Assembly (NCBI GenBank): GCA_945882315.1
Contig: CAMCWB010000004.1
Coordinates: 1 to 64,000, forward strand
Source of the DNA: Bauldia litoralis
GTDB lineage: Bacteria > Pseudomonadota > Alphaproteobacteria > Rhizobiales > Kaistiaceae
Direction: 5' to 3'
Length of the DNA stretch: 64,000 bases
The notes under the pieces were generated by a model. The model was given only the letters and a program-made list of their open reading frames with translations, searched no databases and was not told the origin of the DNA. The translations under genes were made by a program, and so were the position numbers. Shown in pieces: positions 1 through 64,000 of the stretch (positions within the stretch are counted from its first letter, which is position 1; each line of letters begins with the position of its first letter).

Positions 1-348
1 GTGCGGCTGTGGAAGGTCGAGCTGCAGAGGCTCGCCGACGAAACCGGCCTGACCCTCCATGTCCACCACTATCCGCCGGGCACGTCCAAGTGGAACAGAA
101 TAGAGCACCGCCTGTTCTGCCACATCTCGCAGAACTGGCGCGGCCGGCCGCTGACCGATCGTGTCGCGGTGGTGGAATTGATCGGCGCGACGACCACCAA
201 ATCCGGTCTCAAGGTCGAGTGCGCACTCGACACCCGCATCTATCAAAAGGGCATCAAGGTCAGCGACGCCGAGATGGTCGACCTCGACATCACCGGAGAC
301 CCGTTCCATCCCGAATGGAACTACACAATCAAGCCCCGAAGCTCGTAG
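1..348 (+). CDS. ISAzo13-family transposase, C-terminal part (5' end outside window)
   Basis: The protein matches the C-terminal end of ISAzo13-type (Rhodopirellula-type DDE) transposases. It carries the family's HHYPPGTSKWNRIEHRLF block near residue 22, where the E of IEHR is the probable last residue of the DDE triad, followed by the NWRGRPLT and WNYT signatures. The first codon of the window is a GTG, but the family is about 400 residues long, so the gene almost certainly begins upstream. The right end of the element should lie between the stop and the transporter gene at 488. I could not recognise its terminal inverted repeat. The family assignment is firm; whether the element is intact cannot be judged here. 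Confidence 0.8.
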   Translation: MRLWKVELQRLADETGLTLHVHHYPPGTSKWNRIEHRLFCHISQNWRGRPLTDRVAVVELIGATTTKSGLKVECALDTRIYQKGIKVSDAEMVDLDITGDPFHPEWNYTIKPRSS

Positions 349-382
349 CAATTATTGTGCGGCGTGGCCTTAAATCACGCCA

Positions 383-416
383 ACCAGCCGGGCGGGCATT
401 ATGTCGCCCGGCTGGT
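383..416. terminator. 12-bp perfect hairpin between transposase and tctB
   Basis: The arms 383-394 and 405-416 are perfect inverted complements around a 10-base loop. No T-run follows on either strand, so an intrinsic terminator is only one reading. It could also be a structured leader of the tct transcript or part of the end of the insertion element. Confidence 0.4.
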
Positions 417-487
417 CGGTGTTCTAAACTCTTTGGCTGTGCGAGAAGCACCCATTCCGGTAAAAGACGGATGGGCACCGGGGCACC

Positions 488-931
488 ATGAGACTGACAA
501 AAGACTTGCTTGCCGGACTGATGTTCTGCGCCTTTGGCGTCGGGGCCGCTGTCGTCGCGCGAGATTATAATTTCGGCTCGCTCAGTCGAATGGGATCTGG
601 CTTCTTCCCGATCGTGATCGGCCTGGGCATTGCGATGCTTGGCGCGATCATCACCGCACAGGCGCTTCTCAAGCCTGAATCGAGCGAGCCGATCGGCGCG
701 ATCGAACTCAGACCGGTCTTTTTCGTCGGCGTCGCAATCATCGTCTTCGGTTTTCTCGTCGATGATTGGGGCCTGATTGCCGCCCTGGTTGCCTTGATCG
801 TACTGGCGCGCTTCGGCGGCCACGAGGGCACGCCGCTTGAGGTGGCAATCATGGTGGTGGTCCTGACGGCCATCGCGATTGCGGTCTTTGTCTACGCGCT
901 TAGTATCCGCCTCAACCTGTGGCCCAACTGA
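488..931 (+). CDS. tctB: Tripartite tricarboxylate transporter TctB-family small membrane subunit
   Basis: This 147-residue, very hydrophobic protein has about four predicted membrane segments: near residues 5-25, 38-60, 75-110 and 118-140. TctB is the small, poorly conserved membrane subunit of tripartite tricarboxylate transporters, which import citrate-like carboxylates using the ion gradient and a periplasmic TctC receptor. The length and the adjacent tctA-type gene support the call. The stop codon overlaps the ATG of tctA (TGATG at 929-933), so the two are translationally coupled. No tctC lies beside it; a TctC-type gene is found at 12.4 kb on the other strand. Confidence 0.85.
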   Translation: MRLTKDLLAGLMFCAFGVGAAVVARDYNFGSLSRMGSGFFPIVIGLGIAMLGAIITAQALLKPESSEPIGAIELRPVFFVGVAIIVFGFLVDDWGLIAALVALIVLARFGGHEGTPLEVAIMVVVLTAIAIAVFVYALSIRLNLWPN

Positions 932-1104
932 TGGATCTCCTTTCCGATCTTTCCCTCGGGTTCAGCGTTGCCTTCACGCTGAACAACCTTTTCTACTGCT
1001 TCATCGGCGTCTTCGTCGGCACCGCCATCGGCGTCTTGCCGAGCGTCGGCCCGCTGGTGACGATCGCGGTTCTCCTGCCGCTCACCTTCGGCCTGCCGCC
1101 CTAA
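931..1104 (+). pseudogene. tctA: tctA N-terminal fragment, cut off by in-frame TAA
   Basis: Starting at the ATG that overlaps the tctB stop, this reads the first membrane segment and the conserved TctA block GVLPSVGPLVTIAVLLPLTF, then stops at TAA 1102-1104. The same frame continues directly with the next conserved TctA block (MLAGIYYGAAYGGST). A single nonsense codon therefore splits one ancestral gene of about 501 codons. No frameshift is needed to join the halves. Whether this reflects a true null allele, re-initiation, or a base-call error cannot be decided from the sequence alone. Confidence 0.75.
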
Positions 1105-1110
1105 GGCGCG

Positions 1111-2436
1111 ATGATCATGCTGGCGGGCATCTACTACGGCGCTGCTTATGGCGGTTCGACGACCGCCATCCTGGTCAACCTGCCCGGTGAATCCTCCTCC
1201 GCGGTGACCTGCCTGGACGGCTACCAGATGGCCCGGCAGGGCCGAGCCGGGCCTGCCCTGGCGATTTCAGCCATCGGCTCATTCGTCGCCGGCTGCTTCG
1301 GAACCGTTCTTATTGCCGTCGTCGCCCAGCCGTTGACCGAGCTCGCCTTGCGCTTCGGCGCACCGGAGTTCTGCGCGCTGATCGTCTTCGCGCTGATGAC
1401 GACCGCGATCCTGGTCCGTGGTTCGCTGATCAAGGGCATCGCCGTTGCCATGCTCGGCGTGCTTTTCGGGCTTGTCGGTATCGACGTCACGTCCGGCGCC
1501 GACCGCTTCACCTTCGGCGTTCCGAGACTTGCCGACGGCATCCCCTTCGTCGTGGTCGCGATGGGCCTCTTTGCCTTCGCCGAAATCGTGGTCAATCTTG
1601 AGATGAGGGAAAGGCGCGAGGTCTTCACGACAAAGATCAAGGGGCTGATGCCCACATTGGCGGACCTCAAGGCGTCGTTCTGGCCGATCATCAGAGGCAC
1701 CGCGCTTGGCTCCTTCTTCGGCATCCTTCCCGGCGCCGGCGCCACCATCGCCTCCTTTGGCGCCTACGCGCTCGAGAAGAAGATCAGCAAGCATCCGGAG
1801 AAATTCGGGACGGGCGTCATCGAGGGCGTCGCGGCGCCGGAAGCGGCGAACAACGCTGCCGCGCAGGGTTCCTTCATCCCGACGCTCACCCTCGGCATTC
1901 CGGGCAGCGCCACCATGGCGCTGATGCTCGGCGCGCTGATGATCCAGGGCATCACGCCCGGACCGCGCGTGCTGACCTCTCACCCGGAACTCTTCTGGGG
2001 GCTGGTCGCCAGCATGTGGATAGGCAACCTGCTGCTCGTCATCCTCAATCTGCCGCTGATCGGTCTCTGGGTATCGATGCTCAAGATTCCGTATCGCTGG
2101 CTCTTCCCGATCATCCTCGTCTTCTCGTGCATCGGCATCTACACGGTCAACAACAGCCAGATCGACGTGTACCTGATGGTGCTGTTCGGTGTGCTCGGCT
2201 ACATCTTCGTCAAGCTCGACTGCGAGCCGGCGCCGTTCATCCTGGGCTTCCTGCTCGGACCGATGCTTGAAGTGAATTTCCGCCGGGCGATGCTTCTGTC
2301 GCGCGGCGATCTCGGAATCTTCGTCTACCATCCGATCAGCGCGGGGTTCCTTATCGCGACGGTGGCGCTGCTCCTCCTGATGATCATTCCGTCGTTCCGG
2401 AAGAAGAAGGATCAGGCAGTCCTCGAGGGCGAATAG
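1111..2436 (+). CDS. tctA: Tripartite tricarboxylate transporter TctA-family large permease, main part
   Basis: This 441-residue stretch contains nearly the whole TctA permease: the AGIYYGAAYGGSTTAIL segment, the NLPGESSS motif, the GALMIQGITPGP motif and about ten hydrophobic helices. TctA forms the translocation channel of tripartite tricarboxylate transporters. It lacks the first 60 residues, which are encoded just upstream in the same frame behind a TAA codon (1102-1104). ATG codons at 1111 and 1117 follow an AAGG-like sequence at 1103-1106 that could support re-initiation. The gene ends 18 bases from the convergent ntrC stop. The family call is certain; functionality is doubtful. Confidence 0.85.
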   Translation: MIMLAGIYYGAAYGGSTTAILVNLPGESSSAVTCLDGYQMARQGRAGPALAISAIGSFVAGCFGTVLIAVVAQPLTELALRFGAPEFCALIVFALMTTAILVRGSLIKGIAVAMLGVLFGLVGIDVTSGADRFTFGVPRLADGIPFVVVAMGLFAFAEIVVNLEMRERREVFTTKIKGLMPTLADLKASFWPIIRGTALGSFFGILPGAGATIASFGAYALEKKISKHPEKFGTGVIEGVAAPEAANNAAAQGSFIPTLTLGIPGSATMALMLGALMIQGITPGPRVLTSHPELFWGLVASMWIGNLLLVILNLPLIGLWVSMLKIPYRWLFPIILVFSCIGIYTVNNSQIDVYLMVLFGVLGYIFVKLDCEPAPFILGFLLGPMLEVNFRRAMLLSRGDLGIFVYHPISAGFLIATVALLLLMIIPSFRKKKDQAVLEGE

Positions 2437-2454
2437 CCCTTTAGCGTCCAGTGG

Positions 2455-3897
2455 TTACCGGGCGCTCCTGATAATCTGGATATCCAGTTCGCGGATCTTC
2501 TTGCGCAGCGTATTGCGGTTCACGCCGAGAAGCTCGGCTGCCTTGATCTGGTTGCCCCTGGTCGATGCCAAGGCAGCGCTGATCAGCGGATTTTCGACCT
2601 CGCGCAGGATGCGGTGATAGAGGCCCGGCGGCGGCAGGCCGTCACCGAAGCTCTGGAAGTAGCTCGACAGATGACGTTCGACTGAGCCTTGCAGGCTTTC
2701 GTCGCTGCCGTTGTCGACCGGCGCCAGCGCCATGGCGGGCTGGTCCAGCTCGGCCTCGATGATGTTCTCCGAGATCGTTTCCTGCGGATAGAGCGCGGCC
2801 AGGCGACGGATCAGGTTCTCTAACTCGCGGACATTGCCCGGCCAGCGATAGCGCTTGAGCTGCTCGTAAGCGGCCGGCTCGATGCGCTTGGACGGAAGCC
2901 CCTCCTTCTCGACTATGGTGAAGAAGTGGCGGACGAGGTCGGGGATGTCCTCGCTTCTCTCGCGCAGCGCCGGCAGGCGGATCGGCACGACATTCAGCCG
3001 GAAGAACAGATCCTCGCGGAACAGGCCCTGATTGATCAGGATGCGAAGGTCCTTGTTGGTCGCGGCGATGATGCGGACATCGGTCTTGATCGCCGTGCGG
3101 CCGCCGACGGTGGTGTACTCGCCCTGCTGGAGGACGCGCAGCAGGCGCGTCTGCGCCTCCATCGGCATGTCGCCGATCTCGTCCAGGAACAGCGTCCCGC
3201 CCTCGGCCTGCTCGAAGCGACCGGCGCTGCGGGCCTGAGCGCCGGTGAAGGCGCCTTTCTCATGGCCGAAGAGCTCGGCCTCGATCAGGTCGCGCGGGAT
3301 GGCGGCCATGTTGATCGGCACGAATGGGCCGTTGCGGCGCTTGCCATAGTCATGCAGCGCGCGGGCGACGAGTTCCTTGCCGGTGCCGGACTCGCCGGCG
3401 ATCATCACCGTCAGGTCGGTCTGCATGAGGCGCGCGAGGACGCGATAAATCTCCTGCATGGCCGGCGAGCGGCCGACCAGCGGGATGTTGTCGCCGGGCG
3501 GTTCGGGCGGCCCGTCGGCGCGGCGCGATTTGGGCTCTGCCAGCGCCCGGCCGACGATGGCGATCAGTTCCTTGAGGTCGAAGGGCTTGGGCAGATACTC
3601 GTAGGCGCCGCGCTCCGACGCGCGGATTGCCGTCATGAAAGTGTTCTGGGCGCTCATGACGACAATCGGCAATTCCGGCCGCACCCGCTTGATACGCGGC
3701 AGCAGATCGAAGGCGTTCTCGTCGGGCATGACGACGTCGGTGATCACGAGATCGCCGTCGCCCTGGCTGATCCAGCGCCAGAGCGTCGCCGCATTCGACG
3801 TCAGGCGGACCGTATAGCCGGCGCGCGACAGCGCCTGGTTGAGGACGGTCCGGATGGCAGCATCGTCGTCCGCCACAAGAATGTTGCCCACGGGCAT
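2455..3897 (-). CDS. ntrC: Nitrogen regulation response regulator NtrC (sigma-54 activator)
   Basis: The 480-residue NtrC has three parts. The receiver domain (1-120) has phospho-acceptor Asp54 in ITDVVMPDE and the Lys of PKPFD. The AAA+ sigma-54 interaction domain (about 140-375) has Walker A GESGTGKE and the sigma-54 contact loop GAFTGA. The C-terminal Fis-type helix-turn-helix is [20 protein letters not shown]. Phosphorylated NtrC activates RpoN-dependent nitrogen-scavenging genes. The ATG at 3897 lies one base after the ntrB stop, and the receiver domain begins right there, so the longer open frame upstream is not used. It is the last gene of a dusB-ntrB-ntrC operon. The presence of GAFTGA predicts real sigma-54 activation. 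Confidence 0.97.
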
Positions 3898-3898
3898 T

Positions 3899-5026
3899 TC
3901 AGTCTTCCTTATCCTTGGCGATCGCGCGGTAAGTCGGGAGCAGAACGCGGAACGTGGTGCGGCCGGGCTGGGATTCGCATTCGATGACGCCGCCATGATC
4001 GCCGATGATCTTGGCAACCAGCGCGAGCCCCAATCCGGTCCCGTTCGCCTTGGTGGTGACGAAGGGGTCGAAGAGATGCGGAAGCAATTCCTCCGGCACG
4101 CCCGGCCCGTTGTCGCGAACGCAGAATTCAAGAGGCAACGTCACCTTGTTGGTGTTGCCGGGTACCGAAAGGCGCATGCCCGGCCGGAACGCCGTCGTCA
4201 GCATGATCTCGCCATCCGGCGAGTTGCCGATCGCCTCGGCCGCGTTCTTCACCAGGTTGAGGAACACCTGAACGAGCTGGTCGCGATTGGCGAAGACCGG
4301 CGGCAGGGACGGATCATATTCGTCGGCGATACGGATCGAGCGGGCAAACCCGCTGAGCGCGAGGCGACGGACATGGTCGAGCACCATGTGGATGTTGACC
4401 GGCTCGCGTTCGATCGGGCGTTCGTCCGAGAAGACTTCCATCCGGTCGACCAGCTTCACGATGCGGTCGGCTTCCTCGCAGATGAGCCGCGTCAGGGCGC
4501 GATCGTCGTCATCGACGGAGGTTTCGAGGAGCTGGGCAGCGCCGCGAATGCCGGAGAGCGGATTCTTGATCTCATGCGCCAGCATCGCGGCAAGCCCGGT
4601 CACGGTGCGGGCCGCGCCGCGATGGGTGAGCTGGCGATCGAGCTTGTCGGCGATGGTGCGTTCCTGCAGAACGATGACGACGCCTTCGTCGGGATCGGTG
4701 ACCGGCGTGGCGTAGATGTCGACGATGCGCTCGGCGCCGTTTCGCGGCGTGCCGATATCGACGCGGTATTCGTTGACCGGCGCCGCCCTCTCCCGAACCT
4801 GCTCGATGAGAGCCAGAAGCGGGCTGCCGAAGGGCACGAAATGGGCGATCGGGTGGCGGCGAAGGACATTCGCCGAAGACTGAAAGAATGTTTCCGCAGC
4901 GCTGTTCGCCTCGACGATGTGGTTCAACGCATCGATGAGGACGACCGGGTGCGGCAGGGCGTCGAGAAGCGCGCCGGCCTTCCTGTCGCCGCTCCGTGAA
5001 CGCCCTCCGATCATGAAGGTGCTCAT
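3899..5026 (-). CDS. ntrB: Nitrogen regulation sensor histidine kinase NtrB
   Basis: This 375-residue cytoplasmic kinase phosphorylates NtrC under nitrogen limitation and is normally controlled by PII proteins. A PAS domain covers about residues 20-125. The phospho-acceptor His151 lies in [20 protein letters not shown], followed by an ATPase domain with the N box ([10 protein letters not shown]), DNGPGV and GTGLGLAL. No membrane segment is visible, as expected for NtrB. The ATG at 5026 overlaps the dusB stop (ATGA), which fixes the start. It is translationally coupled to dusB upstream and to ntrC downstream. Confidence 0.96.
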
Positions 5027-6066
5027 GCCGCTCTCCGTTCCAGGTTTGCGCCAAACCACGTGCCGAGCAGCGCCTGGACTTTCGAGGGATCGGATTCGGT
5101 CAGGACCGCGCGGCGCAAGGGCGCCCGGTCGTTGGAGGCATCTGCGACGAGGTCCATGTACCAGCCGAGATGCTTGCGGGCGTGCCTGACGCCGACCGGC
5201 ACGCCGTATTGCACGAGCATCGCGTCGTAGTGATCGAGGGCGATTTCGAGGAGCTTGTCCGGAGAGGGAGTGGCGGGCGGCTTTCCGGTACGGGCAAATT
5301 CAGCCACCGCGCCGGGAAACCAGGGCCGCCCATAGGCGCCGCGGCCGATCATGATGCCGTCGGCGCCGGAGAGCGTCAGCATGTCGCCCAGCCGATCGAC
5401 GGAGGCGAGATCGCCATTGGCGATCAGCGGGATCGAGATCGCTTCCTTCACGGCACGGATCGCGGCCCAGTCTGCCGTGCCTGTATAGAACTGGCAGCGG
5501 GTGCGGCCGTGAACCGTGATCATGCTCACGCCGGCAGCTTCGGCACGCCGGGCGAGTTCCGGTGCGTTGAGCGTCGCGTGATCCCAGCCGAGCCGCATCT
5601 TCAGCGTGACCGGTTTGGACGTAGCGCCAACCGTCGCCTCGATCAGCGTGAGGGCATGGTCGAGGTCGCGCATCAGCGCCGAGCCCGAATAGCCGCCTGT
5701 GACCTTCTTGGCAGGGCAGCCCATATTGATATCGATGATATCGGCGCCGGACTCTTCCGCGGCGCGGGCGCCTTCGGCCATCCAGCAGGGCTCGCGGCCG
5801 GCCAGTTGAACGACATGCAGCGCGGCCGTGCCGCGCTCGGCACGCATCAGGGCTTCACGGTTGCCGGCGACCAGTTCCTCGCTCGCCACCATCTCGGATA
5901 TGACGTAGCTGCAGCCGAAACGCGTCGCGAGATCGCGAAACGGGCGATCCGAGATCCCAGACATGGGAGCAAGGAAGACGCGATCGCGAATCACGTGAGG
6001 CCCGATGGTCAATGGTTGCGCCAGGGCCGGGAAAGGACTGTTTGTCAGTGTGGCCTGCATAAGCAT
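5023..6066 (-). CDS. dusB: tRNA dihydrouridine synthase DusB (NifR3 type)
   Basis: DusB is an FMN-dependent enzyme that reduces specific uridines in the tRNA D-loop. The TIM-barrel sequence shows the N-terminal [13 protein letters not shown] motif, the catalytic Cys in [13 protein letters not shown], and the flavin-phosphate motif [16 protein letters not shown]. The length of about 347 residues fits. In alphaproteobacteria the gene (historically nifR3) heads the ntrBC operon, as here. Starts are possible at ATG 6066, ATG 6060 or GTG 6087. I list 6066, and the choice is uncertain. It is divergent from ispDF across about 125 bases. Confidence 0.93.
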
Positions 6067-6191
6067 TAGGCAAAGAATTGCCTGCACATATCTTAGTCAG
6101 AATCTGCCCGAGGGCAAGTCTGACTGTTTCTAATGTCGACTAGGTCGCAGCCTTGTGACGCTGTGCTAGACAGGGCTCAAAGGACGCTCCG

Positions 6192-7391
6192 ATGAACGCA
6201 CCCTCCTCCGTCACCGCATTGATCGTCGCCGCTGGCCGCGGCATGCGGGCAGGCGGCGATATTCCAAAGCAATATCAGTTAGTTGCCGGCATTCCCGTGC
6301 TGGCGCGCACAGTAGAGGCATTTCTGGCTCATCCGGCAGTCAGCGATGTGCAGGTGGTCATCGGAGCCGAGGATCAAGGCGCCTATGAGGCTGCCGTGGC
6401 GCAGAAGAGCCGCATGCGGCCATCCGTCGTCGGTCAGGACAGCCGTCAGGGCTCCGTACTGGCAGGCCTCCGCGTCTTATCGTCCAATGCCCCGGACAGG
6501 GTTCTCATCCATGACGGGGCCAGGCCTTTCGCAAATGCGGCACTCATCGACCGCGTGATCGCGGCGCTGCAGCATTCGGACGCTGTCGTCCCCACCCTCC
6601 CCGTCTCGTCGACGATCAAGGCGGTCGACGGTGAGGGACAGGTCGGCGCAACGATCCCGCGCGATGGGTTGCACGCCGCGGAGACGCCGCAAGGTTTCCG
6701 CTTTCCGGTCATCCTGGCGGCGCATGAGAAGGCGGCGCGAAGCGGATTGCAGTTCACCGACGATGCTGCGGTGGCTGAGTGGGCCGGAGTTCCGGTCAGG
6801 AGCGTTCCCGGCGAGCCGGGCAACATCAAGCTGACGACGGCCGGCGATATCGCGATGGCGGACAGGCGGATGACGATGGAAGCAATGCTTGGGCTTGGCG
6901 ACATCCGGATCGGGCACGGATATGACGTCCATGCCTTTGGCTCCGGCACCTTCGTCACGCTGGGTGGCGTCGTCATTCCGCACGATGCCGGGCTGGTCGG
7001 GCATTCCGATGCCGATGTAGCGCTCCACGCGCTTACCGATGCCATATTCGGCGCGCTCGCCGACGGAGATATCGGCGCTCATTTCCCGCCCTCCGATCCG
7101 CAGTGGAAGGGCGCGCCGTCAGACCGCTTCCTTGCCGATGCGGTGCGTCGTGTTTCCGATCGCGGCGGAATCGTTGCCCATCTCGATGTCTCGATCCTCG
7201 CCGAGGCGCCCAGGATCGGCCCGCACCGCGACGCCATGCGCCAACGCATCGCCGCGATCTGCGGGATCGACATCGATCGCGTCGGCGTCAAGGCGACGAC
7301 CAATGAGGGGCTCGGCTTCGTCGGCCGCTGCGAAGGCATCGCCGCCCATGCCGCGGCGACGATCCGCCTGCCCTTCGGAGCAAAAGCATGA
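6192..7391 (+). CDS. ispDF: Bifunctional IspD/IspF (MEP pathway isoprenoid enzyme)
   Basis: This 399-residue fusion catalyses two steps of the MEP isoprenoid pathway. The N-terminal IspD domain (about 1-225), with LIVAAGRGMRAGGDIPKQY, is the cytidylyltransferase giving CDP-methylerythritol. The C-terminal IspF domain (about 235-399) is MECDP synthase, with the metal ligands in RIGHGYDVHAF and GHSDADVALHALTDAI. The fusion is common in alphaproteobacteria and lets two non-consecutive pathway steps be made as one polypeptide. Its stop overlaps the cinA start by four bases. No alternative function is likely. Confidence 0.97.
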   Translation: MNAPSSVTALIVAAGRGMRAGGDIPKQYQLVAGIPVLARTVEAFLAHPAVSDVQVVIGAEDQGAYEAAVAQKSRMRPSVVGQDSRQGSVLAGLRVLSSNAPDRVLIHDGARPFANAALIDRVIAALQHSDAVVPTLPVSSTIKAVDGEGQVGATIPRDGLHAAETPQGFRFPVILAAHEKAARSGLQFTDDAAVAEWAGVPVRSVPGEPGNIKLTTAGDIAMADRRMTMEAMLGLGDIRIGHGYDVHAFGSGTFVTLGGVVIPHDAGLVGHSDADVALHALTDAIFGALADGDIGAHFPPSDPQWKGAPSDRFLADAVRRVSDRGGIVAHLDVSILAEAPRIGPHRDAMRQRIAAICGIDIDRVGVKATTNEGLGFVGRCEGIAAHAAATIRLPFGAKA

Positions 7392-7885
7392 GCGACCTAA
7401 CTCCCCTCCTGCCGCTTGCCGCGGAAATCATCGAAGCGGCGAAGGCTGCGGGGCTGACGATCGCGACGGCGGAATCCTGTACTGCCGGCCTCATCATCGG
7501 AACGCTGACCGAAATTGCCGGCTCCTCGGCGGTCGTCGACCGTGGCTACGTCACCTATTCCAACCAGGCCAAGACCGAGATGGTCGGCGTGCCGGCCGAT
7601 CTGATCGAGCGCGTCGGCGCGGTCAGTCCGGAAGTCGCCATCGCGATGACGGCCGGTGCGCTGGCACGTTCAGGCGCCGATCTCGCCGTTTCGGTCACCG
7701 GCATTGCCGGACCGGGCGGCGGCAGCGAGACGAAGCCGGTCGGCCTCGTGCATTTCGGCGCGGCCCGGCGCGGCCGGCCGGTCCGCCACGTCGAATGCCG
7801 GTTCGGGGACATCGGACGCTCCGAGATCAGGCTCGCGACGGTGCGGCAGGCGCTGACGATGCTGCGCGAGCTGATTCAGCCGTAG
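7388..7885 (+). CDS. cinA: CinA C-terminal-domain protein, nicotinamide-nucleotide amidase (PncC type)
   Basis: This 165-residue stand-alone CinA C-terminal domain has the signature ATAESCTAGLI near residue 27 and SVTGIAGPGGG near residue 102. Stand-alone members hydrolyse the amide of nicotinamide mononucleotide, returning NaMN to NAD synthesis. The N-terminal COG1058 domain of full CinA proteins is absent, so this is the short PncC-type form rather than a truncation. The ATGA overlap with ispDF marks an operon. Immediately downstream lies a duplicated LysR tail, the start of a rearranged segment. Confidence 0.93.
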   Translation: MSDLTPLLPLAAEIIEAAKAAGLTIATAESCTAGLIIGTLTEIAGSSAVVDRGYVTYSNQAKTEMVGVPADLIERVGAVSPEVAIAMTAGALARSGADLAVSVTGIAGPGGGSETKPVGLVHFGAARRGRPVRHVECRFGDIGRSEIRLATVRQALTMLRELIQP

Positions 7886-7900
7886 CTGCGCCGCGTTCAG

Positions 7901-8022
7901 AGCCGCGGCGCGCGACGATCGGAACGCTCGGTGAGGTCTTCCTCGACCTCTTCACGCGCAAACTGCGGCGCTACGCAGTCGTCAGCCGGAAATCGGACGT
8001 GAACCGGATCCTTGTCGGCTAG
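7901..8022 (+). pseudogene. Orphan 3' end of a LysR-family regulator gene (duplicate of 9889-10010)
   Basis: In one frame this reads 39 residues ending in SRKSDVNRILVG plus a stop. It differs at only two positions from the C-terminus of the LysR remnant ending at 10010. The two DNA copies are both 122 bases long and differ at roughly a dozen positions, mostly silent third-codon changes. Nothing upstream resembles the rest of a LysR protein because cinA ends 15 bases before it. It is a gene remnant, not a gene. The silent-difference pattern implies the copies diverged while both were still under selection. Confidence 0.8.
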
Positions 8023-8119
8023 CTGTTGAGCCTCAACAGGTTATCCTCGCTGAGAGCCAGGCGGCTGATTGGTCGCCCGGCGCCGCATCGGCGAGCTAAT
8101 AAAAACTCACAGCAAAGCC

Positions 8120-8530
8120 CTACGGCTTCCTAAATACCGTCAGCAACCCGACCTGCTCGATATCGGTCTTCAGCCGACGGTCCGACTCGGTTGGTAGCGG
8201 GGGACCCATCGGGGCCGAGCCTTGTAATCGGGCGGCGCCATGAAGGGCCTGCCACTCCGCCCAAGGCATCATGCGCGTGCCGAGCTTCGCATAATCGACG
8301 AACATGAAGCCCTGTTCGTTCGTGGTAATCGCCTCCGGCACCACCGGAAGCACGTCCTGCGCCATGACGCCCACATATTCCTCGGCGCCGCCGCCGGTGT
8401 AGCGGAACCGATAAAGAGGGATGTCTTCGCGCAGCCAACCGACCTGGGCAACATCCGTCTTAAGCAGACGGTCTGATGGGGTCGGCGGCGGCGGGCCCAT
8501 CGGAGCTGTGGAACGGGAAGACTTTGTCAT
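8120..8530 (-). CDS. Small protein with an S74 (endosialidase chaperone)-like domain
   Basis: This 136-residue protein contains the core of intramolecular-chaperone S74 domains: SDRLLKTDVAQVG, then IPLYRFRYTGG, EEYVGVMAQDVLPVVPEAI and a FVDYAKLG block. In phage tail fibres this domain trimerises and self-cleaves; many bacterial stand-alone copies are uncharacterised. The proline-rich SAPMGPP-SDRRLKTD-EQVG segment recurs near residue 108, so the protein ends in an incomplete second copy and looks truncated by internal duplication. ATG 8530 is chosen over GTG 8539 because GAGGTG lies at good spacing. No phage genes are nearby. The biological role is unknown. Confidence 0.65.
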   Translation of the reverse strand: MTKSSRSTAPMGPPPPTPSDRLLKTDVAQVGWLREDIPLYRFRYTGGGAEEYVGVMAQDVLPVVPEAITTNEQGFMFVDYAKLGTRMMPWAEWQALHGAARLQGSAPMGPPLPTESDRRLKTDIEQVGLLTVFRKP

Positions 8531-8948
8531 CTGCTTCACCTCACATGTGTTGCTGCCGGGAGGCCGAGTTTAGTCGAGAATTAGACCGGACACTAGACTG
8601 ATTACTGGCGACTCTTGGCTAAACTCTGGTGGGTAATCTCGAGGGGCGGCAGTCCCGTAGCGTTTCCATTATCGCACTTCAAAGCGCTCGGGTTCATCGA
8701 TGCCAACGGCGGAGGCGAAGGTGTACGCCTGAAGAAGGCCAGCGGGTAGTAAGTTGGCGAACGTTTCAAGCGACAGCCAGCGTCGGTGATGCTGCCGTCG
8801 GCAGGAGAATACGCGTGCTGTGCTGCAGTCCCGCGCCCGTGCTGCGTCGCCGCGTTCGTAGTAAGTTGTGAGAGTGACGATATGGTCGAGGGCGCCTCGT
8901 GGCGCTGCTACTCGCAATTGGTTCTTTGCAGGCAAGCAGCGCCTGGAG
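8531..8948. other. Non-coding or degraded stretch
   Basis: These 418 bases lie between the S74-like gene and the amidohydrolase remnant. I see no convincing gene. An 88-codon minus-strand open frame (8669-8935) has a plausible-looking LSLETFANLLPAGLLQAYTFA segment that I cannot assign to a family. The stretch is best regarded as degraded DNA within the rearranged segment. Confidence 0.4.
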
Positions 8949-9207
8949 TCACCAGGAATAGACGGCGTAGTCGTCCGCCTTCTGATTGTTCAGCGCGCCG
9001 CGGTCGACCAGGCGGTCGCGGAGCGCGATCAGGTCTCCCCGGATTTTGCCGACGTCATGGTCAAGCAGACGTCCGCCGCGCTTGCGCAGCTTTCCGGCGA
9101 CGATCACCGTATCGACGTCGCCGGGACTTGCGTAGAGAACACAGGTGGCGAGCGGATCGTTGACCGGCGACAGGCGGAGGCTGGCGGTGTCGAGGACAGC
9201 TTTGCCG
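8949..9207 (-). pseudogene. Amidohydrolase-family enzyme, C-terminal remnant only
   Basis: Read on the minus strand, this gives the last part of an amidohydrolase of the cytosine deaminase/chlorohydrolase type. It shows VLDTASLRLSPVNDPLATCVLY followed by SPGDVDTVIVAGKLRKRGG and a charged tail of about 30 residues. These blocks lie at the C-terminal end of such enzymes, after the metal site, so the catalytic barrel is missing. Homology stops abruptly at about 9207, where a plus-strand LysR remnant begins. The gene has lost everything 5' of this point and cannot be functional. Confidence 0.7.
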
Positions 9208-9212
9208 TGCGG

Positions 9213-10010
9213 CTCGTGCATCGCCAATACGGCAACGTCACGCCGACGCCGGCGGGCGAACGTCTCTATCAGCGTTGCGTGGCCATCGTCCGCGGCATCG
9301 CCCATGCAGAAGATGAGGTGCGCGGCTACAGCCGGGCGCTCGAAGGCCAGGTGACGGTCGGCCTCATGCCAATCCTGACCCGCAGCCTGCTCGGGCCAAC
9401 GCTGCGGCGGATGCGCGTCGAATATCCGAATGTCGCCGTCACGATCCGCGAGGCCGTCAGCAGCCAGCTTCTCGAACTGGTCGGATCCCAGGCAGTGGAT
9501 TTTGCCATCGTGCCGGATGTCGACCCACCCGACGCGCTCAGCATTTCCTATCTCGGTCGAGCCCGGGAGATGCTGGTTACCGGCGAGCGCAACAGTCCGC
9601 TCCACGGCAAGCCGATCGACCTGCGAAGCGTGAAGCCGCTACGGCTGATCACGCCCGCGCACGGCAATATCCGGTCCGTCCGGCTGGCGCGCTACCTGGC
9701 CTCCATCGGGGTCGAAGCCGACGAGATGCTCGAACTCGATCCATTGTTCACTGCGCTCGAATATGTCTCGAACAGCGATTACGGAACAATCCTGCCGAAC
9801 ATCATGATGCTGCCGGAAATCGCCGAGGCCAATCTCTGCGTGCGGCCGATCAGTTCGCCGCCATTCTATCTGTCGCTTGCCGTGATAAAGCCCCGGCGCG
9901 CGACGATCGGAACACTCGGTGAGGTATTCCTAGATCTTTTCACGCGCGAACTGCGGCGCTACGCGATCGTCAGCCGGAAGTCGGACGTGAACCGGATTCT
10001 TGTCGGTTAG
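9213..10010 (+). pseudogene. LysR-family transcriptional regulator lacking its DNA-binding domain
   Basis: The sequence begins at the end of a LysR helix-turn-helix region (VTPTPAGERLYQRCVAIV) and continues through the linker and the complete periplasmic-binding-like effector domain to a stop at 10010. The winged helix-turn-helix of about 55 residues that should precede it is absent. The frame stays open upstream to 8868, but that part is antisense to the amidohydrolase remnant and is not LysR sequence. A deletion appears to have removed the 5' ends of two divergent genes. Any product would be an effector domain without DNA binding. Confidence 0.75.
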
Positions 10011-10049
10011 AGCAGGCGGGGTTGGGCGGAACGCTCGGCGCACCCCGCG

Positions 10050-10676
10050 CTATTGCGCCCTGCCCGCCTTCACCGGCCTCAGGACGGCCATGAGCGCGCC
10101 GTAAGGGGCCAGCATCAGGAACCCCAAGAGCAGCTTCACGACGTAATCGCCAAGCGCGAGCGAGACCCAGAGCGGCGCCTCGCCTCCGAGAAAGGAGACC
10201 GGAACGGCGAGCGAGCCGTCGGGATAAGCGAAGACAGTGTCGAGAAAAACGAAACTGGCGGCGAAGGCCAGCGCGAAGAAGATGACCGTGTCGATCATGG
10301 AGCTGACGAGGGTGGAGAAGAGTGGAGGCCGCCACCAAGCCTGATGGCGCAGCCTGTCGAAGATCGTCACGTCGAGAAGCTGCGCGACGAGGAACGCCGT
10401 GCCCGATGCGATGGCGATGCGTGGTGTGGCGAGCCAGATCGAAAGGATGACCGCGATCGCGAAGCCGGCCACGACGACTTTGCGCGCGCCGGCCGCCCCA
10501 AGGCGCCGGTTGGTCAGGTCGGTGACGAGAAACGAAACGGGGTAGCTGAAGGCGCCCCAGGTCAACACCTGGCCGAGGCCAAGATAGTTGAAGGGGAATT
10601 GGACGAGGAAATTCGAAGCCGCGACGATCGCGACCATTGCGGCCACGAACGGCCAGAGTGGTGGGACTTTGATCAT
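10050..10676 (-). CDS. yhhQ: Queuosine precursor transporter (YhhQ/VUT family)
   Basis: This 208-residue inner-membrane protein has about six hydrophobic segments and the family motifs SYPVSFLVTDLTNRRLG (residues about 43-60) and AQLLDVTIFDRLR with SSMIDTVIFF. YhhQ proteins import 7-deazaguanine precursors (preQ0/preQ1) for queuosine tRNA modification. ATG 10676 is the start that keeps the family's N-terminus; the longer open frame overlaps the ratA-like gene. queF, which reduces preQ0 to preQ1, is also in this window at 24.8 kb. The gene lies downstream of lipA and the ratA-like gene and converges with the LysR remnant. Confidence 0.9.
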   Translation of the reverse strand: MIKVPPLWPFVAAMVAIVAASNFLVQFPFNYLGLGQVLTWGAFSYPVSFLVTDLTNRRLGAAGARKVVVAGFAIAVILSIWLATPRIAIASGTAFLVAQLLDVTIFDRLRHQAWWRPPLFSTLVSSMIDTVIFFALAFAASFVFLDTVFAYPDGSLAVPVSFLGGEAPLWVSLALGDYVVKLLLGFLMLAPYGALMAVLRPVKAGRAQ

Positions 10677-10728
10677 TTTTTTATCCTGGGGTGATGGAAC
10701 CAGTTGGGAAGTCTGGGACGGCGGGCCT

Positions 10729-11205
10729 TCAAACCTTCGCCGCGACTGCGGCAGATGGATTCCGGTAGATCTCGTCGGCGCGGACCTCGAAGGCTTCGGC
10801 GAATTTGCGGAAGGCACGGTCGAAGACGGCGCCCATCAGCATGCCGAGCGTGCGCGACTTGAATTCGTAGTCGATCGAGAAGCCGACGACGGATTCCGTC
10901 GCCGACACCGGCTGGAAGGCCCAGCGATTGTCGAGATGGCGGAAGGGGCCATCGAGATAGGCAGCGGCGATCTTTAGCGCCGGATGGTCGAGGATGACGC
11001 GGCTCGTGAAGGTCTCGCGGACCGGGCCGTAGGCAATGGTCATGTCCGCCACGAGAATGTCCTTGCCTTCATCGCGCGCCCGGCCATGCACGACCAGGCG
11101 TTCGCATAACGGAACGAACAGCGGATAGGATTCGATCTCGGCGACGAGGTCGAACATCTGTTCCGCCGAATGACGGACGCGGCGCTCGGTCAAGAATTTG
11201 GGCAT
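10729..11205 (-). CDS. RatA/COQ10-like START-domain (SRPBCC) protein
   Basis: This 158-residue protein begins MPKFLTERRVRHSAEQMFDLV and shows the YPLFVPLCERLVV and IDYEFKSRTLGMLMG blocks typical of the COQ10/RatA family. In mitochondria COQ10 binds ubiquinone and supports respiration. Some enterobacterial homologues were named RatA toxins, but in alphaproteobacteria a coenzyme Q role is more likely, and no RatB-like partner is adjacent. It starts 13 bases after lipA, an association seen in many Hyphomicrobiales, and is probably co-transcribed with it. Confidence 0.88.
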   Translation of the reverse strand: MPKFLTERRVRHSAEQMFDLVAEIESYPLFVPLCERLVVHGRARDEGKDILVADMTIAYGPVRETFTSRVILDHPALKIAAAYLDGPFRHLDNRWAFQPVSATESVVGFSIDYEFKSRTLGMLMGAVFDRAFRKFAEAFEVRADEIYRNPSAAVAAKV

Positions 11206-11218
11206 CGCGGAATTCGGC

Positions 11219-12178
11219 TCAGCTTCTTTGCCGCGCCGCGCGGGCGGCGCGGAGCCGGGCGAAATCCTCGCCGGCGTGATGCGACGAGCGGGTCAGCGGG
11301 CTCGCCGAGACCATCAGGAATCCCTTGGCATAGGCGATCGTCTCATAGGCCTTGAACTCTTCCGGCGTGACGTAGCGCATCACCGGATGATGCTTGCGCG
11401 TCGGCTGGAGATACTGGCCGATGGTGAGGAAGTCGACATCGGCAGAACGGAGGTCGTCCATGAGCTGGAGGACTTCGTTCCGCTCCTCGCCGAGGCCGAC
11501 CATGATGCCCGACTTGGTGAACATGGCCGGGTCGCGCTCCTTCACTTCCTGCAGCAGACGCAGCGAATGGAAGTAGCGGGCGCCCGGCCGCACCGTCAGG
11601 TATTTGGACGGCACGGTTTCGAGATTGTGGTTGAAGACGTCGGGCCGCGCCGTGACGACTTTCTGGAGCGCGCCGGGCTTGCGCAGGAAATCCGGCGTCA
11701 GCACTTCGATCGTCGCCGGGCTCTTGCGGCGGATGGCGGAGATCACCTCGGCAAAATGCCTGGCGCCGCCATCATCGAGATCGTCGCGATCGACCGAGGT
11801 GATGACGACATGCATCAGGCCGAGCTTGGCGACCGCGTCGGCGACCTTCTCCGGCTCGCTGGCATCGAGCGGCCCCGGCAGGCCGGTGCGCACATTGCAG
11901 AAGGCGCAGGCGCGGGTACAGGTATCGCCCATGATCATGAAGGTGGCGTGCTTCTTCGACCAGCACTCGCCGATATTCGGGCAGCCGGCCTCCTCGCAGA
12001 CCGTGACGAGGCCATGTTCGCGGACGATCGCCGTCGTCTCGCGATAGACCGGCGAGCCGGACGCCCTCACCCGGATCCAGTCCGGCTTCCGCAACAGCTC
12101 GCTATCCGGGCGTTTCTGCTTCTCCGGATGGCGCGGCCGGGCGCTGCGGTCGGTGAGCGTGTCGAGGATGGTCGTCAT
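11219..12178 (-). CDS. lipA: Lipoyl synthase (radical SAM)
   Basis: LipA inserts two sulfur atoms into protein-bound octanoyl groups to form lipoate. The 319-residue sequence has both iron-sulfur motifs: the auxiliary cluster [12 protein letters not shown] near residue 60 and the radical SAM motif [10 protein letters not shown] near residue 89. A C-terminal RSSHHA supplies the conserved serine. Its substrates in this window are the lipoyl domains of PdhB and PdhC, and lpdA re-oxidises them. It precedes the ratA-like gene by 13 bases. Confidence 0.97.
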
Positions 12179-12360
12179 GTCACTGGCTTTGCCGATAGGC
12201 CCTTCGCCGTCAAGCGGACATCGAATTCGTCAATGGTACCAGAGACTTGTTGCATAAGCCTGAAGAACCGGCCAATACGCGAGTCCCCTTTGTTTTCAAT
12301 GATATAGGCACCCGCCCCGAAAGCACAGAATCGAGCCGCGCAGGTCTGCCATGCGGGATG

Positions 12361-12390
12361 GGCGGGCCGGGCCCGGAGGGCCGGCCCGCC
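12361..12390 (-). terminator. GC-rich hairpin after the tctC-type gene
   Basis: Ten-base perfect arms (12361-12370 and 12381-12390) start 7 bases beyond the stop of the tctC-type gene. No T-run follows on the minus strand, so termination is likely but not assured. Confidence 0.5.
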
Positions 12391-12396
12391 GCTCCG

Positions 12397-13377
12397 CTAT
12401 TTTTTGTTCTTGAGGTTCAGCTTCTCGGAAAGCTTGGCAAGCGTTTCGACCTCGGAAGCGATGAAGGCACCGAAGTCCGCGGGAGCGCTGCCGACCACGG
12501 TCGAGCCGATGTCGGCCAGCTTTTTCTGCGTGGCCGGCGAACGAGCGGCCTCGACCACCGTGGCGCGGATCTTCTCTATGATCTCAGGCGGCGTGCCGGC
12601 CGGCACGACGATGCCGTTCCAGAGATTGAAGGCATAGTCGGGATAGCCCGACTCCGCGACTGTCGGGACGTCGGGAAGAAGTGAGAGGCGCTCCTTCGAG
12701 GTCACGGCGAGCGGGCGCAGCTTGCCGTCCTGGATGAAGGGCAGCGCCACGGCCAGCGGCGAGAAATAGACCTGCGTCTCGCCGGATACCACGGCGCGCA
12801 GCGATTCACCGCCGCCCTCATAGGGTATTTCGGTCATTGCTATGCCGGCCTGGTCCTTGAATATCTCCGCAGCGAGGAAGGTGACGCTGCCCGTTCCGGC
12901 AGATGCATAGTTCAGCGCATCCGGTTTCTCCTTCGCCAGCGCCACTAGCTCCGCGAGCGTCTTCGCCTCGAGCGAGGGATGGACGACGACGACATGCGGA
13001 GCAGAGTTGGTCTGCGTGACCGGAGCAAGGTCCTTCAGGAGGTCGTAGGGCAGATCATCGTTGAGGCTGACGTTGGCCGCCTGAGCGTTTCCGATGAGCG
13101 CCCAAGTGTAGCCGTCCGGCCTCGCTTTGGCGACGAGGTCCGTGCCCACCGTGCCGGCGGCACCCGTCCGGTTCTCGACGACAATCGACTGTCCGAAGAT
13201 CGGCGACGCGGCGTCGGCGACGACGCGGGCGATCGTGTCCGAGCCGCCGCCGGCCGAGCTCGGCACGATGAGCGTCACGGTCTGATCGGGATAGTTCTGG
13301 GCAAAGCCGGGCGCGGCTCCAGCGCAAAGCAAGGCGAAGCCGGCCAGCCCGGCTGTGCGCGATCCAAGTCGTCTCAT
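12397..13377 (-). CDS. Tripartite tricarboxylate transporter substrate-binding protein (TctC/Bug family)
   Basis: This 326-residue protein has a signal peptide (about residues 1-26, ending GFAQ). It shows the Bug-family motifs YPDQTVTLIVPSSAGGGSDT and VVENRTGAAG, and the ligand-loop region NYASAGTGS. Bug proteins are periplasmic receptors for carboxylates. ATG 13377 is supported by GGAGG seven bases upstream. No tctB/tctA genes are adjacent; the only TctBA pair in the window (0.5-2.4 kb) has an interrupted tctA. It may therefore be an orphan receptor or act with a permease elsewhere. It separates lipA from the rest of the pdh-lpd gene run. Confidence 0.9.
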   Translation of the reverse strand: MRRLGSRTAGLAGFALLCAGAAPGFAQNYPDQTVTLIVPSSAGGGSDTIARVVADAASPIFGQSIVVENRTGAAGTVGTDLVAKARPDGYTWALIGNAQAANVSLNDDLPYDLLKDLAPVTQTNSAPHVVVVHPSLEAKTLAELVALAKEKPDALNYASAGTGSVTFLAAEIFKDQAGIAMTEIPYEGGGESLRAVVSGETQVYFSPLAVALPFIQDGKLRPLAVTSKERLSLLPDVPTVAESGYPDYAFNLWNGIVVPAGTPPEIIEKIRATVVEAARSPATQKKLADIGSTVVGSAPADFGAFIASEVETLAKLSEKLNLKNKK

Positions 13378-13487
13378 CAGCAATTCCTCCGCGATCGAAA
13401 CAGGGGTAACCGCGGCAGCCGTTCCTCCCGCCACACGCGGCTCGCACAGTGTGCAACCCCACAGGGCGATATGCCAGACTTAATGGA

Positions 13488-13757
13488 TCAATCGGCGCGT
13501 CTTCCACCGCCGCGGATCTTGCGCCAGATGAAGAGGAACAGGATCGCGCCAAGGGTGGCGACGACGAGGTTGGCAACGAAGCCGACGGTCGGCGGGGCGT
13601 CGACGGCGCGGGCGATGATGCCGCCGACGAAGGAGCCGATGAGCCCGACGATCAGGTTCTTGATGAGACCATGATTGGATTCGGTGACGCGCTCGGCGAT
13701 GTAGCCGGCGATCAGACCGATCAGGATCATGCTGAAGAAACCGACGCCGTCATCCAT
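13488..13757 (-). CDS. GlsB/YeaQ/YmgE-family small membrane protein
   Basis: This 89-residue transglycosylase-associated family protein has three hydrophobic helices and the glycine-rich repeats ILIGLIAGYIAE, NLIVGLIGSFVGGIIAR and LGAILFLFIWRKI. Members are stress-induced inner-membrane proteins without a settled function. ATG 13757 is preceded by GGAGG at seven bases, which decides the start against the TTG two codons earlier. A second member of the same family follows at 13847, giving a tandem pair of diverged paralogues. Confidence 0.9.
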   Translation of the reverse strand: MDDGVGFFSMILIGLIAGYIAERVTESNHGLIKNLIVGLIGSFVGGIIARAVDAPPTVGFVANLVVATLGAILFLFIWRKIRGGGRRAD

Positions 13758-13846
13758 GCTCAAACCTCCAGACCCGCGCGATGCGCTCGGACGCGACGGG
13801 AGATAAGTGCTTCCGGGGCGCGATGCAACGCCTCAGGGCGGCGTGC

Positions 13847-14104
13847 TCAGGTGATGATTTCGGCGATTGTCAGGACGACGATCGCACCGAGGAAGGCAAC
13901 GATGACCTGCTCGACGAACGGGTTGCCGATATTGAGCTTGATGTTGAGCTGGCTGGCGAGGACGCCACCGACCACGGAGCCGATCAGGCCGGCGATGATG
14001 TAGCCGATGAGGCCGCCGCCGCTGCCGACCACGATGCTGGCGAGCCAGCCGGCGATCAGGCCGATGACGATCCAGATGACAATCGATTTCGCGTCCATGC
14101 TCAT
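13847..14104 (-). CDS. GlsB/YeaQ/YmgE-family small membrane protein, second copy
   Basis: This 85-residue paralogue of the neighbouring gene at 13488 has the same three-helix glycine-rich pattern: WIVIGLIAGWLASIVVG, GYIIAGLIGSVVGGVLA and VIVAFLGAIVVLTI. ATG 14104 fits an AAGGGG ribosome-binding site; the ATG at 14098 would be too far from it. It is separate from the larger membrane-protein gene upstream by about 45 bases. Function is unknown beyond a general link of the family to envelope stress. Confidence 0.88.
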   Translation of the reverse strand: MSMDAKSIVIWIVIGLIAGWLASIVVGSGGGLIGYIIAGLIGSVVGGVLASQLNIKLNIGNPFVEQVIVAFLGAIVVLTIAEIIT

Positions 14105-14150
14105 GCCCAGCCCCTTTTTGGTCGCGTAGCGATTCGTAGCCTTGGCAATT

Positions 14151-15413
14151 TTAGCGTGCCTCGGCCGCCTCCCCAACCCGCGATACCACACCCGGCGTCA
14201 GGTCGAGGGCGGCGGCCGGGCGGATGATCCGGAAACGCCAGAGCGTTGCCCGCAGGAATGCGCCGAAGCCGAAGAGATAGAGCACGAGCACGATCCAGAG
14301 GCCGGTGACCGGGATGAGCAGGATACCACCGAGGACGATGGCGCCGGCGACCAGGAAGAAAAGCAGGCTGCCGGTACCCAGCCAGACGCTTCGCCGTGCA
14401 GCCACCCAGCCGATCAGGCCTGCGGCTGCCACGGGCAGTGCCAGGACCTTGACGGCCGGAAACAGCAGGAGAAGCGAGAAGCCCAGCGGGAAGCCGATCA
14501 GCGTCGCCATGAGCAGGATGGAGACGGCGAGGATCACCAGCGTCGCGACGATGCCGTAGAGAAGGCTGGGCAGCGGGCGGAAACGGAAATGATCGACGGC
14601 TTCGCTGAAAGTGTTGCGGGCGAAGATCAGGAGGAGGACGCCGCTCAGCACGACGGATAGCGCAAAGATCCCGGCGAGAGCCGGATCGTTGATCGCCGGA
14701 ATTTTTTCCAGCCATCGGGCCGGCGGCTGTTCGCGCAGCACCTCGCCGGCGATCGTCGCGGCGGGATCGATCTGCGGGTCGCGGATCGATCGGACAAGCA
14801 GCGTCCCGCCGAGGACCGCCTGCGGGCCGACGATCAGTCGTTCGGCATGGACGGTGACGGGGCCGTCGAGACGGCCGTTCAGGGTGACGACGGCGCCGGC
14901 AAAATCGGCCGGTCCGGTGACATGGCCTTCGAAGATGAGGCTGGCGCCGGCGGCCTTGAGCACGCCGGCGATATCGCTGAGCGGGCCGATGCGGAGGCTG
15001 GCACCGGCGGCACTCAGCGCCCCGCCGACGGGCAGGTCGACATCGACCGCGGCACCGGCCGCCATGAGGTCGCCGGCGACACGGCCGCGCAGCGTGACGC
15101 GGGCACCGGCCGCGCGCACGGTCCCGCCGGATTGCGCATCGACCGTGACGTCGGCGCCGGCGGCCCAGATATTCCCTTCCACCGCACCGCGGATATCGAC
15201 CATCGCGCCGGCCGCCTTGACGCGGGCTGCGGCGCCATCGACGGAGACGCGGGCGCCGGCGGCGCGGACCTCGTCGCCGGCCGCTTCAACGGCGACGACC
15301 GGACCGACTTCCGAGACATGGCCGCGCGACTGGCTCAGGCCCGGCGAGACGCCGAGCGCGAGGGTGCCGAACGAGAGCGCTGCCGCGGCGAGCCAGCGGA
15401 CCGTCCTAGACAT
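14151..15413 (-). CDS. Polymer-forming (bactofilin-like) beta-roll protein with C-terminal membrane domain
   Basis: This 420-residue protein has a signal peptide (about 1-27). A domain of roughly 190 residues follows, built of short repeats of the form (V/I)xAAGAxVxxxG, as in bactofilin-type right-handed beta-rolls. The C-terminal half has about five hydrophobic helices (from about residue 240). Its start overlaps the end of lpdA by eight bases, so it is translated with it. I know no experimentally defined function. The layout suggests an envelope-anchored scaffold facing the periplasm. The repeat regularity is obvious in the sequence; the assignment to a named family is inference. Confidence 0.7.
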   Translation of the reverse strand: MSRTVRWLAAAALSFGTLALGVSPGLSQSRGHVSEVGPVVAVEAAGDEVRAAGARVSVDGAAARVKAAGAMVDIRGAVEGNIWAAGADVTVDAQSGGTVRAAGARVTLRGRVAGDLMAAGAAVDVDLPVGGALSAAGASLRIGPLSDIAGVLKAAGASLIFEGHVTGPADFAGAVVTLNGRLDGPVTVHAERLIVGPQAVLGGTLLVRSIRDPQIDPAATIAGEVLREQPPARWLEKIPAINDPALAGIFALSVVLSGVLLLIFARNTFSEAVDHFRFRPLPSLLYGIVATLVILAVSILLMATLIGFPLGFSLLLLFPAVKVLALPVAAAGLIGWVAARRSVWLGTGSLLFFLVAGAIVLGGILLIPVTGLWIVLVLYLFGFGAFLRATLWRFRIIRPAAALDLTPGVVSRVGEAAEAR

Positions 15414-16821
15414 GGATCGCCCTCTCATAGGCGTTGAGCACGCTCTCATGCATCGTCTCGGAAATGGTCGGATGCGGGAAGACCGCCTGGATCAGCTCTT
15501 CTTCCGTCGTCTCCAGATTCATGGCGACGACGAATCCCTGGATCAGCTCGGTGACTTCCGGGCCGACGAGATGGGCACCGAGGAGCTGGCCGGTCTTCTT
15601 GTCGAAGATAGTTTTCGCGAGACCCTCCGGCTCGCCGAGCGCGATCGCCTTGCCGTTGGCGAGGAAGGGGAAGCGCCCGACGGCGATGTCGTAGCCGGCT
15701 TCCTGGGCTTTCTTCTCGGTGAGGCCGACCGAAGCGATCTGCGGGGCGCAATAGGTGCAGCCCGGGATCTTCAGCTTGTCCATGGCATGCGGCTTCTTGC
15801 CGGCGATCTGCTCGACGCAGATGACGCCCTCATGCTCGGCCTTGTGGGCGAGCATCGGGGCGCCGGCGACATCGCCGATCGCGTAGATGCCGGGGATATT
15901 GGTGCGCGCATAGCCATCGACGGCGATCGTGCCGCGCTCGAATTTCACGCCGAGCTTCTCGAGGCCGATATCCTCGACATTGCCGACGACGCCGGCGGCC
16001 GAGATCAGGCGATCGGCCTTGATCTCCTGGGTCTTGCCGTCCTTCGCCTCGATCGTGGCGGTGACCGAGTTCTTGTCCTTGGTCACCTTCGACACTTTGG
16101 CATCGGTGATGATCTTGATGCCCTGCTTCTCGAAGCGCTTGCGGGCATGGGCCGCGATCTCCTCGTCCTCAACCGGCAGGATCTGCGGCAGGATCTCGAC
16201 CACCGTCACCTCGACGCCCATCGTCCGGTAGAAAGAGGCGAACTCGATGCCGATGGCGCCCGAGCCGACGACGAGCAGCGATTTCGGAAGCTCGCGCGGG
16301 TTCATCGCCTCGAAATAGGTCCAGATGAGCTTACCGTCCGGCTCCATGCCGGGCAGCGCGCGCGGCCTGGCACCGGTCGCGACGATGATGTGCTTGGCCG
16401 CATAGTCGTCACCGCCGAGCGCGTTCTTCGGCGGGTTGTCGGTGGCCTTCACCGATATCTTGCCGGCCGCAGTGATCGTCGCCTGCCCCCAGATCAGATC
16501 GACCTTGTTCTTCTTGAGAAGGAAGCCGACGCCGTTCGACATCTGGTTGGCGATGCCGCGCGAGCGCTTGACGATCGCCGCAGCGTCGAAGGTCACATCC
16601 TTGGCGGAAAGGCCATAGTCGGATGCGTGGGTGAGCTGGTGGTAGACCTCGGCCGAGCGGAGCAGCGCCTTGGTCGGGATGCAGCCCCAGTTCGGGCAGA
16701 TGCCGCCGAGATAGGATCGCTCGATCACGCCGACCTTGAGGCCGAGCTGTGCGGCCCGGATGGCAGCGACGTAGCCGCCGGGACCGGAGCCGATGATCAG
16801 GATGTCGTAGGCGTCTGCCAT
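15406..16821 (-). CDS. lpdA: Dihydrolipoyl dehydrogenase (E3)
   Basis: E3 re-oxidises dihydrolipoyl groups of the pyruvate dehydrogenase complex with NAD+. The 471-residue flavoprotein shows the FAD motif GSGPGGYVAAIRAAQLG, the redox disulfide CPNWGC in GGICPNWGCIPTK (Cys near 42 and 47), the NAD motif VVGSGAIGIEFASFY, and the C-terminal His-Glu pair in AVFPHPTISE. The variant CPNWGC, rather than the more common CLNVGC, is usual for pdh-linked alphaproteobacterial LpdA. It lies in the pdhABC-lpdA-lipA gene run. Confidence 0.97.
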   Translation of the reverse strand: MADAYDILIIGSGPGGYVAAIRAAQLGLKVGVIERSYLGGICPNWGCIPTKALLRSAEVYHQLTHASDYGLSAKDVTFDAAAIVKRSRGIANQMSNGVGFLLKKNKVDLIWGQATITAAGKISVKATDNPPKNALGGDDYAAKHIIVATGARPRALPGMEPDGKLIWTYFEAMNPRELPKSLLVVGSGAIGIEFASFYRTMGVEVTVVEILPQILPVEDEEIAAHARKRFEKQGIKIITDAKVSKVTKDKNSVTATIEAKDGKTQEIKADRLISAAGVVGNVEDIGLEKLGVKFERGTIAVDGYARTNIPGIYAIGDVAGAPMLAHKAEHEGVICVEQIAGKKPHAMDKLKIPGCTYCAPQIASVGLTEKKAQEAGYDIAVGRFPFLANGKAIALGEPEGLAKTIFDKKTGQLLGAHLVGPEVTELIQGFVVAMNLETTEEELIQAVFPHPTISETMHESVLNAYERAIHV

Positions 16822-16832
16822 TGTTGAATTCC

Positions 16833-17255
16833 CTATCTCAAAACCGACGGTTCGCCTGCGAGACGAACATAGACCTTATGCTGCGCGAGCGCGGCGAGGA
16901 TGATGCCGCCGACCACGAACCAGCCGAGGAGGCGGTTCTCGCCGGGGATGAAACAGGCGGTCGGCCCGCAGGTGAAGGCAATCGCGACGAAGCCGAAGCC
17001 AGCAGCCGAGCCGGCGATCGTCGCCGACGTCCAGTTGATGGAATGGCGCATCGAGAAGCGGATGACGTTCCAGACGATGCCGAGCGTCAGGAGCAGCATC
17101 GGCACCATCGCAAGCAAGGGCGCACCGGCAAAACCGTCGATCGGCGGCCCCAGGCGAACGCTGAGAATCCAGAGCCCGATGACGGCAAACAGGACGGCGA
17201 ACTCGGCCAGCACCGAGAGGAGGAAAGCCCGCGCAACGCCGGTTTGTTCGCTCAT
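16833..17255 (-). CDS. Conserved hypothetical four-helix membrane protein
   Basis: The 140-residue sequence has four hydrophobic segments, near residues 12-32, 45-65, 75-95 and 108-125, with the short motif FTCGPTACFIPGENR before the last helix. I do not recognise the family. It starts 12 bases before lpdA, between the GNAT gene and lpdA, so it is probably co-transcribed with lpdA. The two cysteines near residues 95-100 in CGPTAC could matter functionally, but this is speculation. Confidence 0.7.
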   Translation of the reverse strand: MSEQTGVARAFLLSVLAEFAVLFAVIGLWILSVRLGPPIDGFAGAPLLAMVPMLLLTLGIVWNVIRFSMRHSINWTSATIAGSAAGFGFVAIAFTCGPTACFIPGENRLLGWFVVGGIILAALAQHKVYVRLAGEPSVLR

Positions 17256-17371
17256 CAGCCTCTCCGCTTCGCCGCCAGGGTCATCTCGATCGACCCCCTA
17301 CGACGAGATACGTCTCGTCCCGCAGGATTTCTAGCATGGGAAGGAACCCCGCCATAAGCCGCATCCGCAGA

Positions 17372-17959
17372 TCAGGAATGCGGCTTTGTCAGAAGCACCC
17401 AATCGCCGCCGCGGCTGAAGCCGGGATAGGCGATGAGCGGCCGGCGGGATTGCTCGCGATAGCCGGTCTTGTCGTAAAGGCGAACGGCGGGCTCGTTCTC
17501 GGAGGCGACGATGATCGCCATCCCTTTCGAACCGGCGTCGCGGCCGAGTTTGTCGGCATGGGTAAGGAGCGCCGAGGCGACGCCCTGCCCGCGATATTCA
17601 GGATAGGTGGCGAGCACATTGACGTACCAGTGGCCCGGCGCCTCGGCCTCGAGCAGCGTCAGATCGCGGGCGAACCGGCTCATGGTCTCGAGGTCGGAGA
17701 GATCGACCTGGTCCTCGATGCGGTAGCAGACGAGACTGCCGGCAACGGCGCCGTCGTGCTCGGCGATCCAGGCATTGCGCCAGGCAAAGGCGCCTTCATC
17801 GCGGAGGGCACGATTGCGGCCGACCTCAAACGGCCCCTGCCCGGGCTCGGCGAGCTCCGCCCAGAAATGCGAGGGCAGCCCCTCGCCCGCCATGTCGACG
17901 AAAGCGACGAGGTCGGTGACGTCGCGGCGGGTGGCGGGGCGGATGATGACGTCGGCCAT
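17372..17959 (-). CDS. GNAT-family N-acetyltransferase
   Basis: This 195-residue GNAT fold protein begins IIRPATRRDVTDLVAFVD. It has the acetyl-CoA-binding motif EYRGQGVASALLTHADKLG (about residues 122-140) and the C-terminal AVRLYDKTGYREQSRRP. The substrate is unknown. It sits between pdhC and lpdA on the same strand. An inverted-repeat element lies between it and pdhC. Family assignment is firm; a more specific role cannot be given. Confidence 0.9.
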   Translation of the reverse strand: MADVIIRPATRRDVTDLVAFVDMAGEGLPSHFWAELAEPGQGPFEVGRNRALRDEGAFAWRNAWIAEHDGAVAGSLVCYRIEDQVDLSDLETMSRFARDLTLLEAEAPGHWYVNVLATYPEYRGQGVASALLTHADKLGRDAGSKGMAIIVASENEPAVRLYDKTGYREQSRRPLIAYPGFSRGGDWVLLTKPHS

Positions 17960-18011
17960 TTCCGGCCTAGATCGTGATGCTTTGCGGTTGAACCATCGAC
18001 GCTAACCCGGT

Positions 18012-18103
18012 CCGCTCGTCCCCGCTGCGAGCGGGGACCCAGGGGCGACAGACTTAGGCCGCGCCGCGAAACCCTGGGTTCCCGCTTTCGCGGGAATGAG
18101 CGG
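18012..18103. repeat. REP-like inverted-repeat element A
   Basis: The left arm 18012-18044 and right arm 18072-18103 are imperfect inverted complements over about 32 bases. Each arm also contains its own GC-rich mini-hairpin. A related element lies at 25303-25385. Such small palindromic intergenic elements are dispersed in many alphaproteobacterial genomes and can act as terminators or mRNA-stability signals. Confidence 0.7.
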
Positions 18104-18131
18104 AGTACGGATGGGCCGATTCCTCATCTGG

Positions 18132-19478
18132 CTAGGCCAGCATGCCCGCCGGCTTCTCGATCAGGGCCTTGAAGGCGCCGAGGAGTTCGGCGCCGAGCGC
18201 GCCGTCGATGGCGCGGTGGTCGGCCGAGAGCGTGACGCTCATGACGGTCGCGATCCTGACCTCGCCCTTCTTCACCACCGCCTTCTCGAGGCCCGCGCCG
18301 ACGGCGAGGATCGAGGCGTGGGGCGGGTTGATGACCGCGGCGAAATCCTTGATGCCGTACATGCCGAGATTGGAGATCGCCGTCGTACCGCCCTGATATT
18401 CATGCGGGGCGAGCTTGCGGGCGCGGGCGCGGGCGACGAAATCCTTCATCTCGATGGCGATGGCCGAGATGCGCTTGGTCTCGGCGCTGCGCACGACCGG
18501 CGTGATCAGGCCGCCCGGAATCGAGACGGCGACGCCGACGTCGGACTTCTTGTGATGCAGCATGCCGCCTTCGGTCCAGGTGACATTGGCATCCGGAATG
18601 CGCTGCAGGGCGAGCGCCATCGCCTTGATGATGAGATCGTTGACCGAGATCTTCCAGATTGCGTCGCCGGCCTTGTCGCGCGGCGCCGCGGCGTTGATCT
18701 CCTTGCGGAGCGCCAGCAGCGCGTCGATCTCGGTATCCATCGTCAGGTAGTAATGCGGGATGGTCTGCTTGGCCTCGATCAGGCGCTTGGCGATGATCTT
18801 GCGCACATTGTCATGCGGCACGACCTCGAAGCTGCCTTCCTCGAAAAGCTTCATGATCTGTGCATCGGACGGCGCCTGGACCGGGCTCGGGCCGGAGGTC
18901 GGTGCGGATGGCTGCTTCGCCGCGAGCAGCGTCTTGCCGGAGGTCGCGGCCTCGACATCGGATTTCACGACGCGGCCATGCGGGCCGGAGCCGGCAACCC
19001 GCGACAGGTCGATGCCGCCATCCTTCGCCAGGCGGCGCGCCAGCGGCGAAGCGAAGACACGGCCGGCGCCGCTATCGGAGACGGAAGGAGCGGCGGCTGC
19101 AGTCACGGGCTTTTCCTTTGGCGCTTCAGTCTTGGTCGGTTCGGTCTTTGCGGGCTCGGCCACAGCGGGAGCCGCTTCGGCCTTCGCCGGCGTGGCAGCG
19201 GGCTTCGGAGCGGTCGCAATCACGCTCTTGTCTTCGCCTTCGGAGAGCAGGATCGCAATCGGCTGATTCACCGGCACGTCCTGCGTGCCCTCGGCGACGA
19301 GGATCTTGCCGAGCGTGCCTTCGTCGACCGCCTCGACTTCCATCGTCGCCTTGTCGGTCTCGATCTCGGCCAGCAGGTCACCGGACTTGACGGTGTCGCC
19401 TTCCTTCTTGAGCCACTTGGAAAGGTTGCCCTTTTCCATGGTGGGCGACAGCGCCGGCATGAGGATGTTGATCGGCAT
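18132..19478 (-). CDS. pdhC: Pyruvate dehydrogenase E2, dihydrolipoamide acetyltransferase
   Basis: This 448-residue E2 has an N-terminal lipoyl domain (1-80) with the lipoylated Lys in [13 protein letters not shown]. An Ala/Pro/Lys-rich linker and a peripheral subunit-binding domain (about 135-170, [19 protein letters not shown]) follow. The catalytic acetyltransferase domain ends in [17 protein letters not shown] with the catalytic His. It forms the core of the complex that converts pyruvate to acetyl-CoA. ATG 19478 is fixed by the conserved [12 protein letters not shown] start. It follows the DUF5076 gene by two bases. Confidence 0.97.
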
Positions 19479-19480
19479 CG

Positions 19481-19789
19481 CTAGTGGCCCCGCTCGTTGC
19501 CTTCGGAAGTCTGGCCGAGGTCGGTCGGACAGTCGAGTTCCGCCTGGAACATCTCGACCATCCGGGCCATCGCCTCGGCCTCGTCCATGACGCCTTCCTT
19601 CTCGAAGACGCGCGCCGCATGGCGCGCGACGTCGACAAGCAACATGCCCCACATGCCGGGATCGTCGAAGGCGCGGGTGAAGGAGATCGACAGGCCGCCA
19701 TCGACGACGAAGGCGCGCAGCACCTCCACCGCATCGGGATTGGCGAGCGCGTCCGGCGGTACTGGCTGTTCCTTCGGTCCGGCGCTCAT
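19481..19789 (-). CDS. DUF5076 domain protein of the pdh operon
   Basis: This 102-residue acidic protein matches the DUF5076 pattern: [25 protein letters not shown] near residue 17 and [20 protein letters not shown] near residue 47. Genes of this family are typically found in Hyphomicrobiales pdh operons between E1-beta and E2, as here. No biochemical function is established. The two-base gap to pdhC suggests translational coupling and a possible role in assembly or regulation of the complex, which is inference. Confidence 0.85.
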
Positions 19790-19805
19790 GGCAAATCGGC
19801 TTCCG

Positions 19806-20084
19806 CTATTTCCGCTTGGCGGCTGGTTTGCGGACCGGCTTCTTCGCCGCGCGCTTCACGGCCGGCTTCCTGGCGGTCTTCTTCTCTTCGGTCGTGATCG
19901 ACTTGGCGAGCTTTTCGACATTCTTGACGAGCTTGCCGAGGGCCTTCTGAAGAACGCCGAGTTCCTTCTTGCGGACGGCGAGCGTGTTCACGACCACCTT
20001 CCGCTTCTTCTTCAAGATGCTCGGCATGGAGATGGTCGGAATGACCGAGACGACCTTATCGACGAAGCTATCCGAATCCGACAT
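19806..20084 (-). CDS. Small lysine-rich, histone-H1-like tailed protein within the pdh operon
   Basis: This 92-residue protein has a short mixed N-terminal part (MSDSDSFVDKVVSVIPTISM), a central basic helix (about 25-65) and a tail rich in Lys, Ala and Pro (from about 68) with KKPVRKPAAK-type repeats. That tail resembles histone H1 or nucleoid proteins. It lies 11 bases after pdhB and 16 bases before the DUF5076 gene, inside the pdh operon. I do not recognise a family. Nucleic-acid binding is suggested only by composition. The compact spacing makes it a likely real gene. Confidence 0.65.
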   Translation of the reverse strand: MSDSDSFVDKVVSVIPTISMPSILKKKRKVVVNTLAVRKKELGVLQKALGKLVKNVEKLAKSITTEEKKTARKPAVKRAAKKPVRKPAAKRK

Positions 20085-20095
20085 CGCAGAATCTC

Positions 20096-21493
<1,398 letters not shown>

Positions 21494-21530
21494 GTGGCGG
21501 CGGTTCCCTGTCTGTCGTCGTCGCTCTTGG

Positions 21531-22604
21531 TCAGGCCCGGTAGATGTCGGTCCAGAGTTCCGACGGATCCGGCTCGGGACCGGCCTGAGCGAACTCGGCA
21601 CAGTCGACGACGATGTCGCGAATCTTTTTCTCGGTCGCTTTCAGTTGTTCTTCGCTTGCCCAGCGATTCTTGAGCAGGCGACCGCGGACGAGTTCGATCG
21701 GATCGCTCTCGTCCCGGATCTTCTGCACCTCTTCGCGGGTGCGATACTTGGCCGGATCGGACATCGAGTGACCGCGATACCGGTACGTCAGCATTTCCAG
21801 GATATAGGGTCCTTTCCCGGCGCGGCACCATGCGACGGCCTTGTCGCCCGCGGCCTTCACGGCACGTACGTCCATGCCGTCGACCTGCTCGCCGGGAATG
21901 TTGAAGGAAAGGCCGCGCCGCGAAAAATCGGTCTGCGCCGAGGAGCGCGTTACCGACGTGCCCATGGCATAGCGGTTGTTCTCGATGATGTAGACGGCCG
22001 GCAGCTTCCAGAGTTTGGCCATGTTGAAGCTCTCATAGACCTGGCCCTGGTTGGCAGCGCCGTCGCCGAAATAGGTCAGGCAGACGCGGTCGTTCTTGCG
22101 GTAGCGGTTGGCGAAGGCAAGGCCGGTGCCGAGCGATACCTGGCCGGCGACGATGCCGTGGCCGCCGAAGAAATTCTTCTCCCGCGAGAACATGTGCATC
22201 GAACCGCCCTTGCCGAGCGAGTAGCCCGTCCGGCGGCCGGTCAGTTCCGCCATGACACCGCCCGGATCCATGCCGCAGGCCAGCATGTGGCCGTGGTCGC
22301 GATAGCCGGTGATGACCTGGTCGCCATCCTCGATCGCCATCTGCATTCCGACGACAACGGCTTCCTGACCGATATAGAGATGGCAGAAGCCGCCGATCAG
22401 CCCCATGCCGTACATCTGCCCTGCCCGCTCCTCGAAGCGGCGGATGAGCAGCATCTGCTCGAAGGCGCTGAGTTCCTGCTCGGCCGAGAAAGCGGCGGGC
22501 GCCGAAGCCTTGCTCACTGTTCCGCCATTCGTCCCGCGCTTGGCGGAAGCTGCCGAAGGTTTCGGGCTGGTGGCGGCTTTACGCTGAACCTGGGCTTTGG
22601 CCAT
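21531..22604 (-). CDS. pdhA: Pyruvate dehydrogenase E1 alpha subunit
   Basis: This 357-residue ThDP-dependent subunit has the cofactor motif [17 protein letters not shown] (about residue 188) ending in the IIENN block. The phosphorylation-loop region is [15 protein letters not shown] (about 280). An Ala/Ser/Lys-rich N-terminal extension of about 40 residues precedes the catalytic fold. It is the first gene of the pdh operon (pdhA, pdhB, two small genes, pdhC). Two inverted repeats in the 170 bases upstream are candidate operators. Confidence 0.97.
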
Positions 22605-22690
22605 GCGCTATCACTCCCCGCGAGGTCACAATTTCTATTGTGGGGGAAGGTAGCGGAAGGACTTTGCCAAACCAAGAAGTGCAGCGGTCT

Positions 22691-22718
22691 ATTTCAAGCA
22701 GATCTAATATGCTGAAAT
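22691..22718. promoter_or_regulatory. Imperfect inverted repeat upstream of pdhA
   Basis: ATTTC-A-AGC at the left and GCT-GAAAT at the right are inverted complements apart from one extra A. It lies about 90 bases upstream of the pdhA start and near a perfect palindrome at 22737-22755. Operator function is inferred only from symmetry and position. Confidence 0.3.
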
Positions 22719-22736
22719 GTGATAGGCGTTCGCGCC

Positions 22737-22755
22737 TGCACAATATTATTGTGCA
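22737..22755. promoter_or_regulatory. Perfect 8+3+8 palindrome between ftsB-like gene and pdhA
   Basis: TGCACAAT and ATTGTGCA flank three bases. The site is AT-rich in a GC-rich genome and lies 20 bases after the ftsB-like stop and about 135 bases before pdhA. It is a plausible regulator-binding site for the pdh operon. It lacks the GC stem expected of a terminator. Confidence 0.45.
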
Positions 22756-22774
22756 CTGCAATATAGCTGTAAGA

Positions 22775-23107
22775 CTACTGCAATTTCTGCTGAGGGGCGG
22801 TCATTCTGATCACAACCTCATCGGCTCTAATCCGGTTAAGCGCCGAACGCGCCTGTACATCCACCATATCGGCATCGAGCTTTTCGGAGCGGAGCAGCAT
22901 GACGCGCCGCTCGAAGTCGGCATGTTCGCGTTGCAGCGAAGCCAGTTGCACGGAAAGGCGCTTGGCTTCGATCTCGAGACGATCCATCGCCCAGATTCCA
23001 TAATAACCGTGAAAGGCATGGAAGCCGAAATAGCCGAGGAAGGCCACGGTCACGAGCGGCATCCACAGGCGTTTCAGGCGGGACTGACGATGCTGGCGGG
23101 TGATCAT
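22775..23107 (-). CDS. ftsB: FtsB/DivIC-family septum formation initiator
   Basis: This 110-residue protein has a short basic N-terminus, one membrane helix (about residues 17-35) and a coiled coil (about 42-75, RLEIEAKRLSVQLASLQREH). This is the topology of FtsB/DivIC, which links FtsQ and FtsL in the divisome. Its position between eno and pdhA is the usual one for ftsB in proteobacteria and Hyphomicrobiales. Sequence conservation in this family is low, so the call rests on topology plus gene order. Confidence 0.82.
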   Translation of the reverse strand: MITRQHRQSRLKRLWMPLVTVAFLGYFGFHAFHGYYGIWAMDRLEIEAKRLSVQLASLQREHADFERRVMLLRSEKLDADMVDVQARSALNRIRADEVVIRMTAPQQKLQ

Positions 23108-23417
23108 GGCGATTCCGATTCCGATGGAATCGACAATGCGCGAAGAGGCTTAATGGAGCGTTGCCGCGGAGCGCGAAGCGGTCCCGGCCGGCGTGCTTTG
23201 TCGAGCGCGTCATACACCCTCGGGACAAGCGTTTCATGCCAGCGATTTCTGGGTTTCTCGCCTTCTAAATCAGGCGAGGATTTTCTCGTATCAATCTATG
23301 AAGGCTGCAGTTTCGCTTGAGTCCGAGTTCCGTCGCGATGCGATCGACACCTGAGCGGTGGCGGCGAACCGCTCTTCGAGCGATTCGCTATCTATTCTCC
23401 GTAAGCCATTGCAATAT
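23108..23417. other. Intergenic region between eno and the ftsB-like gene
   Basis: In these 310 bases I see no gene. The only structure noted is a 7-bp stem (23257-23263 with 23272-23278) without a T-run. The region must hold the promoter of the ftsB-like gene or read-through from eno, but no convincing promoter motif was found. Confidence 0.5.
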
Positions 23418-24704
<1,287 letters not shown>

Positions 24705-24762
24705 TTACGGACCCTTGTTGCGCCGCTTCTACAGGACGGTTTCGCGGTGCGGAAGAGGAAGC

Positions 24763-24782
24763 AATGACGCAAAAGCGTCATT
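24763..24782. promoter_or_regulatory. Perfect 8-4-8 dyad between eno and queF
   Basis: AATGACGC and GCGTCATT flank AAAA. The dyad sits 5 bases upstream of the proposed queF TTG start and about 70 bases upstream of eno, so it could be a shared operator or a hairpin sequestering the queF start region. No known regulator motif was recognised, and it is not a preQ1 riboswitch by inspection. Confidence 0.4.
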
Positions 24783-24787
24783 AATGC

Positions 24788-25276
24788 TTGTCTGTTTCGT
24801 CGCCTCTGGCGCATAGAGCCCGAAAGGCAAAGACAAAACTGCAGCTCGGGCGATCCGTCGCCATCCCCGACGGCCCGGAAAAGGCCGTCCTCGATCGTGT
24901 CCCGAACCCACATCCTGACGACAGATATCTGGCGCGCTTCACCTTTCCGGAATTCACCTCGATCTGCCCGGTGACCGGCCAGCCCGATTTCGGGCACCTC
25001 GTCATCGACTATGTGCCGGGCAAGTGGCTGGTCGAATCCAAGTCCCTGAAGCTGTTCCTGCAGTCGTTCCGCAACCACGGCGCCTTCCATGAGGACGTGA
25101 CGGTCGGGATCGCCAAGCGCGTGGCCGATCTCCTCGACCCGCAATGGCTCCGGATCGGCGGTTATTTCAACCCGCGCGGCGGCATGCCGATCGACGTCTT
25201 CTGGCAGACCGGCAATCCGCCCTCAGAGGTCTGGCTGCCGGACCAGGGCGTCGCCGGCTATCGCGGGCGGGGTTGA
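24788..25276 (+). CDS. queF: NADPH-dependent 7-cyano-7-deazaguanine (preQ0) reductase
   Basis: QueF reduces preQ0 to preQ1 in queuosine biosynthesis. This 162-residue single-domain form shows the catalytic Cys in [16 protein letters not shown], the QueF signature ESKSLKLFL, and [16 protein letters not shown] with the Glu that binds the base. The likely start is the TTG at 24788; no ATG lies in frame between it and the conserved core, and the ribosome-binding site is weak. It pairs functionally with the yhhQ precursor transporter at 10 kb. Confidence 0.93.
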
Positions 25277-25302
25277 AGCGAAGGCACTCGCCCGATCACC
25301 TC

Positions 25303-25385
25303 CGTCACCCCGGCGGACGCCGGGGTCCACCGTGAGGGACGCTACACCGGCCGGTCACCATGGATTCTGGCTTTCGCCGGAATGA
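25303..25385. repeat. REP-like inverted-repeat element B
   Basis: The left arm 25303-25329 and right arm 25360-25385 are imperfect inverted complements, and each contains a GC-rich mini-hairpin. The organisation matches element A at 18012-18103, so both appear to belong to one dispersed family. It lies between the convergent queF and kdsA genes and may terminate both. Confidence 0.65.
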
Positions 25386-25429
25386 CCAGCGTGGGGGGAT
25401 GGCGCGTCGGTCCAATAAGAGCCGTTTGC

Positions 25430-26275
25430 TCAGCGGTGCGTCTTCCGCCGTGCCTTGGCGATGCGGTCGAAGGCGAGGAGTTCTTCCAGGAACGGCGCCA
25501 GGTCTTCGATCGGCAGCATGTTGGGGCCGTCAGACGGGGCCTTGTCGGGATCCTGGTGGGTTTCGATGAATACCCCGGCGACGCCGACGGCGACGGCGGC
25601 ACGGGCCAGCACCGGAACGAAACGGCGCTCGCCGCCCGATGTCGTCCCCTGCCCGCCCGGCTGCTGGACTGAATGGGTGGCGTCGAAAATGACCGGCGCG
25701 CCGGTGTCCTTCAGGATCGGCAGTGCGCGCATGTCGGAAACCAGCGTGTTGTAGCCGAAGCTCGCGCCGCGCTCGGTCAGGAGCACATTCGGATTGCCGT
25801 GGTCGACGATCTTGGCGAGGACGTTGCGCATATCCCAGGGCGCCAGGAACTGGCCCTTCTTGATGTTGACCACCCTGCCCGTCTCGGCGGCGGCAAGCAG
25901 AAGATCGGTCTGGCGGCAGAGAAAGGCCGGGATCTGGAGCACGTCGACGGCCTCGGCGACCTCGGCGCATTGGGACGCTTCGTGGACGTCGGTCAGCACG
26001 GTCACGCCGAGCTTGGAGCGGAGATCGGCGAAGATCGGTAGCGCCTTGTCGAGGCCGAGACCGCGCGGCGACGCGAGGCTCGTCCGGTTCGCCTTGTCGA
26101 AGGAGGTCTTGTAGACGAGGCCGATTCCCAAGCGCTTCGCCATCTCGGCCAGAAGCCCGGCCATGTCGAAGGCATGGGTACGGCTTTCAAGCTGGCAGGG
26201 GCCGGCGATGAGGGTGAAGGGGAGATCGTTGCCGAAGGTCGCGGCGCCGACCTTCACATGGGAGTTTGGCTGCAT
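25430..26275 (-). CDS. kdsA: 3-deoxy-8-phosphooctulonate (KDO-8-P) synthase
   Basis: KdsA condenses phosphoenolpyruvate with arabinose 5-phosphate to make KDO-8-phosphate for the lipopolysaccharide core. The 281-residue sequence has the family motifs [53 protein letters not shown] and [17 protein letters not shown] 26275 is the start of the conserved fold, so the much longer open frame upstream is ignored. It supplies the same envelope as the lipid A cluster at 56-60 kb. Confidence 0.97.
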
Positions 26276-26325
26276 CGGCGGATCATAACCTCCCGGACGG
26301 AAAAGGCAGCAGGCGGACGGTCTTC

Positions 26326-27201
26326 TTACACAAGGCTTTCGTCTCCGGCGACAAAGGCGATGGCGACGCCGTGCGCGGCTTGCGGCGGGACGACGACGGC
26401 GCCCCTTATCTCGCGGAAGTCGATACTGTCGGCGCTCAACGCGGCCCGTGTCTTGCCGAGATCGGCGACCTTGATGCGGCACGCCAGGAAGCGGCGCGGG
26501 TCGGGCTCGGTCTTCTCGCCGAACCACGCCTCGTAGCCGACCGGCGAGAGAATCTCGATGGCGCCGTCGCCCGTGTCGAAGGTGACGCCGAGGCTCGTCG
26601 ACATCATGTCGCGCTTGCCGCTGAACCAGGTCAGGAAGGCGTGGAAGTCGGCCGGGTCGCGCGTGACCAGGACCGCCGAAGCGACCCCGGTCGCACCGTT
26701 CGCGTGCGCCTGAAATTCGGGCTGCCAGAAATTCTCCGGCCGGTGATGCTGGCAGGTGAGGAAGCCGGCCTCTTTCAAGCGCGGCTCGCGCGTAAAGGTG
26801 ACGGAGAAAGATACCGGCCGCTCGACGCCATCCGGTCCGGTCGCCATGCGCTCGAAATGCAGGGGCTCGAAGACCGGCAGGCCGTGCGCCTCGAAATCGA
26901 CGCGGTCGGCCGCTGCGTCGCTGCTCTTCAGGGCGAGCATCGACATGCCTTCGCGCTTCGCCAGGAAATCGCGGTTGAAGGCGGCGAACGAAAAGGTCCC
27001 GACGCGCGTTGCCGGAATCAGGGTCGGATCGACGACCGAGACCAGCTCCAGATAGGAGCCGCCGAACTGAACGACTGCGTTCGCGGTGCCAAAAGGGTGA
27101 TGGGCGATCGGCGCCACCGTGAAACCGAGGGCCTGAAACGTGCTACGGGTGGCCTCAAGATCGCGGACGGCGAAGATCAGATGGTCTATTCCACGCGGCA
27201 T
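26326..27201 (-). CDS. VOC-family (glyoxalase-like) protein
   Basis: This 291-residue protein starts [27 protein letters not shown], the beginning of a vicinal-oxygen-chelate domain. It continues with [14 protein letters not shown] (metal ligand Glu), and a second related half follows from about residue 140. The substrate is unknown; members include glyoxalases and dioxygenases. It is 50 bases upstream of kdsA on the same strand. A gene-specific function cannot be given. Confidence 0.85.
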
Positions 27202-27301
27202 AGGCTCCCCGGTGTTTTTCTTTCGTTACACGGCCGCGCCACAATATGGCCCGAACTCGCCGGTCTCTCGCCTTAACTTCCACATTCGGTGCAACAGGTC
27301 C

Positions 27302-28036
27302 ATGCGCTCATTCCTCGCCCTCGCCTTCTCCCTCTTGAGCAGCGCCGCCCTGGCGCAGGCTTCCGGCGTCTCCAAATTCGGACCGGACGCGGCGCCCTTC
27401 TTCGACAATCTCGGCTATCTCCGCATCGCCCAGACGACGGATTACTGGCTGCTGACCAATTTTTACGCAACGCAGCCGACGCCGAACGGCAGTTCGGCCG
27501 CCGCCGCGGCCATGGTGGTCTCGGCCCTGCTCGGCGTGCCGCGACTTGCCGACGAGCAGATTCCGGATGCATCCGACCTGCTCGCCCAGGTGGCGAACCA
27601 GAAATGGAGCGTCGATATCGGACCGGGCGGTCGCGGCGTGACCTATGGCGAATTCACCAGCTATCTCCGCGAAAGCCTGAATGCGGTTGGGCTCGAGCAG
27701 GCGACGGTCGCGGCGACGACGCCGGCCGATGCAGAGCCGGCCTCGCTCGACGCCTTCCGTGCGGCACTGTCGGCCAACGAGGCTTCGGGCAAGGACGTCA
27801 TGCTCGTCTACTTCGATCGGGCCGTGGTGACGGGCGGAAACGGCGGAGCGCAGGTTTCGCCGATCGGCGCCTATGACGAGTCGCGCGACCTCGTGCTGGT
27901 CATGGATACCGACCGGGAATGGTACGTGCCCTACTGGACGCCAGCGACGACGCTGCTGGTCGCCATGGTGCGCTCTTCGGTGGGCGGCCCGCTCTCGGGC
28001 GAGCGCGGCGGCTATTTCCTGGTAGCGCGGCCTTAG
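27302..28036 (+). CDS. Phytochelatin-synthase-like secreted protein with degenerate catalytic triad
   Basis: The 244-residue protein has a signal peptide (1-20). Its fold resembles phytochelatin synthase/C39-like peptidases: an Ala-rich helix after TNFYATQPTPNGSS (51-65), the VTYGEF region (113-118), the AQVSPIGAYDESRDLVLVMD strand pair (183-202) and VPYWTP (209-214). Active family members use Cys-His-Asp. Aligning the blocks here gives Ser64, Gln184 and Asp202, so thiol chemistry should be impossible. It may be a binding or structural protein. ATG 27302 is chosen because the signal peptide follows. Its stop overlaps the convergent DUF29 gene. Confidence 0.7.
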   Translation: MRSFLALAFSLLSSAALAQASGVSKFGPDAAPFFDNLGYLRIAQTTDYWLLTNFYATQPTPNGSSAAAAAMVVSALLGVPRLADEQIPDASDLLAQVANQKWSVDIGPGGRGVTYGEFTSYLRESLNAVGLEQATVAATTPADAEPASLDAFRAALSANEASGKDVMLVYFDRAVVTGGNGGAQVSPIGAYDESRDLVLVMDTDREWYVPYWTPATTLLVAMVRSSVGGPLSGERGGYFLVARP

Positions 28037-28515
28037 AGCTGGCTCAGCCGGTCCGCCAGGCTCACGGCGTCGATCCGATCGACGGTGAAATCGTCCAGAG
28101 AAAAAGGCGCGTTCGGCGGCAAGGAAGCGGCGACGGCATTGCCTTCCGGCAAAGCCAATGTCGCCTGCTCGCAGGCCAGTCGCCATAGGGCCTCGAATTC
28201 AATCTTCTGACGCATCGAGGCGGCGTAGCGGCGCCTTATGTCGGAATGAAAGGCAAGAATTTCGCCGCGCCAATGGCGTGCGGCAGGTGACTCGGGCTCT
28301 GCTGCAAGCTTGATGAGATGAACGAGAATATTCTGAAGCTGGTTCTCGACCGCCGCAAGCTCAGATCGCCCCACGCTTTCGATCTCCTCCGCAACGTTCT
28401 CTACGTCGAACTCATTGGGAAGGTCGCGGCGTGTGCGGCCCAGCCGGCGGACAATCTCCGCCTGCTGTTCGGACCAAAGCAGGATGTCGTCATCATAGAG
28501 AGCTGAATGCGGCAT
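28033..28515 (-). CDS. DUF29-family protein
   Basis: The 160-residue sequence has the DUF29 signatures LYDDDILLWSEQQAEIVRRL near the start, NVAEEIESVGRSELAAVENQL (about 38-58) and a helical C-terminal half. DUF29 proteins are common in cyanobacteria and alphaproteobacteria and have no established function. ATG 28515 is preferred over the upstream codon at 28545 because the family motif begins right after it. Its stop codon overlaps that of the convergent phytochelatin-synthase-like gene. Confidence 0.88.
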   Translation of the reverse strand: MPHSALYDDDILLWSEQQAEIVRRLGRTRRDLPNEFDVENVAEEIESVGRSELAAVENQLQNILVHLIKLAAEPESPAARHWRGEILAFHSDIRRRYAASMRQKIEFEALWRLACEQATLALPEGNAVAASLPPNAPFSLDDFTVDRIDAVSLADRLSQL

Positions 28516-28597
28516 TCCGCTTCTCCGAAATCCAAGCCCCGCCACGGTTTACGCCCGGAGACGGGCGCAAACAAGGTGCCCGCGCAGGATTGATACC

Positions 28598-30229
<1,632 letters not shown>

Positions 30230-30345
30230 GGGCCTCGACCTTAGTCCCTATCCGAGTGATTCGTTGAGTCGAAAATGACCGGCAACAGGTGGCTGTTCCG
30301 GCGCGCTGTGGATCGTGCCGGTCCGGAGCAAGGCGTGACCATCTC

Positions 30346-30789
30346 CTAGGGCGCGGTCGGAACTTGCGGTGTGGCCGGTACTGCCGGTGCGGCTGGGACC
30401 GGCGGTGCCGCGGATGCGGGCGGCGTCGCGGGCGCTCCGGGAGCCGGCGCCTGCAGGCCCTCGAGCATGTCGAGGATGCCCTGACCGGTCCCGGGGGTGG
30501 CGCCGGGAACCGCCGGACCGGCCGGACTTGCCGTCGGAACCGTGTCGAGAATCGCGGACGGCGGCTCGTTCATGCGGGCAATGATGGTCAGCAGGATCGA
30601 GGTCGCGAAAAAGGCGGCTGCCAGGATACCGGTCGACCGGGTGAGCACGTTGCCGGTGCCGCGCGTCGTCATGAAACCGCCGCCACCGCCGCCGATGCCG
30701 AGGCCACCGCCTTCGGAGCGCTGCAGCAGCACCAGCGCGATCAACGCGATGACCACCATCAGGTGAATGACTATGATGACGGTTTCCAT
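30346..30789 (-). CDS. secG: Protein translocase subunit SecG
   Basis: SecG is a small membrane partner of SecYE. The 147-residue protein has two membrane helices (about 3-22 and 52-72), the conserved loop LLQRSEGGGLGIGGGGGGFMTTRGTGN between them and a Pro/Ala-rich cytoplasmic tail of about 60 residues. Such tails are common in alphaproteobacterial SecG. It is located between tpiA and pyrG, the canonical position. Confidence 0.94.
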   Translation of the reverse strand: METVIIVIHLMVVIALIALVLLQRSEGGGLGIGGGGGGFMTTRGTGNVLTRSTGILAAAFFATSILLTIIARMNEPPSAILDTVPTASPAGPAVPGATPGTGQGILDMLEGLQAPAPGAPATPPASAAPPVPAAPAVPATPQVPTAP

Positions 30790-30873
30790 CGAAAAATCCT
30801 GCCCGGTCCGCAGTGCGCGCGGCGCCTTTTACACGATCGATCCAGCCCTTGAAAGGGCGCCTGCAACCAGCCG

Positions 30874-31626
30874 CTATGACGATGCCGCGACGATTCCGAG
30901 GAAATCCGCCGCTTTGAGGCTGGCGCCGCCGACCAGCGCGCCATCCACATCGGCCAGCGAAAGGATCGAGGCGGCGTTGGACGGCTTCACCGAGCCTCCA
31001 TAAAGGATACTGGTCGCCGCCGCCACCGTGCCGATCCGTTCGGCCAGTCGCGCCCTTATATGGGCATGGGCCGCGGCGATGTCATCCTCGGAGGGCGTCA
31101 GGCCGGTGCCGATCGCCCAGACCGGCTCGTAAGCGACGACCAGATTGGCTGAAGTCGCCTTTTCCGGAACGGATTCAAGGATCTGGCGGGCGAGCACGGC
31201 CATCGTCTCGCCGCCGCGGCGCTGACTCTCGGTCTCACCGATGCAGAGCACCGCGAGAAGCCCGGCGCGCCACACGGCTTCGGCCTTTTGCCGCACGATT
31301 TCATTGGTTTCACCGTGATCGGCACGGCGCTCGGAATGGCCGATGATGATCAGCCTGCAGCCTGCATCGGCAACCATTTCGGCCGAGATGTCGCCGGTAT
31401 TGGCGCCGGAAGCCGCGGCGTGGCAGTCCTGCGCACCGATGAGAAGCCCGGAGCCGGCAGCTTCGGCGGCGGCCTCGCGGAGCAGCGTCGCCGGCGGACA
31501 AATCGCCACATCGCAGCCGGCGCCGGCGATCCCGGCCTTGATCGCGACGACCTCGGCGAGGCTGGCGCGCAGGCCGTTCATCTTCCAGTTTCCAGCAACC
31601 AGCGGCCGGCGCGACGGATTTGCCAT
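30874..31626 (-). CDS. tpiA: Triosephosphate isomerase
   Basis: This 250-residue TIM-barrel interconverts dihydroxyacetone phosphate and glyceraldehyde 3-phosphate. Visible motifs are the substrate Lys in AGNWKMNG, the catalytic His in IIGHSERR, the catalytic Glu in [11 protein letters not shown] and the phosphate loop [12 protein letters not shown]. It heads the tpiA-secG-pyrG run and is divergent from the flavin reductase gene and ppiD. Confidence 0.98.
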
Positions 31627-31766
31627 TGTGCTCCTCGAACGATTTTTTGCGTTTCCGAGTGGAGCCGTAGCAAAAGCTTACGCAAAAGCAATCCTTCGCC
31701 GGCTTTCACCGGACAGTGGGAAGTGCCATGATCGACCTTCCTTCCCGATCGATCCCCGGAGCCGAG

Positions 31767-32891
31767 ATGTCCTCTCTTCTGTTCTCGCCGCTCGAAATCG
31801 GCGGCATGACTGTGCCGAACCGCATCGCCGTAGCGCCGATGTGCCAGTATTCGGCCGACGACGGCACCGCCAACGACTGGCACCTCCAGCATTGGATGAT
31901 GCTTGGCATGTCCGGGGCCGGCTCGATCACGATCGAAGCGACCGGCGTCGAACGGCGCGGCCGGATCACGCATGGCTGCCTGGGGCTTTATTCCGACGAG
32001 AATGAAGCCGTGATCGCACGCGGCCTCGCGGCGGCCCGGCGCGTGGCGCCGGTGGGAACCAAATTCGGTATCCAGCTCGGCCATGCCGGACGCAAGGCCT
32101 CGACCGCGACGCCCTGGCTTGGCCGAGCGCCGCTCAAGCCGCACGAAGATGCGTGGCAGACCGTCGCCCCGTCCGCCATCGCCCAGGCACCGGGCTGGCA
32201 TGTGCCGGAGGCGCTCGACGAAGCCGGCATCGAACGGATCATCGACGCCTTCGGCTCGGCGGCGGTGCGGGCCGTACGAACCGGCCTCGACTTCGTCGAA
32301 CTGCATGGCGCGCATGGCTATCTGATCCACGAGTTCTTTTCGCCGGTCTCCAACAAGCGGACCGACCAGTGGGGCGGCTCGCTCGAGAACCGGATGCGGT
32401 TTGCCCTCGCAATCCTGCGTACCGTTCGGAAGGCGGTTCCGGCGTCCATGCCGCTCGGCATCAGGCTCTCGGTCACCGACTGGGTCGATGGCGGCTTCAA
32501 TCCCGATGAGGCCGTGACCGTGGCCAAGGCGCTGAAAGCCGATGGGCTTGTCTTCGTCTGCGCATCGAGCGGCGGCGTCGCGCACGATGCCAAGATCGCC
32601 GAGATTCCGTCCTACCAGGTGCCCTTGGCCGAAAAGATTCGCCGGGAGGCGGCCATCGCCACCCGGGCGGTCGGGCTGATCGACGACCCGCTCGTCGCCG
32701 AGCGGATCGTGGCGGACGGCAAGGCCGATCTCGTGGCGCTCGGCCGCGGCTTCCTGGCCGATCCGCGCTGGGCATGGCGGGCGGCCGCTGCCCTCGGCGA
32801 GCCGCTCCACCTGGTGGCGCAGTATCACCGGGCGGCGTCGCTGGTGACGAAATGGGCGAGCCAGCCGGCGAAAGCCAAGGAAAACGCTTGA
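31767..32891 (+). CDS. Old-yellow-enzyme family NADH:flavin oxidoreductase (YqjM/NamA type)
   Basis: This 374-residue FMN enzyme has the OYE barrel signatures VPNRIAVAPMCQYSA, GIQLGHAGRKAS with the substrate-binding His, LHGAHGYLIHEFFSPVSNKR, and LVALGRGFLADPRWAW at the phosphate site. The Cys of PMCQYS is characteristic of the YqjM/NamA subgroup. Members reduce electron-poor alkenes; the physiological substrate is unknown. ATG 31767 is preceded by GGAG at six bases, which decides it against the ATG at 31728. Confidence 0.92.
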   Translation: MSSLLFSPLEIGGMTVPNRIAVAPMCQYSADDGTANDWHLQHWMMLGMSGAGSITIEATGVERRGRITHGCLGLYSDENEAVIARGLAAARRVAPVGTKFGIQLGHAGRKASTATPWLGRAPLKPHEDAWQTVAPSAIAQAPGWHVPEALDEAGIERIIDAFGSAAVRAVRTGLDFVELHGAHGYLIHEFFSPVSNKRTDQWGGSLENRMRFALAILRTVRKAVPASMPLGIRLSVTDWVDGGFNPDEAVTVAKALKADGLVFVCASSGGVAHDAKIAEIPSYQVPLAEKIRREAAIATRAVGLIDDPLVAERIVADGKADLVALGRGFLADPRWAWRAAAALGEPLHLVAQYHRAASLVTKWASQPAKAKENA

Positions 32892-32922
32892 TTTTCAAGC
32901 GAAAATCGACGCCAGCATTTCC

Positions 32923-32951
32923 TTGCGGACAAAAAGCCGTCTTTCTATAGT
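32923..32951 (+). promoter_or_regulatory. Sigma-70-type promoter for ppiD (possibly the trp operon)
   Basis: TTGCGG (32923-32928) and TATAGT (32946-32951) are separated by 17 bases, close to the alphaproteobacterial housekeeping consensus. It lies 45 bases upstream of the ppiD ATG, which has GAGG at good spacing. Assignment is by pattern only. Confidence 0.5.
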
Positions 32952-32995
32952 CCGCGCGCCAAGCCGCAGGCCGCGGCTTCCTTTTCGAGGTTGAA

Positions 32996-34903
32996 ATGCT
33001 CGACTCGCTCCGCAAGCACGCCTCCGGCTGGATAGCCCAGATTTTCATCGCCTTGCTGGTGGTCAGCTTCGCGGTATGGGGCATTGCGGACATCTTCACG
33101 GGATTCCGTGCGGACGAGGTCGCGGAGGTCGGCGACACCGAGATCACGACGAGCGATTTCGCGCGCCAGTATGACGTGGCGATGCAGAGCATGAGCCGCC
33201 AGATGGGCCGGCCGATGACGGCCGAGCAGGCGCAGATGTTCGGCGTGCCGGCGCAGGTGCTCGGGCGGCTGGTCAGCCAGGCGACGCTCGACGACGTCGC
33301 CAAGCAGTTCGGCCTCGGCATCTCCAATGCGGCGCTCGCCAAGAAGATCGGCGAAGACCCCTCCTTCCGCGGCCCGACGGGCTCGTTCGACCGCCTGCAG
33401 TTCACGCAGCTTCTGCGCAATGCCGGCATGACCGAGGACATGTTCGTCCGCGACCAGCACAAGGCGATGCTGCGCTTCCAGGTTTCCGACGGGCTGGTCG
33501 GCGGCGCCGCAAGCCCCGAGGCCTATCTGAAGGCCCTGCATGAATACCGGACCGAGGCGCGCGACATCCGCTATCTCCTCCTCACTGCGGCAGTCGCCGG
33601 CCCGATCCCGGAGCCAACCGACGCCGAGCTCACCGGCTATTTCGGCGCCAACAAGGCCAACTGGCGCGCCCCGGAATTCCGCGCCCTGTCGTATTTCAAG
33701 GTCGTCCCCGCCGATCTCGCCAAGCCGGACGCGGTCACCGAGGAGCAGACGCGCGCCAATTACGACGCCAACATCCGCGACTATTCGGTGCTCGAACGAC
33801 GCCGGGTGTCGCAGATCCATTTCGACACCAAGGCCGATGCCGACGCGGCGGCTGCCGCGATCACCGGCGGCAAGACCTTCGAGGCGATCGCGACGGATCG
33901 GAAGCTGACGCCGACCGATACGGCGCTCGGCCTCGTGACGCGCGACGAGATCATCGACAAGAAGATCGCCGAGGCGGCCTTCGGGCTCGACGCCAACAGC
34001 GTCAGCGGCGTCATCGACAGCGATTTCGGCTTCATCATCGCCAAGGTCGAAGAGATCCAGCCCGGCTCGGTCAAGCCCTTCGATACGGTCAAGGCCGAGA
34101 TCAAGCAGAAGATGGCGGTCGCCGAGGCGGCGCGGAAGATCATCCAGACCTATGACGAGGTCGAGGACATGCGCGCCGGCGGCGAGACGCTGAAGGAGAT
34201 CGCCACCAAGCTTGCCGTGCCTTATGTGAGTGTCGCGGCGGTCGACCGGAACGGCAACGATGCCAACGGTACCAAGGTCGCCGACCTGCCCGGCGGCGCG
34301 ACGCTGCTCGCGACTGCTGCCGAGAGCGACGTCGGCATCGAGAATGACGCGGTCCGCATCGAGGATAACGGCTACGCCTGGTTCGAGGTGACCGCGGTGA
34401 CCGCCGAGCGCGACCGCGAGCTCAGCGAGGTTCGTGAGAAGGTCGTCGCCGACTGGAAGAAGAGCCAGACCGAAAAGCGGATCGAAGACAAGGCCGAGGA
34501 TGCCCGCAGCAAGATCGCGGCGGGCACGGCGATCGAGGCGATCGCCACGGAGCTTGCCGTCGAGGTCAAGACCGCGGCGAAGCTGCTGCGCTCGGCGCAG
34601 CCGCCGGCCGACCTTGCCGCCTCCGCCGTGAGCGCCGCCTTCGCCGGGCCGACCGGGCATGTCGCCGTCGCCGATGGTGCGGCTGAAGGCACCAAGGCGG
34701 TGATCGTGGTCTCGAATGCGGTCGTGCCGGCCTTCGATCCGGCGGCGGCCGACCTGCCGCAGATCCGGACGCAGGTCTCCGAGCAGCTTGCCAATGACTA
34801 TATGCAGCAGTTCCTGGTCGAGATGCAGAACCAGCTCGGGCTTTCGGTCAATCAGGCCGCCGTGCAGGCCGTCATCGGCCAGCAGCAGCAGCCAGGTCTC
34901 TGA
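32996..34903 (+). CDS. ppiD: Peptidyl-prolyl isomerase PpiD/SurA-type periplasmic folding factor
   Basis: This 635-residue membrane-anchored protein has an N-terminal helix (about 14-34), a SurA_N-like helical domain (about 40-160), a parvulin-type rotamase domain (about 250-360, RRVSQIHFDTKADADAAA) and a long helical C-terminal part. PpiD assists folding of secreted proteins at the SecYEG exit. In Hyphomicrobiales it regularly sits upstream of trpE after tpiA, as here. Isomerase activity itself is uncertain, because parvulin domains of PpiD are often weak. Confidence 0.93.
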   Translation: MLDSLRKHASGWIAQIFIALLVVSFAVWGIADIFTGFRADEVAEVGDTEITTSDFARQYDVAMQSMSRQMGRPMTAEQAQMFGVPAQVLGRLVSQATLDDVAKQFGLGISNAALAKKIGEDPSFRGPTGSFDRLQFTQLLRNAGMTEDMFVRDQHKAMLRFQVSDGLVGGAASPEAYLKALHEYRTEARDIRYLLLTAAVAGPIPEPTDAELTGYFGANKANWRAPEFRALSYFKVVPADLAKPDAVTEEQTRANYDANIRDYSVLERRRVSQIHFDTKADADAAAAAITGGKTFEAIATDRKLTPTDTALGLVTRDEIIDKKIAEAAFGLDANSVSGVIDSDFGFIIAKVEEIQPGSVKPFDTVKAEIKQKMAVAEAARKIIQTYDEVEDMRAGGETLKEIATKLAVPYVSVAAVDRNGNDANGTKVADLPGGATLLATAAESDVGIENDAVRIEDNGYAWFEVTAVTAERDRELSEVREKVVADWKKSQTEKRIEDKAEDARSKIAAGTAIEAIATELAVEVKTAAKLLRSAQPPADLAASAVSAAFAGPTGHVAVADGAAEGTKAVIVVSNAVVPAFDPAAADLPQIRTQVSEQLANDYMQQFLVEMQNQLGLSVNQAAVQAVIGQQQQPGL

Positions 34904-34923
34904 CCGGGCGGGTTGAAAGCAGA

Positions 34924-36438
34924 ATGAAGATCCAGCCTGCCGCCGCCGATTTCGCTCGCTCCTACGATTCCGGCAAGCCGCAGGTCGTGTGGACGCGGCT
35001 CGTCGCCGATCTCGAGACGCCGGTCTCGGCGATGCTCAAGCTCTCGACCGGGCGCGTGAACTGTTTTCTGCTGGAATCGGTCGAGGGCGGCGCCGTGCGT
35101 GGCCGCTATTCGATCATCGGCATCGAGCCCGACCTCATCTTCCGCGCGACCGGCAGCAAGGCCGAGATCAACCGCGACCCGAAGGGGCATCCGGATCGCT
35201 TCGAGGCTTTGGCCGAGCTGTCGCTGGAAGCGCTCAGGACGCTGATCGGCGACTCCCGCATCCACCTGCCTGCCGAACTACCGCCGCTCTCGGCGGGCAT
35301 CTTCGGCTATCTCGGCTACGACATGGTGCGGCAGATGGAGGAGCTCGGCGCGCCGCCGCCCGATCCGCTGGGCTTCCCCGATGCGATCCTGATCCGGCCG
35401 ACGGCAACCGTCGTCTTCGACGCGGTCAAGGACGAGATCACCATCGTCTCGCCGGTACGCCCGGCCGCCGGCGTCAGCGCCGAACAAGCTCTCGCGCGCG
35501 CCACCGACCGGCTGATCGCGATCGTCGAATCGCTCGACACGCCGCTCGACAAATCGGCGGCGGCGCCCGAGGTCGACCTTACCGTCGACGTCGTCTCCAA
35601 TACGTCGCGCGAGCGCTATCTCGACATGGTCCGGAAGGCGAAGGAATACATCGCCGCCGGCGACATCTTCCAGGTCGTGCTGTCGCAGCGCTTCGAGGCA
35701 TCCTTCACGCTACCGCCCTTCGCGCTCTACCGGGCGCTCCGCCGGGTGAACCCCTCGCCCTTCCTCTATTATCTCGACTTCGGCGATTTCGCGCTGGCCG
35801 GCTCCAGCCCGGAAATCCTCGTGCGCGTGCGCGACGGCGAAGTGACGATCCGGCCGATCGCCGGAACGCGGCGGCGCGGCGCGACACCCGAGGAAGACAA
35901 GGTGCTGACCACCGAGCTTCTCGCCGATCCGAAGGAGCGCGCCGAACATCTGATGCTGCTCGACCTCGGCCGCAACGATGTCGGGCGGGTCGCCGAGATC
36001 GGCACGGTGAAGGTGACCGGCCAGTTCTTCCCGGAATATTACAGCCACGTCATTCACATCGTCTCGAATGTCGTCGGCGCGCTCGCAAAGGAGCACGATA
36101 CGCTCGATGCGCTCGCCGCCGGTTTCCCGGCCGGCACGGTCTCCGGCGCGCCGAAGGTGCGCGCCATGCAGATCATCGACGAGCTCGAGGCGGAGAAGCG
36201 CGGGCCCTATGCAGGCTGCGTCGGCTACTTTTCAGCCGATGGCGCGATGGATACCTGCATCGTGCTGCGCACCTCGATCGTCAAGGACGGCAAGATGTAT
36301 GTACAGGCCGGCGCCGGCATCGTCGCGGACTCGGTGCCGGAAAGCGAGTTCGAGGAATGCGTCAACAAATCGAAGGCTCTTTTCCGCGCCGCGGAAGAGG
36401 CGGTAAGGTTTGCCTCCACCGTCGGCCGGGGGCAGTGA
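34924..36438 (+). CDS. trpE: Anthranilate synthase component I
   Basis: This 504-residue chorismate-using subunit is the first committed enzyme of tryptophan synthesis. It shows SPFLYYLDFGDFALAGSSPEIL, TIRPIAGTRRRGATPEED, and the C-terminal AGFPAGTVSGAPKVRAMQIIDELE. It is a separate gene here, whereas some Rhizobiaceae carry a trpE-trpG fusion. Only 20 bases separate it from ppiD, so there is no room for a leader peptide or attenuator. It begins trpE-trpG-trpD-trpC-moaC. Confidence 0.97.
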   Translation: MKIQPAAADFARSYDSGKPQVVWTRLVADLETPVSAMLKLSTGRVNCFLLESVEGGAVRGRYSIIGIEPDLIFRATGSKAEINRDPKGHPDRFEALAELSLEALRTLIGDSRIHLPAELPPLSAGIFGYLGYDMVRQMEELGAPPPDPLGFPDAILIRPTATVVFDAVKDEITIVSPVRPAAGVSAEQALARATDRLIAIVESLDTPLDKSAAAPEVDLTVDVVSNTSRERYLDMVRKAKEYIAAGDIFQVVLSQRFEASFTLPPFALYRALRRVNPSPFLYYLDFGDFALAGSSPEILVRVRDGEVTIRPIAGTRRRGATPEEDKVLTTELLADPKERAEHLMLLDLGRNDVGRVAEIGTVKVTGQFFPEYYSHVIHIVSNVVGALAKEHDTLDALAAGFPAGTVSGAPKVRAMQIIDELEAEKRGPYAGCVGYFSADGAMDTCIVLRTSIVKDGKMYVQAGAGIVADSVPESEFEECVNKSKALFRAAEEAVRFASTVGRGQ

Positions 36439-36447
36439 GCGAGCGCC

Positions 36448-37059
36448 ATGGCTTTCCTCGTCATCGATAACTACGACAGCTTCACCTACAATCTCGTCCA
36501 CTTCCTGGGCGAGCTTGGCGCCAAGCTCGTCGTGCGCCGCAACGACAAGATCACGGTCGACGAGGTGCGGGCGATGGACCCGGACGGCATCGTCATTTCG
36601 CCCGGCCCCTGCACCCCCAACGAAGCCGGCATCTGCCTCGACCTCATCGCCAAGGCCGGCGCGACGATCCCGATCTTCGGCGTCTGCCTCGGCCACCAGG
36701 CGATCGGACAGGTCTATGGCGGCAAGGTCATCCGCGCGCCGAAGCTGATGCATGGCAAGGTGAGCGAGATCCGCCATACCGGGCGCTCGGTCTTCCGCGG
36801 CATCAACGGCGACTTCAAGGCGACGCGCTACCACTCGCTGACCATCGAGCCCGCCAGCGTGCCGGCCTCGCTGGAAGTGACTGCCGGCAGCGACGACGAC
36901 GTCATCATGGGCGTGATGCACAAGGAGCATCCCGTGCATGGCGTCCAGTTCCACCCGGAAAGCATTGCCTCCGAGCACGGCCACCAGATCCTGAAGAATT
37001 TTATCGACCTCTCCGCCGACTGGAACGCGAAGCACCGCGCCAAGCGCTCCGCCGCCTGA
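36448..37059 (+). CDS. trpG: Anthranilate synthase component II, glutamine amidotransferase
   Basis: This 203-residue class I glutaminase delivers ammonia to TrpE. It has the nucleophile Cys in [12 protein letters not shown] (about residue 79-90), the [14 protein letters not shown] start and the catalytic His-Glu in [13 protein letters not shown]. It follows trpE by nine bases. It may alternatively serve 4-amino-4-deoxychorismate synthase, but its place between trpE and trpD makes the tryptophan role primary. Confidence 0.96.
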
Positions 37060-37084
37060 CCAACGCCTGAAGGAAGAAGCGAAC

Positions 37085-38098
37085 ATGGCCGACCTCAAGC
37101 CGCTCATCGCGAAGGTCGCGACCGGCGCCTCGCTCTCGCGAGCCGAGTCGGAGCAGGCTTTCACGATCATCATGTCGGGCGAGGCGACGCCGTCCCAGAT
37201 CGGCGGCTTCCTGATGGCACTCCGGGTACGCGGCGAGACGGTCGACGAGATCGCTGGCGCGGTCGCAACCATGCGCGCCAAGGCGACGCCGGTCGAAGCC
37301 CCGGCCGGCGCCATCGACGTGGTCGGCACGGGCGGCGACTCGGCCGGCACCTACAACATCTCGACGACCGCGGCCTTTGTCGTCGCCGGCGCGGGCGTGC
37401 CGGTCGCCAAGCACGGCAACCGTGCCCTCTCCTCTAAATCGGGCTCCGCCGACATTCTCGCGGCGCTCGGCGTCAAGATCGAGCAGACGCCGGAAGGCAT
37501 CGCGAAATGCATCCGCGAGGCCGGCATCGGCTTCATGTTCGCGCCGGCCCATCACTCGGCGATGAAGCATGTCGGGCCGACGCGCGTCGAGCTCGCCACG
37601 CGGACGGTCTTCAACCTGCTCGGCCCGCTTTCCAACCCGGCCGGCGTCAAGCGGCTGCTGGTTGGCGTCTTCTCGCCGCAATGGCTGGAGCCGGTCGCCA
37701 ATGTGCTGAAGGATCTCGGCACCGAGGCGGCATGGGTCGTCCACGGCGCCGGTGGCGTCGACGAGATTTCGGTCGCCGGCAAGACGAAGGTCGCCGAGCT
37801 GAAGGATGGCAAGGTGACGACCTTCGAGATCTCGCCCGGCGATGTCGGCCTGCCCGAGGCCCCGCTCGACGCGGTCAGGGGTGGCGACGCGACGGTCAAC
37901 GCCGCGGCGCTGCGTAAGCTCCTCGACGGAGAACAGAGCGCCTACCGCGACACCGTGCTTCTCAACGCCGGCGCAGCGCTGGTAGTCGCCGGCAAGGCCA
38001 AGACGCTGAAGGACGGCGTGGCGCTCGCCGCCGCGTCGATCGACGAAGGCAAGGCGAAGGCGCGCCTCGAACAGCTCGTCGCTGTCTCGAATTCGTGA
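37085..38098 (+). CDS. trpD: Anthranilate phosphoribosyltransferase
   Basis: This 337-residue enzyme attaches phosphoribose from PRPP to anthranilate. The conserved [15 protein letters not shown] (about 80-94) and [15 protein letters not shown] (about 108-122) motifs bind PRPP and Mg2+, and [14 protein letters not shown] is the family signature. Full length, no anomalies. It is 25 bases after trpG and seven before trpC. Confidence 0.97.
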
Positions 38099-38105
38099 GG
38101 CGGCG

Positions 38106-38918
38106 ATGACCGACATCCTCCGCAAGATCGAGGCGACCAAGCGCGAGGAGATCGCCGTGGCGAAGGCTGCCGTGTCGCCCAACCAGATGCGCGAGCGTGC
38201 GCTGGCAGAGCCGCCGGCGCGCGGTTTCCTGAAGGCGATCGAGGCGACCATAGCCGCGGGTCGCACGGCACTGATCGCCGAGGTCAAGAAGGCAAGCCCG
38301 TCGAAGGGCCTGATCCGCGCCGACTTCAATCCGCCGGTGCTCGCGAAGGCCTATGCGACGGGCGGCGCGACCTGTCTCTCGGTGCTGACCGATGGCCCCT
38401 ATTTCCAGGGCGGCCCCGCTGACCTCCAGGCGGCGCGGAAGGCGGTGTCCCTGCCGGCGCTCCGCAAGGATTTCATGTTCGAGCCCTATCAGGTCTACCA
38501 GTCGCGGGCGCTCGGCGCCGACTGCATCCTGATCATCATGGCGGCGCTATCCGACAACGAGGCGCGGGCGATCGAGACGACCGCCTTCGAGCTCGGCATG
38601 GACGTGCTGATCGAAGTCCATGACGAGGCTGAACTCGAGCGCGCGCTCCGGCTCAGGTCGCGGCTCGTCGGCATCAACAATCGCGACCTCCGCACCTTCG
38701 AAACGTCGCTTGCCGTCAGCGAGCGGCTGGCGGCGCTGGTGCCGAAGGATCGCGTGCTGGTCGGCGAGAGTGGCATCTTCACGCCGGTCGACGTGGCGCG
38801 GCTGGCGACGGTCGGCATAAGGACGATCCTGGTCGGCGAAAGCCTGATGCGGCAGGACGACGTCGCGGCGGCAACCGCCGGACTTCTCGGCTTGCCCGTC
38901 GGCGCAACGGCGGGCTGA
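38106..38918 (+). CDS. trpC: Indole-3-glycerol phosphate synthase
   Basis: This 270-residue TIM-barrel closes the indole ring. Visible signatures are [11 protein letters not shown] (about 60-70), the catalytic Lys in [21 protein letters not shown], and [14 protein letters not shown], ending with [13 protein letters not shown] separate trpF does not follow; moaC does, three bases downstream. This trpDC-moaC-moeA-lexA order is common in Hyphomicrobiales. Confidence 0.97.
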
Positions 38919-38920
38919 GC

Positions 38921-39409
38921 ATGGCCCGCGGCGCCCGCCTCACCCATCTCGACAAGGCCGGCGCGGCGAACATGGTCGACGTGTCGGAGAAGGCGGTGAC
39001 AGAGCGTGTTGCCATCGCCGAGGGCGCGGTGGTGATGGCGGCGAAGACGCTCGACATGATCGTGGCCGGGAACGCCAAGAAGGGCGACGTGATCGGCACG
39101 GCGCGGATCGCCGGCATCATGGCGGCGAAGCGCACGCATGAACTGATCCCGCTCTGCCACCCGATCGGGTTGACCAAAGTGACGGTCGAGATCGAGCCTG
39201 ACGCGACGCTGCCGGGCCTCCGCGTCCGCGCTACGACGAAGGTCGCCGGCAAGACAGGCGTCGAGATGGAGGCGCTGACGGCGGTGTCGGTCGCCTGCCT
39301 GACGATCTACGACATGGCCAAGGCCGTCGACCGTGGCATGCGGCTCACCGACATCCGGCTCGTCGAGAAGCGCGGCGGCCGCTCGGGCGTGTGGAAGGCG
39401 AAGCGATGA
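38921..39409 (+). CDS. moaC: Cyclic pyranopterin monophosphate synthase MoaC
   Basis: This 162-residue enzyme acts second in molybdenum-cofactor synthesis, after MoaA. It has [18 protein letters not shown] near residue 13, the [15 protein letters not shown] substrate motif with the catalytic His (about 78), and [23 protein letters not shown] (about 112). It is almost fused to the trp operon (two-base gap from trpC), so Moco synthesis shares the trp transcript. A 200-base inverted-repeat element separates it from moeA. Confidence 0.97.
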
Positions 39410-39465
39410 ATTCGCGTTGCGCGTCCGAGCCGTATGGCGTCACTCCATCCGTTGGCGCGGCCCTA

Positions 39466-39665
39466 CCCTCTCCCATAGGGAGAGGGCTTCGAGCCTTAAT
39501 GAGCGGAGCGAGTTTAGGCGAGAAGGGTGAGGGGTTGTCGCCTGTCGGCATTGCTCGGTGGCTTCATCGAGGAGAACGGATAACCGGTGCCGCAACCCCT
39601 CACCCCGCCGTTCTAAAGCTCACTGCGTTCGCCAAGAACGGCGGCCCTCTCCCTATGGGAGAGGG
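39466..39665. repeat. About 200-bp nested inverted-repeat element between moaC and moeA
   Basis: Two perfect 9-3-9 hairpins (39466-39486 and 39645-39665) are built from nearly the same sequence. Perfect 12-base arms lie inside them (39526-39537 against 39593-39604), so the whole unit is an imperfect inverted repeat. A further internal hairpin spans 39608-39641. It has the organisation of a small MITE-like or REP-like element inserted within an operon. No open frame of its own is credible. Confidence 0.7.
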
Positions 39666-39699
39666 TGCTCAGCCGTTCATCGAGAATTAGGGGCGTCTC

Positions 39700-40926
39700 A
39701 TGGCCGGCCTAATCCCCGTCGACGAAGCAATTGCGCGGATCGTGGCGGGGGTGGCGCCGCTACCGGGCGAGAGGGTTGCGCTGGCCAGTTCGCTCGGGCG
39801 GACGCTGGCGGAGCCGCTTGCCGCGACGCGGACGCAACCGCCCTTCCCGGCTTCGGCGATGGATGGTTATGCCGTGCGCGCGGCGGATACCGTAGCGGTG
39901 CCGGCGCGGCTGACGGTGATCGGGACGTCCGCGGCGGGACATGGATTCGCCGGCACGGTCGGCCCCGGCGAGGCGGTCAATCTCTCGACCGGCGCGCCAC
40001 TGCCTGAAGGCGCCGATGCGGTGCTGATCAAGGAGAATGCCGAGCGCCTCGACGCGACCAACGTCATCGCGCTGGAGCCCTGCATCGCCGGCCGCAACAT
40101 CAGGGCCCCCGGATACGACTTCCGCCAGGGCGACGAAATCCTGCCGGCGGGGCGAAGGCTCTCGGTGCGCGAGATCGCGGTCGCCGCGGCGATGAACCAT
40201 CCGACCGTGCCGGTGCGCCGCAGGCCGAAAGTCGCGCTGATCGCGACCGGCGACGAGTTGGTGCTGCCGGGCATGATCCCGGGACCGGACCAGATCGTCG
40301 CCTCGACCGGACCGGCGCTCGCCGCCTTTGTGCAGCTCAACGGTGGCGAGGCTTATGATCTCGGTATCGCGCTCGACACCAAGGCGGCGATCGGCGCCAG
40401 GATCGACGAGGCGCTGGTGCTGCCGGCCGAGATCATCGTGACGCTCGGCGGCGCCTCGATCGGCGACCACGATCTGGTGCAGTCGACGCTGGCCGATAAA
40501 GGCATGGCACTCGATTTCTGGAAGATCGCCATGCGGCCGGGAAAGCCGCTGATGTTCGGCCGGCTCGGCGAGACGCGTGTTCTCGGCCTGCCGGGAAACC
40601 CGGTATCGAGCATCGTCTGCTCGATCCTGTTCCTGAAGCCGCTGCTTGCGGCCCTGACCGGCGAGCCGGTGGCCGACCCGTCCGAGCCGGCGCTGCTCGG
40701 CGGCGACCTGCCCGAGAACGACAATCGGCAGGATTATCTCCGCGCGACGCTGACGATCGAAGCCGACGGACTGCCGGTGGCGAAGGCGCTGTCGCGGCAG
40801 GACAGTTCGGGGTTGGGGGTTCTCTCCTCGTCGCAATGTCTGATCATCCGCGCGCCTTTCGCGCCGCCGGCCAAGGCGGGCGAGCCGTGCCGCGTCGTGC
40901 GGCTCCGCGACTGGCAGCTCATGTGA
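39700..40926 (+). CDS. moeA: Molybdopterin molybdenumtransferase MoeA
   Basis: This 408-residue enzyme inserts molybdate into adenylated molybdopterin. It has the N-terminal PPFPASAMDGYAVRAADT, the STGAPLPEGADAVLIKEN loop, the MoCF-binding VALIATGDELV region (about 180), GGASIGDHDLVQ and LGLPGNPVSSIV. It is full length. The stop overlaps the GTG start of the next gene (ATGTGA), so the downstream cysteine protein is translationally coupled to it. Confidence 0.97.
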   Translation: MAGLIPVDEAIARIVAGVAPLPGERVALASSLGRTLAEPLAATRTQPPFPASAMDGYAVRAADTVAVPARLTVIGTSAAGHGFAGTVGPGEAVNLSTGAPLPEGADAVLIKENAERLDATNVIALEPCIAGRNIRAPGYDFRQGDEILPAGRRLSVREIAVAAAMNHPTVPVRRRPKVALIATGDELVLPGMIPGPDQIVASTGPALAAFVQLNGGEAYDLGIALDTKAAIGARIDEALVLPAEIIVTLGGASIGDHDLVQSTLADKGMALDFWKIAMRPGKPLMFGRLGETRVLGLPGNPVSSIVCSILFLKPLLAALTGEPVADPSEPALLGGDLPENDNRQDYLRATLTIEADGLPVAKALSRQDSSGLGVLSSSQCLIIRAPFAPPAKAGEPCRVVRLRDWQLM

Positions 40927-41555
40927 GCCCGTCGCAGCCGCGGCAGAACCGTGTGCTGCCGACCGGCGAGATCGTCCGCCATGCCGCCCGCGGCCTGTTC
41001 ATGGGCAATCGTGGTTGCCTGCACGATGCCGAGGGCTTTCTCGGCACGGCGCGCTGGCGGAGCACTCTCTGGATCACCTGCAAGACGGCGTTCAAGGACC
41101 GCCGGCGTCAGCTCATGGCGCCGGGACGCTACACCGAACTCTTTTTTCTCGACGAGGCCGTCGCGCTCGCCGCCGGACACCGGCCCTGCGCCGAATGCCG
41201 GCGGACGGACTATCGGCGCTTTCTTGCAAGCTGGGCCGACGGCAACGGCGCCGCCATCTCAAAGGCCGGCGAGATCGATCGCGCTCTCCATACGGCGCGT
41301 ATCGAGCCGCAAACGCGAACACAGCGGACATATCGATCGGACATCGGCGCGTTGCCGGACGGCGCTTTTGTCCGGCTGGGATCGATCCCTCATCTGCTGC
41401 TCGGTGCCGCCGCCTATCCTTTCGCGGACTACGCCTATGGTCCGTCCGTCGAGCGCCCGGCGAATGGCGTGGTCGACGTGATGACACCGCTGCCGACCGT
41501 GAATACGCTGAGCGCCGGATACCGGCCCTTCCTCCATCCGGATGTGACGCAATGA
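40923..41555 (+). CDS. Conserved protein with Ada-like cysteine motif, coupled to moeA
   Basis: The 210-residue product has a strongly conserved-looking N-terminal half: RQNRVLPTGEIV, GLFMGNRGCLHD, TCKTAFK, PGRYTELFFLDEAVALAAGHRPCAECRRTDYRRF. The RPCAEC cysteines (89, 92) resemble the N-terminal metal-binding part of Ada-type proteins, and Cys32 and Cys53 could complete a zinc site. I recall similar uncharacterised proteins in alphaproteobacteria but know no function. GTG 40923, overlapping the moeA stop, is the start that matches the conserved region. The following hydratase gene overlaps its stop (ATGA). Confidence 0.75.
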   Translation: MSPSQPRQNRVLPTGEIVRHAARGLFMGNRGCLHDAEGFLGTARWRSTLWITCKTAFKDRRRQLMAPGRYTELFFLDEAVALAAGHRPCAECRRTDYRRFLASWADGNGAAISKAGEIDRALHTARIEPQTRTQRTYRSDIGALPDGAFVRLGSIPHLLLGAAAYPFADYAYGPSVERPANGVVDVMTPLPTVNTLSAGYRPFLHPDVTQ

Positions 41556-42418
41556 CTCTCGATCATCACAAGCTGCTCGCCGCGCCCGCGGCCGAGACGC
41601 CCTATCGCTACACGGCGTGGGACACGATGCTGCACGGGCTGGGCGTCGGGCTCGGCATGGATGCGCTCGACAAGGGACAACTCGCCTTCGTCTATGGCGA
41701 ACCGCCGAAGGTCTTTCCGACAATGTCGGCCTGCATCGGCTGGGTCGACCTGACGCGCGACCCGCGCTTTTTCGACCCGGCCTGGGGGCTCGATGCCAAC
41801 CGCATCGTCGTCGGCGAAAGCATCGTCACGCAGCATGTCGCCCTGCCTGCCGAGGGTAGCGGCGTCGCGCGGATGTATTTCGCCGAGGTGGTCGACAAGG
41901 GCGCCGGCAAGGCGGCGCTGATCCGCACCCGGAAGGACGTTCTCGACGATCGCGGCACCCTGCTCGCTTCACTGGACACCTGGTTGTTCGTGCGCGGCGC
42001 CGGCGGCTTCGGCGGTCCCGGCGAAGGCGGTCCGGAGCGGGTCGTCCTGCCGGAGCGTGCCGCGGACTTCACCGCTGAGCTGGCGACGCCCGAAAACCTG
42101 GCGCTGATCTTCCGGCTCTCGCTCGGCGACAACAATGCGCTTCACGCCGATCCGGATCACGCCAAGCGCGTCGGCTTCGAGCGGCCGATCCTGCATGGCA
42201 TCGCGAGCTTCTCGGTCGGCGTCCATGCGGTGCTGAAGACCGCCCTCGCCTATGATCAGGTGCGCTTCCGGTCCGGCCGCGCGCGCTTCGTGCAGCCGGT
42301 CTTTCCTGGCGACACGCTTGCAACGGAGGTCTGGGTCGAGGGCAACGTGGCGCTCTTCCGGACAAAGGCGCTCGAGCGCAACCTGCTCGTCATGGATGGC
42401 GGCAAGGTAGAATTCTAG
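41552..42418 (+). CDS. MaoC-type acyl dehydratase ((R)-enoyl-CoA hydratase 2-like)
   Basis: This 288-residue double hot-dog protein has an N-terminal MaoC-like half (from YTAWDTMLHGLGVG) and a C-terminal hydratase-2 motif, DNNALHADPDHAKRVGFERPILHG (about 192-215), with the Asp-His catalytic dyad. The layout resembles hydratase 2 of multifunctional enzyme 2, which hydrates trans-2-enoyl-CoA to (R)-3-hydroxyacyl-CoA. It is translationally coupled to the Ada-like gene and followed by a strong hairpin terminator. The physiological substrate is unknown. Confidence 0.88.
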   Translation: MTLDHHKLLAAPAAETPYRYTAWDTMLHGLGVGLGMDALDKGQLAFVYGEPPKVFPTMSACIGWVDLTRDPRFFDPAWGLDANRIVVGESIVTQHVALPAEGSGVARMYFAEVVDKGAGKAALIRTRKDVLDDRGTLLASLDTWLFVRGAGGFGGPGEGGPERVVLPERAADFTAELATPENLALIFRLSLGDNNALHADPDHAKRVGFERPILHGIASFSVGVHAVLKTALAYDQVRFRSGRARFVQPVFPGDTLATEVWVEGNVALFRTKALERNLLVMDGGKVEF

Positions 42419-42421
42419 AGA

Positions 42422-42449
42422 CGGCCGCTCCGGGTAACCGGAGCGGCCG
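42422..42449. terminator. Bidirectional hairpin terminator between convergent genes
   Basis: Perfect 12-base arms (42422-42433, 42438-42449) with a four-base loop lie 3 bases after the MaoC gene stop and 9 bases after the stop of the convergent oxidoreductase gene. There is no long T-run, but stem strength and placement support termination in both directions. Confidence 0.65.
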
Positions 42450-42458
42450 CAATCTGGC

Positions 42459-43517
42459 TTAGAGCGCGACGGGCTGGCCGATCTTGGCCGACTTGTCGGC
42501 GGCCATGGTCAGTGCCAGCACGGTGCGGGCCTGCTCGCCCGTGCAGAGGCCGACGCCGCCCATGCCGAGGGCATGACGGATGAAGGCGTCCGTCTCTTCC
42601 TTCATCGGGCCGAAGAACTCGCCGAGCAGGAAATCGCCGGGCATCGCCGAGCCGAGGAAAGCGACGTCGACATTGTATTGCGGCGTGTAGGGGCACGGGA
42701 TCGGCTCAGCGGGAACCAGCACGACATCGCGATGCGCGTCGTCGATGTTGAGCGAGCCGCCCGTCCCCTGGAGGTCGATCTCCATCGTCGCCGTGTAGGC
42801 CGGCCAATGGCGGGGCTGCAGCCAGCTCGTGCCGATCGTGGCGACGCTGCCGTCGTCGAAGGTGACGATCATCCACTGGCTGTCGTCGCGATTGTAGGGC
42901 GCGAAGACCTTGCGCGTCGCCTTGGCGTAGACCTCGACGGGCTTCTTGCCTTCCATGTACCAGAGGATCAAATCGACCATGTAGGTGCCGGTATTGATCG
43001 ACGGCGTCGTGTTGGGCGAGCGGCTGGCGACGGCCTCGCCGACGGCGCGCGTCACGTAGATCTTGCCGAGCGCCATGACGATGTCGCCGAGCTGGCCGGT
43101 GACGGCAGCGTGCTTGGCCTGGAGGAAGCGCTTGCGGTAGCGCTGGGTATAACCGATGAAGACGCCGGCGCCGTTGCCGCCCGCCTTGGCGATGATGTCG
43201 TCGGCCTCGTCGAGGGTGAGCACGAAGGGCTTCTCGATCAGGACCGGCTTGCCGAGCTCCGCGGCGAGCGCGGCGGCGGCGTGGTGGTTCTCCTCGTCCG
43301 TGGAGACGATGACCGCGCCGACGCGATCGTCCGAGATCGCCTTGCGGAAATCGGCGGTGGCGAGGTCGGCCTTGGCGGATTTCGCCAGCTTGTCGAGCTT
43401 TTCCGGAACGATGTCGCAGACGGCGAGGAAATTCACCTGCGGGATCTGATGGCAGGAATGCGCCCTGAGGGTTCCGATACCCCCTGCGCCGATGACGGCA
43501 ACGCCGGTTTCCTTCAT
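42459..43517 (-). CDS. Gfo/Idh/MocA-family NAD(P)-dependent oxidoreductase
   Basis: This 352-residue sugar-type dehydrogenase has the Rossmann motif GAGGIGTLRAH (about 10-20), the EKPF catalytic-lysine motif GKPVLIEKPFVLTLDEAD (about 88), and a C-terminal alpha/beta domain with TGTYMVDLILWYMEG. The substrate cannot be read from the sequence; family members oxidise inositols, glucose derivatives and related polyols. It stands alone between the MaoC gene (convergent) and lexA (divergent), with no transporter genes nearby. Confidence 0.9.
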   Translation of the reverse strand: MKETGVAVIGAGGIGTLRAHSCHQIPQVNFLAVCDIVPEKLDKLAKSAKADLATADFRKAISDDRVGAVIVSTDEENHHAAAALAAELGKPVLIEKPFVLTLDEADDIIAKAGGNGAGVFIGYTQRYRKRFLQAKHAAVTGQLGDIVMALGKIYVTRAVGEAVASRSPNTTPSINTGTYMVDLILWYMEGKKPVEVYAKATRKVFAPYNRDDSQWMIVTFDDGSVATIGTSWLQPRHWPAYTATMEIDLQGTGGSLNIDDAHRDVVLVPAEPIPCPYTPQYNVDVAFLGSAMPGDFLLGEFFGPMKEETDAFIRHALGMGGVGLCTGEQARTVLALTMAADKSAKIGQPVAL

Positions 43518-43686
43518 TTTGTCGTTTCTCTCTCGTGGGTTGGCAATTTTGTAAGCGCGCGACTTTGCAAGAGACCGGCCAGAGAGGCAACCGCAAGCGA
43601 GGTAACGACTTCGCGGGCTTACAGAAATTCGTGATCAGGCCTCTCATTGCGACCTTTGAGGCTTTACGGAATTTTTAGTCCTTGTG

Positions 43687-43701
43687 GAACACATATAGAA
43701 C
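43687..43701. promoter_or_regulatory. LexA box (GAAC-N7-GAAC) upstream of lexA
   Basis: GAAC at 43687-43690 and 43698-43701 are separated by exactly seven bases. On the other strand this is GTTC-N7-GTTC, the alphaproteobacterial SOS box. It lies 60 bases upstream of the lexA start, so lexA is predicted to be autoregulated. Confidence 0.85.
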
Positions 43702-43712
43702 ATGTAGGGTTT

Positions 43713-43727
43713 GTTCGTGGTTTGTAC
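43713..43727. promoter_or_regulatory. Second, degenerate LexA box
   Basis: GTTC (43713-43716), seven bases, then GTAC (43724-43727) with one mismatch to the half-site. It is centred 26 bases from the perfect box and oriented oppositely. It may give cooperative LexA binding over the lexA promoter. Confidence 0.45.
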
Positions 43728-43761
43728 CCGAGTCCTATATCGGGGAAGCAAGGACGGCGAG

Positions 43762-44466
43762 ATGCTGACGCGGAAGCAACATGAACTCCTGATGTTCATC
43801 CACGAAAAGCTGAAGGAGACCGGCGTGCCGCCCTCCTTCGACGAGATGAAGGATGCGCTCGATCTCAGGTCGAAATCGGGAATTCATCGGCTGATCAAGG
43901 CGCTGGAAGAGCGCGGCTTCATCAGGCGGCTGCCCAACCGGGCGCGTGCCGTCGAGGTGCTGCGCCTGCCGGAATCCTCGGCTCCGAGCGTCGCGGCACC
44001 GCGCAGCCGCGGCTTCTCGCCGAGCGTCATCGAGGGCAGCCTCGGCCGCGTGCGGTCGGTGGTCGACACCGACGGCGTGATCGAGCCGGTGCTGGTCCCG
44101 GTGATGGGCCGCATCGCCGCCGGCGTGCCGATCGAGGCGATCCAGAACCACAGTCATTCGATCGTCGTGCCGCCCGACATGCTGACGCCGGGCGATCATT
44201 ACGCACTGGAAGTGCTCGGCGATTCGATGATCGATGCCGGCATCCTCGAAGGCGACACCGTGCTGATCCGCAAGAGCGACACCGCCGAAACCGGCGACAT
44301 CGTCGTGGCGCTTGTCGACGGCGAGGAAGCGACGCTGAAGCGGCTCCGCAAGAAAGGCGCCTCGATCGCGCTCGAGGCGGCCAATCCGGCTTACGAGACG
44401 CGAATCTTCGGACCTGATCGCGTCCGCGTCCAGGGCAAGCTGGTCGGACTCATCCGCCGCTATTGA
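43762..44466 (+). CDS. lexA: LexA repressor of the SOS response
   Basis: The 234-residue LexA has an N-terminal winged helix-turn-helix (1-65), the self-cleavage site Ala120-Gly121 in [10 protein letters not shown], Ser155 in LGDSMIDAG and Lys193 in EEATLKRL. RecA filaments stimulate cleavage after DNA damage. ATG 43762 ([10 protein letters not shown]) is the conserved start; the upstream GTG-like extension covers the LexA boxes and is not used. Its stop overlaps the convergent comEC stop by seven bases. Confidence 0.97.
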
Positions 44467-46706
44467 AGCCGGGCGCCGCTATTGAAGCCCGGCATCCAGG
44501 GCCGCGGGACCGCCGGATAGGCGGTCTCGATGTGATAGGCTACCTTCCCTTCCGGACCCAGCTCACGATAGAGCGCGTGCGCGCCGCGGCGCAGGAGCTT
44601 GTCGCGATCGATGATGATTGCTGTTCCCGCGCAGTAGGGCGGCGCTTCGAAGCGTGAGACGATGATCGCGACGCGCCTGCAGTCTTCGGCGAAGGCATCG
44701 GGTTCGAGGACAAGCGCCAGCGTCTTTCCCTCCTCCTTCGTCGGCGCGATGCAGCCGAGCGGATCGCAGGCGACGCCGGCGGCGATATCCGGTGCATCGG
44801 GCTTCCGCGCATCGGCGTCGGCACGCAGCCAGTTCTCGATGGCGAAGCTCTCGCCCCTGCCGCCGGCAATCGAGTAGCGGCCCGACGCACCGCGGATGGC
44901 GGTCGTGGTCCCGTCCGCATCGATCAATATGTCAGGCGATGGCGCCGAGATCGCGACCGGTATGGGGGCCAGCATCGGAACGAGGCCGAGCAGGCGCCAG
45001 CGCTCGCGCCACAGGGCGAGCCAGAGAAAGCCGCCGACGATCAGGAGAAGCGACAGCCCCGGGATCATGCGGACGCCGCCCGCCTCGCCGGACCATGCCG
45101 TCGTCCAAAGCGCGACGGCGATCATCCAGTCGATGCCCCAGTTCATGACGTAGAGCGGGATGGATTCGAGCCCGAAAGGCATCGCCAGCACGGTGACCGC
45201 GACCATCGGCATGACGAGGATGCCGACCGCTGGCGTTGCCAGGACATTGGCGAGAAGCGTCAGCGGCGCGACGCGCTGGAAATGAAAGATGCCGAAGGGC
45301 GCGGTGGCGAGGCCGGCGACCAGCGAGGTGACGACGAGCCCGGTCATCGTGCGCCAGACGCGGCCGGTCCAACCCGGGTCATGGCGATCGGTCAGGCGCA
45401 GCCGCCGATCGGCGCGCGCCGAGATTTCCTCATAGGCGGCGACGAGCGCGATGGTCGCGGCGAAGGACATCTGGAAGCTGGCGCTCATCAGGCTTTCCGG
45501 CGTGACGACGAGGATGACGAGAGCGGCGAGCGCGACATTGCGGAGCGTGATGGCGCGGCGATCGAGAAGCACGGCGACGAACATGATGGCGAGCATCAGA
45601 TAAGCGCGCTGGGTCGCGACCTCGGCCCCGGAAAGGCCGAGGTAGAAGGTGGCGACGGCAAGCCCGCCGAGGGCCGCCCATTTCTTGATGGGCCGCCGGA
45701 GCGCAAGATCCGGCGACAGCGCGAATAGCGCCCGCAGGATCGCGAAGGCCGAGCCGGCGATCAGCACCATGTGCAGGCCGGAGATCGACAGGATGTGGCC
45801 GAGGCCAGAGGTACGCATCGCCTCCTGCGTCGCCTCCGAGATGCCGCCCTGATCGCCCATGATCAGTGCCGCGGCGATGCGGCCGTGATCGCCGGGAAGC
45901 GCTGCGGTGACGCGCCGGCGGATCGTTTCGCGGAGATGGGCGAGCGGCATGGCCAGACGGATCGAGAGCGGCGGCGCGCCGATATCGGCTGGCCGGGCGG
46001 CGCCGTAGGCGAAGCCGACCGCGCCGATCCGCTCGTAATAGGCGGCGCGCCCGAAATCATAACCACCGGGGAGGACAGGCCCGCTCGGCGGCTGCAGGCG
46101 GGCGGTGACGGCGAGTGCGTCGCCGACCGCGATCGCATCGGCCTGGGAGCGGATGGTGACGCGGACGAGATCGGGCTGTCCGTCATTCGGCATCTCTTCC
46201 ATCGACTGGACGCGCAACACGATGCGGACGCCGCCGCCATTCGACATGCCGCGCTCGGCGACCCAGCCGGTGACGACCGTCGTGATCTCGCGAGCGAGCT
46301 TCGGTGCCGCAACCCAGTCGGTGCGGAGCTTGGTCATTGTGACGCCGGCGAGGATGAAGACGAGCACCATCGCGAGGCGGAAGAGGCCGATACGGTTGCG
46401 GCAGAGGATGGCGACGGCGATCCCGGCGGCGAGGAGGCCCGCCAGTGCGATGGCGGAAGGTTCGCGGGGCAGGATGAAATAGAGGAGGATGCCGATCGAG
46501 AAGCAGACCGGCAGCCACAGGAAACCGCGGCCGGCTTCCAGCTCGCGGCCGAGGGAATCCGCCGCGGCAAGGCCGGTCCGTCCGGCGCGCGCCGCGAGCC
46601 GCGCAACGATGCCCGCCGAACGTGCTTCGAAGGCGGCCTGCGGCGTTGCTGCCGTGTCGACCGGAGCGTCCTCCGTCAGCAGATGCTCGCCCTGCCGCTC
46701 GCCCAT
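44460..46706 (-). CDS. comEC: ComEC/Rec2-family DNA-uptake membrane channel
   Basis: This 748-residue polytopic protein has an N-terminal extension, an OB-like soluble region (about 130-260) and the competence domain from about 270, with [10 protein letters not shown] and many membrane helices. It transports single-stranded DNA across the inner membrane in naturally competent bacteria. The C-terminal 150 residues do not show the HxHxDH motif of the beta-lactamase-like domain of some ComEC proteins, so this appears to be the form without that nuclease. It is convergent with lexA. Confidence 0.88.
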
Positions 46707-46766
46707 CCCATCCCCTCGCCCGCCCGAAGGCTATAGGATCGAAAGACCGGCGTCAGGCCTCATCGA

Positions 46767-46782
46767 TGGCCCGGAATTTGCG
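46767..46782 (+). promoter_or_regulatory. Sigma-54 (-24/-12) promoter upstream of the ThDP-enzyme gene
   Basis: TGGCCCGGAATTTGCG has the invariant GG (46768-46769) and GC (46780-46781) exactly ten bases apart and matches the TGGCACG-N4-TTGC consensus with one change. A start about 12 bases downstream would give a leader of about 30 bases to the GTG at 46823. The identical 16 bases recur at 48734. Confidence 0.7.
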
Positions 46783-46822
46783 AACTGCACGTGCCCCGAC
46801 ACTCAGGCGGCAGGAGAGCCAG

Positions 46823-48580
46823 GTGGACGACAAAATAAACGATGCAGACGCGGCGCCGAGCTTCGCCGAGCAGCCGGCCGGCGCGCTCGCTAATCGCCCG
46901 GCTTACGGCAGCGACCTGGTCGTCGATTTCCTGCGCGGCCGCGACATTCCCTATGTCGCCCTGAACCCCGGCGCGAGCTTCCGCGGCCTGCATGACAGCC
47001 TGGTCAATTATGGCGGCAACCAGAATCCCAAAATGCTCCTCTGCCTGCATGAGGAGAGCGCCGTGGCCATCGCGCATGGCTATGCCAAGGTGACCGGCCG
47101 GGCGATGGCCGTGGCGGTGCATGCCAATATCGGGCTGATGCATGCGACCATGGCGATCTTCAACGCCTGGTGCGATCGGATGCCGATGCTGGTGCTCGGC
47201 GGCAGCGGGCCGGCCGATGCCGCGCGGCGGCGGCCGTGGATCGAATGGATCCACAGCGCCCGCGACCAGGCCGCGATGATCCGCAATTATGTGAAATGGG
47301 ACGACGAGCCGCGCTCGGCCAGGGCCACGCAGGAATCCCTCGCCCGCGCCCTCTGGCAGAGCGAGACGATGCCGATGGGGCCGGTCTATGTGGCGCTCGA
47401 TTCCGAGGTACAGGAAAGTCCCCTGCCCGACGGCATGTCCTTCAGCGATACGGCGCGCTTCATGCCGGCGGTCGAGGCCGGCGCCAGCGACGTCGAGATC
47501 GCGCTGCTTTCCGACAAACTCGCTGCTGCCAAGAGGCCGCTGATCCTCAGTGGCCGCGCCTCGCGTTCGGAAGACGGGTGGCGAGCGCGCGTCGCGCTGG
47601 CCGAGCATTTCAACGCACAGGTGATCACCGATCCGCGCCTCGGCGCGAGCTTCCCGACCGACCACGCGCTCTTTGCCGGCGGCACCGCCAAGCCCTTGCC
47701 GAAGGTCGTGGAAGCGGTGCGCGGCGCCGACCTCATCGTCAGCCTCGACGTTACCGATCTCGGAGGTTTCCTGTCGATGTGCTGCGGCGACGAATTGCCG
47801 GAGGCCGCGATCGTCAACATCTCGCTGGACCATCGCCTGCACAATGGCTGGAGCATGGATCACATGCCGCTGCCGCCGGTCGACATGCATATCTCAGCCT
47901 CGCCCGACAAGGCGGTGCCGGCGCTCAACGCCAGACTTGGCATCGCTCCCGGGCAAGGGAAGATCGATGCGCCGGTCGTCGCCGGCGAGCGAGCGCAGGG
48001 CACCGGCCTGCCGGGCCTCGTCGATCTTGCTGCCGAACTGCGCTTCGCGGTCGCCGGGCGCGCGGTATCGCTGCTGCATGTGCCGATCGCCTGGCGGCAA
48101 TCCTATTGGGATTACCGGCATCCGCTGGATTTCATCGGCAACGAAGCGGGCGGCGGCCTCGGCTCCGGGCCGGGTCTCTCGGTCGGCGCGGCGCTGGCGC
48201 TGAAGGGCAGTGGAAGGCTGCCGATCGGCATCTGCGGCGACGGCGACTACCTGATGGGCGTGACGGCGCTGTGGACCGCCGCGCATTACCGCATCCCGAT
48301 GATGATCATCGTTTCCAACAACTCGTCCTACTTCAACGACGAACTGCATCAGGAGATGGTGGCGAAGGACCGCGCGCGGCCGGTGGCCAATAAATGGATC
48401 GGCCAGAAGCTAATCGACCCCGAGCCGGACCTCGTCGGCTTTGCCAAGGCACAGGGCGCCACCGGCATCGGTCCGGTTGCCGAAATCACCGATCTCGCCG
48501 CAGCCTATGCGGAAGCGATTGCGGTCGTCGATGCCGGCGGTGTCGCCGTCGTCGACGTGCGGATCAAGCCCGGCTACTGA
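46823..48580 (+). CDS. ThDP-dependent enzyme of the acetolactate synthase/benzoylformate decarboxylase superfamily
   Basis: This 585-residue, three-domain ThDP enzyme shows the cofactor-activating Glu in LCLHEESAVAIAHGYAKVTGR (about residue 77), a central domain with AAAKRPLILSGRASR, and the ThDP-diphosphate site GICGDGDYLMGVTALW (about 471) ending in IIVSNNSSYFN. FAD-specific features of acetolactate synthase are not evident. The substrate is unknown; 2-oxo acid decarboxylation or carboligation is likely. GTG 46823 is preceded by GGAG and by a sigma-54 promoter. It lies in a block, together with an orphan binding protein, that interrupts the usual comEC-gltX neighbourhood. Confidence 0.85.
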   Translation: MDDKINDADAAPSFAEQPAGALANRPAYGSDLVVDFLRGRDIPYVALNPGASFRGLHDSLVNYGGNQNPKMLLCLHEESAVAIAHGYAKVTGRAMAVAVHANIGLMHATMAIFNAWCDRMPMLVLGGSGPADAARRRPWIEWIHSARDQAAMIRNYVKWDDEPRSARATQESLARALWQSETMPMGPVYVALDSEVQESPLPDGMSFSDTARFMPAVEAGASDVEIALLSDKLAAAKRPLILSGRASRSEDGWRARVALAEHFNAQVITDPRLGASFPTDHALFAGGTAKPLPKVVEAVRGADLIVSLDVTDLGGFLSMCCGDELPEAAIVNISLDHRLHNGWSMDHMPLPPVDMHISASPDKAVPALNARLGIAPGQGKIDAPVVAGERAQGTGLPGLVDLAAELRFAVAGRAVSLLHVPIAWRQSYWDYRHPLDFIGNEAGGGLGSGPGLSVGAALALKGSGRLPIGICGDGDYLMGVTALWTAAHYRIPMMIIVSNNSSYFNDELHQEMVAKDRARPVANKWIGQKLIDPEPDLVGFAKAQGATGIGPVAEITDLAAAYAEAIAVVDAGGVAVVDVRIKPGY

Positions 48581-48733
48581 TCAGGCGGGCAAGTTGGCCG
48601 GGATTGCTCAAAGCCGAAATAAGCTGCATGTTATCCCATAGTGTGTTCACAGCTTAGGCGTTTTTCCTTGGCGATCCGCAGAAAACATTCGTTCGGCACT
48701 GCGCTCATTGCCACCATTGAAGCAAATTTAATG

Positions 48734-48749
48734 TGGCCCGGAATTTGCG
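48734..48749 (+). promoter_or_regulatory. Sigma-54 (-24/-12) promoter upstream of the binding-protein gene
   Basis: The same TGGCCCGGAATTTGCG as at 46767, with GG at 48735-48736 and GC at 48747-48748 ten bases apart. It lies in the otherwise featureless 312-base gap 48581-48892 and predicts a 5' leader of about 130 bases to the ATG at 48893. Confidence 0.7.
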
Positions 48750-48892
48750 GAGAGGCTCGACGTGAACGCGCCTCGTAGACCAGAACAGCCTCGACGGGGC
48801 ATCCGCCTCCCCGGATTCCTTCGCCGGACACCTGCTTGCGCATGGCAACGTCAACGTTCGCTTTTTGAACAGGTTACCAACGGAGCTTCGTT

Positions 48893-49972
48893 ATGCCCTC
48901 CCCAATGAATATCGCCCAAAGACGCCTTGCCTTCGGCATTGCGGCGGCAGCCGTGACTATCCTCGCCCTGACGCCTGCTCAGGCGCAGGAACTCCAGACG
49001 ATCAACGTGATGACGTCGAACGACCAGTCCTGCAGCCCCTATCCGCAGATATCGGCGGATGAGTTCGGCTTCTTTGCCAAGGAAGGCCTCAAGGTCAACC
49101 TTCTGCCCTCGGAGACTTCAATTCCCTATATCGCCTTCCTCGCCAATGGCGACGCCGACATCACGATGATGGACGCCGGCATGATTTTCCAGGCGGTCAC
49201 CGCCGGGCAGCCGCTCTCGGCGGTCTATGAAGCCTATCAGCGCGCCGGTGACGGATTGGTCGTTCTTTCCGACAGCGGTATCAAATCGGTCGCCGACCTC
49301 AAGGGCAAGACGATCGGCATGGCGTCTGACCGCGATCAGCTGACCACCATCCTGGCCCTCAGCACGGTCGGCATGGAAATCTCGGAAGTTACCACCGTCG
49401 TCGTCGGCCAGCCGGGGCCGGTGCTTGTCGATGCTCTGACCAAGGGCACGATCCAGGCCTATGCCGCCGCCAATTCCGAATTTGCCGCGCTCACGGCGGC
49501 AGGCGTGGCAGTGACCAACATCACCCCGGTCGAAGTCTCTTCCGTGCCGGGCAACACATTTACGGTATGGGGGCCAACCAAGGAGGAGAAGCGACCGCTC
49601 TTCGAGAAATTCCTCCGCGCCTGGGCGATGGGACAGCATGCCGGCATCATGGACATCAAGGCCGTGATGTCCGCCTGCAAGAAGCGCATTCCCGAGCAGT
49701 GGGAAAAGCCCGGCCGCGGCGAGACCGTCGTCACCAACAGCGTCACCAACACCCAGGTCCGCCGCACCGTGAAGTATGGCGAACCGCAGCGCGACGTCTG
49801 GGAAGGCATCCAGCCCCCCTACGTCAAGTTCGGTGAAATCCCCGCCGTGATCGAAGTCGACAAGTTCCTCGACTGGTCCTTCATCGACGCCGCGAACAAC
49901 TTCACCACCGACGAGGTGAAGGAAGGCGTGAAGGCGTGGAAGGAAGCCAACAAGGACGCCCTCATCAACTAG
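48893..49972 (+). CDS. ABC-type substrate-binding protein, NMT1/NitT-TauT-like
   Basis: This 359-residue periplasmic binding protein has a signal peptide (about 1-31, ending AQAQE) and an NMT1/SsuA-like fold: DEFGFFAKEGLKVNL, AFLANGDADITMMDAG, LKGKTIGMASDRDQ and GPVLVDALTKGTIQAY. Such receptors bind sulfonates, nitrate, pyrimidine precursors or aromatic acids; the ligand here is unknown. No ABC permease or ATPase gene is next to it, so it is an orphan in this window. It has its own sigma-54 promoter and a strong terminator. Confidence 0.88.
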   Translation: MPSPMNIAQRRLAFGIAAAAVTILALTPAQAQELQTINVMTSNDQSCSPYPQISADEFGFFAKEGLKVNLLPSETSIPYIAFLANGDADITMMDAGMIFQAVTAGQPLSAVYEAYQRAGDGLVVLSDSGIKSVADLKGKTIGMASDRDQLTTILALSTVGMEISEVTTVVVGQPGPVLVDALTKGTIQAYAAANSEFAALTAAGVAVTNITPVEVSSVPGNTFTVWGPTKEEKRPLFEKFLRAWAMGQHAGIMDIKAVMSACKKRIPEQWEKPGRGETVVTNSVTNTQVRRTVKYGEPQRDVWEGIQPPYVKFGEIPAVIEVDKFLDWSFIDAANNFTTDEVKEGVKAWKEANKDALIN

Positions 49973-49997
49973 GGTCGTCCGCTTCCATGAAATGAAA

Positions 49998-50032
49998 CGA
50001 AGCCCGGGCAGTACCCGGGCTTCGGCTTTTTT
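49998..50032 (+). terminator. Rho-independent terminator after the binding-protein gene
   Basis: Perfect 11-base arms (49998-50008, 50014-50024) with a five-base loop are followed by six T (50027-50032). It starts 26 bases after the stop and closes the binding-protein transcript. Confidence 0.9.
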
Positions 50033-50047
50033 GAGCGGGGATTACGC

Positions 50048-51739
<1,692 letters not shown>

Positions 51740-51918
51740 TCGCCGGATTTCCTGCATTTCGAATGGGTCTTGGGCGACGGGTTACACGATGCGGCGGCGC
51801 TGGTCCATGTTGGGGCCCCTTGACCCGATCCCGGCGACAACGGATCGTTCGGGACAAGGGCGGCGTCGAGAGCCGCTGGAGCCGGCACAGCCGGTTTTAT
51901 CGACCCTCGGAGGATTCG

Positions 51919-53070
51919 ATGACTGCCCAGCCGCCCGCCATCGGCTTTGCGCCGAACGAAGACCCTTTCACCGTCCAGCATGGCGGCTTCTATCGCCGCT
52001 GGCTGTCGATGCTCGACGATATCGACGAGCTCAAGGCGATCGTCGCCCGGATCGAGGCGACCACCGAGGACAAATGGGTGCCGCTCTGGCATGAGGCCGG
52101 CAAGCGCTACGAGGATGACGGCGACCGCCTCGCCGCCTCCGGCCAGCACGACAAGGCGCGGACTGCCTTCCTGAAGGCGAAGACATTCTATTCGATCGGC
52201 CGCTTTCCGTCCGAGATCACGCCGGTCAAGGCGCAGATCAGCGCCGATTGCGCCCGCGCCTACCGCAAGGCGTCAGAGCATCTCGACCCGCCGCTGGAAG
52301 TGGTCGAGGTGGTCTGCGAGGGCAAGGCGATCCGGGCGCATTTCCGGGTGCCGAAATCGAAGGGGCCGGTGCCCGCCGTGCTCATCATGTGCGGCTCGGA
52401 CATGTTCAAGGAGGATCGCGGCTGGGCGGGCGAGATGGCGCTTGCCGCCGGCCTCGCCTCACTGGTGATGGACGCGCCGGGGACAGGCGAGAACCCGTTC
52501 CCCTGGGCACCGGAATCGGTGAAGGCCTGGGTAGCGGCGATCGACTGGATGGCGGCGCGGCCGGAGGTCGACGCCGGCCGGATCGGCGCTTTCGGCATCA
52601 GCCGGGGCGGCTATTCCGTGATGCAGCTTGCCGGGTTCTATCCGGAGATGGTGCGCGCCGTCGTCGCCAATGCCGGCCATCCTTTCGGCTACCGGATGAC
52701 GACGGAGGAGAAGCAGGCGGTCGTCGATGCGCGGAACGCTCGGGCGACTTTCGCCTTCGGCGCGCCCGGCGGCCCACAGACCTTCGAGCCGTGGTCGCTC
52801 GACTATGAGGACGAGCAGTTCAAGCGCTGGGCGCTGTCGGAACAGGGCATCCTCGACCGGATCACCCAGCCGCTCCTGATGATCAACGGCAAGCACGATC
52901 ATCTGGCGCCGGTCGGCAACATCTACTTCATGCTGGAAAACGGGCCGGTCGGCGGCCGCGAGGCGCGCATCTATCCCGATGACGGGCACTGCGCCTTCAA
53001 GCACCAGAAGGAATGGGGCCCGGCCTCCTTCACCTGGCTGAATGAGAAGCTGAGCGCGCCGCGACGCTAG
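51919..53070 (+). CDS. Alpha/beta hydrolase of the FrsA/2,6-dihydropseudooxynicotine hydrolase-like group
   Basis: This 383-residue protein has a helical N-terminal cap (about 20-130) and an alpha/beta hydrolase core with nucleophile Ser in FGISRGGY (about 230), the oxyanion region VLIMCGSD, MDAPGTGENP, and a final GHCAF histidine (about 354). The long N-terminal cap is typical of C-C bond hydrolases and FrsA-like esterases. The substrate is unknown. ATG 51919 has GGAGG at four to five bases. It is the last gene of the accessory block before gltX. Confidence 0.85.
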   Translation: MTAQPPAIGFAPNEDPFTVQHGGFYRRWLSMLDDIDELKAIVARIEATTEDKWVPLWHEAGKRYEDDGDRLAASGQHDKARTAFLKAKTFYSIGRFPSEITPVKAQISADCARAYRKASEHLDPPLEVVEVVCEGKAIRAHFRVPKSKGPVPAVLIMCGSDMFKEDRGWAGEMALAAGLASLVMDAPGTGENPFPWAPESVKAWVAAIDWMAARPEVDAGRIGAFGISRGGYSVMQLAGFYPEMVRAVVANAGHPFGYRMTTEEKQAVVDARNARATFAFGAPGGPQTFEPWSLDYEDEQFKRWALSEQGILDRITQPLLMINGKHDHLAPVGNIYFMLENGPVGGREARIYPDDGHCAFKHQKEWGPASFTWLNEKLSAPRR

Positions 53071-53156
53071 CGATATCGGTGTAGTGGGCGGCCCTGTCGC
53101 CCCTGCCGCGGCTTCGTGTTAAAGGGGCCGCCCCAGCCCCTATTTCCGTGCGTGCA

Positions 53157-54593
53157 ATGTCAGAGACCGTCGTCACCCGTTTCGCCCCCTCGCCCACCGG
53201 CTACCTCCATATCGGCGGCGCCCGGACGGCGCTGTTCAACTGGCTTTACGCCCGGCACACCGGCGGCAAGATGCTGCTCCGGATCGAGGATACCGATCGC
53301 GAGCGCTCGACCGATGCGGCGATCACGGCGATCATCGAGGGGCTGGAATGGCTGGGGCTCAATTGCGATGGCGAGCCGCTCTACCAGTTCGCCCGGGCCG
53401 ACCGGCATCGCGAGGTGGCCGAGCAACTCCTGGCGAGCGGCAAGGCCTACCGCGCCTATGAGACGCCGGAGGAATTGAACGACATGCGCGCCAAGGCGCG
53501 CGCCGAAGGCCGCTCGCCGCGCTACGAGGGCCGCTGGCGCGATGCCGATCCGTCCGAGGCGCAGTCGGGCGCGCCGTTCGTCGTCCGGCTCAAGGCGCCG
53601 CGCGAGGGCGAGACGGTGATCGAGGATCGCGTCCAGGGCCGCGTCGCCTTCCCGAACAGCGACCTCGACGATTTCATCATCCTGCGTTCCGACGGGACGC
53701 CGACCTACATGCACGCCGTCGTCGTCGACGACCACGACATGGGCGTCACCCACATCATCCGTGGCGACGACCATCTGACCAATGGCGGCCGGCAGAAGAT
53801 CCTGTTCGATGCGATGGGCTGGCATGTGCCGGTGATGGCACATATCCCGCTGATCCACGGGCCGGACGGTGCCAAGCTCTCCAAGCGCCACGGCGCCCTC
53901 GGCGTCGACGCCTACCGCGCCATGGGCTACCTGCCGGAAGCGATGCGGAACTACCTGGTCCGCCTCGGCTGGTCGCATGGCGACGACGAGATCATGTCGA
54001 CGGAACAGATGATCGACTGGTTCGACATCGACGCGATCAACCGCGGTGCGGCGCGTTTCGATTTCGCCAAGCTCGAAAGCGTCAACGCACATTACCTCCG
54101 CCAGATGGGCGACGATGCGCTGACCGATTTCCTGCTGTCCGAGCTCGACAAGCTCGCCAAGGGAGAAGCCTTCGAGGCGCGCCTCGACGAAACCCGCAAG
54201 GCTCAGCTTCGGGCCGCGATGCCGCATCTCAAGGACCGCGCGAAGACGCTGACCGACCTGATGCAGGCGGCCGAGTTCATCGTCGCGACGCGGCCGTTGC
54301 CGGTCGACGAGGCGGCGGCGAAACTCCTCGACGCGGAGGCGCGCGTCCTTCTCGGCAAGGTCTCCGGGGTCCTCGCGGGCGCCGGCGACTGGAGGCTCGA
54401 AACGCTCGAGCCGGCGGTCAAGGCTTTCGCCGAAGCGGAAGGCCTGAAGCTCGGCAAGATCGCCCAGCCGCTACGGGCCGCGCTGACGGGAAGGACGACC
54501 TCGCCCGGCATCTTCGACGTGCTGACCATCCTCGGCCGCGACGAAAGCCTGGCGCGCATCGCCGACCAGACCATAGGTCATACAGCACCGTGA
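53157..54593 (+). CDS. gltX: Glutamyl-tRNA synthetase
   Basis: This 478-residue class I synthetase has HIGG in [16 protein letters not shown] (about residue 12-27), [27 protein letters not shown] and the KMSKS-type KLSKRHGA (about 240). ATG 53157 is the conserved start. With glnS present in this window, whether this enzyme also charges tRNA-Gln cannot be told from sequence alone. It precedes gltA by a 253-base gap that holds the gltA leader. Confidence 0.97.
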
Positions 54594-54846
54594 CCGCGGG
54601 CGGACTTATGCAGAATTTCTCCTGCTGGCGCCTGCGCGGCCTGTCGGAATCATTGCGAAAACAAAGCTATTGCCTCGGCTCCGCGCGGGGTGCGGCTCGC
54701 GCTTAAGCATGGACTTGCCGCGCCGCAGCAAATAAACTGGCTGGGTCATTCGGCCGTCCTCCCCACCCTGCCGGTTTCAAAGCCTTTGGCGCCGCAAACG
54801 TGCGGGACGGGAGACTGCCCGAATCCTGGGGGACCGGAGCGTATTT

Positions 54847-56139
54847 ATGAGCAATAAGACCGCTACTCTTACAATCGGCAACGAAAGCTGGGACTTCAAC
54901 GTTCTCCCTGGCACGGTAGGGCCGGAAGTCGTCGACATCGGCAGCCTCTACGCGAAAACCGGCCGCTTTACCTATGATCAGGGCTTCACCTCGACGGCCG
55001 CCTGCGAATCCAAGATCTGCTACATCGACGGCGACGCCGGCATCCTGGAATATCGCGGCTATCCGATCGAGCAGCTCGCGGAGCAGAGCGATTTCCTCGA
55101 GGTCTGCTATCTGCTGCTCTACGGTGAACTGCCGACTGCGGCGCAGAAGGCCGATTTCGACCACCGCGTGACCTATCACACGATGGTTCATGAGCAGATG
55201 AGCCGCTTCTTCACCGGCTTCCGCCGTGACGCCCATCCGATGGCGATCATGGTCGCTTCCGTCGGCGCGCTTTCGGCTTTCTATCATGACTCGACCGATA
55301 TCGCCGATCCGCACCAACGGATGGTCGCGTCGCTTCGCATGATCGCAAAGATCCCGACGCTGGCGGCGATGGCCTTCAAATACCATGTCGGTCAGCCCTT
55401 CGTTTACCCGCTCAACTCGCTCGACTATTCGGCGAACTTCCTGCGCATGTGCTTCGCGGTGCCCTGCGAGGAGTACAAGGTGAACCCGGTTCTGGCGCGC
55501 GCCATGGACCGCATCTTCATCCTCCATGCCGAGCATGAGCAGAACGCCTCGACCTCAACGGTCCGCCTCGCCGGCTCGTCGGGCGCCAATCCGTTTGCCT
55601 GCATCGCGGCGGGCTGCGCCTGCCTCTGGGGCCCGGCGCATGGCGGCGCCAACGAAGCGGCGCTGAACATGCTCCAGCAGATAGGCACCGCCGATCGTAT
55701 TCCGGAATATGTTGCGAAGGCCAAGGACAAGAACGATCCGTTCCGCCTGATGGGCTTCGGTCATCGCGTCTACAAAAACTACGATCCGCGCGCCAAGATC
55801 ATGCAGAAGACCTGCCACGAGGTCCTCGCGGAACTCGGCATCCAGGACGATCCGCTGCTCGAGGTCGCCATGGAGCTCGAGAAGATCGCGCTCCACGACG
55901 AGTATTTCATCGAGAAGAAGCTCTACCCGAATGTCGACTTTTATTCGGGCATCATCCTCAAGGCGATGGGCTTCCCGACCACGATGTTCACGGTGCTGTT
56001 CGCCGTCGCCCGTACGGTCGGCTGGATCGCCCAGTGGAAGGAGATGATCGAGGATCCGGGCCAGCGCATCGGCCGTCCGCGCCAGCTCTATACCGGCCAG
56101 ACGCGTCGCGACTACATCCCGGTTTCCAAGCGCCGCTGA
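54847..56139 (+). CDS. gltA: Citrate synthase
   Basis: This 430-residue hexameric-type citrate synthase joins acetyl-CoA and oxaloacetate. Active-site His are in [16 protein letters not shown] and [15 protein letters not shown], and Asp is in [24 protein letters not shown] is the signature. GGAG lies seven to ten bases upstream of ATG 54847. It uses the acetyl-CoA made by the pdh complex encoded earlier in the window. Confidence 0.97.
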
Positions 56140-56144
56140 CGCCC

Positions 56145-56165
56145 AGAGCGCGTGGATCGCGCTCT
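56145..56165 (+). terminator. Hairpin after gltA
   Basis: Perfect 8-base arms (56145-56152, 56158-56165) with a five-base loop start 6 bases beyond the gltA stop. There is no T-run. It is adjacent to a larger dyad at 56178-56222. Confidence 0.5.
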
Positions 56166-56177
56166 ACACTATTGAAT

Positions 56178-56222
56178 GAGATCACGCTTCAGGCTGAATC
56201 AGCCTGAAGCGATAGTGATCTC
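56178..56222. terminator. Large dyad overlapping the lpxB stop
   Basis: Eight outer bases and ten inner bases pair as one 18-base stem with a four-base bulge (56178-56195 with 56201-56210 and 56215-56222). It covers the last codons and stop of lpxB and faces gltA. It probably terminates the minus-strand lipid A transcript; the shape also resembles dispersed palindromic elements. Confidence 0.55.
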
Positions 56223-57397
56223 GCGACGGTTTCGATCACGGTTTCGGCGGCACGGGCGCTCGGCGTCGTGCCGCCGATTTCCATCAGGGCATCGAGCCTT
56301 GCAAAGGCTTCCGTCTGACGGCGACGCTCCGCCGTATCCGAAAGAAGCGGCTTGAGGGCCGCGCTCAGGCGCTCAGGCGTGCTCTGCCAATCGACAAATT
56401 CCGGGACGACATTCTCGCCGATGACCAGATTGGCGAGGACGATCGTCTTTGCCCGGAACACCAGCCTGATCCACTGGAAGAGCGGATCGATCCGGTAGGC
56501 GACGACCATCGGAATGCCGGCCAGCGCCAGTTCCAAGGTCACGGTGCCTGACGCGGCCAGAGCCGCATCGGCCCGGCGAAAGGCCGCGAATTTCGCCGCC
56601 TCGCCCTCGACGATGGTGGGCGTCACGGGCCAGTCCGCGACGCCGGCCCGGATCTCACCGGCCAGATGGCTGACGGCGGGAAGGACGACTTCAAGTGGCC
56701 CAGCCGTCTCGACAACCCGCCGCAGGGTTTCGCCGAAGGGCTTGAGGAGACGCCTGATCTCGGAGCGGCGGCTGCCGGGCAGAACGACCAGGACCGGCGG
56801 CCGGCCGGCTTGCAGGGCCGGCCTCTCGCCCGGCGCCGGGCGAAGTTCGGCGATGCGCTCGGTGAGCGAATGGCCGACATAGGTGCAGGGCGGTCCGCCG
56901 AGGCTAGCGCTCACCTCGGGCTCGAAGGGAAGCACAGCGAGCACGCGATCGATGAAAGCAGCCATCTTGGCCGCCCTGCCCGGCCGATAGGCCCAGACCG
57001 ACGGCAGGACGTAATGCAGCGTCGTAATCGACGGGTCGGCGGCACGCACCTTCTTCGCCACCGTGAGGCTGAAATCGGGGACGTCGATCGTGACCAGCAC
57101 GTCCGGCCGCGCGGCGAGCACGGCGCGCGCCGTCTCGCGCTGGCGCCGGATAAGATTGGGAATCTGCGTCACGACCGCGGCGACGCCGTGCAGGCCGATC
57201 TCGTGCATGGGAAAGAGCGACCGGAGACCGAGCGCCGCCATGCGGCTGCCGCCGACGCCGAGGAAGTGCACCTTGCCGCCGAGGCGTTCCGCAAGGGCGC
57301 GCATCAGGCCGGCGCCGAGCTGGTCGCCAGATTCCTCGCCGGCCAGGAGGAAGACCGTGAACGGGCGTGGCGAGCCTCCCCCGGCCGGATCGCTCAT
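56189..57397 (-). CDS. lpxB: Lipid A disaccharide synthase
   Basis: This 402-residue GT19 enzyme joins UDP-2,3-diacylglucosamine and lipid X. Signatures are FLLAGEESGDQLGAGLMRAL, YVLPSVWAYRPGRAAKM, VLPGSRRSEIRRLL and ASGTVTLELALAGIPMVVAYR. ATG 57397 overlaps the lpxI stop (ATGA), which fixes the start. It is the last gene of bamA-lpxD-fabZ-lpxA-lpxI-lpxB. Confidence 0.96.
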   Translation of the reverse strand: MSDPAGGGSPRPFTVFLLAGEESGDQLGAGLMRALAERLGGKVHFLGVGGSRMAALGLRSLFPMHEIGLHGVAAVVTQIPNLIRRQRETARAVLAARPDVLVTIDVPDFSLTVAKKVRAADPSITTLHYVLPSVWAYRPGRAAKMAAFIDRVLAVLPFEPEVSASLGGPPCTYVGHSLTERIAELRPAPGERPALQAGRPPVLVVLPGSRRSEIRRLLKPFGETLRRVVETAGPLEVVLPAVSHLAGEIRAGVADWPVTPTIVEGEAAKFAAFRRADAALAASGTVTLELALAGIPMVVAYRIDPLFQWIRLVFRAKTIVLANLVIGENVVPEFVDWQSTPERLSAALKPLLSDTAERRRQTEAFARLDALMEIGGTTPSARAAETVIETVARSLSLQADSA

Positions 57398-58263
57398 GGC
57401 GTCGCCTGGAGCTCGACCGCGTGGATGAAGAGGCCTGCGGCCTTGGCGCGCCGGATCGTCTCGCTGCGGTCGATGATCATGACCCGGCCGGCCTCTACCG
57501 CGATTCCGGCAAGGCCGGCGGCGGCGGCGTGCGTGACCGTGTCGGGGCCGATGGTCGGCATGTCGACGCGAAGATCCTGCTGCGGCTTGGCGCATTTGGC
57601 GAGCGCGCCGCCCGGCGCGGCGAAGCGGATGCGCCCCGCCTCGCGCAAGGATGCGACGCGCGCCAGCATCGCGTCTGTGCCTTCGGCGCCTTCCAGCGCG
57701 ACGATGCGGCCGCCGATCGCCACCGCCGCCTGTCCGGCGTCGAGAAGGCCGATCCGGCCCGCAGCCTCGATCGCCAGATGGGCGTCGGAAAGATGCTGGG
57801 ATGACGGGCTGCCCGCGAGCGTGCCCGCCGGCGCGACGAGATCGGCGGCGATCTGATGGGCGCCGATCACCGAATAGCCGCGCGCCTCGATGAAGCGGAC
57901 CACGCCGGTCAGCACCGTATTGTCGCCGCTGGTGATGATGGAGAGGATTTCCGGCAGGGCCTTCACCGTGCCCATGTCGAGCTTGAGGAGCCGGAAGTCC
58001 GGCCTGACGCGGACGCCACCGACCAGGACGACGTCGCGGGTGCCGTGTTCGGAGAGCAGTCTTTCAAGGCGCCCGATCTGGCCCCAGCTGAAATGCTCAT
58101 GCGGGAGATTGCCGAAATCGGCGTCGGCCTCGCCTTCTATGCCGAGGACCAGCGTCCGCCGCCCGGCGCCCTGGGCCGCCTTGGCGACATGGAGGGGAAC
58201 CGACCCGCCCCCCGCTATGATGGCCAGCGGCCGGTCAGGCGGGAGGGCCATCGTATCGCCCAT
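57394..58263 (-). CDS. lpxI: UDP-2,3-diacylglucosamine diphosphatase LpxI
   Basis: The 289-residue LpxI replaces LpxH in many alphaproteobacteria and hydrolyses UDP-2,3-diacylglucosamine to lipid X. Motifs include AIIAGGGSVPLHVAKAA at the N-terminus, VLVGGVRVRPDF (about 78-90), GDNTVLTGVVRFIEARGY, and the C-terminal LRVDMPTIGPDTV. Two starts are possible, ATG 58263 and ATG 58251. It follows lpxA by three bases. Confidence 0.94.
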   Translation of the reverse strand: MGDTMALPPDRPLAIIAGGGSVPLHVAKAAQGAGRRTLVLGIEGEADADFGNLPHEHFSWGQIGRLERLLSEHGTRDVVLVGGVRVRPDFRLLKLDMGTVKALPEILSIITSGDNTVLTGVVRFIEARGYSVIGAHQIAADLVAPAGTLAGSPSSQHLSDAHLAIEAAGRIGLLDAGQAAVAIGGRIVALEGAEGTDAMLARVASLREAGRIRFAAPGGALAKCAKPQQDLRVDMPTIGPDTVTHAAAAGLAGIAVEAGRVMIIDRSETIRRAKAAGLFIHAVELQATP

Positions 58264-58266
58264 CCC

Positions 58267-59058
58267 TCAATCGCGCGGCTTGCAGAGGGGGCGATCGCCG
58301 CCCGCCCGGATGAACTCGACGATCTGCATAACGGCCGGCACCGAGGCGAAATCCGTGGAGACGATGTCGATGCGCTCGGAGAGCGTGCCGCCGCCGTTGA
58401 AGATCGCCTGATAGGCGGCGCGGAGCGCGTGGATCGTCGGGCGGTCGAAACCACGCCGCTTGAGGCCGACAATGTTCAGGCCGGCGAGTTCGGCGCGCTG
58501 GCCGATGGCAGCGGCAAAGGGAATGACATCGGTGACGACGATCGAAAGGGCCGCGATGAAAACATGCGGGCCGATGCGGGAGCGCTGCTGGGCGCCCGAA
58601 TGGCCGCTGAAGATCGCATAGTCGCCGACGACGACATGGCCGCCGAGCGCCGCATGATTGACGAGGATGACGTTGTTGCCGACCTCGCAATCGTGAGCGA
58701 CATGCGAGCCACCCATCAGGAAGCAGTTCGACCCGACGCGGGTCACGCCCCGGCCGCGCGCGGTGCCGCGATGGACGGTGGCTTGCTCGCGGATCAGGCA
58801 TCGCTCGCCGATCTCGACGGAGGTCTCCTCGTCACGATAGCTCAGATCCTGCGGTGGCCCGCCGATGACGGCGAAGGGCGACAGCCGGGTGCCGGCGCCG
58901 ATCCTGGTCCTGCCCTCGACGACGACATGGTCGCCGACCACAACTTCCTCGCCGAGCTCGACATCGGGGCCGACAATGGAAAACGCGCCGATCTTTACGC
59001 CGGCACCGAGGCGGGCGCGCTCGTCAACGATTGCCGTCTTGTGGATCTCGATGGCCAT
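58267..59058 (-). CDS. lpxA: UDP-N-acetylglucosamine acyltransferase LpxA, divergent active site
   Basis: This 263-residue left-handed beta-helix protein should transfer the first hydroxyacyl chain in lipid A synthesis. The catalytic His equivalent to E. coli His125 is present (His122 in GGSHVAHDC), as are the equivalents of His122 and His144 (His119, His141). However, the position of E. coli His160 is Gln157 (SGAQQRSRIG), His191 aligns with Arg188, and the acyl-chain ruler Gly173 aligns with Ala170. The C-terminal LKRRGF is intact. Gene order leaves little doubt about the role; chain length or kinetics may differ. Confidence 0.92.
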   Translation of the reverse strand: MAIEIHKTAIVDERARLGAGVKIGAFSIVGPDVELGEEVVVGDHVVVEGRTRIGAGTRLSPFAVIGGPPQDLSYRDEETSVEIGERCLIREQATVHRGTARGRGVTRVGSNCFLMGGSHVAHDCEVGNNVILVNHAALGGHVVVGDYAIFSGHSGAQQRSRIGPHVFIAALSIVVTDVIPFAAAIGQRAELAGLNIVGLKRRGFDRPTIHALRAAYQAIFNGGGTLSERIDIVSTDFASVPAVMQIVEFIRAGGDRPLCKPRD

Positions 59059-59066
59059 GCGCTTGT

Positions 59067-59522
59067 CTAGTCCGATATCAGGGCGCTGATCACGGCCTCG
59101 GCGACCTTGCTGTCGCCAACCCAGGCCTCGCCGGAAAACTTCCAGACATTGGTACGGTAGCGGATCTGCCTGAGGCGGTAATGCAGCGTATCGCCCGGTA
59201 CGACCGGCTTGCGGAATTTGGCGGACTCGATGGTCATGAAATAGACGAGCTTGGGACTGCCGACATTGCGCGCATGCAGGCACATCGCGCCGGCTGTCTG
59301 CGCCATGCCCTCGACGAGCAGCACGCCGGGCATGATCGGACGACCGGGAAAATGTCCCGCAAAGTAAGGCTCGTTGATCGTGACGTTCTTGATGCCGGTG
59401 CCGCTCTTGTCGCCGTCGATGTCGATGATGCGGTCGATGAGCAGGAACGGATAGCGATGCGGCAGGAGCTCCATCAGGCGGCCGATATCGATTACGTCGA
59501 GCTGCCTGGCCATTTCATTCAT
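59067..59522 (-). CDS. fabZ: (3R)-hydroxyacyl-ACP dehydratase FabZ
   Basis: This 151-residue single hot-dog enzyme dehydrates hydroxyacyl-ACP in fatty acid elongation. It has [14 protein letters not shown] and the catalytic His-Glu in [23 protein letters not shown] (about 56-79). It overlaps lpxD by eight bases if the ATG at 59522 is used; ATG 59513 would remove the overlap. Its place inside the lpx operon balances hydroxyacyl-ACP use between lipid A and phospholipid synthesis. Confidence 0.96.
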
Positions 59523-60591
59523 CGGGGATTTCCTCCTTCTTGTCGTTTGCCCCGCCGTCGCCTCCCCGCCTCGCCGTCAGGCGGCGGAGCGTCTGGTTCT
59601 CTCGCAGCCATTCCTTGATCGGATGGGCCGGGATTCCGCCCCAGCGTGCGCCCTCGGGAACATCGGTCCCGACCGCGCTACTGGCAGCAATAACCGCGCC
59701 CCTGCCAATGGTTACATTGTCGCGCACGCCGACTTTTCCGCCGAGCATGACGGAATCGCCGATCGTCACGCTGCCGGAGATTCCGACATGGCCGGCGACC
59801 AGGCATTTCCTGCCGAGAACGACGTTGTGTGCGATCTGAACTAGGTTGTCGATCTTGGTGCCCTCGCCGATCACCGTGTCGCGGATGCTGCCTCGGTCGA
59901 TAGTGGTGTTGGCGCCGATCTCGACGTCGTCCTGGATGATCACCCTGCCGATCTGGACGATCTTCAGGTGTCTTTCCGCGCCGGGGATATACCCGAAGCC
60001 GTCCTGGCCGATGCAGGTACCCGAATGGATGACGACGCGATCGCCGACAAGCGCGTTGGTGATGACGGCGTTCGACCCGACGGCGCAGTCGCGGCCGAGC
60101 CGGACGCTGGGCCCGATGACCGCGCCGGCCGAGACCAAGCTGCCGCGCCCGATCTCCGCGCCGGGGCCGACGACTGCTCCGGCCTCGACGATGCAGCCGT
60201 CTTCAAGCCTTGCGGTCGCGTGGATCTCCGCCCGTGGTGACACACCCGCGGTGGCAAGCATCGGCTGTGGCCGCATCGCGGCCGGGTAGAGCGCCGCCGC
60301 CACCATGGCAAAGGCCTCGTGGGGACGCCTCGTTTCGAGGGCGACCGTATCCGGCGGGACGAGCGGCACGTCGCGGGCATTGCAGAAGCAGGCGCCCGCG
60401 GCGCTGGCCGCAAGCGCGTCCGCATAACGGCGGCTTTCCAAAAAGGCGATATCCTGCGGACCCGCGGAAGACAGCGGCGCAACGCCGCTGATGATCCGGC
60501 CGGTCGCGCCTCGCGGCACTGCGCCAGTGAGTTCCGCAATCTCGGAAATCGTCAACGCCGTCGGCGCAGGAAAGAAAACTGAATCCGTCAT
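59515..60591 (-). CDS. lpxD: UDP-3-O-acyl-glucosamine N-acyltransferase LpxD
   Basis: This 358-residue enzyme adds the second hydroxyacyl chain in lipid A synthesis. An N-terminal uridine-binding domain (about 1-100, [19 protein letters not shown]) precedes a long hexapeptide-repeat beta-helix with the catalytic His in [24 protein letters not shown] 60591 is preferred to the GTG two codons upstream. It follows bamA after a terminator-like hairpin, so read-through or a promoter in the 70-base gap is needed. Confidence 0.96.
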
Positions 60592-60612
60592 AAACACCGA
60601 CCGACGAAAGAA

Positions 60613-60639
60613 AAGGGCCGCCGAATACCGACGGCCCTT
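60613..60639 (-). terminator. Terminator-like hairpin after bamA
   Basis: Eight-base arms (60613-60620, 60632-60639) pair, and on the minus strand the second arm runs into TTTTCTTT. It lies about 22 bases after the bamA stop and before lpxD, so it should reduce read-through into the lpx genes. Confidence 0.65.
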
Positions 60640-60660
60640 ATAGCACTCTCAGACGATCGC

Positions 60661-62994
60661 CTAGAACTGGGTACCAGCGCTGAAGCGGAAGACCTGCGTC
60701 TCGTCGTAGTCTTCCTTGGTGATCGGATAGGCGAAGTCGGCGCGCAACAGGCCGAAGGGCGAGGCCCAGAGGACCGAGGCACCAACCGAAGAGCGGATAG
60801 ACGCGTCGTCGCTCACTGCGTTATCGGTGTCGACGCCGAACAGAGTGCCCGCATCGGCGAAGACCGCGCCACGCAGACCGAAATCCGACGGCACTAACGG
60901 CATCGGGAACTGAACTTCCGCCGTCGCCGCTACATAGTTCTTGCCGCCGAGCGGCAGGCCGTCGTCATCATACGCCAGTTTCTGGTCACGAGCGCCCATG
61001 CCGTAGGACGCGAAGCCGCGGACCGTCTCGCCACCCTTGAAGAAGTTGTTACGGATGTCGACGTCTTCGCCAAGCCCCGTGATATTGCCGCCCTGAAGGC
61101 GGACAAAGCCGACAATGTTGCTGTCGTAAAGAAGCTCGTGATAGTAGCGCAAATCCGCCACCGACTTCACATAGCGCGAATCGCCGCCGACGCCGGCAAA
61201 ATCCTGATTGAACTTGGCATAGGCGCCGTTCCGCGGATCCTGCGGATTGTCGATTGTCGAGTAAGTCAGGCCGTAGCCGATCGACGAGGTAATAAAGTTA
61301 CCTTCTTCATAGTAGCCATCGTTGCCCGGGTCCGTGTTCGCCTGATCGAGAACATTAGTGAACTCGTCGTAGGCGAGCTTGTAGTTCAGGGACAGGTTCA
61401 GATCGTCGGTGATCGGAAGACCGAGGCGAACGCCGCCCCCGTATGACTTCAGATCATAAGGACGGTTATCCGAATTGTCGGAGTTTTTCCCATAGACGTC
61501 GAAACCGGCCGACACCCGATAACCGAGGAAATAAGGATCGGTGAAAGACACATTGAAGTTATTCGTCTCGTCACCCATGCCGTAGGAGACCTTCAAGGCC
61601 TGCCCGCGACCGAGGAAGTTCTTCTCGGTCATCGAAATCTCGGCGATGAAACCCTCATCGGTCGAATAGCCGCCGCCGACCGAGAACGAACCGGTTGCAT
61701 CCTCGACCACCGAGACATTGATGATCACGCGATCCGGCTGGGAACCCGGCTCCGTCGAGATGGCGACGGTTTTGAAGAAGCCCAGGCCGCGCAGACGACG
61801 CTCGGCCCGATCCACGAGAACGCGATTGTAGGCATCGCCCTCGGACATATCGAACTCGCGACGGATGACGTAGTCGCGAGTCTTCGTGTTGCCGTAGACG
61901 TCGATACGCTCGACATAAACGCGCGGACCTTCATCGATCAGCAGCGTCACGGCGATGGTCGCGTTGTCGTAGTTGCGGTCGCCGCGCGGGCGGACCTGGG
62001 CGAAGGCGTAGCCGTGCCGCGACAATTCGATGGTGATGTCTTCGATCGTGCGCTCGACGAGCGTCGCGTTGAAGACCTTGCCCTCTTTGATCTTGACCAG
62101 GCGATAGAGCGAGTTGACATCGACGCCGGGGATCGACGAGTCGATCGTCACGCCGGCGAAGCGGTAGCGCGTCCCCTCCTCGACCGTATAGGTCAGGTGG
62201 TAGTTGCCCTCGTCGGTGGTATCGACATCGGTCGAGACGACGCGGAAATCGGCGTAGCCGCTACGCATGTAGAAGCGACGCAGCAGCTCTTCATCGGCCT
62301 CGACCTTCGCCGGGTCGTAGACGTCCTTGCGGTTGAGCCAGCTCAGCCAATTGGACTTGCGGGTGGCGATGACACTCTTCAGGCGGCTGTCCGAATAGGC
62401 GGAGTTGCCGACGAAGGAAATCGACTTCACGCCGGTCCGGCCGCCTTCGTTGATGACGAACACGACATCGACGCGATTGTTTTCAAGCGTGGTGATCTCG
62501 CTCTCGACCGTCGCGGTGCTGCGGCCGCTGTGGCCGTAATAGTCCCGCACCCGCTGCACGTCGGCCTGAAGCTGCGATTCGGTGAGAACACCGCGCGCTT
62601 TGGTGTCGACCAGCGTGACGAGGATGTTGCCCTTGATCTTCTTGTTGCCGCGGAAGGTGACGGTGTTGACCACCTGATTTTCCGAGACGACCACCACAAG
62701 CGCGCTGCCGCGCTGGGAAATGTTCACGTCCGAGAAAAGGCCAGTTGCGTAGAGCGCCTTGACCGACTCGTCGATGTCGAGGGCGCTGAAGGAAGCGCCG
62801 GGCTTGATCGTGACGTAGTTGCGGATCGTGGAAGCCTCGACCCGCTGATTGCCCTGAACGGAGACGCTGCTGACGACCGCCGCCTGGGCGACCTCTGCCC
62901 CGCCGACCCAGCCGGTTCCGCCGAGAACCGGCGCGGCAAAAGTGAGAAGCGCTGCGAAGACTGTCTTCTGCGCGAAATTTCTCAAGAAATTCAT
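60661..62994 (-). CDS. bamA: Outer membrane assembly factor BamA
   Basis: The 777-residue BamA inserts beta-barrel proteins into the outer membrane. A signal peptide (about 1-39) is followed by five POTRA domains (about 40-430, first VSSVSVQGNQRVEASTIRNY) and a 16-strand barrel. The barrel has the conserved VRGF-type lid motif in ETVRGFASYG and a C-terminal Phe in RFSAGTQF. ATG 62994 begins the signal peptide, so the upstream extension is rejected. It is preceded by rseP, the usual order rseP-bamA-lpxD. Confidence 0.97.
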   Translation of the reverse strand: MNFLRNFAQKTVFAALLTFAAPVLGGTGWVGGAEVAQAAVVSSVSVQGNQRVEASTIRNYVTIKPGASFSALDIDESVKALYATGLFSDVNISQRGSALVVVVSENQVVNTVTFRGNKKIKGNILVTLVDTKARGVLTESQLQADVQRVRDYYGHSGRSTATVESEITTLENNRVDVVFVINEGGRTGVKSISFVGNSAYSDSRLKSVIATRKSNWLSWLNRKDVYDPAKVEADEELLRRFYMRSGYADFRVVSTDVDTTDEGNYHLTYTVEEGTRYRFAGVTIDSSIPGVDVNSLYRLVKIKEGKVFNATLVERTIEDITIELSRHGYAFAQVRPRGDRNYDNATIAVTLLIDEGPRVYVERIDVYGNTKTRDYVIRREFDMSEGDAYNRVLVDRAERRLRGLGFFKTVAISTEPGSQPDRVIINVSVVEDATGSFSVGGGYSTDEGFIAEISMTEKNFLGRGQALKVSYGMGDETNNFNVSFTDPYFLGYRVSAGFDVYGKNSDNSDNRPYDLKSYGGGVRLGLPITDDLNLSLNYKLAYDEFTNVLDQANTDPGNDGYYEEGNFITSSIGYGLTYSTIDNPQDPRNGAYAKFNQDFAGVGGDSRYVKSVADLRYYHELLYDSNIVGFVRLQGGNITGLGEDVDIRNNFFKGGETVRGFASYGMGARDQKLAYDDDGLPLGGKNYVAATAEVQFPMPLVPSDFGLRGAVFADAGTLFGVDTDNAVSDDASIRSSVGASVLWASPFGLLRADFAYPITKEDYDETQVFRFSAGTQF

Positions 62995-63220
62995 ATGCTT
63001 CGAATGCCTTCCCGAACTCGCATGCAATGTCGCCTTGCGATATCCAGATTCGCCCCCCGGGGCCACTCGACACCGAGGTTTACAGGCTTTTCTGGACCTT
63101 GCAAGCGCGCCCCACGTCAGACCCGCCGAATCTGTCGCCCCGTTGCTCAATCGCCACGCATCGAAGCCTTTTTCGAATGCGAACTCAAATGAATATTATC
63201 TGACCAAGTTGCAGGAAAAG

Positions 63221-64000
63221 TTAACCCCACCATTGGTGCGTGTCGTTCACTATCGTGAACAGCATCAACAGCATCAGGGCGGCAAAGCCCACGCGGAAGC
63301 CGTATTCCTGGATGCGGTCGGGCAGCGGCTTCCCGCGCAGCGCCTCGATCGCGTAGAAAAGCAGGTGCCCACCATCGAGGATGGGAACCGGAAAAAGATT
63401 GATAAGTCCGATACTTATCGAGAGAAGCGCGGCGAGATTGATCAGCGGCAGGAGGCCGAGTTCCGCCACCTGGCCCGAGATCTGGGCAACCTTGATCGGC
63501 CCGCCGAGCTGGTCGGCCGATTCGTTGCCGAGGATCAGGTTGCCGATATAGACGAGCGTCCTGTCGACCACGAACCACGTATCCTGGACCGCCAAAAGGG
63601 CCGCCTGGGGCAGCGCGTAGCGCTCGCGGGTGATATTCTCCGGCGTCGTCTGTCGCTGGATGCCGAGTTGCCCGACGCGCTGCTTGTTGCCGAAGCGGTC
63701 GGTGCTCTCCTTTAGGACGGGCGTCGCCACGATCGTGACGCTCTGGCCGGCGCGGTCGAGAACGATCGTCAGGGGCGTTCCCGCGTTGATGCTCACGGCG
63801 CGCTGGAAATCGCCGAAATTCCCGATTTCGACACCATCAAGCTGACGGATCACGTCGCCGGGCTGGAAGCCAGCCATCTCGGCGGCGCTGCCGGGCGCCA
63901 CGCCGTCGACACGGGCCTCGGTCACCTCGCGGCCGTAGACCGCGAAGAGGAAAGTGAAGATCACGATGGCGAGGATGAAGTTGGCGACCGGCCCGGCCAC
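63221..64000 (-). CDS. rseP: Site-2 protease RseP, C-terminal part (5' end outside window)
   Basis: The visible 259 residues hold the second membrane helix (MAGPVANFILAIVIFTFLF-type, near the window edge), a PDZ domain (about 25-110, with GVAPGSAAEMAGFQPGDVI), and the last two helices with the zinc-ligand motif NLFPVPILDGGHLLF (about 202-216). The HExxH motif must lie beyond position 64000. RseP cleaves RseA-type anti-sigma factors in envelope stress. It is followed by bamA after 226 bases, in which I see no gene. Confidence 0.95.
   Translation of the reverse strand: MAGPVANFILAIVIFTFLFAVYGREVTEARVDGVAPGSAAEMAGFQPGDVIRQLDGVEIGNFGDFQRAVSINAGTPLTIVLDRAGQSVTIVATPVLKESTDRFGNKQRVGQLGIQRQTTPENITRERYALPQAALLAVQDTWFVVDRTLVYIGNLILGNESADQLGGPIKVAQISGQVAELGLLPLINLAALLSISIGLINLFPVPILDGGHLLFYAIEALRGKPLPDRIQEYGFRVGFAALMLLMLFTIVNDTHQWWG

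Follow-up and report, generated by a model that had tools for sequence, protein, structure and literature searches.

A 16-mer, TGGCCCGGAATTTGCG, precedes two neighbouring genes of Bauldia litoralis, one for a ThDP-dependent enzyme and one for an orphan NMT1/THI5-like periplasmic binding protein, and is found in exactly two places genome-wide (3.98 Mb, 162 contigs; the window, i.e., the whole stretch of DNA analysed, comprises 64 kb, C4:1-64000). The element is conserved in the leaders of close paralogs of the binding protein and keeps a single orientation, and the genome encodes a paralogous family of such proteins, RpoN, sigma-54 activators and one closely related permease pair. Sigma-54 promoters are the best single reading of the element, at slightly under an even chance, and co-regulation of the two genes is likelier than that reading.

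Table 1. Features of the window discussed in the text.
Feature	Position	Strand	Remarks
AAA+ domain of NtrC, candidate enhancer-binding activator	2980..3480	-	
16-mer, copy 1	46767..46782	+	putative -24/-12 promoter of the ThDP gene
ThDP-dependent enzyme, 585 aa	46823..48580	+	benzoylformate decarboxylase / acetolactate synthase superfamily; Pfam TPP_enzyme N, M, C above cut-off
16-mer, copy 2	48734..48749	+	putative -24/-12 promoter of the binding-protein gene; paralog leaders C34a and C36 hold versions with 2 mismatches
Orphan NMT1/THI5-like periplasmic binding protein, 359 aa	48893..49972	+	Pfam NMT1 (PF09084) 89.9 bits, cut-off 20.5; one of 27 paralogous loci
Terminator-like hairpin, binding-protein gene / convergent gene	49998..50024	both	2 found, shuffles give 2.6

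The repeated 16-mer and its two genes

A divergent comEC-like gene starts at 46706, and the 116 bp that separate it from the GTG start codon of the ThDP gene contain the first copy; the second begins 159 bp upstream of the ATG of the binding-protein gene. Both copies read T-GG-N10-GC-G. An alternative in-frame ATG at 46766 would place the first copy within the ThDP reading frame; the GTG at 46823 is favoured because its ribosome-binding site is better and the resulting protein resembles three relatives more closely in the length of its N-terminus. The preliminary description had reported identical 16 bases before both plus-strand genes and nothing else in common between the two leaders; the former was confirmed by searches of the window and the genome, and the latter agrees with a blastn comparison. 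A possible 15-codon leader reading frame (48731-48778) encloses the second copy, probably by chance, and a search of the window for riboswitches and structured RNAs brought no Rfam family to its gathering score.

The pair itself is mildly unusual. In 60 simulations with order-2 Markov copies of the window, direct pairs of exact 16-mers no more than 2.5 kb apart averaged 0.53 per simulated window, and the exact repeat alone is weak, not decisive, support; it gains its support from the paralogs. Within the window, no third place was found within 3 mismatches, and since shuffled windows contained 1.08 such places on average (two or more in 27 of 100), mismatch-tolerant counting in the window is uninformative by itself. 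The scan for the same 16-mer before other genes, proposed in the preliminary description, gave no further exact copy but three places with 2 mismatches, two of which fall within the leaders of C34a and C36, both close paralogs; a reversed-pattern control yielded five places within 2 mismatches. The exact 16-mer is absent from all 27 other genomes of the family that were searched.

The ThDP enzyme carries the GDG...NN cofactor motif and HEE. Among solved structures, benzoylformate decarboxylases are closest to it (best E 2.2e-28), and its score against the benzoylformate decarboxylase equivalog NF005485 is 167.3 bits, below the cut-off of 493. On one side of the pair is the divergent comEC-like gene and on the other a tRNA synthetase gene in convergent orientation (both named by eye), and no terminator-like hairpin was found between the ThDP and binding-protein genes; gene calls came partly from an in-house codon-score script. 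ThDP genes also adjoin binding-protein genes at C80 and, divergently, at C33. At C80 the gene order is RidA-like, M24 creatinase-like, ornithine-cyclodeaminase family, ThDP, binding protein; C34a adjoins an M24 enzyme, and C36 an ornithine-cyclodeaminase-family enzyme and an amidohydrolase. These neighbouring enzymes point to nitrogen-containing small molecules; the binding protein itself falls into no curated substrate family, and its score against the SsuA profile TIGR01728 is 61.8 bits, with a cut-off of 163.5.

Two further observations concern the surroundings. Near C34b, a split sulfopyruvate/phosphonopyruvate decarboxylase-like pair (L064:17548-18650; alpha and beta, below curated cut-offs) adds a further ThDP-type enzyme to the surroundings of the family. 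In the window, a Gfo/Idh/MocA oxidoreductase gene (42459-43517, minus strand) shares 94.5% identity across about 1120 bp with a gene at C33 (L074:10326-11444), which lies directly downstream of the binding-protein copy C33b; this is a case of a relocated duplicate.

The binding-protein family and its possible transport partners

The binding protein has 33 matches in its own genome, 27 of which, at E below 1e-19, are 43-100% identical and spread over 21 contigs. Two loci, C34b (L064:12641-13711) and C45 (L076:714-1787), are broken by internal stops, which is decay within the expansion, and C158 and the second C8 copy are incomplete. In the 27 other genomes of the family that were searched, nothing of similar closeness was present; the best match there reached E 3.2e-29 and was 32% identical across a portion of the protein. 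A match at E <= 1e-60 was present in 14 of 397 genomes drawn from the order, the own genome included, and the other 13 hold one each (with up to five candidates scored per genome, this is a lower bound for two of the 13). Of the 41 proteins placed in a tree, the 22 own copies that were usable lie close together (three label changes; none of 500 shuffles was as low). They do not form one clade, as four OCS116/TMED25-type proteins and one other are placed among them; C34a, C36, C4 and C80a form one clade (100/99).

In three paralog pairs (window 48893-48985/C80a, C3/C33b and C6b/C33c), the DNA of the mature part is 84-94% identical, the leaders have no blastn match except for a 34-nt block in C6b/C33c, and the signal peptides differ by eye. 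It looks as if promoter and signal peptide had been exchanged as a unit. End-gap-free pairwise alignment gave no useful identities for leaders or signal peptides, and blastn took its place. The neighbours of L130, an OCS116-type locus, resemble those of C6a (CoA-transferase, enoyl-CoA hydratase and MocA-type oxidoreductase, by eye), so that C6a may be the ancestral site of the family.

That the binding protein is an orphan, as stated in the preliminary description, holds insofar as its gene has no adjacent ATPase or permease and no ABC ATPase pattern occurs in the 64-kb window; it is not a lone protein, however, but one of 27 paralogous loci. Outside homolog loci were not found with a single-protein query, whereas an alignment query of contigs yielded 64. 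An ABC ATPase pattern was detected at 45 of these named loci, in 44 cases upstream, on the same strand and approximately 1-3 kb off. The other 19 include all 11 OCS116/TMED25-type loci (L130-L139, L178), among them L137 with almost no upstream DNA to read, and several that are ended by contig ends. Among the stretches around the own copies, 4 of 21 hold an ATPase-pattern frame, none in the upstream same-strand arrangement.

When the genome was queried with one permease of the homologous locus L145, one close pair was found, C73:4935-5753 (44%) and C73:5850-6629 (53%), the next best match having 33%. This pair sits behind an ATPase-pattern frame, and one copy of the binding protein lies about 10 kb further on C73. 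Since this is the only closely related ATPase/permease set in the genome, the orphan binding proteins may share the C73 translocator, by analogy with the orphan binding proteins of TTT systems, for which it was proposed that one membrane part serves several binding proteins (PMC5994714).

Recurrence of the element and its possible readings

Two of 23 other paralog leaders, C34a and C36, contain the 16-mer with at most 2 mismatches, and none of 400 Markov sets had a single such leader. The C80b leader has a copy with 3 mismatches that lacks the -12 GC (Markov mean, 0.04 leaders at 3 or fewer; 400 sets), and in the closest paralog, C80a, the best leader match is no better than 6 mismatches. When the C4, C36 and C34a leaders were aligned, the 16-mer block was the best conserved 16-column window (12 of 16 columns invariant; mean 3.3). 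A wider core, GGAMYTTGC, occurs on the sense strand of 5 of 24 leaders (C4, C34a, C36, C6b and C32) and on the opposite strand of none; in Markov sets its mean was 0.124, with two or more in 7 and three in none of 1000, for a pattern that was defined only after the leaders had been seen. Both leader counts took in 24 of the 27 loci (C21, C8b and C158 were omitted, for reasons of start or contig end); for C34b the counts refer to an internal start, its true leader being read separately, and C33c was scored as lacking the full core (GGACTTTGT). The core lies 50-180 bases upstream of the called start codons, a position that, together with the sense-only orientation, suits a promoter. Co-regulation, which the preliminary description had drawn from the exact pair, is poorly founded on the pair but gains from the conservation of the element in two paralog leaders.

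In the 13 of 64 outside binding-protein leaders that were looked at, the core was missing within 600 bp upstream. GGAMTTTGCG occurs at 26 places genome-wide against 18 for a reversed control, which is no clear enrichment; 4 of the 26 are in the studied leaders, 20 of the 22 others were looked at (C93 and C111 were left out), and 18 of these 20 lie inside open frames of at least 273 codons, which in G+C-rich DNA is suggestive only. A simple EM de novo motif search of 27 leaders returned mainly ribosome-binding and start-codon regions, and a palindrome reading of the element was rejected, as no consistent dyad was seen by eye across the copies.

The sigma-54 reading starts from the GG-N10-GC spacing noted in the preliminary description, which agrees with the RpoN consensus TGGCACG-N4-TTGCW given in PMC3538637. 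The 16-mer matches 10 of the 11 fixed bases of TGGCACG-N4-TTGC, and the binding-protein copy 10 of 12 consensus positions; GG-N10-GC is present in both window copies, C34a and C36. A genome-wide scan with the strict pattern TGGCMCG-N4-TTGC gave 7 places against 2 for the reversed control. Besides the two window copies, the 7 comprise one site before an amtB-like gene and four more, of which at least one falls within a reading frame. With an approximate sigma-54 matrix, which places them barely above background, both window sites score 13.5 bits and rank second and third among 229 leaders, while the best three Markov scores average 13.2, 11.9 and 11.2 bits and the reversed matrix gives 12.3; the site of the amtB-like gene scores 18.6 bits. 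If sigma-54 is used, transcription would be predicted to start at approximately 46793 and 48760.

The required machinery is encoded in the genome. RpoN is found on contig C81 (PF04552, 231.3 bits, cut-off 22.8), and GAFTGA, a defining feature of sigma-54 activators (PMC12316311), is carried by NtrC in the window and by response regulators on contigs C44 and C2. It is absent from NtrX (C53), as was also reported for Caulobacter (PMC10274813). NtrC had been named as a candidate activator, and its identity is borne out (TIGR01818, 714.7 bits, cut-off 558.6). None of the four clear activators bears a ligand-sensing name; three weak PF00158 matches lie outside this set. In a search for activator sites upstream, NtrC-type sites did not rise above shuffles at the window genes or at the amtB-like gene. 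No site with at least 9 consensus matches was found in the 420 bp upstream of three ThDP relatives (49-50% identity).

The proposal of sigma-54 promoters is supported as regards spacing, rpoN and activators, but GG-N10-GC is not the whole signal. The -24 GG is kept in C4, C34a, C36, the ThDP copy and C33b (a 4-mismatch match) and absent from C6b and C32, which have the full core, and from C33c, which has most of it; furthermore, GGA is conserved inside the N4 stretch, where sigma-54 requires nothing. Such conservation beyond the need of sigma-54, persisting without the -24 GG, would be expected of an ordinary regulator's binding site, e.g., that of a FadR-type GntR repressor, beside an RpoD promoter; the sigma-54 look of four copies would then be coincidental, and the genes would be co-regulated without RpoN. 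We regard this as a serious possibility, if not a probable one. C6b and C33c share, as the sole blastn match between their leaders, the 34-nt block with most of the core, which contains the near-dyad GTCYA-TAATT-TGGAC and a -10-like hexamer, and TATAAT in C33c and CATAAT in C6b overlap the would-be -24 box (read by eye). In addition, FCD-type GntR genes adjoin C36 and C34b and lie one gene off C21 (the profile search took in part of the neighbours). On the other hand, the element keeps one orientation in all five leaders and before the ThDP gene, which a palindromic operator would not. By eye, no dyad recurs consistently in the sites of C4, C34a and C36, and the window pair has what look like comEC and tRNA synthetase genes, not regulators, on its flanks.

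It is improbable that the element is inherited noise, with the C4, C34a and C36 leaders keeping the repeat by common descent and the ThDP copy arising by chance or functionless local copying. The number of exact pairs expected per shuffled window would allow this, the C3 and C54 leaders share another exact 16-mer with an equal E-value, and a direct repeat around one gene could be an insertion scar. Yet the remainder of the leaders has diverged more than the 16-mer block, no Markov set matched the observed leader numbers, and the chance of a match with at most 2 mismatches in the 116-bp leader is about 3e-5 (our own estimate, assuming equal base use). An ECF-type promoter with GGAAC, GGAAT or GGACT as its -35 element is very hard to credit, as the conserved core does begin GGAA-like but CGTT, CGTC or CGTA follows at 14-19 bases in none of 7 copies.

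Several other candidate signals were examined and set aside. Sigma-54-like sites within 4.5 kb upstream of the 64 homologs numbered 36 against 2 for the reversed control, but 20 of the 36 share a single location in the ATPase frame, some 2.1 kb upstream. A high sigma-54-like score before the window oxidoreductase gene (43566-43581) was discarded, as the spacing differs in the near-identical C33 copy, and a simple sigma-70 scan for RpoD promoters found none from 46600 to 50100 (expected 0.6), a result that speaks for the sigma-54 reading. A separate sigma-54-like site, TGGCCCGCGCTTTGC, is located in L127 (C34:1301-1315, minus strand), 72 bp upstream of an ORF that by eye seems to encode a membrane segment and may be a sensor gene.

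A proposed uptake system and known relatives

In the model that we infer, the 16-mer would be a functional, orientation-dependent promoter element in a subset of lineage-specific orphan NMT1-type genes, which has also been placed before the neighbouring ThDP gene. The window copies would act as sigma-54 -24/-12 promoters fired by a GAFTGA activator, either NtrC or the C44 or C2 response regulators; with both genes under sigma-54 and one such activator, enzyme and binding protein would be switched on together. The binding protein would hand its ligand to the single closely related ABC translocator on C73, and the substrate of the ThDP enzyme would be either this ligand or a keto acid to which it gives rise. 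The proposal as a whole is tentative and falls a little short of being probable.

A wider version, which we consider unlikely although worth stating, is a lineage-restricted scavenging network in which some 27 orphan binding proteins of the ABC type would feed one translocator, many of them being encoded next to different catabolic genes. A subset of them and the ThDP gene would form a regulon under GGAMYTTGC, with or without the -24 GG, which would be either a sigma-54 promoter with relaxed requirements or a promoter of an undescribed kind; the family would evolve by exchange of promoter and signal peptide while the ligand-binding part is kept. If the orphans dock on one translocator, the copy number of binding proteins and not the number of transporters would set the diet of the bacterium, and the common element would offer a handle on which binding proteins are co-expressed and whether nitrogen supply is the signal. 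Literature searches on expansions of NMT1 proteins and on the sharing of translocators brought up no account of this case.

Compared with the RpoN -24/-12 promoters described in PMC3538637, the element has the same GG-N10-GC spacing and TTGC -12 box, and the window copies and C34a have the TGGC -24 box; the 16-mer has C for A at position 5 of that consensus and G for W after the GC. It is unlike RpoN promoters in the GGA conserved within N4, in the paralogs with the core but without the -24 box, and in that an upstream activator site was not found. NMT1/SsuA-type ABC operons of other Alphaproteobacteria, such as L145 of Palleronia pelagia, encode a homologous binding protein (42% identical in the case of L145) with an ATPase gene and two permease-like genes upstream of it, all of which the window locus lacks. 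The system as a whole resembles the known TTT expansions, but in an ABC-type family. Orphan TTT binding proteins have expanded in Bordetella and, with 434 genes, in Rhodoplanes sp. Z2-YC6860 (PMC5994714), and here, as there, numerous paralogous orphan periplasmic binding proteins far outnumber the membrane parts. In contrast to the TTT expansions, the 27 loci described here belong to an NMT1/SsuA-like family whose relatives are mostly found in ABC operons, and a promoter-like element is common to a subset of the family.
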